DNA of 44,678 nt from Clostridia bacterium (GTDB lineage: Bacteria > Bacillota > Clostridia > Christensenellales > RUG350). Location: assembly GCA_017407285.1 (NCBI GenBank), contig JAFQWW010000063.1, positions 1-44,678 of the forward strand, read 5' to 3'. Every line of letters begins with the position of its first letter. Positions within the stretch are counted from its first letter, which is position 1. Positions 1 through 44,678 of this stretch are shown here, one piece after another. The notes beneath the pieces were generated by a model. It had not been told where the DNA came from. It saw nothing but the letters and a program-made list of their open reading frames with translations, and made no database searches. Position numbers and translations under genes: made by a program.

Positions 1-1186
1 CGTAAGTTGCGCTCTTTTGAACTGCTTCTTCTATCAAATCGTAATTAGGCTCACTCGTCAATAAACTATAGCCCTCTATATAGGTATAATCCACGCCAAA
101 GGAGTCGAAAGCGTTTTGAGGTGTAGTTATCTTGGTAGGATTTATCTGCGAACTTCCTGCACCTTGATAGCGCATTTCCTCGAAAAGTTTTCCGATAACG
201 CACACCTTTTCCCCTTCCCTTAACGGTAATATGCCGTCGTTTTGCATAAGTACGGCACAGTCTTCTGCAATACGAGCAGATAGCTGATGGTGCGAGTCAA
301 AGTTTGCTTTGCGCTCTTTTATAGGATAGGTTCTCTTCACCAAACGCAAAACTTCTCTACAACAAGAATCGAGTTCTTCCTCCTCTAACACTCCCGATTT
401 TATCCCGTCTAATATCTTCCTTCTACAGTAATCGGTATTACCGGGCATTTCCAAATCAAGTCTTGCTTTTATGCCTTCTACCCTATTTTTCACAGCGCCC
501 CAATCGGACATAACTATCCCGTCGTAGCCCCAGTCTCCTCTCAAAACGTCGTCTAATAGCCACTTGGATTCCGAACAATGCTCACCGTTAACCTTATTAT
601 ACGCGCACATTATGGAATAGGGATTGGAGTCTTTTACTACCTTCTCGAAAGCCTTTAGATAGATCTCTCTTATTGCGCGCTCGTCACACACGCTGTCCCC
701 CATAAAACGATAGTTTTCATTAGAATTTAGCGCAAAATGCTTTAAGCACGCACCAACTCCCGTACTCTGCACGCCCTCCACCATACCTTTAGCGAGTTCT
801 CCTGCAAGATAGGGATCTTCGGAAAAATACTCAAAATTTCTTCCGCATAGAGGATTTCTTTTGATATTTATACCCGGTCCTAGTAAAACGTTGACACCGT
901 AATGAGCGCACTCTATACCAATAGCTTCACCCATAGCGTATAACGTATCGGGATTCCACCCTGACGCCGTAGTTACCGCTGTTGGAAACGCCGTGGATAA
1001 TTCGCTCTCCGCAACGTTATCCATGGATACGGTTTTTTGTTTTCTAAGCCCGTGTGGCCCGTCCGCAAAGGTGAGAGAGGGAACGCCCACGCGATCTATA
1101 GGATTGGTGTTCATATTATCAACACCCGACACTAAAGCGGCTTTTTCTTCCACAGTCAAGGTTTGTAAAATCTTATCAATATCCAT
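1..1186 (-). CDS. Glycoside hydrolase family 3 beta-glucosidase-type enzyme (C-terminus outside window)
   Basis: Read on the minus strand from an ATG at 1186 preceded by AAGGTG, the frame stays open for about 395 codons to the left edge, so only the N-terminal part is present. The GH3 (alpha/beta)8 barrel is recognisable: a KHFALN motif near residue 149-154, and VMSDWGA near 225-231, whose Asp (about 228) is the catalytic nucleophile in this family. The segment after about residue 290 enters the alpha/beta sandwich domain. GH3 enzymes release terminal beta-linked glucose, xylose or related sugars from oligosaccharides. There is no signal peptide, so it is probably cytosolic and acts on imported sugars. 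A TTTACA/TAGAAT promoter lies upstream. The exact sugar specificity cannot be read from this part. Confidence 0.9.
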   Translation of the reverse strand, partial: MDIDKILQTLTVEEKAALVSGVDNMNTNPIDRVGVPSLTFADGPHGLRKQKTVSMDNVAESELSTAFPTAVTTASGWNPDTLYAMGEAIGIECAHYGVNVLLGPGINIKRNPLCGRNFEYFSEDPYLAGELAKGMVEGVQSTGVGACLKHFALNSNENYRFMGDSVCDERAIREIYLKAFEKVVKDSNPYSIMCAYNKVNGEHCSESKWLLDDVLRGDWGYDGIVMSDWGAVKNRVEGIKARLDLEMPGNTDYCRRKILDGIKSGVLEEEELDSCCREVLRLVKRTYPIKERKANFDSHHQLSARIAEDCAVLMQNDGILPLREGEKVCVIGKLFEEMRYQGAGSSQINPTKITTPQNAFDSFGVDYTYIEGYSLLTSEPNYDLIEEAVQKSATY

Positions 1187-1210
1187 AACGCACCTTAATC
1201 TTTTTTTATT

Positions 1211-1239
1211 ATTCTAATATAATTAAATAGCTTTGTAAA
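1211..1239 (-). promoter_or_regulatory. Promoter for the GH3 gene
   Basis: On the minus strand TTTACA (1234-1239) and TAGAAT (1211-1216) are separated by 17 bases, a good housekeeping-sigma match, 25 bases before the GH3 start codon. Confidence 0.6.
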
Positions 1240-1334
1240 GACTTTTATTAGATATTTAAGCCAACTTTTTTCTCTTAAAATCCACAATTTATTCCTAAGT
1301 TTTTGTTTTTTTTAATAAAACGGTTAAATATTGA

Positions 1335-1362
1335 TTGAAATTTCTCTGCGTTGTGATATAAT
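1335..1362 (+). promoter_or_regulatory. Promoter for glnA
   Basis: TTGAAA (1335-1340), a 16-base spacer and an extended -10 TGATATAAT ending at 1362. Transcription should start near 1369, giving a leader of about 42 bases that carries AAAGGAG (1397-1403). No glutamine riboswitch or obvious TnrA/GlnR palindrome was seen in the short upstream region. Confidence 0.65.
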
Positions 1363-1410
1363 TTATTTGTTTAAGACAAAATCTTACCTTAAAAACAAAG
1401 GAGTACTCTT

Positions 1411-2832
1411 ATGGCAAAAACTATCAAAGAGATTATTGCACTCATCAAAGAAAACGATATTAAAATGGTCGATTTCAAAATGGTAGATATCAACGGTCAA
1501 TTCCGTCACGTTACTATCCCCGCTCAACATTTTAACGAGGATATTATGGTAAACGGTATCGGTTTTGACGCATCTAACTACGGTTATGCAGTGGTTGAAA
1601 AGAGCGACATGGTTTTCATTCCCGATCTTGACACTGCTTGGATTGATCCCTTCTGTTCCGTCCCCACTCTTTCTATGAGCGGTAACGCTATGATTATCGA
1701 TACCCCCAATAGACCTTTGGCTCAATATCCCAGAAATATTGTTAAAGCTGCCGAAGATTATATGAGAAAAACGGGCGTTGCAGACACTATGCTTATATTG
1801 CCCGAATTTGAATTTTATCTCTTTGATCAAGTAGGTTGGGACGTACAACCTTACAATATATCCATGACGTTGAACGCAAACAACGCTTATTGGAACTCAG
1901 GTGTTGACGGAATGGGTTGCGTAGTTCCTAAACAAAAGAACTACCACATCGCAAAACCTTACGACAACTCCTACGAGTGCAGAAGCGAAATGTGTATGAT
2001 TATGGAAGATGCTGGTATCGAGGTTAAATATCATCACCCCGAAGTTGGCGCTGCAGGTCAGTTTGAAATCGAGCCTAAACTCGGCGAGATGAGCAAAATG
2101 GCAGACGCTACCATGAATATCAAATACATCATTCATAACACTGCCCTAAAATATGGTAAATCCGCTACTTTGATGCCCAAGCCCGTATACGGCGAAGCAG
2201 GCAACGGTATGCACGTTCATATGCTCTTGATGAAAGACGGAAAACCCGTGTTCTCTCAAGACGGAGAGTACGCTAACCTCTCTCGTACCGCACACTACTT
2301 TATCGGCGGACTCTTGAAGCACATCGCATCCCTTTGCGCTATTACCAATCCTAGCACCAATTCTTTCAAACGTCTCGTTCCCGGTTTTGAAGCACCCGTA
2401 ACGGTTGGATACGCAACGAGTAACCGTTCTGCAGTTATCCGTATTCCCGCATACGCAAAGACTCCTAACGAGCGTCGTTTCGAGCTTCGTAACCCCGATG
2501 CTACTTGTAACCCCTATTTCTGCTACGCTGCTATCTTGATGGCAGGTTTGGACGGTGTTAAGAATAAAATTGATCCTGCTAAAAACGGTTGGGGACCGTA
2601 CGATATGAACCTCTTCAACCTTCCCGAAGAAGAGAAAGCAAAACTCCAAGGTCTTCCCACCAATCTTGAAGATGCATTGACCGCTTTAGAGAACGACCAC
2701 GACTACTTGACCGAAGGCGGAGTATTCCCTGAAGAACTCCTCAAAAACTTCATCAAGAACAAGAGAAAAGAGTGTAGCGACCTCTCCAAGATTCCTAATC
2801 CTGCAGAGTTTGAAAAATATTACAACTTATAA
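1411..2832 (+). CDS. glnA: Type I glutamine synthetase
   Basis: Makes glutamine from glutamate, ammonia and ATP in the cytosol, the main ammonia-assimilation step. The 473-residue length fits the dodecameric GS-I family. Visible motifs include the N-terminal beta-grasp segment (VDFKMVDINGQFRH), the LPEFEFYLF metal-binding strand, KPVYGEAGNGMHVHM (ATP and glutamate site), NPSTNSFKRLVPGFEAP and a C-terminal block aligned with the adenylylation loop of E. coli GS. In that block the sequence is NLFNLPEEE: the Tyr that is adenylylated in beta-type enzymes is Phe at about residue 402, so control by adenylylation is not possible at this site. It stands alone between its own promoter and a terminator. 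The start is fixed by AAAGGAG seven bases upstream. Confidence 0.97.
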   Translation: MAKTIKEIIALIKENDIKMVDFKMVDINGQFRHVTIPAQHFNEDIMVNGIGFDASNYGYAVVEKSDMVFIPDLDTAWIDPFCSVPTLSMSGNAMIIDTPNRPLAQYPRNIVKAAEDYMRKTGVADTMLILPEFEFYLFDQVGWDVQPYNISMTLNANNAYWNSGVDGMGCVVPKQKNYHIAKPYDNSYECRSEMCMIMEDAGIEVKYHHPEVGAAGQFEIEPKLGEMSKMADATMNIKYIIHNTALKYGKSATLMPKPVYGEAGNGMHVHMLLMKDGKPVFSQDGEYANLSRTAHYFIGGLLKHIASLCAITNPSTNSFKRLVPGFEAPVTVGYATSNRSAVIRIPAYAKTPNERRFELRNPDATCNPYFCYAAILMAGLDGVKNKIDPAKNGWGPYDMNLFNLPEEEKAKLQGLPTNLEDALTALENDHDYLTEGGVFPEELLKNFIKNKRKECSDLSKIPNPAEFEKYYNL

Positions 2833-2837
2833 AAAAG

Positions 2838-2865
2838 AAAAAGGCGTTGAAAACGCCTTTTTTTA
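2838..2865. terminator. Bidirectional intrinsic terminator between glnA and the GNAT gene
   Basis: AAAGGCGTT / AACGCCTTT stem (2840-2848 with 2852-2860) with a T-run on the plus side and an A-run before it, so it can end glnA and, on the other strand, the convergent acetyltransferase gene that stops at 2871. Confidence 0.85.
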
Positions 2866-2870
2866 TTGCT

Positions 2871-3341
2871 TTATTTTAGGATTAACTTGTACAGTCTTTC
2901 CTTTTCTCCACCCTTGAACGTGTCCACGAATTCTATAAATTCCCAACCGAATTTTTCGTACAATCCAACGTGCGAGGTATAAAGATAAAGTTCGTCTATC
3001 CCAGCGCCTTTTGCGCTATCCCAAACGGAGTCCATCAACACGCGACAAATACCTCTTCCTCTCTCCTCTTCAGGAACGAAAACGTTTATAAGCCAAGGAT
3101 AGACGTCCGGTCTACCTATTAAATCGTCCACCATGGACAACTGATAAACCCCAACTGGTCTATCTTCGTCTAAGGCTATAAAAGTTTGAGGGAGTTTGTT
3201 ACCCGCGCACAATGAGTGTGCCATTTGACATCTAACTGCCTCTTTGCTAAATCCGCCCATCTCGCCCCACCAATTATAGTTCCACTCCACTATTTTCTCA
3301 AACGCTAGAGTGTTCGTACTTTCCAATCTAACAACTTTCAT
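2871..3341 (-). CDS. GNAT-family N-acetyltransferase
   Basis: A 156-residue single-domain protein of the GNAT fold. The acetyl-CoA pyrophosphate-binding loop (motif A) is visible as EEERGRGICRVLM near residues 110-122, followed by the typical LYLYTSHVGLYEKFGWEF segment (motif B). These enzymes move an acetyl group from acetyl-CoA to an amine on a small molecule or protein; the substrate cannot be predicted here. TAGGTG sits five bases before the ATG at 3341. The gene lies directly behind the phosphohexomutase gene, but a strong terminator hairpin occupies its immediate upstream region, so expression probably depends on read-through or on a promoter inside the upstream gene. Confidence 0.85.
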   Translation of the reverse strand: MKVVRLESTNTLAFEKIVEWNYNWWGEMGGFSKEAVRCQMAHSLCAGNKLPQTFIALDEDRPVGVYQLSMVDDLIGRPDVYPWLINVFVPEEERGRGICRVLMDSVWDSAKGAGIDELYLYTSHVGLYEKFGWEFIEFVDTFKGGEKERLYKLILK

Positions 3342-3350
3342 ATTACACCT

Positions 3351-3375
3351 AAAAGCGTCCGCAAAAGCGGACGCT
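3351..3375 (-). terminator. Intrinsic terminator after the phosphohexomutase gene
   Basis: A 9-bp GC-rich stem AGCGTCCGC (3354-3362) with GCGGACGCT (3367-3375) and a four-base loop, followed on the minus strand only by a short TTT. It ends ten bases before the next start codon and touches that gene's ribosome-binding region. Confidence 0.75.
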
Positions 3376-3379
3376 CATA

Positions 3380-4882
3380 TTATTTTACGAAATCAAAAAG
3401 TTTGTCTGCAACGAGTTTGTCGTAGGACTTAACGAATTTTGCGATCTCGCTTGCTATAATCTTTGCGCCTCCTACACTGTCGCTTTCAATGTTTAGAGGG
3501 AGCAAAGGATCGTGCAAAGACATTCTAAGCAAGAACCAACCGTTTCCGTGTTTTTCGTCAAGATTTACACGTACGCCCTCGTAATTGTTGGGCGCGATAC
3601 TCCAACCTGCTTGATTTTCTGCGTATTTTTCCAAATCTGCCAACACGCTTTGTCCGTAGGTCTTGAAATCTTCTACAGTGATATTCATTCTAAATTCAAC
3701 CGATTCTGCAGGTTCTTCCAAAGACTCTATAATAGACTCCAAGGTGTATCCCTCTTTCTTTGCTCTTGCAAGTTCAATCAAGAGTTTGGTAACGATATAC
3801 GCACCGTCGTCCAAGAAATAGTTCTCTTTGAACGCACCGTGACCAGAAGTCTCTATAGCAAGTTGACTGTCCTGACCTTCTTTGTTGAGTCTTATGGACT
3901 CGTTAATAACGTTTTTGTAACCTCTCTTAAATCTGTGATGAACGCCACCCAACTCTTTAATAAATTTTGCAAGGCCAGTGGAGGTAATAGAGTCGGTAAC
4001 TATAGTAGTACCGGGATGCTCACGAAGTAAAATTGCCGAAAGCATAGCAATAATACGGTTACGATTGAGTTCGCTACCGTCAGATAAAACAGCGCCTGCT
4101 CTATCTACGTCGGTGTCGAAAATAATACCAAGGTCAGCCTTAGTTTCTTCTACCGCTTCACGAATAGATTTCATAGCGTCCTTATCTTCGGGGTTAGGAA
4201 TGTGGTTGGGGAAAGATCCGTCGGGATCCAAGTATCTACTACCGTCCGTATTTGCGCCCAAAGGTTTCAATACCTTATCAACGTAAAATCCGCCTGCGCC
4301 GTTACCTGCGTCAACTACGATTCTAAATCCTTTTAATGGCTCGTTCACACCAGTCGCAAGACGAATTTTGTCTGCCAAAATCTTGCCGTAAACGTCCATG
4401 AACTCCCCTTTTTCAATGTAACCTTTAGAAAGACCGGTAACTTCCTCGCCCTCAGCGTATGCAATTATCTCTTTGATATTTTTGGATTCCAAACCACCGT
4501 CTGCGGTGAAGAACTTAAATCCATTTCTATTAAAAGGCAAGTGTGATGCCGTAATCATAATAGAACCGTCGAACGAGTAACCTTCGGTAACGGTAGACAT
4601 AAACATAGCGGGAGTACTAGCCATACCAAAATCGGTAACGAAGATACCCTGCTCTACCAACGCTTCCGTAATCCAAGTGCAAAGTTGTTCACCAGATAGA
4701 CGAGAATCACGACCAACTGCTACTCTCAAAACGTCTTTTTTGTACTTAGCTTTAAGCCAAAGAGCAAAACCACGACCAATATCTCTGCTTGCCTGCTCCG
4801 TGAGGTTAACGTTTTGTCCCTCTATGCCCTCTAGCGCAACACCACGAATATCACTGCCGTTTTGCAACTTTTTGTAATCCAT
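3380..4882 (-). CDS. Phosphomannomutase / phosphoglucomutase (alpha-D-phosphohexomutase family)
   Basis: Interconverts hexose 1- and 6-phosphates in the cytosol, feeding glycogen, cell-wall and nucleotide-sugar synthesis. The 500 residues show the family landmarks in order: VGRDSRLSG (about 57-65), the phospho-serine loop TASHLPFNRNG (Ser about 113), the magnesium loop DTDVDRAG (Asp 256/258/260), the sugar-binding loop ETSGHGAFKENY, and a C-terminal phosphate-binding domain. The ETSGHG form rather than GEMSGH leaves glucose versus mannose preference open. The start has a clear GGAGG upstream, and a TTGATT/TAAAAT promoter lies before it. It is slightly longer than the usual 450-460 residues. 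Confidence 0.92.
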   Translation of the reverse strand: MDYKKLQNGSDIRGVALEGIEGQNVNLTEQASRDIGRGFALWLKAKYKKDVLRVAVGRDSRLSGEQLCTWITEALVEQGIFVTDFGMASTPAMFMSTVTEGYSFDGSIMITASHLPFNRNGFKFFTADGGLESKNIKEIIAYAEGEEVTGLSKGYIEKGEFMDVYGKILADKIRLATGVNEPLKGFRIVVDAGNGAGGFYVDKVLKPLGANTDGSRYLDPDGSFPNHIPNPEDKDAMKSIREAVEETKADLGIIFDTDVDRAGAVLSDGSELNRNRIIAMLSAILLREHPGTTIVTDSITSTGLAKFIKELGGVHHRFKRGYKNVINESIRLNKEGQDSQLAIETSGHGAFKENYFLDDGAYIVTKLLIELARAKKEGYTLESIIESLEEPAESVEFRMNITVEDFKTYGQSVLADLEKYAENQAGWSIAPNNYEGVRVNLDEKHGNGWFLLRMSLHDPLLPLNIESDSVGGAKIIASEIAKFVKSYDKLVADKLFDFVK

Positions 4883-4919
4883 AATATCCTCCTAGCAAAA
4901 GTAATTATTTTACCTATAT

Positions 4920-4948
4920 ATTTTAACATAACTTCAAATAATAATCAA
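4920..4948 (-). promoter_or_regulatory. Promoter for the phosphohexomutase gene
   Basis: On the minus strand TTGATT (4943-4948), a 17-base spacer and TAAAAT (4920-4925) preceded by TGT (extended -10). Confidence 0.55.
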
Positions 4949-5016
4949 CGGACAATTAGAAATTTAATACAAATATTAAAGATTTTATTAAAATTTTCTA
5001 TTTTTATAAAAAACTA

Positions 5017-5045
5017 TTGACATTTTGTCGAAAAAAGGGTATATT
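5017..5045 (+). promoter_or_regulatory. Promoter for the lysine-riboswitch transcript
   Basis: Perfect TTGACA (5017-5022), 17-base spacer and TATATT (5040-5045). Transcription should start near 5052, immediately before the riboswitch aptamer. Confidence 0.8.
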
Positions 5046-5055
5046 TGTAACATAA

Positions 5056-5217
5056 AAATCAGATAGAGGCGCGACTTTTATGATAAACGCAAACGGGGAT
5101 TTAGTTTGCGCGGTAAAGGAAAAGTCGCCGAAGACAAAGTTTTCTCCCAAAAATCTTTGATCTGGGCGTACGAGAAATACTCGTGCGACTGTCATACTTC
5201 GGTGTGGTGAGCTATTG
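5056..5217 (+). ncRNA. Lysine riboswitch (L-box) aptamer
   Basis: Conserved L-box blocks appear in the right order and spacing: AGATAGAGGCGCGA near 5061-5074, AAAAGTCGCCGAAG near 5120-5133, CTGGGCGTACGAG near 5162-5174, GCGACTGTCAT near 5186-5196 and GTGAGCTATT near 5207-5216, which closes the basal P1 helix with the 5' block. It is followed by an intrinsic terminator, as expected for transcriptional control: when lysine binds, the terminator forms and the downstream transporter is shut off. Assigned from known consensus elements, not from a covariance-model search. The 420-base stretch between the phosphohexomutase and transporter genes is otherwise accounted for by two promoters and the terminator. 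Confidence 0.88.
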
Positions 5218-5235
5218 AATATTGGTCTTTTTCAG

Positions 5236-5267
5236 TCACGATATTTGATAGTATCGTGATTTTTTAT
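5236..5267 (+). terminator. Riboswitch expression-platform terminator
   Basis: Stem TCACGATA (5236-5243) with TATCGTGA (5252-5259) and an eight-base loop, followed by TTTTTTT. It lies between the lysine aptamer and the transporter start, so it is the regulated terminator. Confidence 0.85.
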
Positions 5268-5302
5268 TAGCCTTAGGCAAAAAAAAGAAAAAGGAGTTTG
5301 TT

Positions 5303-7051
5303 ATGGTAGAAAAGAAAAAACTTTTCACGGGTAGACGAATAACCTTGATCGTTGCATCAATAGTTATTCTCGCTCTACTCATCGTAGCCGTTGCAACGGG
5401 CGCAGTTTCTAACACTTTGGACTGTCCGGACTGTGATGGCGTTTGTCAAATCTGTGACGGTGCTCACGTATTAGAAGTGAGCGGTGCGGAGGTTGACTGT
5501 CCTAAGTGTTGTGAAACTTGTGGTGGCGAGGGCATGGTTCAAGGCTCTGCTTGGGCGCTTTTACCTGCAATTATTGCAATAGGTTTGGCTCTTATCACTC
5601 GTGAGGTATATTCCTCCCTATTCGTTGGTATTTTGTCGGGTGCTATTCTTGCATCGGGCTTCTCCTTCACGGGTACGGTGGATCACGTCGTAAACACGGG
5701 TATAGTTTCCGCAGTATCTGCAACCGCAGGTATATTCGTTTTCTTGGTAGAACTTGGAATAATCGTTGCTTTAGTTAATAAAGCAGGTGGATCTCGTGCT
5801 TTCGGTGAATGGGCAAAAACGCACATTAAGAGCAAGGTCGGCGCAGCTATTGCAACGTTCATATTGGGCGTATTGATATTTATCGACGACTACTTCAACT
5901 GCTTGACGGTTGGTTCAGTTATGCGCCCTGTAACGGACAAGCACAAAATCTCGCGTTCCAAACTTGCGTACATAATTGACGCGACTGCAGCGCCTATTTG
6001 TATGATAGCACCTATCTCTTCTTGGGCGGCAGCAGTTTCTCAGTACGCTGCAGACGGACAAGGCTTGCAACTCTTCATCGCTGCTATCCCCTTCAACTTC
6101 TACTCTCTCTTGACCTTGATTTTCGTAGTAGCTATCGCTCTTATGAAATTTGACTTCGGTCCTATGAAGAAACACGAAGAAAACGCAGAAAACGGAGATT
6201 TATTCTCTGGCAGTCAAGTTAAGGGAGAAGAATTTACTCCCAACCCCCGTGGTCGCGTTTTAGACTTGCTTATGCCTATTATCTTCTTGCTCGTAGCTTG
6301 TGTATTTGCACTCGTATACGTAGGCGGATTCTTCGGTCCTGATTATTGGGGTTATACGGATAACGTTGGAAACTTTATAGGCGCGTTTGGTAACACGGAC
6401 GCCACGGTTGCCCTACCTTGGGGTGGTCTCGTAGCCCTTGTTTTGAGTATTATCTATATGGCAATACGACGCGTCGTTTCCTTCAACGACTCCATGAAGA
6501 GTATTCCCTCTGGCTTTATCGCTATGGTTCCGGCAATTTTAATATTGACATTTGCAACGGCTTTGAAAAATATCACGGGCGAATTAGGCGCGAAGTTCTT
6601 CGTTGGATCTTTAGTCGCAGGCTTTGACCAAACTCTACTAAGTTTCTTACCTGCCGTTATATTCTTGATTGCGTGCGTGCTTGCCTTTGCAACGGGTACG
6701 AGTTGGGGAACCTTTGGTATATTGATACCTATAGTAAGCTCTATGTTCCCCGATCCTGCTAACCCCCTACTTATCGTATGTATGTCCGCGTGTTTGGCTG
6801 GTGCCGTATGTGGCGACCACTGCTCACCCATATCGGATACCACTATTATGTCGAGTGCGGGCGCGGAGTGCGAACACCTAAATCACGTATCCACTCAGCT
6901 TCCTTACGCTATATACGTTGCGGTTATATCATTTATATCCTTCCTTATCGCAGGATTTGTACCCAACGCACTTATCGCTTTGCCTATAAGCATTGTGTTG
7001 ATGATTGGTTCACTCTTTGTTACCCGTCATATCGTAAAACGCAAAGCGTAA
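5303..7051 (+). CDS. NhaC-family antiporter, predicted lysine transporter, with Cys-rich loop
   Basis: A 582-residue polytopic membrane protein of the NhaC/Na+:H+ antiporter family (ion transporter superfamily): about 12 hydrophobic segments, with signature stretches such as FIDDYFNCLTVGSVMRPV and SGAGAECEHLNH-type residues near the end. It sits behind a lysine riboswitch. NhaC-like genes under L-box control have been interpreted as lysine transporters in other bacteria, so lysine uptake is the likely role. Unusual: the loop after the first membrane segment carries eight Cys (about residues 41, 44, 48, 51, 66, 69, 70, 73) in CxxC pairs resembling a DnaJ-type zinc-binding module. AAAGGAG precedes the ATG and a strong terminator follows, so the gene is monocistronic. 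Confidence 0.88.
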   Translation: MVEKKKLFTGRRITLIVASIVILALLIVAVATGAVSNTLDCPDCDGVCQICDGAHVLEVSGAEVDCPKCCETCGGEGMVQGSAWALLPAIIAIGLALITREVYSSLFVGILSGAILASGFSFTGTVDHVVNTGIVSAVSATAGIFVFLVELGIIVALVNKAGGSRAFGEWAKTHIKSKVGAAIATFILGVLIFIDDYFNCLTVGSVMRPVTDKHKISRSKLAYIIDATAAPICMIAPISSWAAAVSQYAADGQGLQLFIAAIPFNFYSLLTLIFVVAIALMKFDFGPMKKHEENAENGDLFSGSQVKGEEFTPNPRGRVLDLLMPIIFLLVACVFALVYVGGFFGPDYWGYTDNVGNFIGAFGNTDATVALPWGGLVALVLSIIYMAIRRVVSFNDSMKSIPSGFIAMVPAILILTFATALKNITGELGAKFFVGSLVAGFDQTLLSFLPAVIFLIACVLAFATGTSWGTFGILIPIVSSMFPDPANPLLIVCMSACLAGAVCGDHCSPISDTTIMSSAGAECEHLNHVSTQLPYAIYVAVISFISFLIAGFVPNALIALPISIVLMIGSLFVTRHIVKRKA

Positions 7052-7061
7052 TTAGAATGTT

Positions 7062-7093
7062 AAAAGACCTACTCAAACGAGTAGGTCTTTTTT
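7062..7093 (+). terminator. Intrinsic terminator after the NhaC-type gene
   Basis: A 12-bp stem AAAGACCTACTC (7063-7074) with GAGTAGGTCTTT (7079-7090), loop AAAC, followed by T-rich sequence. Confidence 0.9.
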
Positions 7094-7118
7094 ATGTTTA
7101 ACTTGATTTAATGCAGAA

Positions 7119-7352
7119 TTAATCTTCAAAATCATCAAAGTATTCTCTATCAAAAAACTCGGACAACGTTATCCCTGCACCTTGACAAAAGGCTTTGATC
7201 GTAGACACTTTTGAACACTTTGTTCTTCCTTTTATTAAATCGTAAATTGCCGATGGTGATTTGCCCCCATTTAACGCTGTTCCACAAACGTTTATATTCT
7301 TTTCCTTGCAAATCTCATCAATTCTTTTAATTATAGCATCATTAATATTCAT
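7119..7352 (-). CDS. Small XRE-family helix-turn-helix regulator
   Basis: A 77-residue protein that is essentially one Cro/CI-type DNA-binding domain: an N-terminal helix (NDAIIKRIDEICKEKNI), the HTH around GTALNGGKSPSAIYDLIKGRTK, and a closing ITLSEFFDREYF helix typical of this family. A start at the GTG at 7361 is possible, but that codon overlaps the AAAGGTG ribosome-binding site (7359-7365) that serves the ATG at 7352, so the ATG is preferred. An inverted repeat TTTCGTGG...CCACGAAA lies over the RBS and presumed promoter, which suggests autoregulation. No other target gene is obvious; the flanking genes are a transporter and a glycolytic enzyme. Confidence 0.8.
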   Translation of the reverse strand: MNINDAIIKRIDEICKEKNINVCGTALNGGKSPSAIYDLIKGRTKCSKVSTIKAFCQGAGITLSEFFDREYFDDFED

Positions 7353-7362
7353 ATAAAACACC

Positions 7363-7395
7363 TTTCGTGGAATTCCTTATAGGTATCCCACGAAA
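7363..7395 (-). promoter_or_regulatory. Candidate operator of the small XRE regulator
   Basis: Eight-base inverted repeat TTTCGTGG (7363-7370) and CCACGAAA (7388-7395), extendable by one mismatch to about 11 bases per arm, with GGAATTCC inside. It overlaps the AAAGGTG ribosome-binding site and a TATAAG that could be the -10 element. Its position at the start of a regulator gene suggests self-repression. Confidence 0.5.
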
Positions 7396-7424
7396 TTATT
7401 AAAAGACGTAAATTTATAATAACT

Positions 7425-8624
7425 TTATTTCTTCAAAAATTTATTGATAAGTAAATCACCGTGTTTTTCAAATATACCCGTGGATTCTGCGTATAGTTCA
7501 CTAAAGCAAGGTACGCCCTCCACCTTTTCGTTACTTCTATAAATAAGATAAGGAACGGGGGTTGAGGAATGAGTTTTGATAGAAATGGGGGTAGGATGAT
7601 CGGGCAAGATCATTATAGAGAACTCTTCTCCCTTTAATCCGTCCAACAACACCTTGACTATTTTCTCGTCAATGTCCTCAATGGACACAACTTTGTTGTC
7701 GCACTCCCCTCTATGTCCGCACTCGTCGGGTGCTTCTACGTGAATGTACACAAAGTCGTGACGAGTCAACGCATCAAGAGCGGCTTTTGCTTTGCCTATA
7801 TAGTTAGTATCAATATTTCCAGTTGCGCCCTCTACCTCTATAACCTCCATGCCTGCAACCTTTGCTATACCTTTCAATAAGTCTACTGCAGATATCATAG
7901 CGCCGGACAAGGAGAATTTTTCCTTGAAATTGGGAAGAGCAGGTTTTCTACCCTCACCCCAAAACCAAATAGAGTTACCGGGACGGAGCCCTCTTTTTAT
8001 TCTATCCAAATTTACGGGGTGGTTTTTCAAAACGTCGTAGGACTTTTTCATTAAATCCAATAGTTTTTCGCCATTTACCCCTTTAGGCAAGTATTCCCCT
8101 ATCTTTTTACCCGATATGTCGTGGGGAGGAGTCAAATCCGCGCCGTCTAAAGCGTCTTTTACGAGCAAACAGTGACGATAACTAATACCTGCGTGAAAAC
8201 TCCATATCTCGTCGCCCAATTTTTCTTGAACTGCTAAAATGAGTTCGCGTGCTTCCGCCGTCGTTATCTCACCTGCCGAATAATCTACCATGCTCTTGTC
8301 CGCATAGTTTTCCTCATCAGACAAGGTTACGATATTGGTTCTATAAGTTACGTCGGATTCGGAAAATTCTACACCGATACTTACCGCTTCCAACGGAGAT
8401 CTTCCGCTATAGTATTCTCTAGGATTGTATCCTAAAACGGAAAGATTGGCAATATCGCTTGCCGGTTTCATACCCTCTGGAACGGTACGAACTATACCAA
8501 CCTCACTAACGCGCGCTAAAGCATCGATATGAGGTTTTTTAGCCACTTCGAGCGGGGTTTTGTCCCCAAGTTCTTTTATAGGAAGATCGGCCATGCCGTC
8601 TCCAAGCATAATTACGTATTTCAT
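7425..8624 (-). CDS. apgM: Cofactor-independent phosphoglycerate mutase, archaeal type
   Basis: Interconverts 3- and 2-phosphoglycerate in glycolysis and gluconeogenesis. The 399 residues follow the ApgM branch of the alkaline phosphatase superfamily: an N-terminal LGDGMAD metal site, KPASDIANLSVLGYNP with the phosphorylated Ser (about residue 56), SGRSPLEAVSIGV, FHAGISYRHCL, HVEAPDECGHRGE and LPDHPTPISIKTHSSTPVPY near the C-terminus. This is not the longer GpmI type usual in Bacillus, although ApgM is common in Clostridia. The start is supported by GGAGG. It is divergent from uppP and has its own TTGCAA/TAAAAT promoter. Confidence 0.93.
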   Translation of the reverse strand: MKYVIMLGDGMADLPIKELGDKTPLEVAKKPHIDALARVSEVGIVRTVPEGMKPASDIANLSVLGYNPREYYSGRSPLEAVSIGVEFSESDVTYRTNIVTLSDEENYADKSMVDYSAGEITTAEARELILAVQEKLGDEIWSFHAGISYRHCLLVKDALDGADLTPPHDISGKKIGEYLPKGVNGEKLLDLMKKSYDVLKNHPVNLDRIKRGLRPGNSIWFWGEGRKPALPNFKEKFSLSGAMISAVDLLKGIAKVAGMEVIEVEGATGNIDTNYIGKAKAALDALTRHDFVYIHVEAPDECGHRGECDNKVVSIEDIDEKIVKVLLDGLKGEEFSIMILPDHPTPISIKTHSSTPVPYLIYRSNEKVEGVPCFSELYAESTGIFEKHGDLLINKFLKK

Positions 8625-8641
8625 AGTCTGCCTCCGTCATT

Positions 8642-8670
8642 ATTTTAGCACAATATCTTGCGTTTTGCAA
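8642..8670 (-). promoter_or_regulatory. Promoter for apgM
   Basis: On the minus strand TTGCAA (8665-8670), 17-base spacer and an extended TGC-TAAAAT -10 (8642-8647). Confidence 0.65.
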
Positions 8671-8687
8671 CAAAACCTAGTATTCGT

Positions 8688-8716
8688 TTGCAAAATGCAT
8701 ATTATTTTGATACAAT
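8688..8716 (+). promoter_or_regulatory. Promoter for uppP
   Basis: TTGCAA (8688-8693), 17-base spacer and TACAAT (8711-8716) preceded by TGA. Transcription should start near 8723. It is back-to-back with the apgM promoter, the two -35 boxes being 17 bases apart. Confidence 0.7.
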
Positions 8717-8743
8717 AGACGTATATTAAAGGTGGAGGCTATC

Positions 8744-9544
8744 ATGGAAATTTGGAAAGCAATAGTTCTCGGACTCGTACAAGGTTTGACCGAGTTTTTA
8801 CCCGTATCTAGTAGCGGACATTTGACCTTGTTCCAACAGATATTCGGTATCACGGGCGACTCAATGTTCTTTAATCTTATGGTTCACGTCGGCACACTCG
8901 TAGCCGTTTGCGTAGTTTTCTTCAAAGATATATTAGGTCTTTTCAAGAAACCTTATAAAAATCTTTTGATGCTTATAGTCGCATCTGTACCTGCCGCAAT
9001 CGCAGGGCTTTTTCTAGACGACATTATCGGTGACTTATTCGCATCTGGTGCGGTTATGTGCTTTACCTTCTTATTGACCGCAGGACTTTTGTTCGTTGCG
9101 GACTATTTAGGAAAGAAAAATGCTGAACCTCGCATGCTCTCCTATCCCTCCGCGATATCCATGGGTGTTGGTCAAATGTTTGCCATTCTCCCCGGACTAT
9201 CTCGCAGTGGAACGACTATTGCAGTTGGTATCGCGTGCAAGAATAAACGTAATGACGTCGCAAAATTCTCTTTTTTGATGAGTATTCCCGTCATCGCAGG
9301 TGGCGCGCTCGTAGAGGTATTAAAAATCGTGAAAGCGCTTGGCAACGGCGCTACCCTCCAAATGCTTGGTGTAGATATCATACCTACCTTAGTGGCTATG
9401 CTTTGTGCCGCAGTATCGGGTTACTTTGCAATACGTTGGATGCTCAAGCTCATTGAAAAATGCAATTTCAAGTGGTTCTCGCTCTATCTTGTATGCTTAT
9501 CCATATTGTGTTTTATAAACTATTTCATAGCACCTATTTGGTAA
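8744..9544 (+). CDS. uppP: Undecaprenyl-diphosphatase (UppP/BacA)
   Basis: Integral membrane enzyme that removes a phosphate from undecaprenyl diphosphate to recycle the lipid carrier for peptidoglycan and other wall polymers; overproduction gives bacitracin resistance. The two diagnostic motifs are present: EFLPVSSSGH near residues 17-26, and PGLSRSGTTIAVG near 155-167 with the catalytic-site Arg and Ser. It has about eight hydrophobic segments and a usual length of 266 residues. A GTG at 8732 would extend it by four residues but is part of the GGTGGAGG ribosome-binding site, so the ATG at 8744 is taken. It is flanked by its own promoter and terminator. Confidence 0.95.
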   Translation: MEIWKAIVLGLVQGLTEFLPVSSSGHLTLFQQIFGITGDSMFFNLMVHVGTLVAVCVVFFKDILGLFKKPYKNLLMLIVASVPAAIAGLFLDDIIGDLFASGAVMCFTFLLTAGLLFVADYLGKKNAEPRMLSYPSAISMGVGQMFAILPGLSRSGTTIAVGIACKNKRNDVAKFSFLMSIPVIAGGALVEVLKIVKALGNGATLQMLGVDIIPTLVAMLCAAVSGYFAIRWMLKLIEKCNFKWFSLYLVCLSILCFINYFIAPIW

Positions 9545-9555
9545 ATAGAAAAATT

Positions 9556-9587
9556 AAAGAGCAAGTCGTACGACTTGCTCTTTTTTT
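9556..9587. terminator. Bidirectional terminator between uppP and the phosphodiesterase gene
   Basis: Perfect inverted repeat 9556-9569 / 9570-9583 (AAAGAGCAAGTCGT and its complement) followed by a T-run. It ends uppP and sits right at the stop codon of the convergent gene. Confidence 0.9.
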
Positions 9588-9588
9588 A

Positions 9589-10353
9589 TTAAATCAATCC
9601 TTTTCCGTCCCAATCTTCATCAGGCTCAACACCCAAAATCTTTGCAATAGTGGGCGCTATATCAAGGATACTAACGCCCTCTATCTCACGACCTTTTTCA
9701 AACTCGTCGCCTAGGAAGAATATAGGAATTATCATATCAGTGTCATCTTTCGTTCCGTGCATTCTATCGTGTCCACCGTGATCCGCAGTTACGATAACGT
9801 CGTATTCGCCAAGATATTTATCAACTATTATTTTGACTTTGTCGATAGACTCTTTGACCGCTTTTATATAATCCTCACTCATCCAACCGTTTTTGTGTCC
9901 CATAGAATCGGGCATATGCAAATACAAGAAGGTAAAGTCGGGAGCGTTTTCGTCCAAGGTTTTCATACAATTAGCCAAAATATCGTCGTCACTACTATCT
10001 AGTTTGTAATACACGAAGGTCGAGTACGTCAAAGATGCAGGGCGACAAATATCACGAAGAGGTCCCCAACTAAAGTGCATCGCCGTACTTTTTCCACACT
10101 CGAATAATTTTTCAAACAAACCTTTTACGGTATGGACTTGGGCTACGTAGTCGTTAGTGATAATTCCGTGGCGAGATGGCTCGACGGAATGGAACATAGA
10201 CATATGACAAGGCAAAGTAATTGAGGGGAAAACGGTATCTGACTTTAAGCAATAGGTAGACGCGGACTTAAGTCCCTCTACGTAATCGCTACCGCAACTT
10301 GAAAATGCGTCCGACCTCATACCGTCTATAGATATAAGTATTACTTTTTTCAT
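9589..10353 (-). CDS. Type I phosphodiesterase / nucleotide pyrophosphatase family protein
   Basis: A 254-residue alkaline-phosphatase-superfamily hydrolase. Two-metal-site residues are readable: ISIDGMRSD (Asp about 10), the nucleophile region PSITLPCH (Thr about 46), YLHMPDSMGHKNGW, and TADHGGHDRMHGT. Family members cleave phosphodiester or pyrophosphate bonds in nucleotides or lipid head groups. No signal peptide or membrane segment is visible, so it should be cytosolic. It is shorter than eukaryotic NPPs (about 400 residues) and lacks their cap insertions. It is separated from the large succinate operon by a terminator, with GGTGAG before its ATG. The physiological substrate is unknown. 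Confidence 0.87.
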   Translation of the reverse strand: MKKVILISIDGMRSDAFSSCGSDYVEGLKSASTYCLKSDTVFPSITLPCHMSMFHSVEPSRHGIITNDYVAQVHTVKGLFEKLFECGKSTAMHFSWGPLRDICRPASLTYSTFVYYKLDSSDDDILANCMKTLDENAPDFTFLYLHMPDSMGHKNGWMSEDYIKAVKESIDKVKIIVDKYLGEYDVIVTADHGGHDRMHGTKDDTDMIIPIFFLGDEFEKGREIEGVSILDIAPTIAKILGVEPDEDWDGKGLI

Positions 10354-10365
10354 ATCTCACCTATT

Positions 10366-10391
10366 AAAAAGCCTACCGAAAGGTAGGCTTT
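10366..10391 (-). terminator. Terminator of the 12-gene succinate/Hdr-Flx operon
   Basis: Ten-base stem AAAGCCTACC (10368-10377) with GGTAGGCTTT (10382-10391) and a four-base loop; on the minus strand it runs into TTTTT. It lies three bases beyond the last operon gene. Confidence 0.88.
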
Positions 10392-10394
10392 GTT

Positions 10395-11777
10395 TTATAA
10401 AACAACCGAAGGCATCAACGTTATCAAAAGCTGAGATGCAAGTACGATAAGTACGAGCGCTATAGGATAGGTAGATGCGTAAGCAGACGCTACGTCGTCT
10501 GTCTTTGCGGTATTTATCAAGGTTCCAAGTGCGGGAGTAGAAGTCATACCACCAGTGATAGAACCAAGACTGTTCAAGAGAGAGAGTTTCATCAAGTATT
10601 TTGCAATAAAATATCCTGCAATCATAGGAGCAAGAGTCATAACTGCGCCACCTAAGAATCCCCACAAAACGATACCAATACCGTTACTACCGATAGAGGT
10701 AACTAAGCTTACACCGCCGTGGAAACCTGCGCCCAACAAGAACATCATAAGACCGAACTCTCTAAATACCTTCAAGGTAGAATCGGGTATATGCAAGGAA
10801 AGTTTTCCAAAGTTTCCAAAGTGACCGAATACTAAACACATAATAAGTACGCCACCAGTAGTTCCTAAGCTAAAGCAAGGACCGTCGTAGCCTGCGCCAC
10901 TCAAAGGAATGGTGATAGATCCCAAGATAAGTCCTGCTACTACTGCTAAAGCGAATGCTGCAAGTCCAAAAGGATCACACTCGAATAAACCTTCTTTCTT
11001 CTCTGCCAAGCTTTCCGTACCGATTTTCAAAAGTTCTCTTTCTTTTGCCATATCGGATTTCAAGAATTTAGGCATAAGTTGAACGAACAAAACAACACCG
11101 ATAACACCGAAGGGGTATGCAATAGCGTGACCTAAAGCGATGAGACCTTCGTATTGAGCGGCAAGATAAGGTCCGTAACCTGCAACTGCGTCTTTTGCTG
11201 CAGAGAAACCGGGGGTGGAGGTCAACGCACCAGACAACACACCGGACCAATACTCAGAACCGTAATCAGTCAAGAGGGTACAAATTATGGCTACCAAAGT
11301 ACCGGATGCGATAATTACGATACCCAAAACGATATAGGTTTTGAAGTTTTTCTTCAAGTTCTTGAAGAAATTAGGACCTGCTATGAAGCCAACTGCTCCT
11401 ACGAACAATACAAGACCAATATTTTGGATCTGCTTGTTCATAACGGTAACGATAGCGTCACCCTCTCCTGCAACGTGGAACGCACCGAGCAAAGGAATAT
11501 CACCAAAGTCTAAAGTGCAAATCCAACCTATTAAAATTGCAACCAAGAATACGCCTGCCGTTCCTAAAGACACGCCTTTTATGGTAATTCTACCAAGCAA
11601 ATATCCAAGCGCTACGATTACGAATATTAAAGTGAATAGCACGAAAGTACTAGAAAAGTTGAAGGTATCTTCTGCTTTTCCTGCATTTATGATACACCAT
11701 GCAGCAATAGCCAAAACGACTACTACTGCAATAGTTATCCAAAGCCATTTCATGCTTTTTTTATTACTGTTCTCCAT
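10395..11777 (-). CDS. AAEx-family (AspT/YidE-like) transporter, predicted succinate exporter
   Basis: A 460-residue membrane protein of two homologous halves, each ending in the family's GA/MTSTP motif: GALTSTPGFSAAKDA and GGMTSTPALGTL. This is the aspartate-alanine exchanger domain (Asp-Al_Ex). The family includes AspT (aspartate:alanine antiport) and the Corynebacterium succinate exporter SucE1. Here the hydrophilic centre is only about 35 residues, so the RCK_C (TrkA-C) domains present in AspT and SucE1 are missing. It is the last gene of the operon, ten bases after the fumarate-reductase-like flavoprotein. With malate dehydrogenase and fumarase in the same transcript, export of succinate, or C4-dicarboxylate exchange, is the best guess. 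AGGAG precedes the ATG. Confidence 0.82.
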   Translation of the reverse strand: MENSNKKSMKWLWITIAVVVVLAIAAWCIINAGKAEDTFNFSSTFVLFTLIFVIVALGYLLGRITIKGVSLGTAGVFLVAILIGWICTLDFGDIPLLGAFHVAGEGDAIVTVMNKQIQNIGLVLFVGAVGFIAGPNFFKNLKKNFKTYIVLGIVIIASGTLVAIICTLLTDYGSEYWSGVLSGALTSTPGFSAAKDAVAGYGPYLAAQYEGLIALGHAIAYPFGVIGVVLFVQLMPKFLKSDMAKERELLKIGTESLAEKKEGLFECDPFGLAAFALAVVAGLILGSITIPLSGAGYDGPCFSLGTTGGVLIMCLVFGHFGNFGKLSLHIPDSTLKVFREFGLMMFLLGAGFHGGVSLVTSIGSNGIGIVLWGFLGGAVMTLAPMIAGYFIAKYLMKLSLLNSLGSITGGMTSTPALGTLINTAKTDDVASAYASTYPIALVLIVLASQLLITLMPSVVL

Positions 11778-11787
11778 TTCTTACTCC

Positions 11788-13398
11788 TTAGATGTCTTTA
11801 CGAGTGGTGTAGTTAGGAAGAAGTTTGGGAGATCTCAACTCGGTCTTAACGCCTGCTTTGTCGAGTTCTGCCTCAAATTTGTCAACGTGATCCAAGGTAA
11901 GTTTGCCAAGTTTAACACTCTTGAACGCTTTACCAGACTCTTTACCTGCGTTTCTACCGAATACGATGATATCCAAAAGGGAGTTACCCATAAGTCTATT
12001 TCTACCGTGGATACCACCAACGGCTTCACCTGCTACGAACAAGTTTTTGATGCCGGTCATACCGTCGGGAGTGATTTCCAAACCACCGTTCTGGTAGTGC
12101 AAAGTGGGGTAAACCAAGATAGGCTCTTTTCTAATATCGATGCCGTATTTAGCAAACATTCTGTACATTGCAGGGATACGTTTCAAAATAGTTCCCTCTC
12201 CACCGATCATCTCGATCATAGGAGTATCAAGCCAAACTGCTTTACCAGTACCGGTCGGAACACCGTTTCCTCTATCGCTACATTCTCTGATAATACCAGA
12301 TGCGTTTACGTCACGAGTCTCCAAAGGATGAATGTATGCAACACCGTCTTTGTTAACGAGCTGTGCGCCAAGAGATCTAACCTTCTCGGTAACGAGTGCG
12401 CCCAAGATTTGTTCGGGGAATGCTGCACCGGTAGGATGATACTGCAAAGTGTCTGCGTACAAGAGTTTTGCTCCTGCTCTATAACCCAATACAAGACCGT
12501 CTGCCGTTGCACCGTAGTGGTTAGAGGTCGGGAAGTTCTGGTAATGCATACGACCTGCACCACCGGTTGCGATAACTACGCATTTAGCACGAGCAACCAT
12601 AATTTCTTCGGTTTCCATGTTAAGAAGAACTGCGCCTGCGATTTTGCCTTCGTCGTCTTTAATAAGTTCGATAGCAGCGGTGAACTCAACTACGGGAATC
12701 TCACGGTTCAAAACTTCGTCACGGAGCGTTCTCATAATCTCTGCACCGGAGTAGTCTTTACAAGCGTGCATTCTCTTTCTGCTCGTACCACCACCGTGAG
12801 TGGTTACCATCGTGCCGTCTTCCGTTTTGTCAAACTCTACGCCCAAGTGATTGAGCCACTGAATAGCTTCGGGAGCGTCGGAAACGAGTTTTGCAACGAG
12901 TTCAGGTCTATTTGCAAAGTGTCCGCCACCCATAACGTCTATGTAGTGCTGAGCAGGAGAATCGTTGGGTTTATCAGCAGCCTGAATACCACCCTCTGCC
13001 ATCATGGAGTTAGCATCACCGATTCTAAGTTTGGTAACCATCATAACGTTTGCGCCTGCGTTATGTGCTTCGATAGCAGCAGAAGAACCTGCGCCACCAC
13101 CACCGATAACGAGTACGTCAACGTCGTATTTGGGGTTTTCCAAATCAATGTTCTTTCCCTTGATTCTGGAGTGTGCTTGCAAGTATGCAGCAAGTTCGTG
13201 AGGAACTTTGTCGCCCTTGTTAACACCAACGATCAAGTTTTCAAAGTTTTCTTCTTTGTAGTCGGGATGATATGCACGCAAAATAGCGTCTTTCTCATCC
13301 GCAGTCATTCTCTTAATAGTGTCACGCGCTTCAAATCTCGCCTGACGGGTAGCCTCTACCTTTTTCAAGGATTCTGCAATTTCAGGATTTTTATACAT
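11788..13398 (-). CDS. Soluble fumarate reductase-type flavoprotein (FrdA/TfrA-like)
   Basis: Predicted to reduce fumarate to succinate. It has an FAD fold (VLVIGGGGAGSSAA, residues 95-108), the AEGGIQAA segment, LQYHPTGA with a substrate-site His (321), TRDVNASG (Arg 362, candidate proton-donor region), LHYQNGG (His 434) and GGIHGRNRLMGNSL closing the FAD site. The residue at the place of the covalently flavinylated His of membrane FrdA/SdhA is Asn (about 130), as in L-aspartate oxidase, so FAD should be non-covalent. About 90 residues precede the FAD domain, longer than usual. No membrane anchor gene is nearby. L-aspartate oxidase is an alternative by sequence type, but the partner FeS gene and fumarase in the operon favour fumarate reductase. 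RBS GGAGG. Confidence 0.85.
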   Translation of the reverse strand: MYKNPEIAESLKKVEATRQARFEARDTIKRMTADEKDAILRAYHPDYKEENFENLIVGVNKGDKVPHELAAYLQAHSRIKGKNIDLENPKYDVDVLVIGGGGAGSSAAIEAHNAGANVMMVTKLRIGDANSMMAEGGIQAADKPNDSPAQHYIDVMGGGHFANRPELVAKLVSDAPEAIQWLNHLGVEFDKTEDGTMVTTHGGGTSRKRMHACKDYSGAEIMRTLRDEVLNREIPVVEFTAAIELIKDDEGKIAGAVLLNMETEEIMVARAKCVVIATGGAGRMHYQNFPTSNHYGATADGLVLGYRAGAKLLYADTLQYHPTGAAFPEQILGALVTEKVRSLGAQLVNKDGVAYIHPLETRDVNASGIIRECSDRGNGVPTGTGKAVWLDTPMIEMIGGEGTILKRIPAMYRMFAKYGIDIRKEPILVYPTLHYQNGGLEITPDGMTGIKNLFVAGEAVGGIHGRNRLMGNSLLDIIVFGRNAGKESGKAFKSVKLGKLTLDHVDKFEAELDKAGVKTELRSPKLLPNYTTRKDI

Positions 13399-13411
13399 AT
13401 TGCCTCCCTCC

Positions 13412-14086
13412 TTATTTCTCGATATCTCTGTTGTTGTAAAGTTCTTTGAGTTCTTCCAAAGGTTTCTGCATCAACGCTTCAACCGTTGCTTTGAAGTCCC
13501 CTCTTGCAATCTCTTCTACTCTCTGATCCAAGTGATCACAGTTAGGCGCTATGTATTTACCAACCAAACGGCGAGCAAGCATAGCTACTTGAGGATGAGA
13601 AATGCCAGCAGGACAACCCGAAGAACAACATCCGCACATTACGCAGTCAAAGGACTCTTCTGCACAGTTTTCATACTCACCACGTTGAGCGTAAGCGATA
13701 TACTGCATAACGTCCAAGCCTTGAGTACATTTTTTAGTACAAGAATTACAACCGATACAAGCGTAAATTTCAGGATACAACTGCATCATAATCTGCTCGG
13801 TAGGTTTGATTTTTTCAATATCGTAAACCTTCTTAACCAAGGGGAAGTAAGGAAGGGTAGCGATGTACATTCCCTCTTCTACCTGAGTAGAGCAAGCCAA
13901 GCAAACCTTGAGTTCGGTCTGACCTTTGATACGGTAAATCGTGGTACAAGCGCCACAGAAACCGTTTCTGCAACCGCAACCTCTAACGAGCTGGTAACCA
14001 GCGTGCTCCATTGCTTTCATAATGGTGAGGCTTGCGGGAACTTCGTATTTTTTTCCGAAAAGATAAATATTTACCATGTTTTCCAT
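13412..14086 (-). CDS. FrdB-like iron-sulfur subunit ([2Fe-2S] plus two [4Fe-4S])
   Basis: A 224-residue electron-transfer subunit. The N-terminal ferredoxin domain has Cys 37, 39, 44, 47 and 62 (CGCRNGFCGAC...C) for a [2Fe-2S] cluster. The C-terminal domain has CIGCNSCTKKC (110-120) and CVMCGCCSSGCP (148-159), both with four-Cys CxxCxxCxxxC spacing. Quinone-linked FrdB proteins usually replace one of these by a [3Fe-4S] site, so two full [4Fe-4S] motifs fit a soluble, quinone-independent enzyme. The N-terminal half resembles the thiol:fumarate reductase subunit TfrB of methanogens, but the C-terminal CCG (HdrB-like) domain of TfrB is absent here and encoded separately by hdrB. Thirteen bases separate it from the flavoprotein gene. 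Confidence 0.87.
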   Translation of the reverse strand: MENMVNIYLFGKKYEVPASLTIMKAMEHAGYQLVRGCGCRNGFCGACTTIYRIKGQTELKVCLACSTQVEEGMYIATLPYFPLVKKVYDIEKIKPTEQIMMQLYPEIYACIGCNSCTKKCTQGLDVMQYIAYAQRGEYENCAEESFDCVMCGCCSSGCPAGISHPQVAMLARRLVGKYIAPNCDHLDQRVEEIARGDFKATVEALMQKPLEELKELYNNRDIEK

Positions 14087-14103
14087 AATTTCCTCCGATT
14101 AAA

Positions 14104-14931
14104 TCAATACTCATCCGGTAATTCGTCGAGTTCGTCAAGGCGGAATACCGGACCGTCCTTGCAAACGTATTTAGAACCTATATTACAACGACCACATTTA
14201 CCTATTGCACACTTCATACGAAGTTCTAAGGTCGTGAATATCTGAGTTTCCTTGAATCCCAAGGATTTGAGCCCTTCCAAGGTGAACTTAATCATGATGG
14301 GAGGTCCACACAAGACAGCCGTTTTGTCCGTAGAGAAGTTGAGTTCTTTTACGAAGTTGGGGATAAATCCAACGTGTCCGTCCCAACCTTCTTCCTCACG
14401 GTCGATGGTCAAATGAACGTTTATGTTCGAGTCTTTGCACCATTCGTCGATTATCTCTTTGTAATACACCAAGTCACCCATAGAACGAGCACCGTATACG
14501 ATATCAACCGTACCGTAACGCTCGGGGAAATGACGTACGTAGTTTATAACGGAACGGAGAGGAGCAAGTCCTATACCACCTGCAATAAACACGAGGTTTT
14601 GTCCCTTGAACGCAGTGTCTACGGGGAAACCGTTTCCGTAAGGTCCTCTAACCGTTATCTGCTGACCTGCTTCCGCTTGGTGTATCCACTCCGTGAAGCA
14701 ACCGCAACGTTTGATAGAAAACTCTATGTACTCTTCGTTCGTGGGAGAAGAAGTGATAGAAATCATCGCCTCTCCTACGCCGGGCATAGAAATCATAGCA
14801 CACTGTCCGGGTTTGTGAACGAAAGGTTTTTTGCCGTCCAAGGCTACTACTCTAAAGGTCTTAACGTCGGGAGTATCTACTCTAACGTTAGTTATCACGC
14901 ATACCTGAGGTATCAAAGCTTCATTATTCAT
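14104..14931 (-). CDS. flxA: FAD/NAD(P)H-oxidising electron-input subunit (FlxA / hydrogenase gamma / PyrK-like)
   Basis: A 275-residue ferredoxin-NADP reductase-type protein: FAD-binding MISITSSPT near residues 56-64, NAD(P)-binding FIAGGIGLAPLRS near 115-127, CGPPIMIK, and a C-terminal Cys cluster CAIGKCGRCNIG...C for a [2Fe-2S] centre as in PyrK and sulfhydrogenase gamma subunits. In Flx-Hdr complexes this subunit oxidises NADH and passes electrons through the FeS subunits to HdrA. Its ATG overlaps the stop codon of flxB (TAATG), so the two are translationally coupled. Whether it uses NADH or NADPH is not settled by the sequence. Confidence 0.86.
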   Translation of the reverse strand: MNNEALIPQVCVITNVRVDTPDVKTFRVVALDGKKPFVHKPGQCAMISMPGVGEAMISITSSPTNEEYIEFSIKRCGCFTEWIHQAEAGQQITVRGPYGNGFPVDTAFKGQNLVFIAGGIGLAPLRSVINYVRHFPERYGTVDIVYGARSMGDLVYYKEIIDEWCKDSNINVHLTIDREEEGWDGHVGFIPNFVKELNFSTDKTAVLCGPPIMIKFTLEGLKSLGFKETQIFTTLELRMKCAIGKCGRCNIGSKYVCKDGPVFRLDELDELPDEY

Positions 14932-15950
14932 TAGTTTTTACCTCCAAGAGTTTTCATAACTTTTACGATATTCATAGAAATAGGACATTTAGCAAGACAT
15001 CTTCCGCAACCAACGCACATAAAGAGTCCGTTATTGTTTTCAGGATAGTACACGAGTTTGTGCATAAATCTCTGACGGAATCTTTCAAGTTGGGTAAGTC
15101 TGGGGTTGCCGTGTGCCATCTTGGTAAAGTCAGAATACATGCAAGAGTCCCAACAACGGAAACGAACTACGCCGTGACCGGTATTGAAATCTTTTACGTC
15201 GTAACACTGACAAGTGGGACAAACGAAGGTACAAGTACCGCAACCCAAGCAAGATTCGCTCAAAGATTTCCAAGCAGGATCGTCAAAGTACTCTTTTGTC
15301 TTGCCGCCGCCGAATTTGTCGGGAGAAAGATTGCTCAAAGGCAATTTTTTCAAAACCTCTTTAGTCTTTGCCTTCTCGCTTTCTACTACCTTTTCTTCTC
15401 CGTCCGTGAGCAAATCGGCAACGAGGGCTAAAATCTTCTCACCCTTTTCGCTATTTGCCTTGAAATACATCTCGCTCTCCGTCTTCCACATAGATACGTC
15501 GCCCTTAGGCTCGGTGCAATCTATGCCAAACGCATTACAGAAACAAGTTTCAACAGGTTTAGAACAAGAAAGAGCGAAGATAATTCCGTGTTCACGACGG
15601 TTAGCGTAATAACTGTCAACGGGATCGGACAAGAATACGTTATCCAAAACCTCGAAAGCTTTTACGTCACACGCACGAGCACCGAATATTACGAAATCGT
15701 CTTTGATGACTCTAGTGTCAACGACTTCGATATTCTTTCCTTCTACCTTGAAGGCTGCAACGTCTTCGATTTGGGGGAAGAAGAAATCTTTTGCGCTTCT
15801 TACGGTGTTAAGAGCCTCGCTCATAACCATACCGCTTTCATATTTTTCAAATTTTGCACCACCGTTGGTGTCAACGGGGATATAAAGTGCTAGGTTTTCG
15901 CTAATTTTATCGAAAACTGCGCTCAAATTACTCAAAGAACACTTACGCAT
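14931..15950 (-). CDS. flxB: 4Fe-4S dicluster subunit (FlxB / HyhB sulfhydrogenase-beta-like)
   Basis: A 339-residue iron-sulfur protein with CLGCGTCTFVCPTC in the middle and CVGCGRCLAKCP near the C-terminus, plus extra Cys in SCSKPVETCFCNAFGIDC and RCWDSC, the layout of sulfhydrogenase beta (HyhB) and FlxB/FlxC. It should carry electrons between the NADH-oxidising subunit and HdrA/FlxD. An ATG at 15977 would add nine residues, but AGGAG at 15960-15964 is correctly placed for the ATG at 15950, which overlaps the end of the preceding gene (ATGCGTAA), so 15950 is chosen. It is paralogous in plan to the next gene upstream. Confidence 0.84.
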   Translation of the reverse strand: MRKCSLSNLSAVFDKISENLALYIPVDTNGGAKFEKYESGMVMSEALNTVRSAKDFFFPQIEDVAAFKVEGKNIEVVDTRVIKDDFVIFGARACDVKAFEVLDNVFLSDPVDSYYANRREHGIIFALSCSKPVETCFCNAFGIDCTEPKGDVSMWKTESEMYFKANSEKGEKILALVADLLTDGEEKVVESEKAKTKEVLKKLPLSNLSPDKFGGGKTKEYFDDPAWKSLSESCLGCGTCTFVCPTCQCYDVKDFNTGHGVVRFRCWDSCMYSDFTKMAHGNPRLTQLERFRQRFMHKLVYYPENNNGLFMCVGCGRCLAKCPISMNIVKVMKTLGGKN

Positions 15951-16941
15951 TTTCACCGTCTCCTTTTCTGACTGCATCAGATGCTTCGATATCGTCCGTA
16001 GTGTAATTTACTAAGGGAGCGCGAGAGCCAACTTCGGCACCTGCTTGATACTCGCCGTAGAAATTGTCGATATCTTTAATAAATTTACGGTTCAACAAAT
16101 GCAAAGGAATGTTCTGAGGACATACTCTAGAGCACTCTCCGCAGTCCGTACAACGTCCAACTACGTGGAAAGCACGGATAATGTGGAACATTTTCTCTTC
16201 AAAACTGTTTGCAGCCGCTTTGTTTTCAACACCGGATTTGGGGTTGTTGAATACGCACTGCTCGCAAGTACAAGCAGGACAAATATCACGGCATGCGTTA
16301 CAACGGATACAACGAGAAAGTTCTCTCTGCCAGAATGCAAATCTCTCGTCCGGAGTCATTTTCTCAAGTCTTTCAACTTCGTCAAATCTCTTGGACTCGA
16401 TAACTTCGCCTTCATCTCCCAAAAGTTCGTCGTACGCTACGTGCTTTTTGCTCTTGCAAACCTTACAACGCTCCAAAAGAACGTCTTGTTCTGCTAATTT
16501 AACCTTGCCGTTATACAAGGTATCAACTACGAGCCCGTCATTCGTACATTCAACGGATACGATACCCTCGCCTGCAGCCTTTCTAATAGCCTCAACATCT
16601 ACCATTCCTTCACAAGGAATACCTACTACGTATACCTTCTCACGGTTAAATCTGTGTTCGGTCAAAAGTTGGTTGAAACTGTACGTATCGCAAGGTTTCA
16701 AAAATACGAGGATCTTGCCCTCTGCTTTTATGGTAGCCTTAACGAGGTATTTAGAAAAGTTTGCGCCACAAAAATCGTTGTAAACGAAATCTTTCTCAAG
16801 TTCTTCCACGCTATTGAACGTAGCCGGAGTAACGTCGTAAGAAAATTCGCCCGCTTTCCAACCGAGTACGCTACTTACCGTTCCGTTTTGAAGGAGTTCT
16901 TTTGCTTTTTCTATCAAAGTTTCACGACTTATTTTTTGCAT
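15943..16941 (-). CDS. flxC: 4Fe-4S dicluster subunit (FlxC-like)
   Basis: A 332-residue cytosolic protein with the same general plan as the next gene: an N-terminal alpha/beta part including FLKPCDTYSFNQL, then CKVCKSK, CIRCNACRDICPACTCEQC and CTDCGECSRVCPQN, giving two ferredoxin-like [4Fe-4S] centres and additional Cys ligands. In the Desulfovibrio flxABCD-hdrABC cluster two such proteins bridge FlxA and FlxD. It overlaps flxD by 13 bases at its start (GGAGG inside flxD) and flxB by 8 bases at its end, so translation is coupled in both directions. Assignment as FlxC rather than FlxB rests on gene order only. Confidence 0.8.
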   Translation of the reverse strand: MQKISRETLIEKAKELLQNGTVSSVLGWKAGEFSYDVTPATFNSVEELEKDFVYNDFCGANFSKYLVKATIKAEGKILVFLKPCDTYSFNQLLTEHRFNREKVYVVGIPCEGMVDVEAIRKAAGEGIVSVECTNDGLVVDTLYNGKVKLAEQDVLLERCKVCKSKKHVAYDELLGDEGEVIESKRFDEVERLEKMTPDERFAFWQRELSRCIRCNACRDICPACTCEQCVFNNPKSGVENKAAANSFEEKMFHIIRAFHVVGRCTDCGECSRVCPQNIPLHLLNRKFIKDIDNFYGEYQAGAEVGSRAPLVNYTTDDIEASDAVRKGDGENA

Positions 16942-17363
16942 CTTAGATCCTCCAATCTCTTGTTCTCGCCAAGAGCGGTTACTTTCTCAACGAAATCGTT
17001 CATGGTTGCAGCAAATTTTGCACCTTCTGCTGCGGATACCCATTCTACTCTCGTACGGTCACGCTCAATGCCCAAATAATCGAGCATAGAGAAGAGTAAC
17101 GCCATTCTTCTTCTAGTGTAATAGTTACCGGAGGTATAGTGACAGTCTCCGGGGTGGCAACCACAAAGGATAACGCCGTCTGCGCCTCTCTGGAACGCAC
17201 GAAGAATAAACATGGGGTTTACTCTGCACGAACAAGGTACGCGAATTATCTTAACTTCTGCAGGATAATTCAATCTGTTGTTACCCGCAAGGTCTGCACC
17301 TGCATACGAACACCAGTTACAACAAAATGCAACTATTAAAGGTTTCTTATTCTCTATTTGCAT
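16929..17363 (-). CDS. flxD: MvhD/FlxD-type [2Fe-2S] subunit linking to HdrA
   Basis: A 144-residue protein of the methyl-viologen-reducing hydrogenase delta family. The conserved Cys are all present: CCNWC (14-18), PCSC (about 43-46), LCGCHPGDCHY (about 66-76). MvhD/FlxD docks to HdrA and delivers electrons from the hydrogenase or NADH-oxidising arm to the bifurcating flavin. With no hydrogenase gene here, the donor arm is the Flx set. Its start overlaps hdrA by ten bases, with GGAGG inside hdrA. A standalone MvhD beside HdrA is typical of bifurcating complexes. Confidence 0.93.
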   Translation of the reverse strand: MQIENKKPLIVAFCCNWCSYAGADLAGNNRLNYPAEVKIIRVPCSCRVNPMFILRAFQRGADGVILCGCHPGDCHYTSGNYYTRRRMALLFSMLDYLGIERDRTRVEWVSAAEGAKFAATMNDFVEKVTALGENKRLEDLRCKK

Positions 17364-19348
17364 ATTGCGTCTACCTCCGACATAATCTGGTTATTTGCAA
17401 AGCCCTTCAAGTCCATAGCACCGGACGGACAAACTACCGTACAGCAACCGCAACCTTGACATACTGCTTCGTTTACACTTGCTACGCGACGAACGAGAGT
17501 CGTTCTATCGGGCTGACGGAATTCTTTCTCAACGTAAGTGATAGCACCGTAAGGACAAACGTTTGCACAAGACGAACAACCGTTACACATAATCTCGTTA
17601 GAACTTGCAACACAGGGGTTACAAGTCAACTTGTCTTTAGCGAGAAGTCCTATAACCTTACTTGCTGCCGCACCTGCTTGAGCAACGGTTTCAGGAATAT
17701 CACGAGGTCCTTGGCACGCACCGGACAAGAATACGCCGGCGGTCGGGCTCTCAACGGGACGAAGTTTGGGGTGTGCTTCGGTAAAGAAGTCGTTGGTATC
17801 CATACTTGCAGTGAGCATGGTAGCCAAAGGTCTAGCAGACTTATCAGGCTCGATTGCCGCCGCCAAAACGACGAGATCGGCGTCGATATTGATCTGTTTG
17901 TTAGCAAGCAAATCACTTGCTCTTACCTTCAACTGGTCCCCCTCAGGCATAACCTTTCCGACCATACCCTTTATGTAATGTACACCGTAATCTTCAACGG
18001 CACGACGATAGAACTCGTCAAAGCTCTTACCCGGAGTACGTACGTCAATGTAGAATACGTAAACGTCGGTGTCAGGATATTTATCTCTCGTCAACATTGC
18101 GTGTTTTGCGGTATACATACAACAAATCTTGGAGCAATATTCCTTACCTTTTTCGTCACAAGCGGAGCAACGAGAACCTACGCACTGTACGAATACGATA
18201 GTGTGAGGATGTTTGCCGTCAGAAGGACGCAAGAGTTTACCAGCAGTAGGTCCTGCAGCGTTCATAAGACGCTCGTACTCTAAAGAGGTAATAACGTCTT
18301 TGGACTGATTGTATGCAAACTCGTCGAATTTATCCATGCTAATGGGGTTGTAACCGGTAGCAACTACGATAGCACCGTAATTTTCTTCGATAAATTCGTC
18401 CTTTTGAGTATAATCAATAGCGCCTGCCGTACATACCTTAGCGCAAACACCGCATTTTCCAGTCTTGAGCATGGTGCAGTGATCGGGATCGATGGTTGCA
18501 ACCTTAGGTACTGCTTGAGCAAAAGGAATATATACTGCACGTCTATTGTCCATACCGAGGTTGAACTCGTTAGGAACTTTCTTTTGAGGACATTTTTCGG
18601 TACAGATTCCACAACCGGTACAAACGTCTTCTTTTACGTAACGTGCTTTCTTTTTGATAGTTGCGGTAAAGTTTCCTACGAAACCTTTAACGTCGGTAAC
18701 TTCAGCGTACGAGAAGATACGAATCTTTTCGTTCTGCGCTACGTCAACCATTTTAGGAGTCAAGATACAAGCTGCGCAGTCCAAAGTCGGGAAGGTTTTA
18801 TCAATCTGAGCCATTTTACCACCGATAGTGGGTTTCTTCTCAACGATATCTACCTCAAAACCTGCGTCTGCTATATCCAAAGCAGTCTGAATACCTGCAA
18901 TACCGCCACCGATAACGAGAGCACGTTTGGTAACGGGGCTCTCACCCGGAGTCAAAGGAGTATTGAGGTTAACTTTAGCAATAGCTGCTTTACCTAATAT
19001 AATAGCTTTCTCCGTACCGGTAGGCATGTCTTTATGTACCCAAGAGCACTGTTCACGAATGTTTGCGATCTCAACCATATAGGGGTTAAGACCTGCGGCT
19101 GCTGCCGTTTTTCTAAAGGTCGTCTCGTGCATTCTGGGAGAACAAGAACAAACTACGACACCGGTAAGATTGTGTTCTTTTATAGCCTGTTTCATAATAT
19201 CCTGACCGGCTTGAGAACACATATATTGATAATTGGTGGAGAAAACGACACCGGGCTCGGTTTTCAAAGCCTCGGCTACCGCTTGTACGTCTACCGTACC
19301 TGCGATATTGCTTCCGCACCAACATACGAATACACCAATTCTTTGCAT
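17354..19348 (-). CDS. hdrA: HdrA-type flavin-based electron-bifurcating subunit
   Basis: A 664-residue full-length HdrA. In order: an N-terminal Cys-containing domain (Cys 9, 11, 44, 67, 69, 101), the FAD fold VIGGGIAGIQTALD (about 145-158) with the HdrA-specific insert FPTLDCAACILTPKM, a mid ferredoxin pair CTGCGICTEKCP and CTMLKTGKCGVCAKVC, a thioredoxin-reductase-like body with FVQCVGSR and FLSGACQGPRDI, and a C-terminal ferredoxin domain with CNGCSSCANVCP and CQGCGCCTVVCP. In known complexes the HdrA FAD splits electron pairs from a mid-potential donor into one for ferredoxin and one for the HdrBC branch. Presence of both inserted and C-terminal clusters suggests a competent bifurcating enzyme rather than a short electron-transfer homologue. 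Confidence 0.93.
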   Translation of the reverse strand: MQRIGVFVCWCGSNIAGTVDVQAVAEALKTEPGVVFSTNYQYMCSQAGQDIMKQAIKEHNLTGVVVCSCSPRMHETTFRKTAAAAGLNPYMVEIANIREQCSWVHKDMPTGTEKAIILGKAAIAKVNLNTPLTPGESPVTKRALVIGGGIAGIQTALDIADAGFEVDIVEKKPTIGGKMAQIDKTFPTLDCAACILTPKMVDVAQNEKIRIFSYAEVTDVKGFVGNFTATIKKKARYVKEDVCTGCGICTEKCPQKKVPNEFNLGMDNRRAVYIPFAQAVPKVATIDPDHCTMLKTGKCGVCAKVCTAGAIDYTQKDEFIEENYGAIVVATGYNPISMDKFDEFAYNQSKDVITSLEYERLMNAAGPTAGKLLRPSDGKHPHTIVFVQCVGSRCSACDEKGKEYCSKICCMYTAKHAMLTRDKYPDTDVYVFYIDVRTPGKSFDEFYRRAVEDYGVHYIKGMVGKVMPEGDQLKVRASDLLANKQINIDADLVVLAAAIEPDKSARPLATMLTASMDTNDFFTEAHPKLRPVESPTAGVFLSGACQGPRDIPETVAQAGAAASKVIGLLAKDKLTCNPCVASSNEIMCNGCSSCANVCPYGAITYVEKEFRQPDRTTLVRRVASVNEAVCQGCGCCTVVCPSGAMDLKGFANNQIMSEVDAICK

Positions 19349-19359
19349 ATCTCTTCTCC

Positions 19360-19746
19360 TTACTTATTGTATTTTCTAAGCGCCGTTACGATAGCTTGCT
19401 GGGGCATTTCCTCGTCGATAATATCAGGGATAGTATCGGTATTGAGGTGATTGTTACCCTGCTGACGGATAACGGACAAACGAACGGATTCTATGAGTTT
19501 TGCAGGCTCAACGCCACGAGGGCATCTGTCAACGCAAGCAAAACAAGTCAAACATTTATACAAAGATTTAGAGTTCATCAAAGGCTCGATGTCCCCAGTT
19601 TCTACCATGTATACGAACTGATGAGGATGATACTCCATCTCGTCGTACGCAGGACAAGTACCGGAACACTTTCCGCATCTCATACATTTGAGAGGGTTAA
19701 CACCGCTTCTTCTGATGATCTCTTCACGAAGATTTTTGTTTTCCAT
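19360..19746 (-). CDS. hdrC: HdrC-type iron-sulfur subunit
   Basis: A 128-residue protein with two CxxCxxCxxxC motifs, CMRCGKCSGTC (21-31) and CLTCFACVDRC (65-75), matching HdrC, which wires HdrA to HdrB with two [4Fe-4S] clusters. It follows hdrB without a gap (the ATG comes directly after the hdrB stop codon) and precedes hdrA by 11 bases, the classical hdrB-hdrC-hdrA order of bifurcating complexes. GGAGG lies inside the end of hdrB. Confidence 0.92.
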   Translation of the reverse strand: MENKNLREEIIRRSGVNPLKCMRCGKCSGTCPAYDEMEYHPHQFVYMVETGDIEPLMNSKSLYKCLTCFACVDRCPRGVEPAKLIESVRLSVIRQQGNNHLNTDTIPDIIDEEMPQQAIVTALRKYNK

Positions 19747-20529
19747 TTAGTCCTCCTTTACGCCAAGCGCTTCTGCCAAAAGTTCGGTGAGATATACAAC
19801 GGGCATATCCATACCGCTCTTTTCTAAATTGTATTTACACAACGGGCAAGCAGTCAACACGATCTCTGCTCCAGCCAAGCGCGCGCTCTCCAAAACTTTG
19901 GAACTCTTTTTCTTTGCGGACTCTTTGTCGTCCATAACGACGTAACCACCACAACACTCGTTGCGATAGGGGTAAACCACGGGATCTGCGCCTAAAGCAC
20001 GAATAAAGTCTTCCATAATAGTGGGATTTTCTACGTCGTCCATCTGCAAAACTTTACCGGGTCTTAGCAACAAACAACCGTAGTATGCAGCGACTTTTTT
20101 ACCAGTCAAAGGATTTTTAACTGCTTCCTTTACCTTGTCAAAGCCGATCTTATCACGCAAAAGTTCCAAATAGTGAATAACTTCGGTTTCGCCTGCGTAA
20201 TTCTCTTCAAATTCACAATAATTGTTTGCTTTAAAAGCGAAATCAGCGTTGTTCTTCATAGCGTCGTTGGTTTGTTTCAAAACGTTATGGCAAGCAGAAC
20301 ATACCGAAAGCAAAGGTTGACCTTTAACCTTTGCCTCGTTCAACGCGCGAACGGAAGAAAGTTTGGTTGCAATCTCGTCCGTGGACGTCGTGAACGCGCC
20401 ACCGCAACACTGCCAATTTTCAATCTCTTCCAACTCAACGCCTAAAGCCTCTGCCGCTCTACGCGCATATTTGTCAAGTTGTTTAGCCTTGGTTCTCAAG
20501 GTACAACCGGGAAAATAACTAACTTTCAT
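19747..20529 (-). CDS. hdrB: HdrB-type subunit with two CCG domains (noncubane clusters)
   Basis: A 260-residue heterodisulfide-reductase B-like protein. Both CCG motifs are complete: Cys 9, 41-42, 77 and 80, then Cys 152, 192-193, 228 and 231. In methanogens these bind two noncubane [4Fe-4S] clusters that reduce the CoM-CoB disulfide; in sulfate reducers the partner is thought to be DsrC. No methanogen cofactor or DsrC gene is seen here. The intact motifs mean this subunit probably still does disulfide or similar chemistry, or passes electrons onward to the fumarate-reductase-like pair. GGAGG lies eight bases upstream of the ATG, close to the fumarase stop. Confidence 0.93.
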   Translation of the reverse strand: MKVSYFPGCTLRTKAKQLDKYARRAAEALGVELEEIENWQCCGGAFTTSTDEIATKLSSVRALNEAKVKGQPLLSVCSACHNVLKQTNDAMKNNADFAFKANNYCEFEENYAGETEVIHYLELLRDKIGFDKVKEAVKNPLTGKKVAAYYGCLLLRPGKVLQMDDVENPTIMEDFIRALGADPVVYPYRNECCGGYVVMDDKESAKKKSSKVLESARLAGAEIVLTACPLCKYNLEKSGMDMPVVYLTELLAEALGVKED

Positions 20530-20539
20530 TCAAGCCTCC

Positions 20540-21916
20540 TTATACCATCTGTTCGGGGTGGAATACCTCGTCGAATTTTTCTGCAGTTAAGAAGCCGAGT
20601 GCTACGCACGCTTCTTTCAAAGAAATGTTTTCTTTGTACGCTTTCTTTGCCGTCTTTGCTGCATTCTCGTATCCAATGTAAGGATTGAGTGCGGTAACGA
20701 GCATCAAAGAATTGTGAAGATTGTTGTGCATCTTCTCTCTATTAGCTTTTATACCAACCGCGCAGTTTTTATTGAAAGACAAGATAGCCTCTGCCATAAG
20801 TCTTGCCGATTGCAAGAAATTATAAGCGCATACGGGCATAAATACGTTCAATTCAAAGTTACCCTGACTTGCAGCCATACCAACTGCTACGTCGTTACCC
20901 ATAACTTGAACGGCAACCATGGTAACAGCCTCACACTGAGTGGGGTTTACCTTACCGGGCATGATAGAAGAACCGGGTTCGTTTTCGGGGATAAAGATCT
21001 CTCCCAAACCTACTCTAGGTCCACTGGACAACCATCTTACGTCGTTTGCAATCTTCATCATATCGCAAGCAACAGCCTTGATAGCGCCGTGTGCGAAAAC
21101 CAATTCGTCCTTAGAGGTCAATGCGTGGAACTTATTACCTGCGGTAACGAAGGGTTTACCAGTCAAGCGTGCAACCTCTTCTGCTACCTTTTTGTCAAAA
21201 CCTTTGGGGGTATTGAGTCCAGTACCTACCGCCGTTCCGCCTAGTGCTAATTCTAACAAAGGTTTAACGGCAAGACGTAAAAGTTCTACGTCACGCTCCA
21301 AGCTCGTTCTCCAACCACTGATCTCTTGAGAGAACTTGATAGGAGTAGCGTCTTGTAAGTGCGTTCTACCACTCTTAACGATACCTTCGTTTTCTTCTTC
21401 CAATCTCTTGAAGGTGTCAATCAATACCTCAATAGCAGGAATGAGTTTGTCCTCCAAAGCAATAACTGCAGATATGTGCATAGCAGTCGGGAAGGTGTCG
21501 TTTGAGGACTGGCTCATGTTGATATCGTCGTTGGGGTGCAACAATTTTTTGTCCAAAATTTGGTTACCACGGTTAGCGATAACCTCGTTTGCGTTCATAT
21601 TGGACTGCGTGCCCGAACCGGTTTGCCATACAACCAAGGGGAAATGATCGTTTAATGCACCCGAGATAACCTCGTCGCAAGCCTTGGAGATAGCGCCCAA
21701 TTTTTCATCGGTCATTCTTTCCGGTCTGAGAGCGTTGTTAGCATAAGCCGCAGCCTTCTTCAATATGCCAAACGCGTGAGTAATCTCACGCGGCATGGTT
21801 TCGATGTTTACACCGATTTCAAAATTTTGATGACTACGTTCGGTTTGTGCAGCCCACAATCTGTCGGCGGGTACTTTTACCTCGCCCATAGAATCGTGTT
21901 CAATACGGTAATCCAT
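20540..21916 (-). CDS. fumC: Class II fumarate hydratase
   Basis: Interconverts malate and fumarate. The 458 residues match class II fumarases: DSMGEVKVPADRLWAAQTERS at the start, GSGTQSNMNANEVI near 100, SQSSNDTFPTAMHI near 135, GRTHLQDATPI near 185 and the family signature GSSIMPGKVNP near 315-325, whose Ser sits on the catalytic loop. This class needs no iron-sulfur cluster. It is the second gene of the operon, 12 bases after the malate dehydrogenase-like gene and 10 bases before hdrB, so it would supply fumarate to the FrdA-like enzyme encoded further down. Aspartate ammonia-lyase, the nearest relative, is less likely given the motif details. Confidence 0.93.
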   Translation of the reverse strand: MDYRIEHDSMGEVKVPADRLWAAQTERSHQNFEIGVNIETMPREITHAFGILKKAAAYANNALRPERMTDEKLGAISKACDEVISGALNDHFPLVVWQTGSGTQSNMNANEVIANRGNQILDKKLLHPNDDINMSQSSNDTFPTAMHISAVIALEDKLIPAIEVLIDTFKRLEEENEGIVKSGRTHLQDATPIKFSQEISGWRTSLERDVELLRLAVKPLLELALGGTAVGTGLNTPKGFDKKVAEEVARLTGKPFVTAGNKFHALTSKDELVFAHGAIKAVACDMMKIANDVRWLSSGPRVGLGEIFIPENEPGSSIMPGKVNPTQCEAVTMVAVQVMGNDVAVGMAASQGNFELNVFMPVCAYNFLQSARLMAEAILSFNKNCAVGIKANREKMHNNLHNSLMLVTALNPYIGYENAAKTAKKAYKENISLKEACVALGFLTAEKFDEVFHPEQMV

Positions 21917-21928
21917 TTTTCGCCTCTC

Positions 21929-22873
21929 TTAAATCTTGATTTGTTTTATAATGTTTTTCAAACAGTCTGCGCTGTACTGAAGTTTCTTAACTTCTTCGTC
22001 CGTCAAAGGCAACATAACCTTGCTCTTGATACCTTCGCGACCAACGAGGTTCAAGGTGGACAAACATACGTCGTCGATACCGTACTCGCCGTGCATCATG
22101 GAAGAAATAGCCATGGTTACGTCACGACCGTGCAACAACTGTTCACAGATACGGCAAACAGAGATAGCAACTGCGTAGAAAGTAGCGCCTTTGCTCTCGA
22201 TAACCTTTGCACCGGACTTTCTAACGTATTCTTCTACCTCGTCGTAATCCAACTTGGGGAACTCGTTAGAATGAGACAAAATGCTCTTTTCAATATCGTT
22301 TACGTGGATATTGGAAATATTTGCAAGCGACCAAGGAACGAAGGAGGAGTCGCCGTGCTCACCAAGTACGTATGCGTGTACGTTGTTTTGGTTGATGGAA
22401 TAGTACTCAGCCAAACGAGCGCGAAGTCTTGCAGTGTCAAGCATAGTACCAGAACCAATGATGTGGCTCTCGGGGATATCGGAACACTTGCAAAGAGTGT
22501 AGGTCAAAATATCAACGGGGTTGGAAACGATAACGTAGATAGCGTTGGGAGCGTATTTCGTGATATTAGGAATAATGCTCTTGAAAATGTCTACGTTAAC
22601 TTGAGCCAAGTCAAGTCTGCTCTGACCGGGTTTACGTGCCATACCGGAAGTGATGATAACGATATCAGAGTCTTTTGCATCCTCGTAGTCACCGGCAATG
22701 ATATTACAAGGAGAGCTGAATGCCGTGCCCTGATAAATATCGAGCGCTTCACCCATAGCTTTCTTCTTGTTGATGTCGATCATAACGATCTCGGTCGCCA
22801 AAGCTTTGATGGTAAGAGTATAAGCAATAGTCGAACCTACGCTACCCGAACCGATAATGGTAATTTTGTTCAT
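21929..22873 (-). CDS. mdh: Malate dehydrogenase of the LDH-like type
   Basis: A 314-residue member of the L-lactate/malate dehydrogenase superfamily. Visible are the NAD fold IIGSGSVGSTIAY (residues 6-18), Asp 33 at the end of the second strand (NADH preference), the substrate loop TSGMARKPGQSRLDL, SNPVDILTY, and the catalytic His in LGEHGDSS (about 173). Overall the sequence resembles lactate dehydrogenases, but the specificity position that is Gln in LDH is Arg here (about 80), the malate dehydrogenase signature. With fumarase as the next gene, oxaloacetate reduction to malate is the probable role. It is the first gene of the operon, behind a near-consensus promoter. Confidence 0.84.
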   Translation of the reverse strand: MNKITIIGSGSVGSTIAYTLTIKALATEIVMIDINKKKAMGEALDIYQGTAFSSPCNIIAGDYEDAKDSDIVIITSGMARKPGQSRLDLAQVNVDIFKSIIPNITKYAPNAIYVIVSNPVDILTYTLCKCSDIPESHIIGSGTMLDTARLRARLAEYYSINQNNVHAYVLGEHGDSSFVPWSLANISNIHVNDIEKSILSHSNEFPKLDYDEVEEYVRKSGAKVIESKGATFYAVAISVCRICEQLLHGRDVTMAISSMMHGEYGIDDVCLSTLNLVGREGIKSKVMLPLTDEEVKKLQYSADCLKNIIKQIKI

Positions 22874-22951
22874 GTGAATTCCTCCTCTGTTTCAGCAGAT
22901 GATTTTAGTATTTTCTTTGTTTCCCAAAAGGGCATAACTCTAAACGTATTT

Positions 22952-22980
22952 ATTATAACAATATATACAAGGTTTGTCAA
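22952..22980 (-). promoter_or_regulatory. Consensus promoter of the succinate/Hdr-Flx operon
   Basis: On the minus strand a perfect TTGACA (22975-22980), 17-base spacer and perfect TATAAT (22952-22957) preceded by TGT (extended -10). Transcription should start near 22945, leaving a 72-base leader with GGAGG before the mdh ATG. No terminator or other good promoter was seen inside the following 12.5 kb. Confidence 0.85.
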
Positions 22981-23059
22981 GACCAAGCCCTATATATTTC
23001 GACTAATTGAGCCGTTTTTCGCCTCATTTTATCCTTTTTTCAAAGGAAAATGGGCTAAT

Positions 23060-23101
23060 AAAAAAATGAGGAAAGAGCACAAATAATTTTGCACTCTTTC
23101 C
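23060..23101 (-). terminator. Terminator after rplI
   Basis: GGAAAGAG (23070-23077) pairs with CTCTTTCC (23094-23101); on the minus strand the stem is followed by TCATTTTTTTATT. Confidence 0.7.
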
Positions 23102-23110
23102 AAAGGATAG

Positions 23111-23554
23111 TTATTCTTTAATAACGCTAATAGCGACCTTGGCGGATATACCTGCGTATACCTTGACCTCTATGGTGTACTCGCCTAGTTGTCGTATATT
23201 TTCTTTCAATACGATTTTCTTCTTATCCACGTCGTAACCTTGACTTGCCAAAGCCGTAGCAATTTCCGCACTAGTTACGCTACCGTAGGTACGATCTCCG
23301 TCACCGCATTTAACCTTGACGGTGATCTTCGCCGTTTTAAGTTTTTCCGCAAGTTCGGCAGCAGCCTTTCTCTCCGCTGCTTCACGACGAACGCGCGCCT
23401 CTTCTTTCTTTCTCACGTCGTCTAACGCCCCAACCGTGGCTTCAACTGCAAGCTTTCTTGCGAACAAAAAGTTTCTTGCGTAACCGTCCGAAACGTTTAC
23501 GACCTCGCCTTTTTTACCTAGAGATTTTACGTCTGCACTTAATATAACTTTCAT
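23111..23554 (-). CDS. rplI: 50S ribosomal protein L9
   Basis: A 147-residue protein with the L9 signature [22 protein letters not shown] at the N-terminus, a long charged connecting helix (residues about 45-78) and the C-terminal rRNA-binding domain ending in VAISVIKE. L9 binds 23S rRNA at the base of the L1 stalk and supports reading-frame fidelity. The open frame extends 25 codons further upstream, but GGAGG lies just before the ATG at 23554 and the L9 family begins with this MKVILxxDV, so the shorter start is right. It is not in the rpsF-ssb-rpsR cluster 10 kb away, with which it is often linked. Confidence 0.96.
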
Positions 23555-23572
23555 ACCGACCTCCGTGATAAT

Positions 23573-23578
23573 ATTGTA
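23573..23578 (-). promoter_or_regulatory. Possible -10 element for rplI
   Basis: Minus-strand TGC-TACAAT (extended -10) 19 bases before the rplI start codon; no convincing -35 was found, and the implied leader is very short. Confidence 0.3.
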
Positions 23579-23672
23579 GCATATAATTTCAATTTTGTAT
23601 ACCTTTTTTATCCGTTTTAGGTATAACATTTTAATTTTTGCCGATAATCAAAACGTAAAACAAGGAGGACAA

Positions 23673-23984
23673 ATGGAAAATCTAAAATGCACCACGAATA
23701 ACTGTGAATTTCACTTCAAAAATCACTGTACTGCAAGCGTACTCGAAATAGGCGAAAAAGGAGTATGCAAGAGTAAAAGAAAGAGAGCGGGCGGAGCGTA
23801 CGCCCAAGCAATAGCAGAGTTTGAACTAGCGGACGAACTTACTCCCCTATTGGATAGAGAAACCGAAGTTCAATGCAACTGTAAAACGTGCGCGCACAAC
23901 AAAGACGAAACGTGTAGCGCATCCGAACTTTTGGTTGGAGACGGAGTGTTATCCACTAAATGTTTTACAAAACGCAACAAATAG
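23673..23984 (+). CDS. DUF1540 domain protein (two Cys-rich repeats)
   Basis: A 103-residue protein with two copies of the DUF1540 motif: LKCTTNNCEFHFKNHCTASVLEIG at the N-terminus and a second VQCNCKTCAHNKDETCSASELLVG near residues 68-91, joined by a charged linker. The four Cys per copy suggest metal binding. The domain is common in Clostridia and Bacilli, and its function is not established. The frame is open upstream to 23595, but GGAGG at 23662-23666 fixes the ATG at 23673. It is divergent from rplI, with about 120 bases of shared upstream sequence. Confidence 0.82.
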   Translation: MENLKCTTNNCEFHFKNHCTASVLEIGEKGVCKSKRKRAGGAYAQAIAEFELADELTPLLDRETEVQCNCKTCAHNKDETCSASELLVGDGVLSTKCFTKRNK

Positions 23985-24079
23985 CTCATAATTCCCTCCC
24001 TAAATAAGCAGGACGTAGTCACTTGACTCCGCCCTGCTTTTAATTATTAAAATTTTGTCAAATCTATTATGATTTTTTG

Positions 24080-24108
24080 TAGACAAATCATCTAGTTTAG
24101 TGCATAAT
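24080..24108 (+). promoter_or_regulatory. Promoter for the XRE regulator at 24115
   Basis: TAGACA (24080-24085), 17-base spacer and CATAAT (24103-24108). The predicted transcription start falls at or next to the A of the ATG at 24115, so the mRNA may have no leader. Confidence 0.5.
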
Positions 24109-24114
24109 TAAAAT

Positions 24115-24321
24115 ATGGATATAAAATTATGCAACAACTTAAAATCAGTGAGAGCAGAATGTGGACTTACTCAAAAACAAGTTGCGGACAAACTCGGTGT
24201 AGTCGAGAGTTGTTATGCAAATTGGGAACAAGGTCGAACTTCGCCAAACGTAGATATGCTACGAAAACTCGGTGAAATCTTCAATATCTCCCTTGACGAT
24301 TTAATAAACGGTGATTTATAA
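24115..24321 (+). CDS. XRE-family helix-turn-helix regulator
   Basis: A 68-residue single-domain DNA-binding protein of the Cro/CI type. The five-helix HTH is complete: LKSVRAECGLTQKQVADKLGVVESCYANWEQGRTSPNVDMLRKLGEIFNISLDDLI, with the recognition helix around VESCYANWEQG. It has no sensor domain. No ribosome-binding site precedes the ATG (upstream bases are CATAATTAAAAT), and the promoter is so close that translation may be leaderless. A terminator overlaps its stop codon, so it is monocistronic. The target is unknown. Confidence 0.85.
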   Translation: MDIKLCNNLKSVRAECGLTQKQVADKLGVVESCYANWEQGRTSPNVDMLRKLGEIFNISLDDLINGDL

Positions 24322-24347
24322 AACGGTGTTTTAGCACCGTTTTTATT
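24321..24347 (+). terminator. Terminator of the XRE gene
   Basis: AAACGGTG (24321-24328) with CACCGTTT (24335-24342), followed by a T-rich run. Confidence 0.8.
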
Positions 24348-24361
24348 TTACTCTTGGCTAA

Positions 24362-24393
24362 AAATAGTGCAAGCACTTTTCTCGTCAGAGCAA
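24362..24393. repeat. Direct repeat copy 1 (32 bp)
   Basis: Identical to 24483-24514, 121 bases away. It contains the small hairpin AGTGC-AA-GCACT. Between the copies lies non-coding sequence with a CAGTCGC motif repeated at 24427 and 24450. The 450-base gap from 24322 to 24771 otherwise holds only a terminator, these repeats and the tRNA-Val gene with its signals. Confidence 0.7.
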
Positions 24394-24482
24394 GGGCTAT
24401 ATCTCCACTTCGTTTCGATGTTGCCCAGTCGCTCGCCAAATACTCCGTGCAGTCGCATTGCATTTATTTCGCTCTTTCTTCG

Positions 24483-24514
24483 AAATAGTGCAAGCACTTT
24501 TCTCGTCAGAGCAA
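24483..24514. repeat. Direct repeat copy 2 (32 bp)
   Basis: Second exact copy of the 24362-24393 repeat, lying immediately beyond the tRNA-Val terminator. Confidence 0.7.
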
Positions 24515-24515
24515 A

Positions 24516-24542
24516 ATAAAAAACCAAGCACTTTGTGCTTGG
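24516..24542 (-). terminator. Terminator of tRNA-Val
   Basis: Stem CCAAGCAC (24524-24531) with GTGCTTGG (24535-24542); on the minus strand followed by TTTTTTATTTT. Confidence 0.85.
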
Positions 24543-24549
24543 CTCGCTT

Positions 24550-24625
24550 TGGTGGGCAATAAGGGACTCGAACCCCTGACTTTCTCCACGTCAAGAAGAC
24601 ACTCTCCCAACTGAGTTAATTGCCC
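24550..24625 (-). tRNA. tRNA-Val (anticodon GAC)
   Basis: A complete 76-nt cloverleaf on the minus strand: acceptor GGGCAAT/ATTGCCC, D-arm ACTC...GAGT with GG in the loop, anticodon stem TCTTC/GGAGA with loop TTGACGT (anticodon GAC, reads GUC/GUU valine codons), and T-arm with TTCGAGT loop. The 3' CCA is encoded (24550-24552). A TTGACA/TAAACT promoter and an intrinsic terminator flank it, so it is a single-gene transcript. Confidence 0.95.
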
Positions 24626-24635
24626 TAATATTTTT

Positions 24636-24664
24636 AGTTTATCATATTGTATCAATCTTGTCAA
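24636..24664 (-). promoter_or_regulatory. Promoter of tRNA-Val
   Basis: On the minus strand TTGACA (24659-24664), 17-base spacer and TAAACT (24636-24641), about ten bases before the mature 5' end. Confidence 0.6.
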
Positions 24665-24771
24665 ATAAAACAAAATGTTTGATTGCACAATAGTAAATAA
24701 ACAAAAGGCCCTCAATATGAGAGCCTTCGTCTTCGTTTATGATTATTTTACTTTTTCTGCTTTTTATATGC

Positions 24772-27700
24772 TTACAACTGATTATTCAAAGCGGGAATGA
24801 CGCCGCTATTAGCGCTAACGGGGGTGCTGCTGACATAGCCATCGTCATGGACGTAATAGGCGTAAAAATCGTAGTCCGCACTAGGAGAACGCAACCACCA
24901 CACGCCGTTGCCGTAATAGGAAGTAGAGGTACTCATCCACACACCAGTCGCTCTTGAGTAGTCCGTGGTTTGTATTCGTCTTGCGATATCATAATAACTC
25001 ATACTAAATCCGTAGTCGGAGTTAAATACTTCTCGATAACTCATTAAAAAGACTTTATCAAAGGTGTTCTCACATGCATATTCATTAGTACTGCTATGCG
25101 TCGTGGATGCAGAGTTATCTACCTTGGTGGTTCTGATAAGGGACTGTTGCAAGGTAGTAAACGCCGTGTTATAGAACTTTGCGTTTAACCATGCACGGAT
25201 ATCACTGTTTGCGTAATTACTATTATAAGAGTCATACGCTTTATTTGCTATTATGCTCTCGCATAATATGAGTGCTTCTCCCTCACTCTCACTGAGTATA
25301 CGCCATTTGATTGGCTCGACCTTAAAGTAGTACGTAGTGCCTTCTACAACGCTATCTCCTGTGGAGAAGGTATAACTAGAACTAAACGGATCTGCTACGA
25401 CTTTTGCATACAATGCTCCGTCAGAACCGGAGTAATAGCCCTCTGACGTTCGAGTGCTCTCGTCTATAGTAACGGACTCTGATTTTAATGTTTGAGGATA
25501 GGAACCAAAGTAGATATAGTCTCCCTCTCTTATGTATAAAATTGAACCATATGCTTGACCACAAACGGTGCAAACTGCTCTGCCCATTTCAATTGCAGTT
25601 CCACCACTGTGCACCTCTACGTTGTTCTTTTCTCCACAACTACACTCGTACCAATGATTGTTTTCGTCATACTTTAGAGTTGCATAGTTATGGGTATGCG
25701 CAGGAGGCATATAATCCAGCTGAATATTCAAAGCGGGAACGACGCCGTAATCAGTGCGGGAAACGCGCACACTACCGTTGAAATAGCCATCGTAATTGAT
25801 GCCAGAGGCGTACTGGTGGAAGTAGTCGTACTCCGCACTAGGAGAACGCAACCACCATACTCCATTGCCATAATGGGAGGTGGTACCCATCAACACACCA
25901 GTCGCTCTTGAGTAGTCCGTAGTTTGTCTTCGTCTTGGGGTTTCATAAGTACTATAACTCGTACGAAATCCGTAGTTGGGGTTGATCATATCTTGATAAC
26001 TCATCAAAAATACTTTATCAAAGGTGTTCTCACATGCAGATTCATTGGTGCTGCTACCAGTCGTGGATGCAGAGTTATCTACCTTGGTGGTTCTGATAAG
26101 GGACTGTTGCAAGGTAGTAAACGCAGTGTTATAGAACTCTGCGTTTAACCAAGCACGAATAGCACTGTTTTTGTAATTATTATAACCAGCAGCATACGCT
26201 TTATTTGCTAGTATGCTCTCGCATAGTATTAGCGCTTCTCCCTTACTTTCACTGAGTATCCGCCATTTAATAGGTTCAACCTTAAAGTAGTACGTAGTGC
26301 CTCTTACAACGCTCTCTCCTGTGGAGAAGGTATAACTAGAACCAGAACCATACGGATCTGCTACGACTTTTGCATACAACGCTCCATCGGAACCTAAATA
26401 ATATCCATCTACCGTTTGAGCACTCTCGTCTATAGTAACGGACTCAAATTTTAAGGTTTGAGGATAGGAGCCAAAGTAGATGTAATCACCGTCTCTTACG
26501 TACGTAGTAGAATCTTCTATTTCTATTATCTTCCACTTTGCGGTTAATTCTTTATCAGTAGCGTAATTCCATTTTGATAGAGATTTACCAGTTTCATTCG
26601 TTATTTGAGTATTGCCATAATACCAACCTCCAAAATCACAACCCTCTCTTGTGGGAATAGGCAAGGTAAATTCCGTATCGTAGGTTACACTTTGCGTATT
26701 TTGCGACAAAGGTTCACCACCATTTACGTTTAAGGTCACGATGTACTCGTGCGCAACATCCAACTGAATATTCAAAGCAGGAACGACGCCGTAATAAGTG
26801 CGGGAAACATCGCCGTTGCTGACGCAGCCATCGTAATAAACGAAAGAGGCACTATAGTTGCTGTATACAGTAGAAGAACGCAACCACCACCCTCCATTGC
26901 CGTAATAGGAAGTGGAGGTGTCAATATACGCACCAGTCGCTCTTGAGTAGTCCGTGGTTTGTCTTCGTCTTGCCGTATCATAAGTACTAGAACTCGTACT
27001 AAATCCGTAGTCGGATTTTAGCATTTCTTGATAACTCATTAAAAAGACTTTATCATCGGTGGTTTTGATAAGAGACTGTTGCAAGGTAGTAAACGCCGTG
27101 TTATAAAACTCTGCGTTTAGCCATGCGCGAATATCACTAGCCGTGTATTTATTATCTCCACTAGTATCATACGCTTTATTTGCTAATATGCTCTCGCATA
27201 ATATGAGTGCCTCTCCCTCACTCTCACTGAGTATACGCCATTTGATAGGCTCAACCTTAAAGTAGTACGTAGTGCCTTCTATAACGTTATCTCCTGTGGA
27301 GAAGGTATAACCATACGCATACGGATCTGATACCACTTTTGCGTATAACGCTCCGTCAGAGCCTAAATAATAGCCCTCTGACGTTTGAGTGCTCTCGTCT
27401 ATAGTGACGGACTCAGATTTTAAGGTCTGAGGATAGAAACCAAAGTAGATATAGTCTCCCTCTATTACGTACGTAGTAGAACCTCCTATCTTCCACTTTG
27501 CGGTTAACTCTATATCGCTAGTATAATTCCAGTTTGATAGATATTCACCAGTTTCATCCGTGATTTGAATATCTCCGTAATACCAACCTATAAATTCGCA
27601 ACCCTCTCTTGTAGGTGTAGGTAAGGTAAATTCCGTGTCGAAAGTTACTTTTTGCGTATTTTGAGATAAAGCATCACCACCATTTACGTTCAAGGTCACG

Positions 27701-29268
27701 GTATACTCAGGAACGCGCTCCAAAGTTGAGCCGTATGCTTGATTACACACGGTACAAACTGCTCTATCCGTCTCCGTAGCAGTACCACCACTGTGTCCTT
27801 CTACGTTCTCTTTTTCTCCACAACTACACTCGTACCAATGGTTGTTTTCGTCATACTTGCGCGTTGCATAGTTATGGGTGTGCTCCAACGTTGTACCGTA
27901 TGCTTGACCACAAACAGTACAAACTGCTCTGTCCATCTCCGTTGCAGTACCGCCACTGTGTACCTCTACGTTGCTTTTCTCTCCGCAACTACACTCATAC
28001 CAGTGATTGTTTTCGTCATACTTGAGCGTTGTGTAAGCGTGAGTATGCGCAGGAGGCATATAATCTAACTGAATATTCAAAGCGGGAACGACGCCGAAAT
28101 CAGTGATGTAAACGTTGTGGTAGCCGACGTAACCACCGTAATAGACGATAGAGGCGAGATAGTAGTCGAGAGAATAAGGAGAACGCAACCACCAATATCC
28201 GTTGCCGTAATAGGAAGTGGAGGTATTCATCCACGCACCAGTCGCTCTTGAGTAGTCCGTGGGTTGTCTCTCTCTTGCTACGTCACCATCATTACTCGTA
28301 CTAAATCCGTAGTCGGGGTTTAGCATTTCTTGATAACTCATCAAAAAGACTTTATCAAAGGTGTTCTCACATGCATATTGATTAGTACTACTACTTGTCG
28401 TGGATGCAGAATTATCTACCTCGGTGGTTTTGATAAGGGACTGTTGCAAGGTAGTAAACGCCGTGTTATAGAACTCTGCGTTTAACCATGCGCGAATATC
28501 ACTTTCTTTGTAATTATTATTATAACCAGCGTCATACGCTTTATTTGCTAATATACTCTCGCATAATATTAGCGCTTCTCCCTCACTCTCACTGAGTATA
28601 CGCCATTTAATAGGCTCAACCTTAAAGTAGTACGTTGTGCCGTCTACAACGCTCCCTCCTGTGGAGAAGGTATAATTAGAACCATCCGGATCTGCTACAA
28701 CTTTTGCATACAAAGCGCCATCGGAACCGAAGTAATAGCCCTCTGCCGTTTGAGTGCTCTCATCTATAGTAACGGACTCAGATTTTAAGGTTTGAGGATA
28801 GGAACCAAAGTAGATGTAATCACCGTCTCTTACGTACAAAGTTGTGCCGTATGCTTGATTACAAACGGTACAAACTGCTCTGTCCGTCTCCGTTGCAGTA
28901 CCGCCCTTGTGTCCTTCTACGTTGTTCTTTTCTCCACAACTGCACTCGTACCAATGGTTGTTTTCATCATACTTGAGAGTTGCATAGTTATGGGTATGAC
29001 CTAAAGTTGTACCATATGCTTGATTACAAATGGTACAAACTGCTCTGTCCGTCTCCGTTGCAGTACCGCCCTTATGTGCCTCTACGTTGCTTTTCTCCCC
29101 GCAACTACACTCGTACCAATGGTTGTTTTCGTCATACTTGAGAGTTGCATAGTTATGAACGTGGTCTGGAGGCGTGGTGCCACCGTCTGGTTCGCTACAA
29201 GCCGTAAACACACCGACCGCTAAACATATAGCAAGTACTATAAGCATTACTTTTAAAACCTTTTTCAT
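24772..29268 (-). CDS. Large modular surface lipoprotein with DUF6273-like, Cys-rich and InlB-type repeats
   Basis: A 1498-residue protein. A lipoprotein signal (hydrophobic run, then FTAC with Cys about 24) places it outside the membrane. Modules in order, approximate residues: two Cys-rich repeats (35-142; HNYATLKYDENNHWYECSCG pattern), DUF6273-like module 1 (146-405), two more Cys-rich repeats (406-517), an InlB/Listeria-Bacteroides repeat (518-595), module 2 (600-835), a second InlB repeat (838-916), module 3 (920-1188), a fifth Cys-rich repeat (1190-1243) and module 4 (1245-1498). Each DUF6273-like module runs from GDYIYFGxYPQTLK through IKWRILSESEGEALILCES, IRAWLNAEFYNTAF, DKVFLMSY and WWLRS to PALN. 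The segment after WWLRS is strongly variable. There is no sortase motif. Adhesion or ligand binding is plausible but unproven. Confidence 0.88.
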   Translation of the reverse strand: MKKVLKVMLIVLAICLAVGVFTACSEPDGGTTPPDHVHNYATLKYDENNHWYECSCGEKSNVEAHKGGTATETDRAVCTICNQAYGTTLGHTHNYATLKYDENNHWYECSCGEKNNVEGHKGGTATETDRAVCTVCNQAYGTTLYVRDGDYIYFGSYPQTLKSESVTIDESTQTAEGYYFGSDGALYAKVVADPDGSNYTFSTGGSVVDGTTYYFKVEPIKWRILSESEGEALILCESILANKAYDAGYNNNYKESDIRAWLNAEFYNTAFTTLQQSLIKTTEVDNSASTTSSSTNQYACENTFDKVFLMSYQEMLNPDYGFSTSNDGDVARERQPTDYSRATGAWMNTSTSYYGNGYWWLRSPYSLDYYLASIVYYGGYVGYHNVYITDFGVVPALNIQLDYMPPAHTHAYTTLKYDENNHWYECSCGEKSNVEVHSGGTATEMDRAVCTVCGQAYGTTLEHTHNYATRKYDENNHWYECSCGEKENVEGHSGGTATETDRAVCTVCNQAYGSTLERVPEYTVTLNVNGGDALSQNTQKVTFDTEFTLPTPTREGCEFIGWYYGDIQITDETGEYLSNWNYTSDIELTAKWKIGGSTTYVIEGDYIYFGFYPQTLKSESVTIDESTQTSEGYYLGSDGALYAKVVSDPYAYGYTFSTGDNVIEGTTYYFKVEPIKWRILSESEGEALILCESILANKAYDTSGDNKYTASDIRAWLNAEFYNTAFTTLQQSLIKTTDDKVFLMSYQEMLKSDYGFSTSSSTYDTARRRQTTDYSRATGAYIDTSTSYYGNGGWWLRSSTVYSNYSASFVYYDGCVSNGDVSRTYYGVVPALNIQLDVAHEYIVTLNVNGGEPLSQNTQSVTYDTEFTLPIPTREGCDFGGWYYGNTQITNETGKSLSKWNYATDKELTAKWKIIEIEDSTTYVRDGDYIYFGSYPQTLKFESVTIDESAQTVDGYYLGSDGALYAKVVADPYGSGSSYTFSTGESVVRGTTYYFKVEPIKWRILSESKGEALILCESILANKAYAAGYNNYKNSAIRAWLNAEFYNTAFTTLQQSLIRTTKVDNSASTTGSSTNESACENTFDKVFLMSYQDMINPNYGFRTSYSTYETPRRRQTTDYSRATGVLMGTTSHYGNGVWWLRSPSAEYDYFHQYASGINYDGYFNGSVRVSRTDYGVVPALNIQLDYMPPAHTHNYATLKYDENNHWYECSCGEKNNVEVHSGGTAIEMGRAVCTVCGQAYGSILYIREGDYIYFGSYPQTLKSESVTIDESTRTSEGYYSGSDGALYAKVVADPFSSSYTFSTGDSVVEGTTYYFKVEPIKWRILSESEGEALILCESIIANKAYDSYNSNYANSDIRAWLNAKFYNTAFTTLQQSLIRTTKVDNSASTTHSSTNEYACENTFDKVFLMSYREVFNSDYGFSMSYYDIARRIQTTDYSRATGVWMSTSTSYYGNGVWWLRSPSADYDFYAYYVHDDGYVSSTPVSANSGVIPALNNQL
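24785..24900 (-). repeat. Variable segment of DUF6273-like module 4
   Basis: Region between the conserved WWLRS and PALN codons in the C-terminal module, with variable codons such as AGC, ACC, CCC and GCT against conserved flanks; compare the three other modules. The module ends the gene directly. Confidence 0.6.
25735..25860 (-). repeat. Variable segment of DUF6273-like module 3
   Basis: Same position as in the other modules, but longer by several codons (YFHQYASGINYDGYFNGSVR), between conserved WWLRSP and VVPALN. Confidence 0.6.
26770..26890 (-). repeat. Variable segment of DUF6273-like module 2
   Basis: Between WWLRSS and VVPALN. This module also lacks the roughly 20-residue VDNSAS...ACENTF stretch found before DKVFLMSY in the other three. 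Confidence 0.6.
28078..28196 (-). repeat. Variable segment of DUF6273-like module 1
   Basis: Between WWLRSP and VVPALN in the first module; variable codons include GGC, TAC, CAC, AAC, TAC, ATC and TTC where other modules carry different first and second bases but again a pyrimidine in the third position. Confidence 0.6.
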
Positions 29269-29446
29269 TTCTTTCTCCTCTTAAAACTAAAGTTATACAC
29301 TAGAACCGTATCCGTAGGACGCTATCAATCCGCCCAACTGCTCCAAGTCATCTGCAAAATTGCAGAATTTTCCATACTAGGTTTTACGTATTTTTTCCAA
29401 CTTTTAACCTTCTGTAATTTAGGAAATATTTTCCTTTTACAGGTTT

Positions 29447-29476
29447 AGTATAGTACCGTAATTTTGGATTTGTAAA
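29447..29476 (-). promoter_or_regulatory. Promoter of the large lipoprotein gene
   Basis: On the minus strand TTTACA (29471-29476), 18-base spacer and TATACT (29447-29452). Transcription should start near 29440, giving an unusually long leader of about 170 bases. Confidence 0.55.
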
Positions 29477-29491
29477 GCGATTTTGGCATAG

Positions 29492-29571
29492 ACTGACAGT
29501 AACTGTCAGTACTGTGAATTTCTTGTGCTAAAAATTCACAAAACTGTCAATTTTAGGTGTCAGTACTGACA
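29492..29571. promoter_or_regulatory. Cluster of TGTCAGT palindromes upstream of the lipoprotein promoter
   Basis: The 383-base gap between the lipoprotein and mrp genes contains ACTGACAGT-A-ACTGTCAGT (29492-29510), TGTGAATTT...AAATTCACA (29513-29521 and 29532-29540), a half site ACTGTCA (29543-29549) and a perfect 14-base palindrome TGTCAGTACTGACA (29558-29571). The 11-mer TGTCAGTACTG occurs in both outer palindromes, 54 bases apart. These look like operator sites for an unidentified regulator; the first is centred about 61 bases before the predicted transcription start. Confidence 0.55.
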
Positions 29572-29601
29572 GATTTTAGAGGATTTTTTCTTGTTTTTTA
29601 T

Positions 29602-29632
29602 AAAAAAACGGACGACTTTTAGTCGTCCGTTT
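29602..29632 (-). terminator. Terminator of mrp
   Basis: Twelve-base stem AAACGGACGACT (29606-29617) with AGTCGTCCGTTT (29621-29632); the minus strand continues as TTTTTTT. Confidence 0.9.
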
Positions 29633-29651
29633 AATCTTGGATTATGCTAAC

Positions 29652-30467
29652 TTATAAACTTTCTATAACCTCTATTGCCCCGTCTAAATAGTCCACGTTG
29701 ACATTCTCAACTTGTCCTTTGTCTACGTTTTGGGCAATTTCACGGTCCAAGGGGAGTTTTGCCAAGACTTTGAGGTTGTACTCGGTGGCTACTTCGTCTA
29801 CCTTGCTACCGCCGAAGATCTCGATTTTCTTGCCACAGTCCGGACACTTCACGTAACTCATATTTTCTACTACGCCAAGTATAGGGATATTCATCATATT
29901 TGCCATATTTACTGCTTTTGCGACTATCATAGATACGAGTTCTTGCGGGCTTGTTACCACGATAATTCCGTCCACTTTTATGGACTGGAAAACGGTCAAA
30001 GGTACGTCACCCGTTCCCGGAGGACAGTCCACAAACATATAGTCCACGTCACCCCAAATAACGTCAGTCCAGAACTGCTTTACCATGCCTGCAATAATAG
30101 GTCCACGCCAAAGAACGGGGCTTTTCTCGTCGGGCAAGAGTAAATTTGCGCTCATTACCTTGATACCGCTATCCGTTTCTTTAGGATAAATGCCGTTGTC
30201 CGCCGTGTCTACGCCTGCGCTCAACCCGAACATTTTGGGTATGGAAGGACCGGTAACGTCTGCGTCTAACACTGCCGTTTTCTTGCCTTTTTTAGCCATT
30301 TCACTAGCCAAAAGACCGGAAACCAAGGACTTACCTACTCCGCCTTTTCCACTAACCACGGCTATAACCTTTTTGATATTGGACAACTCGTGGGGTTTTT
30401 CCAACAAGCTTTCTGGCGTTGAACATTTTTCTTTACAACTTGAACAATCGTGATTACATTCGCTCAT
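29652..30467 (-). CDS. mrp: Mrp/NBP35-family iron-sulfur cluster carrier ATPase
   Basis: A 271-residue P-loop ATPase that binds and hands over [4Fe-4S] clusters to apoproteins in the cytosol. It shows the deviant Walker A motif SGKGGVGKS near residue 39-47, LDADVTGPSIPKMFG, VDCPPGTGDVPL and a CPDC pair near residue 214 (cluster-binding, as in Mrp/ApbC). Its N-terminus also has Cys 4, 8, 11 and 15, an NBP35-like arrangement. The many [4Fe-4S] proteins in this window make such a carrier relevant, although it is not linked to them in an operon. GGAGA precedes the ATG. It lies behind corA, separated by a terminator. Confidence 0.92.
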   Translation of the reverse strand: MSECNHDCSSCKEKCSTPESLLEKPHELSNIKKVIAVVSGKGGVGKSLVSGLLASEMAKKGKKTAVLDADVTGPSIPKMFGLSAGVDTADNGIYPKETDSGIKVMSANLLLPDEKSPVLWRGPIIAGMVKQFWTDVIWGDVDYMFVDCPPGTGDVPLTVFQSIKVDGIIVVTSPQELVSMIVAKAVNMANMMNIPILGVVENMSYVKCPDCGKKIEIFGGSKVDEVATEYNLKVLAKLPLDREIAQNVDKGQVENVNVDYLDGAIEVIESL

Positions 30468-30513
30468 TATATCATCTCCAAAAAAATTATTTCCTACTTT
30501 TTTCTATCTATAC

Positions 30514-30538
30514 AAAAAGGAGTTCGTGAACTCCTTTT
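30514..30538 (-). terminator. Terminator of corA
   Basis: AAAAGGAGTTC (30515-30525) with GAACTCCTTTT (30528-30538), followed on the minus strand by T residues. It may be partial, since no separate promoter for mrp is obvious. Confidence 0.7.
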
Positions 30539-30546
30539 CTTTTTTG

Positions 30547-31554
30547 TTAGTTACGCTTGCGTTGTTTTTCTTTTTTTATTTTTTGTACTCTTTGTTGTTT
30601 TGGCTTTCTAAACAAGAAGAAGGCTGCGACCACACCACTAACGAGGCACATGCCGAGCGTTATCCAGAAACCTACCATTTCGCCTTGCCAAGGAACTTCT
30701 ACGTTCATACCGAATATACTTGCTATCAACGTCGGCAAGGAAATGATGAAAGTAATAGCCGTCAAGACTTGCATGGTTTTGTTCATCTTGTTCGAGCTGA
30801 TAGACGAGAAACCTTCCATTGTCGCGCTCAAAATGTTACGATATATCGAACACATTTCGATAGCCTGCTGGTTCTCGATATGCACGTCTTCTAATAGTTC
30901 GCTATCTTCTTCGTATTTCTTTAATACTTCGGTTCTGGTTATCTTATTGATTACCGCTTCGTTTGCCTGAAGAGAGGTAGAGAAGTAAACCAATGCGTTT
31001 TGCAACTCAAGTAATTGTACGAGTTGGGTGTCTTTAATAGTTTTGGTCAACTCGTTTTGTATGCGTTGACTGGCTTTATCAATCTGGCGCAAGTACTGCA
31101 AGAACTTGGTTGCAACGGAATAAAGTATTTTTAACACAAACCAAGAACGTTTCTTAATAGATACGCCCTTAACTCGTCCCATAATAAAATCGTTTATAAT
31201 AGACGTCTTTTGCAAACAAACGGTAATAACGGTGTCGTTTCCAACCAAAACGCCCAAAGGTATGGTAGAATAGGTATAGTAATCCTCCTCGTCTTCGGTA
31301 ACAGGAATATCCACCAAAACGAGGGTGAAACCGTCCTCACAGTCGACACGAGCACGCTCCTCTTCATCCAAAGGCGCTTTCAAAAACTCTTCGGGCGCGC
31401 CCGTGAGTTTTACTATGGTTTCTATGTCCTTATCGGTAGGATCTTGAAGATGAAACCATTTGTCGCGTGCGCAAAAAGAGGTGTCCTCGAACATCTCGCA
31501 AGGAATTTCTATGACGGCTTTCTCGCCTGCTTGCATAGCATAAGTCTTAATCAT
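30547..31554 (-). CDS. corA: CorA-family magnesium/divalent-cation transporter
   Basis: A 335-residue protein with the CorA layout: a long cytosolic N-terminal alpha/beta and helical domain (coiled stretch about 160-250) followed by two C-terminal membrane segments, the first ending in the signature FGMNVEVP (GMN, selectivity filter) and the second followed by a basic tail (KKEKQRKRN). It forms pentameric Mg2+ channels. GAGAG precedes the ATG with very short spacing; an in-frame ATG six codons later is possible but has no better ribosome-binding site. CorA paralogues can carry Co2+, Ni2+ or Zn2+, so the exact ion is not certain. Confidence 0.9.
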   Translation of the reverse strand: MIKTYAMQAGEKAVIEIPCEMFEDTSFCARDKWFHLQDPTDKDIETIVKLTGAPEEFLKAPLDEEERARVDCEDGFTLVLVDIPVTEDEEDYYTYSTIPLGVLVGNDTVITVCLQKTSIINDFIMGRVKGVSIKKRSWFVLKILYSVATKFLQYLRQIDKASQRIQNELTKTIKDTQLVQLLELQNALVYFSTSLQANEAVINKITRTEVLKKYEEDSELLEDVHIENQQAIEMCSIYRNILSATMEGFSSISSNKMNKTMQVLTAITFIISLPTLIASIFGMNVEVPWQGEMVGFWITLGMCLVSGVVAAFFLFRKPKQQRVQKIKKEKQRKRN

Positions 31555-31628
31555 ACTCTCTTATTTTACCACCAAAATTCTACTTTGGCAAGAGAATTTT
31601 TTATTTTTCTCGTCATATACTGTAAACT

Positions 31629-32186
31629 ATGAATATTTTGTGGTTTTTTGTGATAATTTTCAGTCTTTTTTGCTCCGTTTTTATAAATCCCGACCTAATT
31701 CTCCCAACCATGCTAAGCGGTGTAGAAAAAGGAATTTCCCTTGCATTTTCCCTACTCGCGGTCTACGTACTGTGGTCTGGGATAATCGCTTTGCTTGATA
31801 ACAGCGGACTCAGTAAAAAAATCGCCAAACTCCTATCCCCTATAACCCGAAAACTTTTCAAGGGTGAGAGTGAGCAAACTCACGCCTATATATCCATGAA
31901 TTTTTCGGCAAATTTATTAGGCGCTGGGGGTGCTGCTACGCCACTTGGTATAAAAGCGGTAGAATCTATGAGGCGACAAGGAAACACCCCTACTCTATCC
32001 ATGATACTCTTCACCGTTATCAACACAACAAGTATACAATTACTCCCCACCACTATTATCTCCTTGCGAGCGCAAGCAGGATCTTCTACCCCTTACGACA
32101 CCGTAATACCCACTATCATCGTGAGCGTATTAACAACTATAATCGGCGTACTTGCCGTATTTTGTACACGAAAAAAGGCGTTTTGA
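31629..32186 (+). CDS. spmA: Spore maturation protein A homologue
   Basis: A 185-residue membrane protein of the nucleoside-recognition (Gate) domain family with about five hydrophobic segments and the SpmA block MNFSANLLGAGGAATPLGIKAVESM. In Bacillus, SpmA with SpmB is needed for dehydration of the spore core. Here no spmB follows: a terminator overlaps the last codons and the next gene runs in the opposite direction. No Shine-Dalgarno sequence is visible before the ATG; a TATACT at 31616-31621 would start transcription at about the ATG, so translation could be leaderless. Length is close to the usual 195. Confidence 0.85.
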   Translation: MNILWFFVIIFSLFCSVFINPDLILPTMLSGVEKGISLAFSLLAVYVLWSGIIALLDNSGLSKKIAKLLSPITRKLFKGESEQTHAYISMNFSANLLGAGGAATPLGIKAVESMRRQGNTPTLSMILFTVINTTSIQLLPTTIISLRAQAGSSTPYDTVIPTIIVSVLTTIIGVLAVFCTRKKAF

Positions 32187-32197
32187 AAACGCCTTTT
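32171..32197. terminator. Bidirectional terminator overlapping the spmA stop codon
   Basis: AAAAGGCGTTTT (32173-32184) with AAAACGCCTTTT (32186-32197) forms a tight stem; its left arm is the last codons of spmA, and the other side ends the convergent gene at 32200. Confidence 0.8.
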
Positions 32198-32199
32198 AA

Positions 32200-33261
32200 T
32201 TATTTCAAATAGTTTGCAGTGAACGCAATATACTCTCTTAGAGAAAAATCTTCGTCAGATTGAGAGGTACGCATAATCTCGTTGTTCAACATTCTGCGCG
32301 TCGTGTCGTCCGCAAATTCGTACAACTCACTGTCCGCTATCATGTCCATTTTTTCTCTTAATACCGCTCTTATCGTCTGGTCAACGTCCACCGTTTCCCC
32401 ACTCAACACCTTCTCGTACACCGTGTCGTACAACGCATCTCCCTCGTAGGTGTCGTATATGGGTTTGAACTTATCCAAATTATCCGTATTCTTACAAGCA
32501 ATCGCTACCTCGCGATACAATCGGATATTGGTGTCCTCTTGTGCAAAATCAAAGTTTTCCACTATAACGTTGCTCTTACCTATTTCGTTTAATAAACGCG
32601 CAGACTCGGTTTGAACTGCTTCAGAATTACTAGTAAAAGCGGAGCGTAACAATTCTTCTACGTCCTCACTCTCGCATTTATTGAGTTTAGCCACCGCCAA
32701 AGACGCGGACTTTTTAGCCTCGCCCGACATATCGTCCAAACTCGTTTCCAAAACCTTTTTCGCCATATCGCTCATTCCAAGCATATAGTACATCATACCC
32801 GTCAAATACTGGGTTTCTGCATCCATGTAATTAGTCGGCATATTTACGAGTACGGAAAATGCGGACTTGAAATCAGTCTTGTCCGTCAAAAGATAATACT
32901 GCGCCAAAGAGGTATAATAAGCCTTTTCGTCAAAGACCTCTTTGACTTGGCTTGCCTTTTCCAAGAAATTACCAACGGATACGAAAAATTCGTAATCAGG
33001 TAACTCCACCGTTTCGTCAATCTGTCTACCACTATATATATCAACGTAAACTGCAATAACGTTACTTGCCGTATAAGCGCAAGGGAAACGATAATAAGCG
33101 TACAAAGTCAAATCCACGAAAAGGGAAAAATCTTCGTCCCCAATTTCGGAAATTTTTTGTACGAGCGAATCAAAATCAAGATCAATTAGTTCTTGCATTT
33201 CGCGTTTTTTTGCTATTGCTCTTGCCTTAGAATTATAACCCATTTTGGAAAAAAGTCCCAT
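32200..33261 (-). CDS. Unknown helical-repeat protein (TPR-like)
   Basis: A 353-residue protein I do not recognise. It is acidic, predicted mainly helical and lacks a signal peptide or membrane segment, so it should be cytosolic. Pairs of amphipathic helices with aromatic and Ala spacing (for example AQYYLLTDKTDFKSAFSVLVNMP, TGMMYYMLGMSDMAKKVLE, KSASLAVAKLNKCESEDVEELLRSAF) suggest TPR or Sel1-like repeats from about residue 110 to 230. The N-terminus MGLFSKMGYNSKARAIAKKREM is basic. AGGAG precedes the ATG, and a TTGCAT/TAAAAT promoter lies upstream. It is monocistronic between rpsR and spmA. A scaffold role is possible, but nothing in the context points to a partner. Confidence 0.75.
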   Translation of the reverse strand: MGLFSKMGYNSKARAIAKKREMQELIDLDFDSLVQKISEIGDEDFSLFVDLTLYAYYRFPCAYTASNVIAVYVDIYSGRQIDETVELPDYEFFVSVGNFLEKASQVKEVFDEKAYYTSLAQYYLLTDKTDFKSAFSVLVNMPTNYMDAETQYLTGMMYYMLGMSDMAKKVLETSLDDMSGEAKKSASLAVAKLNKCESEDVEELLRSAFTSNSEAVQTESARLLNEIGKSNVIVENFDFAQEDTNIRLYREVAIACKNTDNLDKFKPIYDTYEGDALYDTVYEKVLSGETVDVDQTIRAVLREKMDMIADSELYEFADDTTRRMLNNEIMRTSQSDEDFSLREYIAFTANYLK

Positions 33262-33283
33262 ATTCCATCTCCTTTATTATACT

Positions 33284-33312
33284 ATTTTATCATAAATCGA
33301 GAACATATGCAA
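33284..33312 (-). promoter_or_regulatory. Promoter of the helical-repeat gene
   Basis: On the minus strand TTGCAT (33307-33312), 17-base spacer and extended TGA-TAAAAT (33284-33289). Confidence 0.6.
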
Positions 33313-33349
33313 CAAAATCATAAGTTTATAATTCCCTTTCCTTCGACAT

Positions 33350-33378
33350 AAAAAAACACACCCTTTCGGGTGTGTTTA
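33350..33378 (-). terminator. Terminator of the rpsF-ssb-rpsR operon
   Basis: AAACACACCC (33354-33363) with GGGTGTGTTT (33368-33377), loop TTTC, followed on the minus strand by a T-run. Confidence 0.9.
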
Positions 33379-33381
33379 AAA

Positions 33382-33636
33382 TTAGTCTGCTTTATAAGGG
33401 AGCAAAGCCATTTCTCTTGCACGCTTAATAGCGGTAGCGAGAATTCTCTGATGCTTTGCGCAAACTCCGCTCATTCTGCGGGGAAGAATCTTGCCCTTCT
33501 CAGTAATGAATCTTCTGAGTTTCTGTACGTCCTTATAGTCGATCTCGTCGATCTTTTCTACACAGAAAGTGCAAACTTTCTTTTTGGGCATACGTCTTGC
33601 GGGACGCTTTGCGCCTTTATCTTCGTTCATAGCCAT
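33382..33636 (-). CDS. rpsR: 30S ribosomal protein S18
   Basis: An 84-residue basic protein with the S18 core [53 protein letters not shown] near residues 22-25 with the Cys of GVCAKH suggests the zinc-binding (C+) variant. S18 binds 16S rRNA together with S6 on the platform of the small subunit. It is last in the conserved rpsF-ssb-rpsR operon, 20 bases after ssb, with GGAGG before the ATG. Confidence 0.97.
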
Positions 33637-33656
33637 TGTTATTTACCTCCAAATTA

Positions 33657-34064
33657 CTAAAACGGCAAATCTTCTTCTACAGGCTCGAGGGTGCTGATAG
33701 GAGCGGATTTTGCTGCGGGAGCAGAATCAAGCTCGTAATCTCCGTCACTCGACTTGGTAGACAAGAACTGCACTTCGTCTGCAACGATATCCGTTGCATA
33801 TCTCTTGACACCGTCTACTTCGTAACTTCTGGTTTGGATAGATCCGCTTATGGCTGCTTTGCTTCCTTTCTTAAGGTATTTTGCGCAATTATCAGCCTGT
33901 GCGCGCCAAACTACGATATTCAAAAAGTCAGTGTCGTTTCCTCCGTTGGCATTCTTAAATCTGCGAGTAACAGCCAAAGTGAACGTACAAACGGCAGTAC
34001 CGTTGGACGTGTTGCGAAGCTCGGGATCGCGAGTAAGATTACCAATCAAAAAGACTTTGTTCAT
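33657..34064 (-). CDS. ssb: Single-stranded DNA-binding protein
   Basis: A 135-residue SSB: the OB-fold runs from MNKVFLIGNLTRDPELR to about residue 105 (including FLNIVVWRAQADNCAKYLKKG), followed by a short low-complexity linker and the acidic tip EEDLPF that recruits repair and replication proteins. It lies between rpsF and rpsR in the classical ribosomal/SSB operon. GGAGG precedes the ATG. The linker is short compared with Bacillus SsbA (about 170 residues in total). Confidence 0.96.
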   Translation of the reverse strand: MNKVFLIGNLTRDPELRNTSNGTAVCTFTLAVTRRFKNANGGNDTDFLNIVVWRAQADNCAKYLKKGSKAAISGSIQTRSYEVDGVKRYATDIVADEVQFLSTKSSDGDYELDSAPAAKSAPISTLEPVEEDLPF

Positions 34065-34088
34065 AATTAACCTCCTACCATACGGTAA

Positions 34089-34370
34089 TTAGCGAACGGT
34101 AATCATGTGTCTGATTACGTCGTCCGTGATACGCATCTGACGGCTCAACTCTGCGGGAACGCTCTCCTCTGCAGTGAAAGCCATGAGTACGTAATAACCT
34201 TCGCTCATATAATTGATGGGATAAGCAAATTTCTTCATACCCCACTTGTCTACCGTGTCAACGGTACCGTTGAGCGAGGTTACGAGCGCGCTAAACTTCT
34301 CTACGATAGCCTCTTTAGCTTCGTCAGCAGTCTTTGCGTTGATGATATACAATACCTCGTAACTTTTCAT
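34089..34370 (-). CDS. rpsF: 30S ribosomal protein S6
   Basis: A 93-residue protein with the S6 fold MKSYEVLYIINAKT...DTVDKWGMKKFAYPINYMSEGYYVLMAFTAEE...ITDDVIRHMITVR. The frame is open upstream to 34466, but GGAGG just before the ATG at 34370 and the usual S6 N-terminus fix this start. S6 with S18 forms the platform heterodimer of the 30S subunit and can bind its own mRNA leader. It is the first gene of the operon, behind a strong promoter. Confidence 0.97.
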   Translation of the reverse strand: MKSYEVLYIINAKTADEAKEAIVEKFSALVTSLNGTVDTVDKWGMKKFAYPINYMSEGYYVLMAFTAEESVPAELSRQMRITDDVIRHMITVR

Positions 34371-34384
34371 TATTTCCACCTCCT

Positions 34385-34416
34385 TTTGGACTAAACGGTC
34401 TTGCTCGCGCAAGACA
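34385..34416 (-). promoter_or_regulatory. Candidate S6:S18-binding leader hairpin of rpsF
   Basis: The rpsF leader folds GTCTTGC-GCGA-GCAAGAC (34398-34415 on the minus strand, GNRA-type loop), directly followed by CCGTTTAG before the ribosome-binding site. A hairpin with a CCG next to it is the described recognition element for autoregulation by the S6:S18 complex. Assigned by position and motif, not by structure search. Confidence 0.5.
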
Positions 34417-34437
34417 AGGGCATAAAAATGCTTGTAT

Positions 34438-34466
34438 ATTATATCACGAGAAAATTTATTTTGCAA
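34438..34466 (-). promoter_or_regulatory. Promoter of the rpsF-ssb-rpsR operon
   Basis: On the minus strand TTGCAA (34461-34466), 17-base spacer and extended TGA-TATAAT (34438-34443). Confidence 0.8.
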
Positions 34467-34477
34467 GGAATTTTCAT

Positions 34478-34510
34478 ATAAAATACCCCGAAAATCAACT
34501 TTTCGGGGTT
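34478..34510 (-). terminator. Terminator of the ger operon
   Basis: ACCCCGAAAA (34485-34494) with TTTTCGGGGT (34500-34509), loop of five bases; on the minus strand followed by ATTTTAT. Confidence 0.75.
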
Positions 34511-34512
34511 AT

Positions 34513-35643
34513 TTAGGTGGTTATTTTGCACTTTATATCAACGACTACCTTCATCTTGCCGTATTTTTCGCCGTCTAATTTAGTTTTCTCTTCTCCGTAC
34601 TCTTTTCTATATCCGTCCGCTAAACTATATATATCCGCTCCTTTCTTGTCGAATTTCTCCACCATTTCCTCTATGCCTTTTTTAATAGACTCCGAAATTC
34701 TTCTCGCAACCTCTTCTTTGTCTCCTTCCTCTCTCTTTTTATTGTCCATTATCTTGTTTCCTTCCGCAAGTTCTAGTTCGACCTTGATATTTGCCTCGTA
34801 CCCTTGCTCGTACTCAATCTTAACCGATTTGCTCAAAAAGTCAAAGGATCTCATTCCCTCCTTCGTCGTGACGGCAAAGGTTCCTTTATCAAAGTTTTTC
34901 ATAACAAGATTATAATAACCTACCTCGTCCTCACTCAAACTCGCAATATATCCTTTATCTCCTACTGCAACTCCCTTTCTAACCGACAACAACACCTTGC
35001 CTTCCCCTTCTTGGTCGTTTCCTTGAGTCGGCTCGTCCATCTTATTCTCTATCACGACTTCGGGTAAAACCACGACTCCACCTTCTAATAGTCCTTTCAA
35101 ATAGTCTTTAATGCTACATTTTACAATATCCACGTACTCCTCGCTCGTACCTAACATTCTCTGCAAGGAAAAGGACGCCATGAGGTTTAACCCGACCTTT
35201 TGTTTTAACATCACCTCGGGATCTCCGTCGTAGCAAACTAGATGAGTGTTTTCCGTAATTTTGGAATTTTTCAAAAGTTCGTCCAAAACGACGAAGAGTT
35301 CCCCACTCTCAATCATTTTTCGACTGACTATGATGGTGTTGCAGTGCGCGTAGCTCATAAACTCCGCGCTATCCACCTTCATTTTTTGGGTTGCATCTCC
35401 AAAAGTCTTGCCTCTAGACGATAGCACGGCGTAGTTGTCGTTGTTCGCGGTGTCTGCGCCCATGTTTCCTGCTACCAAAACCTGACACGACACCTTTATA
35501 TCCCCCTCGTCGTAATCTAGCCCCATGCCTACCACTATACCTCTATTATTCAAAACCAAGGTATTCGTGATAGAGCCGAAGAACAAGAATATTACTATTA
35601 AAAAGGTAATAATGATGAATTTATTCTTAACTATCTTGTCCAT
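34513..35643 (-). CDS. gerC: Spore germination protein, GerC (Ger(x)C) family
   Basis: A 376-residue germinant-receptor C subunit. The N-terminus is a hydrophobic segment (about residues 8-30) followed by NNRGIVVGMGLDYDEGDIKVSCQVL, the family's opening strand, and the C-terminal domain ends with GADIYSLADGYRKEY. Most family members are lipoproteins with a Cys directly after the hydrophobic stretch; here there is none (FFGSITNTLVLNN), so it is probably held by an uncleaved membrane anchor. It overlaps the end of gerB by 17 bases and is the last gene of the operon. The germinant cannot be predicted. Confidence 0.88.
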   Translation of the reverse strand: MDKIVKNKFIIITFLIVIFLFFGSITNTLVLNNRGIVVGMGLDYDEGDIKVSCQVLVAGNMGADTANNDNYAVLSSRGKTFGDATQKMKVDSAEFMSYAHCNTIIVSRKMIESGELFVVLDELLKNSKITENTHLVCYDGDPEVMLKQKVGLNLMASFSLQRMLGTSEEYVDIVKCSIKDYLKGLLEGGVVVLPEVVIENKMDEPTQGNDQEGEGKVLLSVRKGVAVGDKGYIASLSEDEVGYYNLVMKNFDKGTFAVTTKEGMRSFDFLSKSVKIEYEQGYEANIKVELELAEGNKIMDNKKREEGDKEEVARRISESIKKGIEEMVEKFDKKGADIYSLADGYRKEYGEEKTKLDGEKYGKMKVVVDIKCKITT

Positions 35644-36703
35644 AAATTCTCACCTCTTGACCTTTCTTTTTATCAAACAAGGAAAATACGACTAACCCTA
35701 CTATCACGACCGCAGTCGCAATAAGGGTAGGTAATGACAATGCGCCACCTAAGTCGTAGGATATGCGCACGTCCTTCACAACGAGTAATAACAATGCAGT
35801 TACTATTGCTCCAAACGCAGGCGCGTAAAATTTGCTCTCTCGCCCAATTAGATATTTCATAGCGCCTACTGCGCCCAAAGATAATATGGTCAAGCGCATT
35901 ACACCGCACACGAGCCAAGCGAGTATGGTTACCCAATCTACCTTACCAACGTCCGCGGATATTATATTGTAACCGGAGAGTCTAGCAAAGGCGTTAGGAA
36001 TCTCCCTCGTCATATCCCCCCACTGTGCGGAAAATACGGCAAATAACGCAGACGTCAAACAGGTTGCAATCAGTCCTCCGCCCAAGACGAGCAAAGGTTT
36101 TTTCTTCTTTCTGTCCGTAACGTCTATAAACAATAAAGGCAGATAATCTCCAAACCAAAAATAGGTTGAAATTCCACCCGTGAGTTTTTTCTCCACCTCT
36201 CCGTCCAATATCGGTTTGAGGTTGGAAAAATCTATCTCGGCGTTATTAAACACTACGCTCACTAAAAGTGCAAAACCGAAAAACCATATAAAAACGTCAC
36301 TCACTCGCCCCACGACCTTTGCTCCTTTATACGCCAAGTAGCACGCGCTTATAATCAACGGTAAGGCTATTTGTGCTCTCTCTCCCTCGTCAAAGAAGGA
36401 TTGAAGAAGGTAATTCAAACTCTCCTCTCCAAATACCGCAAACTGTAGCGCAAACAAAACTATACAAAAGAATGCAAATATTCTAGTTATCCACAAGAAT
36501 ACCCCTCTTTTATACGCCAACACGCCTACCCTACTCTTTATCCACAAAATCGCGCCTAACACAAGCAAATCTATCAATAAAGGTAGCAGTACCGTTATCC
36601 ACCCGTCCACACCGCTAATTTGGGATATATAACTTGGAAGCATAGCGATTTTATAGGCAGGAACGGTCAATAATATCAAGAAAAATAGTTGTCTTGGGCT
36701 CAT
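35627..36703 (-). CDS. gerB: Spore germination permease, GerB family
   Basis: A 358-residue polytopic protein of the amino acid-polyamine-organocation superfamily with about ten membrane segments; the opening MSPRQLFFLILLTVPAYKIAMLPSYIS and the central STYFWFGDYLPLLFIDV match the endospore germination permease family. The B subunit is thought to recognise the germinant. It starts four bases inside gerA (ATGA overlap) with AGAGG upstream, and overlaps gerC at its end, so the three are translationally coupled. Confidence 0.9.
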   Translation of the reverse strand: MSPRQLFFLILLTVPAYKIAMLPSYISQISGVDGWITVLLPLLIDLLVLGAILWIKSRVGVLAYKRGVFLWITRIFAFFCIVLFALQFAVFGEESLNYLLQSFFDEGERAQIALPLIISACYLAYKGAKVVGRVSDVFIWFFGFALLVSVVFNNAEIDFSNLKPILDGEVEKKLTGGISTYFWFGDYLPLLFIDVTDRKKKKPLLVLGGGLIATCLTSALFAVFSAQWGDMTREIPNAFARLSGYNIISADVGKVDWVTILAWLVCGVMRLTILSLGAVGAMKYLIGRESKFYAPAFGAIVTALLLLVVKDVRISYDLGGALSLPTLIATAVVIVGLVVFSLFDKKKGQEVRIYGQDS

Positions 36704-38118
36704 TTTTCCTCTCCTTGCCTAGTTGAATTCAAATTGGGTATAGATTGGGGACGTTTTTTCATATCTAAATTACTTTCCTTAAACACGCCGTCTTGCAAAT
36801 CCTCCAACAATAGCGGAGCGTACGGTGCAAGATAGGGCGCGCCGTAACTATCCAACGACGCTAAATATCCGATAAGGCACAAAAATCCCAAAACGATACC
36901 GTAAAGACCTAATATTCCACCTATTCCAACGAATAGCGTTCTCAATACAGAAAAGGTTCCAACGTCGTCGGGCACGCAATATAAACCTATTCCGGATAAG
37001 GCTGCAATCAAGACGGCTGGAGAGGACAAAAGCCCTGCTTTTACCGCGGTATCGCCCAAAACTATAGCGCCAACGACGGAAAGAGCCATTCCTACGTACT
37101 TAGGCATTCTTAAACTCGTTTCGTTCAATATCTCGAATAACAACAAGACGAACAACATCTCCAAAGTAGGCGTTAGCGGTATTCCCGTCGTACTATTCAA
37201 TATAGTAATTAAAAATTTTAAGGGTAAAACTTGATACTGATACTCTTGTACGGCAACGAAGACGGCAGGTAGTAAGATTGCAACAAATGAACCGAAAAGT
37301 CTGACCAAACGCAAAACCGTAGCCCTAAAATCTCGCCTATAATAATCTCCGCTGTCTTGAAAGTCCTCTATAAACAAAAATGGTACGGAGAGCGCTATAG
37401 GAGAACCGTCCACCAACACCCCTATTCTACCCTCAAGCATTTTATGAGATAGGATATCGGGTTTTTCCGTCGTGCCGACTTGACGAAATAGCGACTGCTC
37501 CGCTCGCTCCAAATATTTTCCAATATACGAGGAATCAAACACACCGTCCACGTTGATTTTTTCTATCTTTTCCCTCACCTTTTTAACGATTTTCGGATGA
37601 GTCAATCCCTCGATATACGCCACGACCACCGCCGTCTTACTGTACTTTCCTATCTCAAACTTTTCAAATCTGAGTTTGGTCGTCGCAAGACGTCTGCGAA
37701 GAAGGGATAAATTTGTGTTTAAGTTTTCCACAAACCCCTCTCTCGGTCCTTTTACGACGGTTGAGGTAGGAGGCTCGGTAACGGCACGCATCGCCACCTT
37801 CTTCATCGTGAGCATCAAAAGGTTATCCCCTGCGACTATTATGGCGTTACCCTTCGCTACCTCTGCCGAACCGTCCTCCGCGTTTTCCACTTTTTGGACC
37901 TTTGCTGGTGGGTGAATTAGTTTCTCAACCTCTTCATAATCAAACCTTTCTAGATTGAGCAAGGGCTTTAGCACGCTTTCAGATATCACGGCTTTGTCCG
38001 TGTTTTCGTCTACGTATATAACCCACACCGAACCCGCCTTGCTTATGACCTCGTGCGCTTCTATATCAAACCCGTTGCCAAGATAGGATAATATTTTCTC
38101 TTTCAAATTAGTTTGCAT
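36700..38118 (-). CDS. gerA: Spore germination protein, GerA family
   Basis: A 472-residue germinant-receptor A subunit: an N-terminal cytosolic domain (about 1-250) with the conserved TEPPTSTVVKGPREGFVENLNTNLSLLRRRL, then four or five C-terminal membrane segments beginning with the PFLFIEDFQDSGDYYRR junction. It resides in the spore inner membrane. It is the first gene of gerA-gerB-gerC. No Shine-Dalgarno sequence precedes the ATG. GCATA and GAAACTA boxes 17 bases apart suggest transcription by the forespore factor sigma-G, starting close to the ATG. Confidence 0.92.
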   Translation of the reverse strand: MQTNLKEKILSYLGNGFDIEAHEVISKAGSVWVIYVDENTDKAVISESVLKPLLNLERFDYEEVEKLIHPPAKVQKVENAEDGSAEVAKGNAIIVAGDNLLMLTMKKVAMRAVTEPPTSTVVKGPREGFVENLNTNLSLLRRRLATTKLRFEKFEIGKYSKTAVVVAYIEGLTHPKIVKKVREKIEKINVDGVFDSSYIGKYLERAEQSLFRQVGTTEKPDILSHKMLEGRIGVLVDGSPIALSVPFLFIEDFQDSGDYYRRDFRATVLRLVRLFGSFVAILLPAVFVAVQEYQYQVLPLKFLITILNSTTGIPLTPTLEMLFVLLLFEILNETSLRMPKYVGMALSVVGAIVLGDTAVKAGLLSSPAVLIAALSGIGLYCVPDDVGTFSVLRTLFVGIGGILGLYGIVLGFLCLIGYLASLDSYGAPYLAPYAPLLLEDLQDGVFKESNLDMKKRPQSIPNLNSTRQGEEK

Positions 38119-38123
38119 AGAAT

Positions 38124-38152
38124 TAGTTTCACACGAGTATTATTTTTTATGC
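38124..38152 (-). promoter_or_regulatory. Candidate sigma-G promoter of the ger operon
   Basis: On the minus strand GCATA (38148-38152), 17-base spacer and GAAACTA (38124-38130), five of seven matches to the CATACTA-type sigma-G -10 element; a housekeeping promoter was not found. Predicted start is at or beside the gerA ATG. Confidence 0.45.
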
Positions 38153-38153
38153 A

Positions 38154-38180
38154 TAAAAAAACCCGAACTCTCGTTCGGGT
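38154..38180 (-). terminator. Terminator of typA
   Basis: ACCCGAAC (38161-38168) with GTTCGGGT (38173-38180), loop of four, then seven T on the minus strand. Confidence 0.9.
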
Positions 38181-38185
38181 AATGT

Positions 38186-40024
38186 TTATAATTTGTTTTG
38201 GCTTTTAAGTTTTGCAACGAGGGCTTTTGTTCTAAGTCCTGCGTCCAAAATAGTCTTTCTAATTCTTACGTTTTTAGGAGTGATTTCGAGCATTTCGTCC
38301 TCTGCAATAAACTCTATCGCTTCCTCTAGCGAAAACTTTCTCGGACTATTTAATCTCATAGCGTCGTCACTACCTGCAGCACGCATATTGGTTATGTGCT
38401 TTTTCTTACAAACGTTAACGACTATGTCCTCACTCTTCGGGGTATAACCAACTACCATACCCTCGTACACGGGTGTTCCCGGATCTATAAACATAACGCC
38501 ACGCTCTTGTGCGTTATACAATCCGTACGTTACCGCCTCGCCCGTTTCAAAAGCTATCAAAGAGCCCGTCGTTCTAGTCGGGATCTCCCCTTTATACGGC
38601 GCGTAATCTTCAAACACAGAGTTCATTATACCTTCGCCCTTGGTTTCGGTCAAAAATTCGTTTTTATAACCAAAAAGTCCGCGAGCAGGTACGATAAACT
38701 CTAATTTTACTCTGGTGTCAGTAGAATTCATGGTTACTAATTCGCCCTTTCTAACACCCATAGCGCTCATAACCGAGCCCATTGACTCCGAGGGAACGTC
38801 TACGAATAATCTTTCCATAGGTTCGTTCAAAACGCCGTTTATGGTCTTGAACAAAACCTTGGGCGTGCCTACTGAAAACTCGTATCCTTCACGGCGCATG
38901 GTTTCTATCAATATGGACAAATGCATTTCTCCACGACCACATACCTTAAATACCTCGGAACTCTCGGTCGGAATAACCTTCAAAGATACGTCTTTTAATA
39001 GTTCTTTGAAAAGTCTATCTCTTAAGTGTCTGCTCGTTACGAATTTTCCCTCGCGTCCTGCAAAAGGAGAATCGTTTACGGCAAATTCCATCTCAATCGT
39101 GGGTTCACTGATTTTAACGAAAGGTACGGGTTCAACCAAACTAGGACTACAAATAGTGTTACCAATATTTATATTCTCCAATCCCGATATACAAACTATA
39201 TCTCCGACCTTTGCTTCTTGAACGGGAACACGTTTCAATCCGTCTATCTGCATAACGGTAACAATACGACCACGATATCCAACGTCCTCGTTGTGATAAT
39301 CACATACCGACACGTCCTCGTTTACCTTTATCCTACCACGCTCTATCTTACCAATACCAATTCGACCAACGTATTCGTTGTAGTCTACGGAAGATATCAA
39401 TAACTGCAAAGGCTCATCTTCCTCACCTTCTGGAGGATCTACGTGGGAAAGGATGGTATCAAACAAGGGGAGAAGATTTTCCCCCTTTACGTTATAATCC
39501 ATAGTTGCGGTAGCATCTCGACCAGAACAATACACGATAGGACTCATAAGTTGTTCGTCCGTTGCATCAAGTTCGAGTAAAAGTTCTAAAATCTCTTCCG
39601 AAACCTCGTTAAGTCTAGCGTCCGGTCTATCGATTTTATTAACGACGATGATGATTTTATGTCCTAATTCCAACGCCTTTTGCAATACGAATCTAGTCTG
39701 AGGCATAGGTCCTTCCGCTGCGTCAACTAATAAAAGTACGCCCGAAACCATCTTCAATACACGCTCAACCTCGCCACCGAAATCTGCGTGTCCCGGAGTG
39801 TCGATAATGTTTATTTTAGTGTTTTTGTAGTATATTGCCGTATTCTTTGCAAGTATGGTAATACCTCTTTCTCTTTCCAAGTCGTTAGAGTCCATAACCC
39901 TATTTTCGACCTGTTGATTTTCACGGAAAGTACCCGCTTGCTTGAGCATACCGTCTACCAAGGTAGTCTTACCGTGGTCAACGTGAGCAATAATAGCAAC
40001 GTTTCTTAAATCTTCTCTAATCAA
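38186..40024 (-). CDS. typA: Ribosome-associated GTPase TypA/BipA
   Basis: A 612-residue translational GTPase. G1 [10 protein letters not shown] near residues 13-22, switch [12 protein letters not shown]3 [15 protein letters not shown]4 NKIDRPDA, an EF-Tu-like domain 2, EF-G-like domains III and V, and the BipA-specific C-terminal domain with [28 protein letters not shown] and a basic tail. It acts on the ribosome in assembly and stress adaptation. The start codon is TTG at 40024 (peptide MIREDLRN), supported by AGAGGAT at a suitable distance; no ATG lies nearby upstream. Confidence 0.95.
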
Positions 40025-40052
40025 TGTATTATCCTCTTAAAAATTAATCAAA

Positions 40053-41324
40053 TTAAACCTGCGGAGTAGGAGTAGGGGGATCTTTTTTGCGGAATTTGGA
40101 CAACAATCCGCCGTTTTCTTTTTGTACCTCTCCCGCTCTCTGCAAAGCAATTTTTGTAAGCACGGGACCAACGAGCTCGTATACGAAAGTAGCAGTCAAC
40201 ACGACGGTCAACACGATACTCGATATACCCGGTGTGTGCCAAACGTTGGAAACTACGAGTTGAGCCATACCGATAGCAACACCGGCTTGAGGTAAAAGGG
40301 TTATACCCAAATATTTTTTAACGTTTTTATCCGCTTTCGTGATAGTACCGCCCCATCTTGCGCCGAAATATTTTCCCAAAGATCTGCAAATGAGATAAAC
40401 TACACCTATAACGCCCACGGTGGGTATAACGGTCAAATCTAGTTCTACACCGGACAAAACGAAGAATAGCATAAATAGAGGGGGTGTCCATCTCTCTGCT
40501 CCGTCCAAAATTTGCACGGAATCCCCTCTCATATTTGCAAACAAAGCACCTACCATCATACAAGTCAACAAGGAGGATAGATGCAAAACGTCGGACAAGC
40601 CTACGCCAAGCAAAACTGCGGTCAACATCAAACAAAGTCTATTTGCGCGCGACTTGAAAAATTTCATCATCAAGCTCAAGATAACGCCCAAAATTGCACC
40701 AACTAAAACGGATAAGAATATCTCTCTTAAGGGTTCTAAAAGCGCCGTTTCCACAGTCAACACGCCACCGTCTAACGCTTGAGCTACAGCAAAGCATATA
40801 GAAAACAACATCAAACCGATAGCATCGTCAAATGCAACTACAGGCAAAAGCGCGTCCGTAACCGGTCCTTTTGCTTTGTACTGTTTAACTACCATCAAGG
40901 TCGCTGCAGGCGCAGTAGCGGTAGCAATTGCTGCGAGCAAGAATATAGCAGGAGTCGGAATATCAGCGCCAAGTGATTGAGCAATAAAGAGTCCTGCCAA
41001 AACGAACAACATAGCGGCAAGCGCTTGAACGAAGGTAATGGTTACTACCTTTCCGCCTATCTTTTTAACTGCAGATAGTTTGAATTCGCCACCGATAGAA
41101 AAGGCTATAAAACCAAGCGCAAGGTTGGTCAATATTTTCAATCCGTGGAGTTCTGATTCAGTCACGAGTCCGTGTTTTTCGCCCAAAATAAATCCCAAAA
41201 TAGGGCCTACTAAAAGTCCTGCAACCAAGTATCCCGTAACGTTTGGGAGATGAACGAGTTTTACGACACGCGATAGCGCAAGACCTGCCACTAAAGCGAT
41301 CGCAATATATATAATAGGATACAT
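40053..41324 (-). CDS. CPA2-type cation:proton antiporter
   Basis: A 423-residue membrane protein with about 12-13 hydrophobic segments. The ion-binding pair is seen as VAFDDAIGLMLF near residue 165-176, and GYLVAGLLVGPILGF near 31-45 is typical of the KefB/NapA branch. It would exchange Na+ or K+ for H+. The C-terminal cytosolic tail is short (QRAGEVQKENGG...), with no RCK/TrkA-N domain, so nucleotide control cannot be built in. It starts only three bases after the stop codon of a PII-like gene, which suggests that protein controls it. AGGAG precedes the ATG. Confidence 0.88.
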   Translation of the reverse strand: MYPIIYIAIALVAGLALSRVVKLVHLPNVTGYLVAGLLVGPILGFILGEKHGLVTESELHGLKILTNLALGFIAFSIGGEFKLSAVKKIGGKVVTITFVQALAAMLFVLAGLFIAQSLGADIPTPAIFLLAAIATATAPAATLMVVKQYKAKGPVTDALLPVVAFDDAIGLMLFSICFAVAQALDGGVLTVETALLEPLREIFLSVLVGAILGVILSLMMKFFKSRANRLCLMLTAVLLGVGLSDVLHLSSLLTCMMVGALFANMRGDSVQILDGAERWTPPLFMLFFVLSGVELDLTVIPTVGVIGVVYLICRSLGKYFGARWGGTITKADKNVKKYLGITLLPQAGVAIGMAQLVVSNVWHTPGISSIVLTVVLTATFVYELVGPVLTKIALQRAGEVQKENGGLLSKFRKKDPPTPTPQV

Positions 41325-41327
41325 TTT

Positions 41328-41666
41328 TTACTCCTTGTTCTTTAGTCCTTCAAAGAAGGTTACGGGCATGGAGAACATAACCCCTTTTCCTTCAAGGTTT
41401 TTAGCGATAGAATGTACGACTGCTTTTGCTTCTTCAAGTCTCTCCTTATTTATCAACATAAATACGGTATGTGATGCATCAAAATGATGATCAACAACCT
41501 TGGATAATCCACCGAATGCGGGAGCAGCGTCTACGTTGTTATTTAAAAGTGCGTGGCGCAAAGAAGTACAAGGCAAAACGACACCGTTCATACCGTGATC
41601 TTTGAGTCCGGAAAGCGTACGAAGAAATTCTTCGTTGTCTTTAAGAGTAATAACTAAAAGTTCCAT
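41328..41666 (-). CDS. PII-like signalling protein next to an antiporter
   Basis: A 112-residue protein with the ferredoxin-like fold expected for the PII superfamily: MELLVITLKDNEEFLRTLSGLKDHGMNGVVLP at the start, a central SKVVDHHFDASHTVFMLINKERLEEAKAVVHSIAKNL and a closing MFSMPVTFFEGLK strand. The T-loop of classical GlnB with its modified Tyr is not recognisable, so this is a PII-like member, not GlnB/GlnK. Such proteins often sense nucleotides or ions and bind a transporter encoded beside them. It is the first gene of a two-gene operon with the antiporter, behind a TTGACT/TACAAT promoter, with GGAGG before the ATG. Confidence 0.72.
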   Translation of the reverse strand: MELLVITLKDNEEFLRTLSGLKDHGMNGVVLPCTSLRHALLNNNVDAAPAFGGLSKVVDHHFDASHTVFMLINKERLEEAKAVVHSIAKNLEGKGVMFSMPVTFFEGLKNKE

Positions 41667-41693
41667 AATATTACCTCCTACTTTATCCGAATA

Positions 41694-41722
41694 ATTGTAG
41701 TCTTTTATATAAAAAAAGTCAA
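41694..41722 (-). promoter_or_regulatory. Promoter of the PII-like/antiporter operon
   Basis: On the minus strand TTGACT (41717-41722), 17-base spacer and TACAAT (41694-41699). Confidence 0.75.
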
Positions 41723-41775
41723 ATATTTATATATATAATAGAAAAATTTTATCCTCTTTACAAAACTGCAAAAAT

Positions 41776-41798
41776 GAAAAAGCGCCCGAAGGCGCTTC
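41776..41798 (-). terminator. Terminator of the CapA-like gene
   Basis: AAGCGCC (41780-41786) with GGCGCTT (41791-41797) around a tetraloop, then TTTC/TTTT on the minus strand. Confidence 0.75.
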
Positions 41799-42947
41799 TT
41801 AAAACTCTAGTTCTTGTAATTTTTTTATTCTATCTACCAACCCTTTAGAACTCTCTATTCTATTTTCGTATATCATTAGAGTGGTGTTTTTTACCAATTC
41901 GTTATGCGCTTCGCAACCGAATACGTTTTTTACGTGTCTTATCTCTTCGCTCTTGCCGTCACTAAACATTTCCTTGTTGCAATCATCTAAAAGCCCAAAG
42001 TATCCTTGAGTCGTGCACCAAGCGTCAAACAAATCACGAAGTTCCTTTTCATTCTTTATCGGTTCACTGATAACGGACAAATATCTCTCAAAGAAAGCCT
42101 TTTCTTCCCCTTTCAAGATAGTTATTCCCTTCATATCAAACTTATAGGGGTGAACTTCCAGTTTTACACCGTCTTCGTCTATATCTAACACGCTCGTATA
42201 TCCGTAACTCCAACTCTTGGTCCAAGGTTTTTCAATAGGGAAGAAAAAGTTTCCCATACTATACACGATAGGTTTACCCTCGTATATCTCGTAACCTTGA
42301 GGACAATGAGTGTGCATAGCAATTACCGCCTCTGCTCCTAAATCTATGAAATGACGATACAATTCAACCTTTCCGGGAGAAGGAATTGGATTGGACTCGT
42401 TTCCACCGTGAAAATAAACGACGGGGAGTATTCCTTGCGCTTTTAGTGAGAAAATCCCCTTAGTTACCCTCGTTAGATCGTATCCTGCCGTGCCCGGAGC
42501 ATCAACCTTTGCGCCACCAAATTCATTTTCGCAAACGGCAATTATCCCGACCTTCACGCCCTCTTTTTCCAAAATGGCAGGCTCGTACGCGTGATCAAGG
42601 TTCTCCCCTGCACCAATTACCGTATATCCCTTCCTCTTCAACAAATCTATGGTGTGGAACATAATATTTTTGCCGTAGTCAAAGGTATGATTATTAGCAA
42701 GTCCTATGACGGAGGGATTCATTTCATCTAAGAATTGAACGAAGCTATCCTCCGATATGAGGTTTGGTCCGCTCTTTATAATAGCTTCACCGTCCTCTTT
42801 GTTTCCAAATACGTTCTCCATATTTACCATACTGAAATCGTACTTTGAAAACTCCTCTCTTATCTCCGCCATGGCTTGACGAGGATCGATAGTGGTTTGG
42901 TTATCTAAAAAGCCAAACGATATATCAGCTGCAAAAATAATTTTCAT
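41799..42947 (-). CDS. CapA-family protein (poly-gamma-glutamate synthesis-type metallophosphatase fold)
   Basis: A 382-residue protein of the CapA/PgsA family, a calcineurin-like fold. Readable blocks: FAADISFG at the N-terminus, MVNMENVFG near residue 40-48, GLANNHTFDYG near 87-97, VVYFHGGNESNP near 176, EAVIAMHTHCPQGYEIYEGKPIVYSMGNFFF near 205-235. Bacillus CapA is a membrane-anchored component of poly-gamma-glutamate synthesis; this copy has no membrane anchor or signal peptide and stands without capB/capC, so it may act as a cytosolic phosphoesterase. RBS GAGGA upstream of the ATG. Confidence 0.86.
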   Translation of the reverse strand: MKIIFAADISFGFLDNQTTIDPRQAMAEIREEFSKYDFSMVNMENVFGNKEDGEAIIKSGPNLISEDSFVQFLDEMNPSVIGLANNHTFDYGKNIMFHTIDLLKRKGYTVIGAGENLDHAYEPAILEKEGVKVGIIAVCENEFGGAKVDAPGTAGYDLTRVTKGIFSLKAQGILPVVYFHGGNESNPIPSPGKVELYRHFIDLGAEAVIAMHTHCPQGYEIYEGKPIVYSMGNFFFPIEKPWTKSWSYGYTSVLDIDEDGVKLEVHPYKFDMKGITILKGEEKAFFERYLSVISEPIKNEKELRDLFDAWCTTQGYFGLLDDCNKEMFSDGKSEEIRHVKNVFGCEAHNELVKNTTLMIYENRIESSKGLVDRIKKLQELEF

Positions 42948-43050
42948 AAGATTCCTCTTTTTTTCTTTTAATTATATTCTTTATCTGACTTAATCGCCTT
43001 AAATATTTTGATTTATCCAAACACCAAAACATTATTTTTTTGACGCTTTA

Positions 43051-43086
43051 AAAAAAGCACCGTAAAAGTTCAACTTTTACGGTGCT
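43051..43086 (-). terminator. Terminator of nrdD
   Basis: A 15-base stem AGCACCGTAAAAGTT (43056-43070) with AACTTTTACGGTGCT (43072-43086); the minus strand continues with seven T. Confidence 0.92.
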
Positions 43087-43097
43087 ATCTTCCTCAA

Positions 43098-44678
43098 TTA
43101 TTTGTTTGCAAGAAATCTTCTTATCTCGGATACGTTACCGAAGCCCTCTGCTTTACCGTCTTTTACGACTACGAGAGTCGGAGCAGCGTTAATGCCCAAA
43201 GAATTGGTAAGATCTGCATTTTCTTCTGCATCTACTACTGCGTAGTTTGCGTTTGCTTTATCCAAAACGTCCTTTGCTACTCTGCAGTTAGGACAAGTTT
43301 TGGTCGTAAACAAGTACATACCGTCCGAAAGAGAATTTTTCTCGTCTGCGCATCCACAACCCGTTGCATCTTGAACGAGTACCCCTTTATGAGTGAGTTT
43401 GGAGTTTGCAATATCGTAGAGTTTACGCTCTTTGAATTCTTGGCTCTTACCGTCGTTCCAGTTTTGTACGGGACGATAGTAACCGGTGATACGGCTATAT
43501 ACTTCGCTATCTGCGCCACAGTGAGGACACTTATAGTGCTCGCCTACCAAATATCCGTGCTCGCGACAAATAGAATAGGTCGGAGAAATGGTGTAGTAAG
43601 GAAGCTTGTAGTTTTCTGCAATAGTCTTAACGAGTTTTGCAGTGGACTGCCAATCGGGGAGTTTCTCGCCCAAGAATGCGTGGAATACGGTACCCGAGGT
43701 ATAGAGAGTCTGCAATTCGTCTTGAACGTCCAAAGCTTGGAAGATATCTGCGGTGTAGCCTACGGGCAAGTGAGAAGAGTTGGTGTAGTAAGGAACGTTG
43801 TCGTCCTTAGATGCCGTGATAATCTCAGGATATCTCTTTCTGTCGTGTTTTGCAAGACGATAGGTCGTGGACTCTGCAGGAGTAGCCTCCAAGTTGTACA
43901 AGTCGCCGTATTTCTCTTGATAATCGGAGAGTTTTTCTCTCATGTGATTCAATACGTCTTTTGTGAACTGTTGAGCTTTCTCGTTAGTCAAATCACAACC
44001 AACCCATTTTGCGTTCAAGCATGCTTCGTTCATACCGATAAGACCGATAGTGGAGAAGTGGTTGTTGAAAGTGCCCAAGTATCTCTTGGTGTAAGGATAA
44101 AGACCTTCGTTCAAGAGTTTGGTAATAACGTTTCTCTTGATCTTCAAGGAACGAGCGGACAAATCCATCATCTTGTCAAGTTTTGAGTAAAACTCTTCCT
44201 CGGTTGCAGAAGTGTAAGCAAGTCTAGGAATATTGATGGTAACTACGCCAACCGAACCGGTAGATTCACCAGAACCGAAGAAACCACCAGACTTTTTACG
44301 AAGTTCACGGAGATCCAAACGAAGTCTACAACACATACTTCTTACGTCACTAGGCTCCATATCACTGTTGATATAGTTGGAGAAATAAGGAGTACCGTAT
44401 TTAGCCGTCATCTCAAAGAGAAGTTTATTGTTCTCGGTTTCGGACCAATCGAAATCACGAGTAATGGAATAGGTAGGAATAGGATACTGGAATCCTCTGC
44501 CGTTTGCGTCACCTTCGATCATAATCTGGATAAAGGCTTTGTTTACCATATCCATTTCCTTTTGGCAATCCTTGTACTTGAAGTTCATAGGCTTGCCACC
44601 AACGATACAGTCAAGTTCAGCAAGGTCGCGAGGAACTACCCAGTCAAGCGTGATATTGCTGAAGGGCGCTTGCGTACC
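43098..44678 (-). CDS. nrdD: Anaerobic ribonucleoside-triphosphate reductase with C-terminal redoxin domain (N-terminus outside window)
   Basis: Class III reductase that makes deoxyribonucleotides with a glycyl radical; only the C-terminal 526 codons are in the window and the frame is open through the right edge (codons before the first Met at 44588 read TQAPFSNITLDW, a typical NrdD block). Also visible: SVGVVTINIPRLAY, YPYTKRYLGTFNNHFSTIGLIGMNEAC, a CPHC zinc-site pair, and the radical-glycine segment SRITGYYRPVQNWNDGK. After this the usual NrdD would end soon, but here a linker with GCGC leads to a 70-residue thioredoxin-like domain with CPNC (codons at 43284-43295), VVDAEENADLT and INAAPTLVVVKDG. 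The fused domain is probably the electron donor for the active-site disulfide. Confidence 0.92.
   Translation of the reverse strand, partial: GTQAPFSNITLDWVVPRDLAELDCIVGGKPMNFKYKDCQKEMDMVNKAFIQIMIEGDANGRGFQYPIPTYSITRDFDWSETENNKLLFEMTAKYGTPYFSNYINSDMEPSDVRSMCCRLRLDLRELRKKSGGFFGSGESTGSVGVVTINIPRLAYTSATEEEFYSKLDKMMDLSARSLKIKRNVITKLLNEGLYPYTKRYLGTFNNHFSTIGLIGMNEACLNAKWVGCDLTNEKAQQFTKDVLNHMREKLSDYQEKYGDLYNLEATPAESTTYRLAKHDRKRYPEIITASKDDNVPYYTNSSHLPVGYTADIFQALDVQDELQTLYTSGTVFHAFLGEKLPDWQSTAKLVKTIAENYKLPYYTISPTYSICREHGYLVGEHYKCPHCGADSEVYSRITGYYRPVQNWNDGKSQEFKERKLYDIANSKLTHKGVLVQDATGCGCADEKNSLSDGMYLFTTKTCPNCRVAKDVLDKANANYAVVDAEENADLTNSLGINAAPTLVVVKDGKAEGFGNVSEIRRFLANK

Follow-up and report, generated by a model that had tools for sequence, protein, structure and literature searches.

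Hypervariable regions resembling diversity-generating retroelement targets in a four-module DUF6273 lipoprotein of a Clostridia bacterium

Introduction

In Faecalibacterium prophages, the variable regions (VRs) of diversity-generating retroelements (DGRs) map to the C-terminus of DUF6273 proteins (PMC11792537), and in the tentaclins this domain has a C-type-lectin fold, the VR forming a hairpin at the surface (PMC10743442). Treponema denticola isolates have been described in which lipoprotein targets are left over without a reverse transcriptase (RT) or a template repeat (TR) (PMC4891356), and DGRs 4 and 5 of Thiohalocapsa PB-PSB1 act in trans on targets with three tandem CLec VR domains (PMC10907252). 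Tandem VR-bearing lectin domains and trans-acting DGRs (PMC10907252), as well as orphan lipoprotein targets (PMC4891356), are therefore already known.

Here we analyse a stretch of 44,678 nucleotides (the window), contig C33 in the metagenome-type assembly of a gut-type Clostridia bacterium (1.19 Mb, 85 contigs, 84% complete). An original prediction, made from the nucleotide sequence, held that four hypervariable segments within one gene of this window descend from, or still receive, DGR-type mutagenesis. We compared the gene with the DGRs of related genomes and with readings of its variability that involve no DGR in this host.

A lipoprotein with four DUF6273 modules

The gene lies on the minus strand at 24772-29268, identified by its open reading frame and Pfam matches, and encodes a protein of 1498 amino acids with an N-terminal signal and lipobox read off the sequence (MKKVLKVMLIVLAICLAVGVFTAC). 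Pfam assigns it four DUF6273 domains (PF19789, E 3.5e-81) and two List_Bact/Flg_new repeats (PF09479), and each of the four modules passes the DUF6273 gathering cut-off of 23.5 bits with 58-91 bits. The modules share ~78% pairwise identity and lie, all on the minus strand, at 28069-28821 (M1), 26764-27456 (M2, which lacks a 21-codon VDNSAS..ENTF loop), 25720-26487 (M3) and 24775-25521 (M4, the C-terminal module), with a List_Bact/Flg_new repeat between M1 and M2 (27496-27705, minus strand, by Pfam). Among PHROGs, the module has a match to a group of Hoc-like head decoration proteins.

Several copies of a Cys/His-rich spacer unit with a metal-binding-like appearance (HxHxYxTLKYDENNHWYECSCGEKxNVExHxGGTATExxRAVCTVCxQAYG) are spread over window positions ~25542-29230. 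Pfam gives these HxxxYDENNHWYECSCGEK-type units a weak FmdE zinc-finger match only, and they recur in paralogues on contigs C36 and C55 of the same genome. In the gap 3' of the gene there is a 52-nt direct repeat, 87% identical between its copies at 24342-24393 and 24463-24514, which sits just downstream of a tRNA-Val(gac) at 24550-24625 on the minus strand. Elsewhere in the window, a lysine riboswitch (Rfam RF00168, 86.7 bits) at 5056-5222 on the plus strand precedes the open reading frame at 5303-7051.

An AlphaFold model of M4, built from 11 sequences with a pLDDT of 75, found its best structural match in the DUF6273 domain of an IgA peptidase (PDB 9qa6; Z 14.2, rmsd 3.0, 163 aligned residues, 25% identity). 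The other matches are modest, most at Z 4-7, and include the T. denticola DGR variable protein TvpA (variable protein 1, 2y3c; Z 6.6 by VIA-align), several C-type lectins (Z 5-6) and Mtd (1yu1; Z 4.1). From the DUF6273 assignment, this model and the literature, the four variable regions sit in a domain of C-type-lectin fold; DGR variable regions lie in domains of this fold or in Ig-like ones.

Hypervariability and codon composition of the variable regions

The four WWLRS...PALN segments named in the original prediction are present on the minus strand at 28075-28194, 26770-26889, 25726-25857 and 24784-24900, with 27-32 codons between WWLRS and the GVVPALN motif. The VRs themselves span, on the minus strand, 28096-28179 in M1 (28 codons, of which all 28 are NNY), 26791-26874 in M2 (28 codons, 27 NNY), 25747-25842 in M3 (32 codons, 28 NNY, including a 3-codon insert around which the alignment is uncertain) and 24805-24885 in M4 (27 codons, 26 NNY). 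Each is followed by a conserved block of the GVxPALN type, at 24784-24804 on the minus strand in M4 (GVIPALN, GGCGTCATTCCCGCTTTGAAT), 25726-25746 in M3, 26770-26790 in M2 and 28075-28095 in M1, likewise on the minus strand. This is the place of the IMH in a DGR, and from its position after the VR the block may act as one.

The codon columns quoted in the prediction, including AAT/GAC/GGT/AGT upstream of the motif, recur in our codon alignment, and the modules are indeed conserved apart from the variable codons: first and second codon positions vary at 38 of 56 sites in the VR (68%) and at 69 of 416 in the rest of the module (17%; Fisher P = 8e-15, to be read, like the other P values here, as a guide, since codon and pair counts treat codons as independent and those of four duplicated modules are not). 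The minimum number of changes at positions 1 and 2 relative to position 3 is 55:12 in the VR and 76:79 elsewhere (P = 3e-6). Hypervariability in M1-M4 is thus confined to the first two positions of NNY codons, as in DGR variable regions. The kind of change differs as well, with a transition to transversion ratio at these positions of 55:89 (0.62) in the VR versus 132:91 (1.45) in the rest, and with at least three states at 16 of 38 variable sites in the VR versus 7 of 69 outside it (P = 4e-4).

Codons ending in a pyrimidine make up 94.8% of the VRs (109/115), compared with 58.8% of the rest of the modules and 55.9% of the neighbouring genes. With each codon counted once per column, and only codons with an NNR option included, 34 of 37 VR codons are NNY, where 25.3 are expected from the usage of neighbouring genes (P = 3.5e-4) and 23.1 from that of the modules themselves (P = 5e-6). 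The excess is absent from the other amino-acid-variable columns of M1-M4 (40 of 77 NNY, 43-49 expected), and the VRs of DUF6273 paralogues on contigs C79 and C43 of the same genome have only 43 NNY codons among 61.

What did not hold is the extra constancy of the third base that DGR copying would leave. The original prediction described positions 1 and 2 as variable and the third-base pyrimidine as kept; the pyrimidine composition and the turnover at positions 1 and 2 bear this out, but among NNY pairs the third base mismatches in 28 of 153 cases (18%) in the VRs and in 83 of 557 (15%) in the rest. The VRs of M1-M4 are therefore not identical at third bases beyond background, and third-base constancy was rejected as a proof of DGR action in these modules. 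Because third bases drift equally in the VRs and around them, it seems that no single template has served to rewrite all four heads after the module duplication, which favours past or infrequent DGR activity; background-like drift would also be expected if several templates rewrote the VRs. M2 and M3 share a partial VR stretch, as do M3 and M4, the first VR codons being common to the latter two, and the VRs include indels. Such partial sharing and indels are not products of a DGR and count against one.

Homologous variable regions in DGRs of the same order

Of 200 genomes from the same order, 86 carry DUF6273, and an RVT_1 reverse transcriptase occurs in 43. Five of these genomes yielded six TR/VR pairs next to an RT, two of the pairs in a single genome; a DUF6273 gene adjoins the RT each time, and the mismatches fall almost only at template adenines. 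In the three targets that were aligned with M1-M4, every AAY codon of the template lies on a column that varies among the modules (13/13, 14/14 and 9/9; P = 0.0009, 0.007 and 0.012), and hardly any of the invariant columns (WLRS, G, V, GV.PAL) has an adenine in the three templates. Because the AAY codons fall on the variable columns and almost all invariant columns lack adenine, we regard the variable patch of M1-M4 as a homologue of VRs with a proven DGR pattern. Template adenines in these relatives changed to G in 18 cases and to C or T in 26, a ratio that resembles the 55:89 of our VRs. A scan of RT loci also turned up four further loci with clear DGR TR/VR pairs in same-order or relative genomes.

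Search for a reverse transcriptase and a template

As its own check, the original prediction had named a DGR RT and an AAY-codon template elsewhere in the genome; neither was found in the 84%-complete assembly. An RVT_1 profile search, which finds the RTs of the 43 order genomes, returned no match in the assembled part of this genome, nor in two genomes of the same family (94% and 97% complete); the genus itself comprises this one genome only. Template searches of the genome by blastn with a VR, by an IMH-like pattern, by an N-rich template-like peptide and by an AAY pattern found no TR; their matches were confined to the four modules, to paralogues of the VRs and to a remnant on contig C40. 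A strict AAY pattern, which requires a final TTG and would miss known TRs of the order, gave no match in the two same-family genomes, 396 genomes of the order or viral contigs. A looser pattern gave one match in the viral contigs, in a phage structural-type gene, which was judged to be chance. In a test for remote templates, RT loci were compared with the DUF6273 VRs of the same genome in nine genomes, and no match was found. One of the nine (G174; 0.9 Mb, 99% complete) has 14 DUF6273 matches, several of them at contig ends, and a single RT, on its contig C23, near which the scan found no template. With 16% of our genome missing, the absence of RT and TR is suggestive and not final. Since these two defining features were sought and not found, we do not file M1-M4 as a proven DGR of their own genome.

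Template-like copying in genomes without a detectable reverse transcriptase

The NNY signature is present in DUF6273 genes of six near-complete genomes without a detectable RT, among them G017 (100% complete), and it is absent from many other DUF6273 genes. G017 has four DUF6273 genes on three contigs, and the third base of NNY pairs mismatches in 16 of 162 cases in their VRs versus 183 of 596 in the rest of the domain. Two of them, L129 (G017:C25:55080) and L132 (G017:C9:2274), the latter a TIR_2-DUF6273 fusion, show no third-base difference over 29 VR codons and 0.48 differences per site at positions 1 and 2, while 41% of the domain's third bases differ outside the VR. This is the pattern left when genes are copied from a common template and mutated at AAY codons. 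The shared VR skeleton, CCC NNC NNT NNT NNT AGT NNC NNC GCG CGT TTC GTC NNC NNC TAT GGC ... ACT NNT NNC GGY GTY GTY CCC GCT, implies such a template. In the G017 assembly, no RT and no template matching the queries used were found; G084, of the same genus, has a related DGR with a different template.

A broader reading is that chromosomal DUF6273 sensors in several families of this Clostridia order, surface lipoproteins and cytoplasmic TIR fusions alike, have DGR-diversified tips that are rewritten, in hosts without RT or TR, in trans by a DGR core on an unbinned mobile element or phage. We consider this generalization quite improbable as it stands.

Paralogues and domain shuffling within the genome

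Contigs C36, C55, C79 and C43 all end within genes of the same lipoprotein family. The family is therefore multi-copy, its repeats breaking the assembly, and further VR-bearing copies may be unassembled. On contig C40, positions 1343-1375 (GGTATCGTTCCTGCTTTGAATATTTTGTTGTAA) directly follow the stop codon of a BspA-like leucine-rich-repeat open reading frame. They read like what is left of the end of a DUF6273 gene (GIVPALNILL*), and it looks as though the leucine-rich-repeat domain took the place of a DUF6273 domain.

Origin of the variable regions

We propose, with a probability of roughly 60%, that the changes in the VRs were made by DGR mutagenic retrohoming, largely as a past event or through remote machinery. 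Under this proposal, a surface lipoprotein would display four binding heads of C-type-lectin fold (the DUF6273 modules), and a DGR would have randomised the tip of each head, some 28 codons from WWLRS to GVVPALN. Adenines of AAY template codons would be turned into random bases, giving NNC or NNT codons, and the copy would then replace the resident sequence. The RT and template could lie in the missing 16% of the genome, could be carried by a mobile element that acts in trans, or could have been lost. The NNY excess, the low transition to transversion ratio and the coincidence with AAY columns of same-order DGRs match the predicted DGR-type mutagenesis; the lack of an RT or TR and the background level of third-base drift weigh on the other side. 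Of the two options in that prediction, descent from DGR mutagenesis is favoured, whereas nothing points to a recent rewriting from a shared template, as continued mutagenesis would suggest. M1-M4 are best taken as an orphan or remote DGR target that has probably not been rewritten recently.

The main rival, which we consider somewhat unlikely, is that no DGR was involved and that, once the modules had been duplicated in tandem, diversifying selection of a strong and fluctuating kind acted on a lectin-like ligand-binding face, whose codons shifted among NAY, AGY and TGY through positions 1 and 2 while slower turnover at position 3 kept the pyrimidine. Selection alone predicts what the third bases show, namely background drift alongside accelerated positions 1 and 2, and it fits a genome without a detected RT or TR as well as the many RT-less genomes with DUF6273 genes, some with VRs that lack an NNY excess. 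It does not readily predict an NNY excess that the modules' other variable loops do not show. The shift in transition to transversion ratio, the many three-state sites, the alignment of variable columns with AAY codons in the templates of relatives, and the template-like third-base identity of the VRs in the related genome G017 also speak against it.

It is also possible, though improbable, that a DGR working on other genes, phages or strains produced the diversity of the VRs, which then entered this repeat-rich lipoprotein family in blocks by recombination, in a host that never had a DGR. A multi-copy family with contig breaks within homologous genes, the domain shuffling visible on C40, the first VR codons common to M3 and M4, and the lack of any DUF6273 match in both same-family genomes are all consistent with import. 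A close donor, however, was not found: the nearest relatives reach 50-54% identity in genome contigs and 25% in phages, and viral contigs yielded none. Finally, that the pyrimidine endings merely mirror a gene or genome preference in encoding Tyr, Ser and Gly-type residues is extremely improbable, for although amino acids with twofold NNY codons (Y, N, D, S) are common in the VRs, this source of the excess is ruled out by the 34 NNY codons among 37 with a choice, and the paralogues of the same genome do not share the bias.

If DGR mutagenesis is indeed the source, a single cell-surface protein bears four independently randomised binding tips, and a related class of DUF6273 sensors, including a TIR protein that resembles a defence sensor, would also have been diversified from a template in near-complete genomes in which no RT is detectable. 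This raises the question whether mobile elements supply DGR machinery that acts in trans on host genes, or whether such machinery is lost time and again once it has acted. Surveys anchored on the RT miss such targets, which a test of NNY composition can find without it.

Comparison with known systems

In the literature searched, we found neither a chromosomal lipoprotein with four DUF6273 modules like this one nor template-copied DUF6273 or TIR genes in a near-complete genome without an RT. The DGR targets of the Faecalibacterium prophages Lelie, CP11, Roos and Pioen and the tentaclins resemble M1-M4 in Pfam domain, C-terminal VR and C-type-lectin fold; however, they are phage virion proteins beside an RT and TR, whereas the lipoprotein is chromosomal and has four modules, and its RT and TR were not found. 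The N-terminal DUF6273 of the Thomasclavelia ramosa IgA peptidase (PDB 9qa6, PMC12402451) is the same domain as our modules but is part of a protease, and the portion of that report drawn on here mentions no hypervariation.

Targets of the TvpA type in T. denticola (PMC4891356) are likewise surface lipoproteins with a VR of C-type-lectin fold, and some are remote from their machinery. They differ in belonging to another sequence family and another phylum, and in having a template known from sister strains, where none was found for M1-M4. In Thiohalocapsa PB-PSB1 (PMC10907252) the VRs match a genomic TR at all non-A sites, while our lipoprotein is without a detected TR, and the domain and organism differ. 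That system nevertheless offers a precedent for what the original prediction correctly placed in our window, namely several VRs inside one gene: its targets carry several VRs per protein, as do M1-M4, and include TIR-linked proteins, as in G017.
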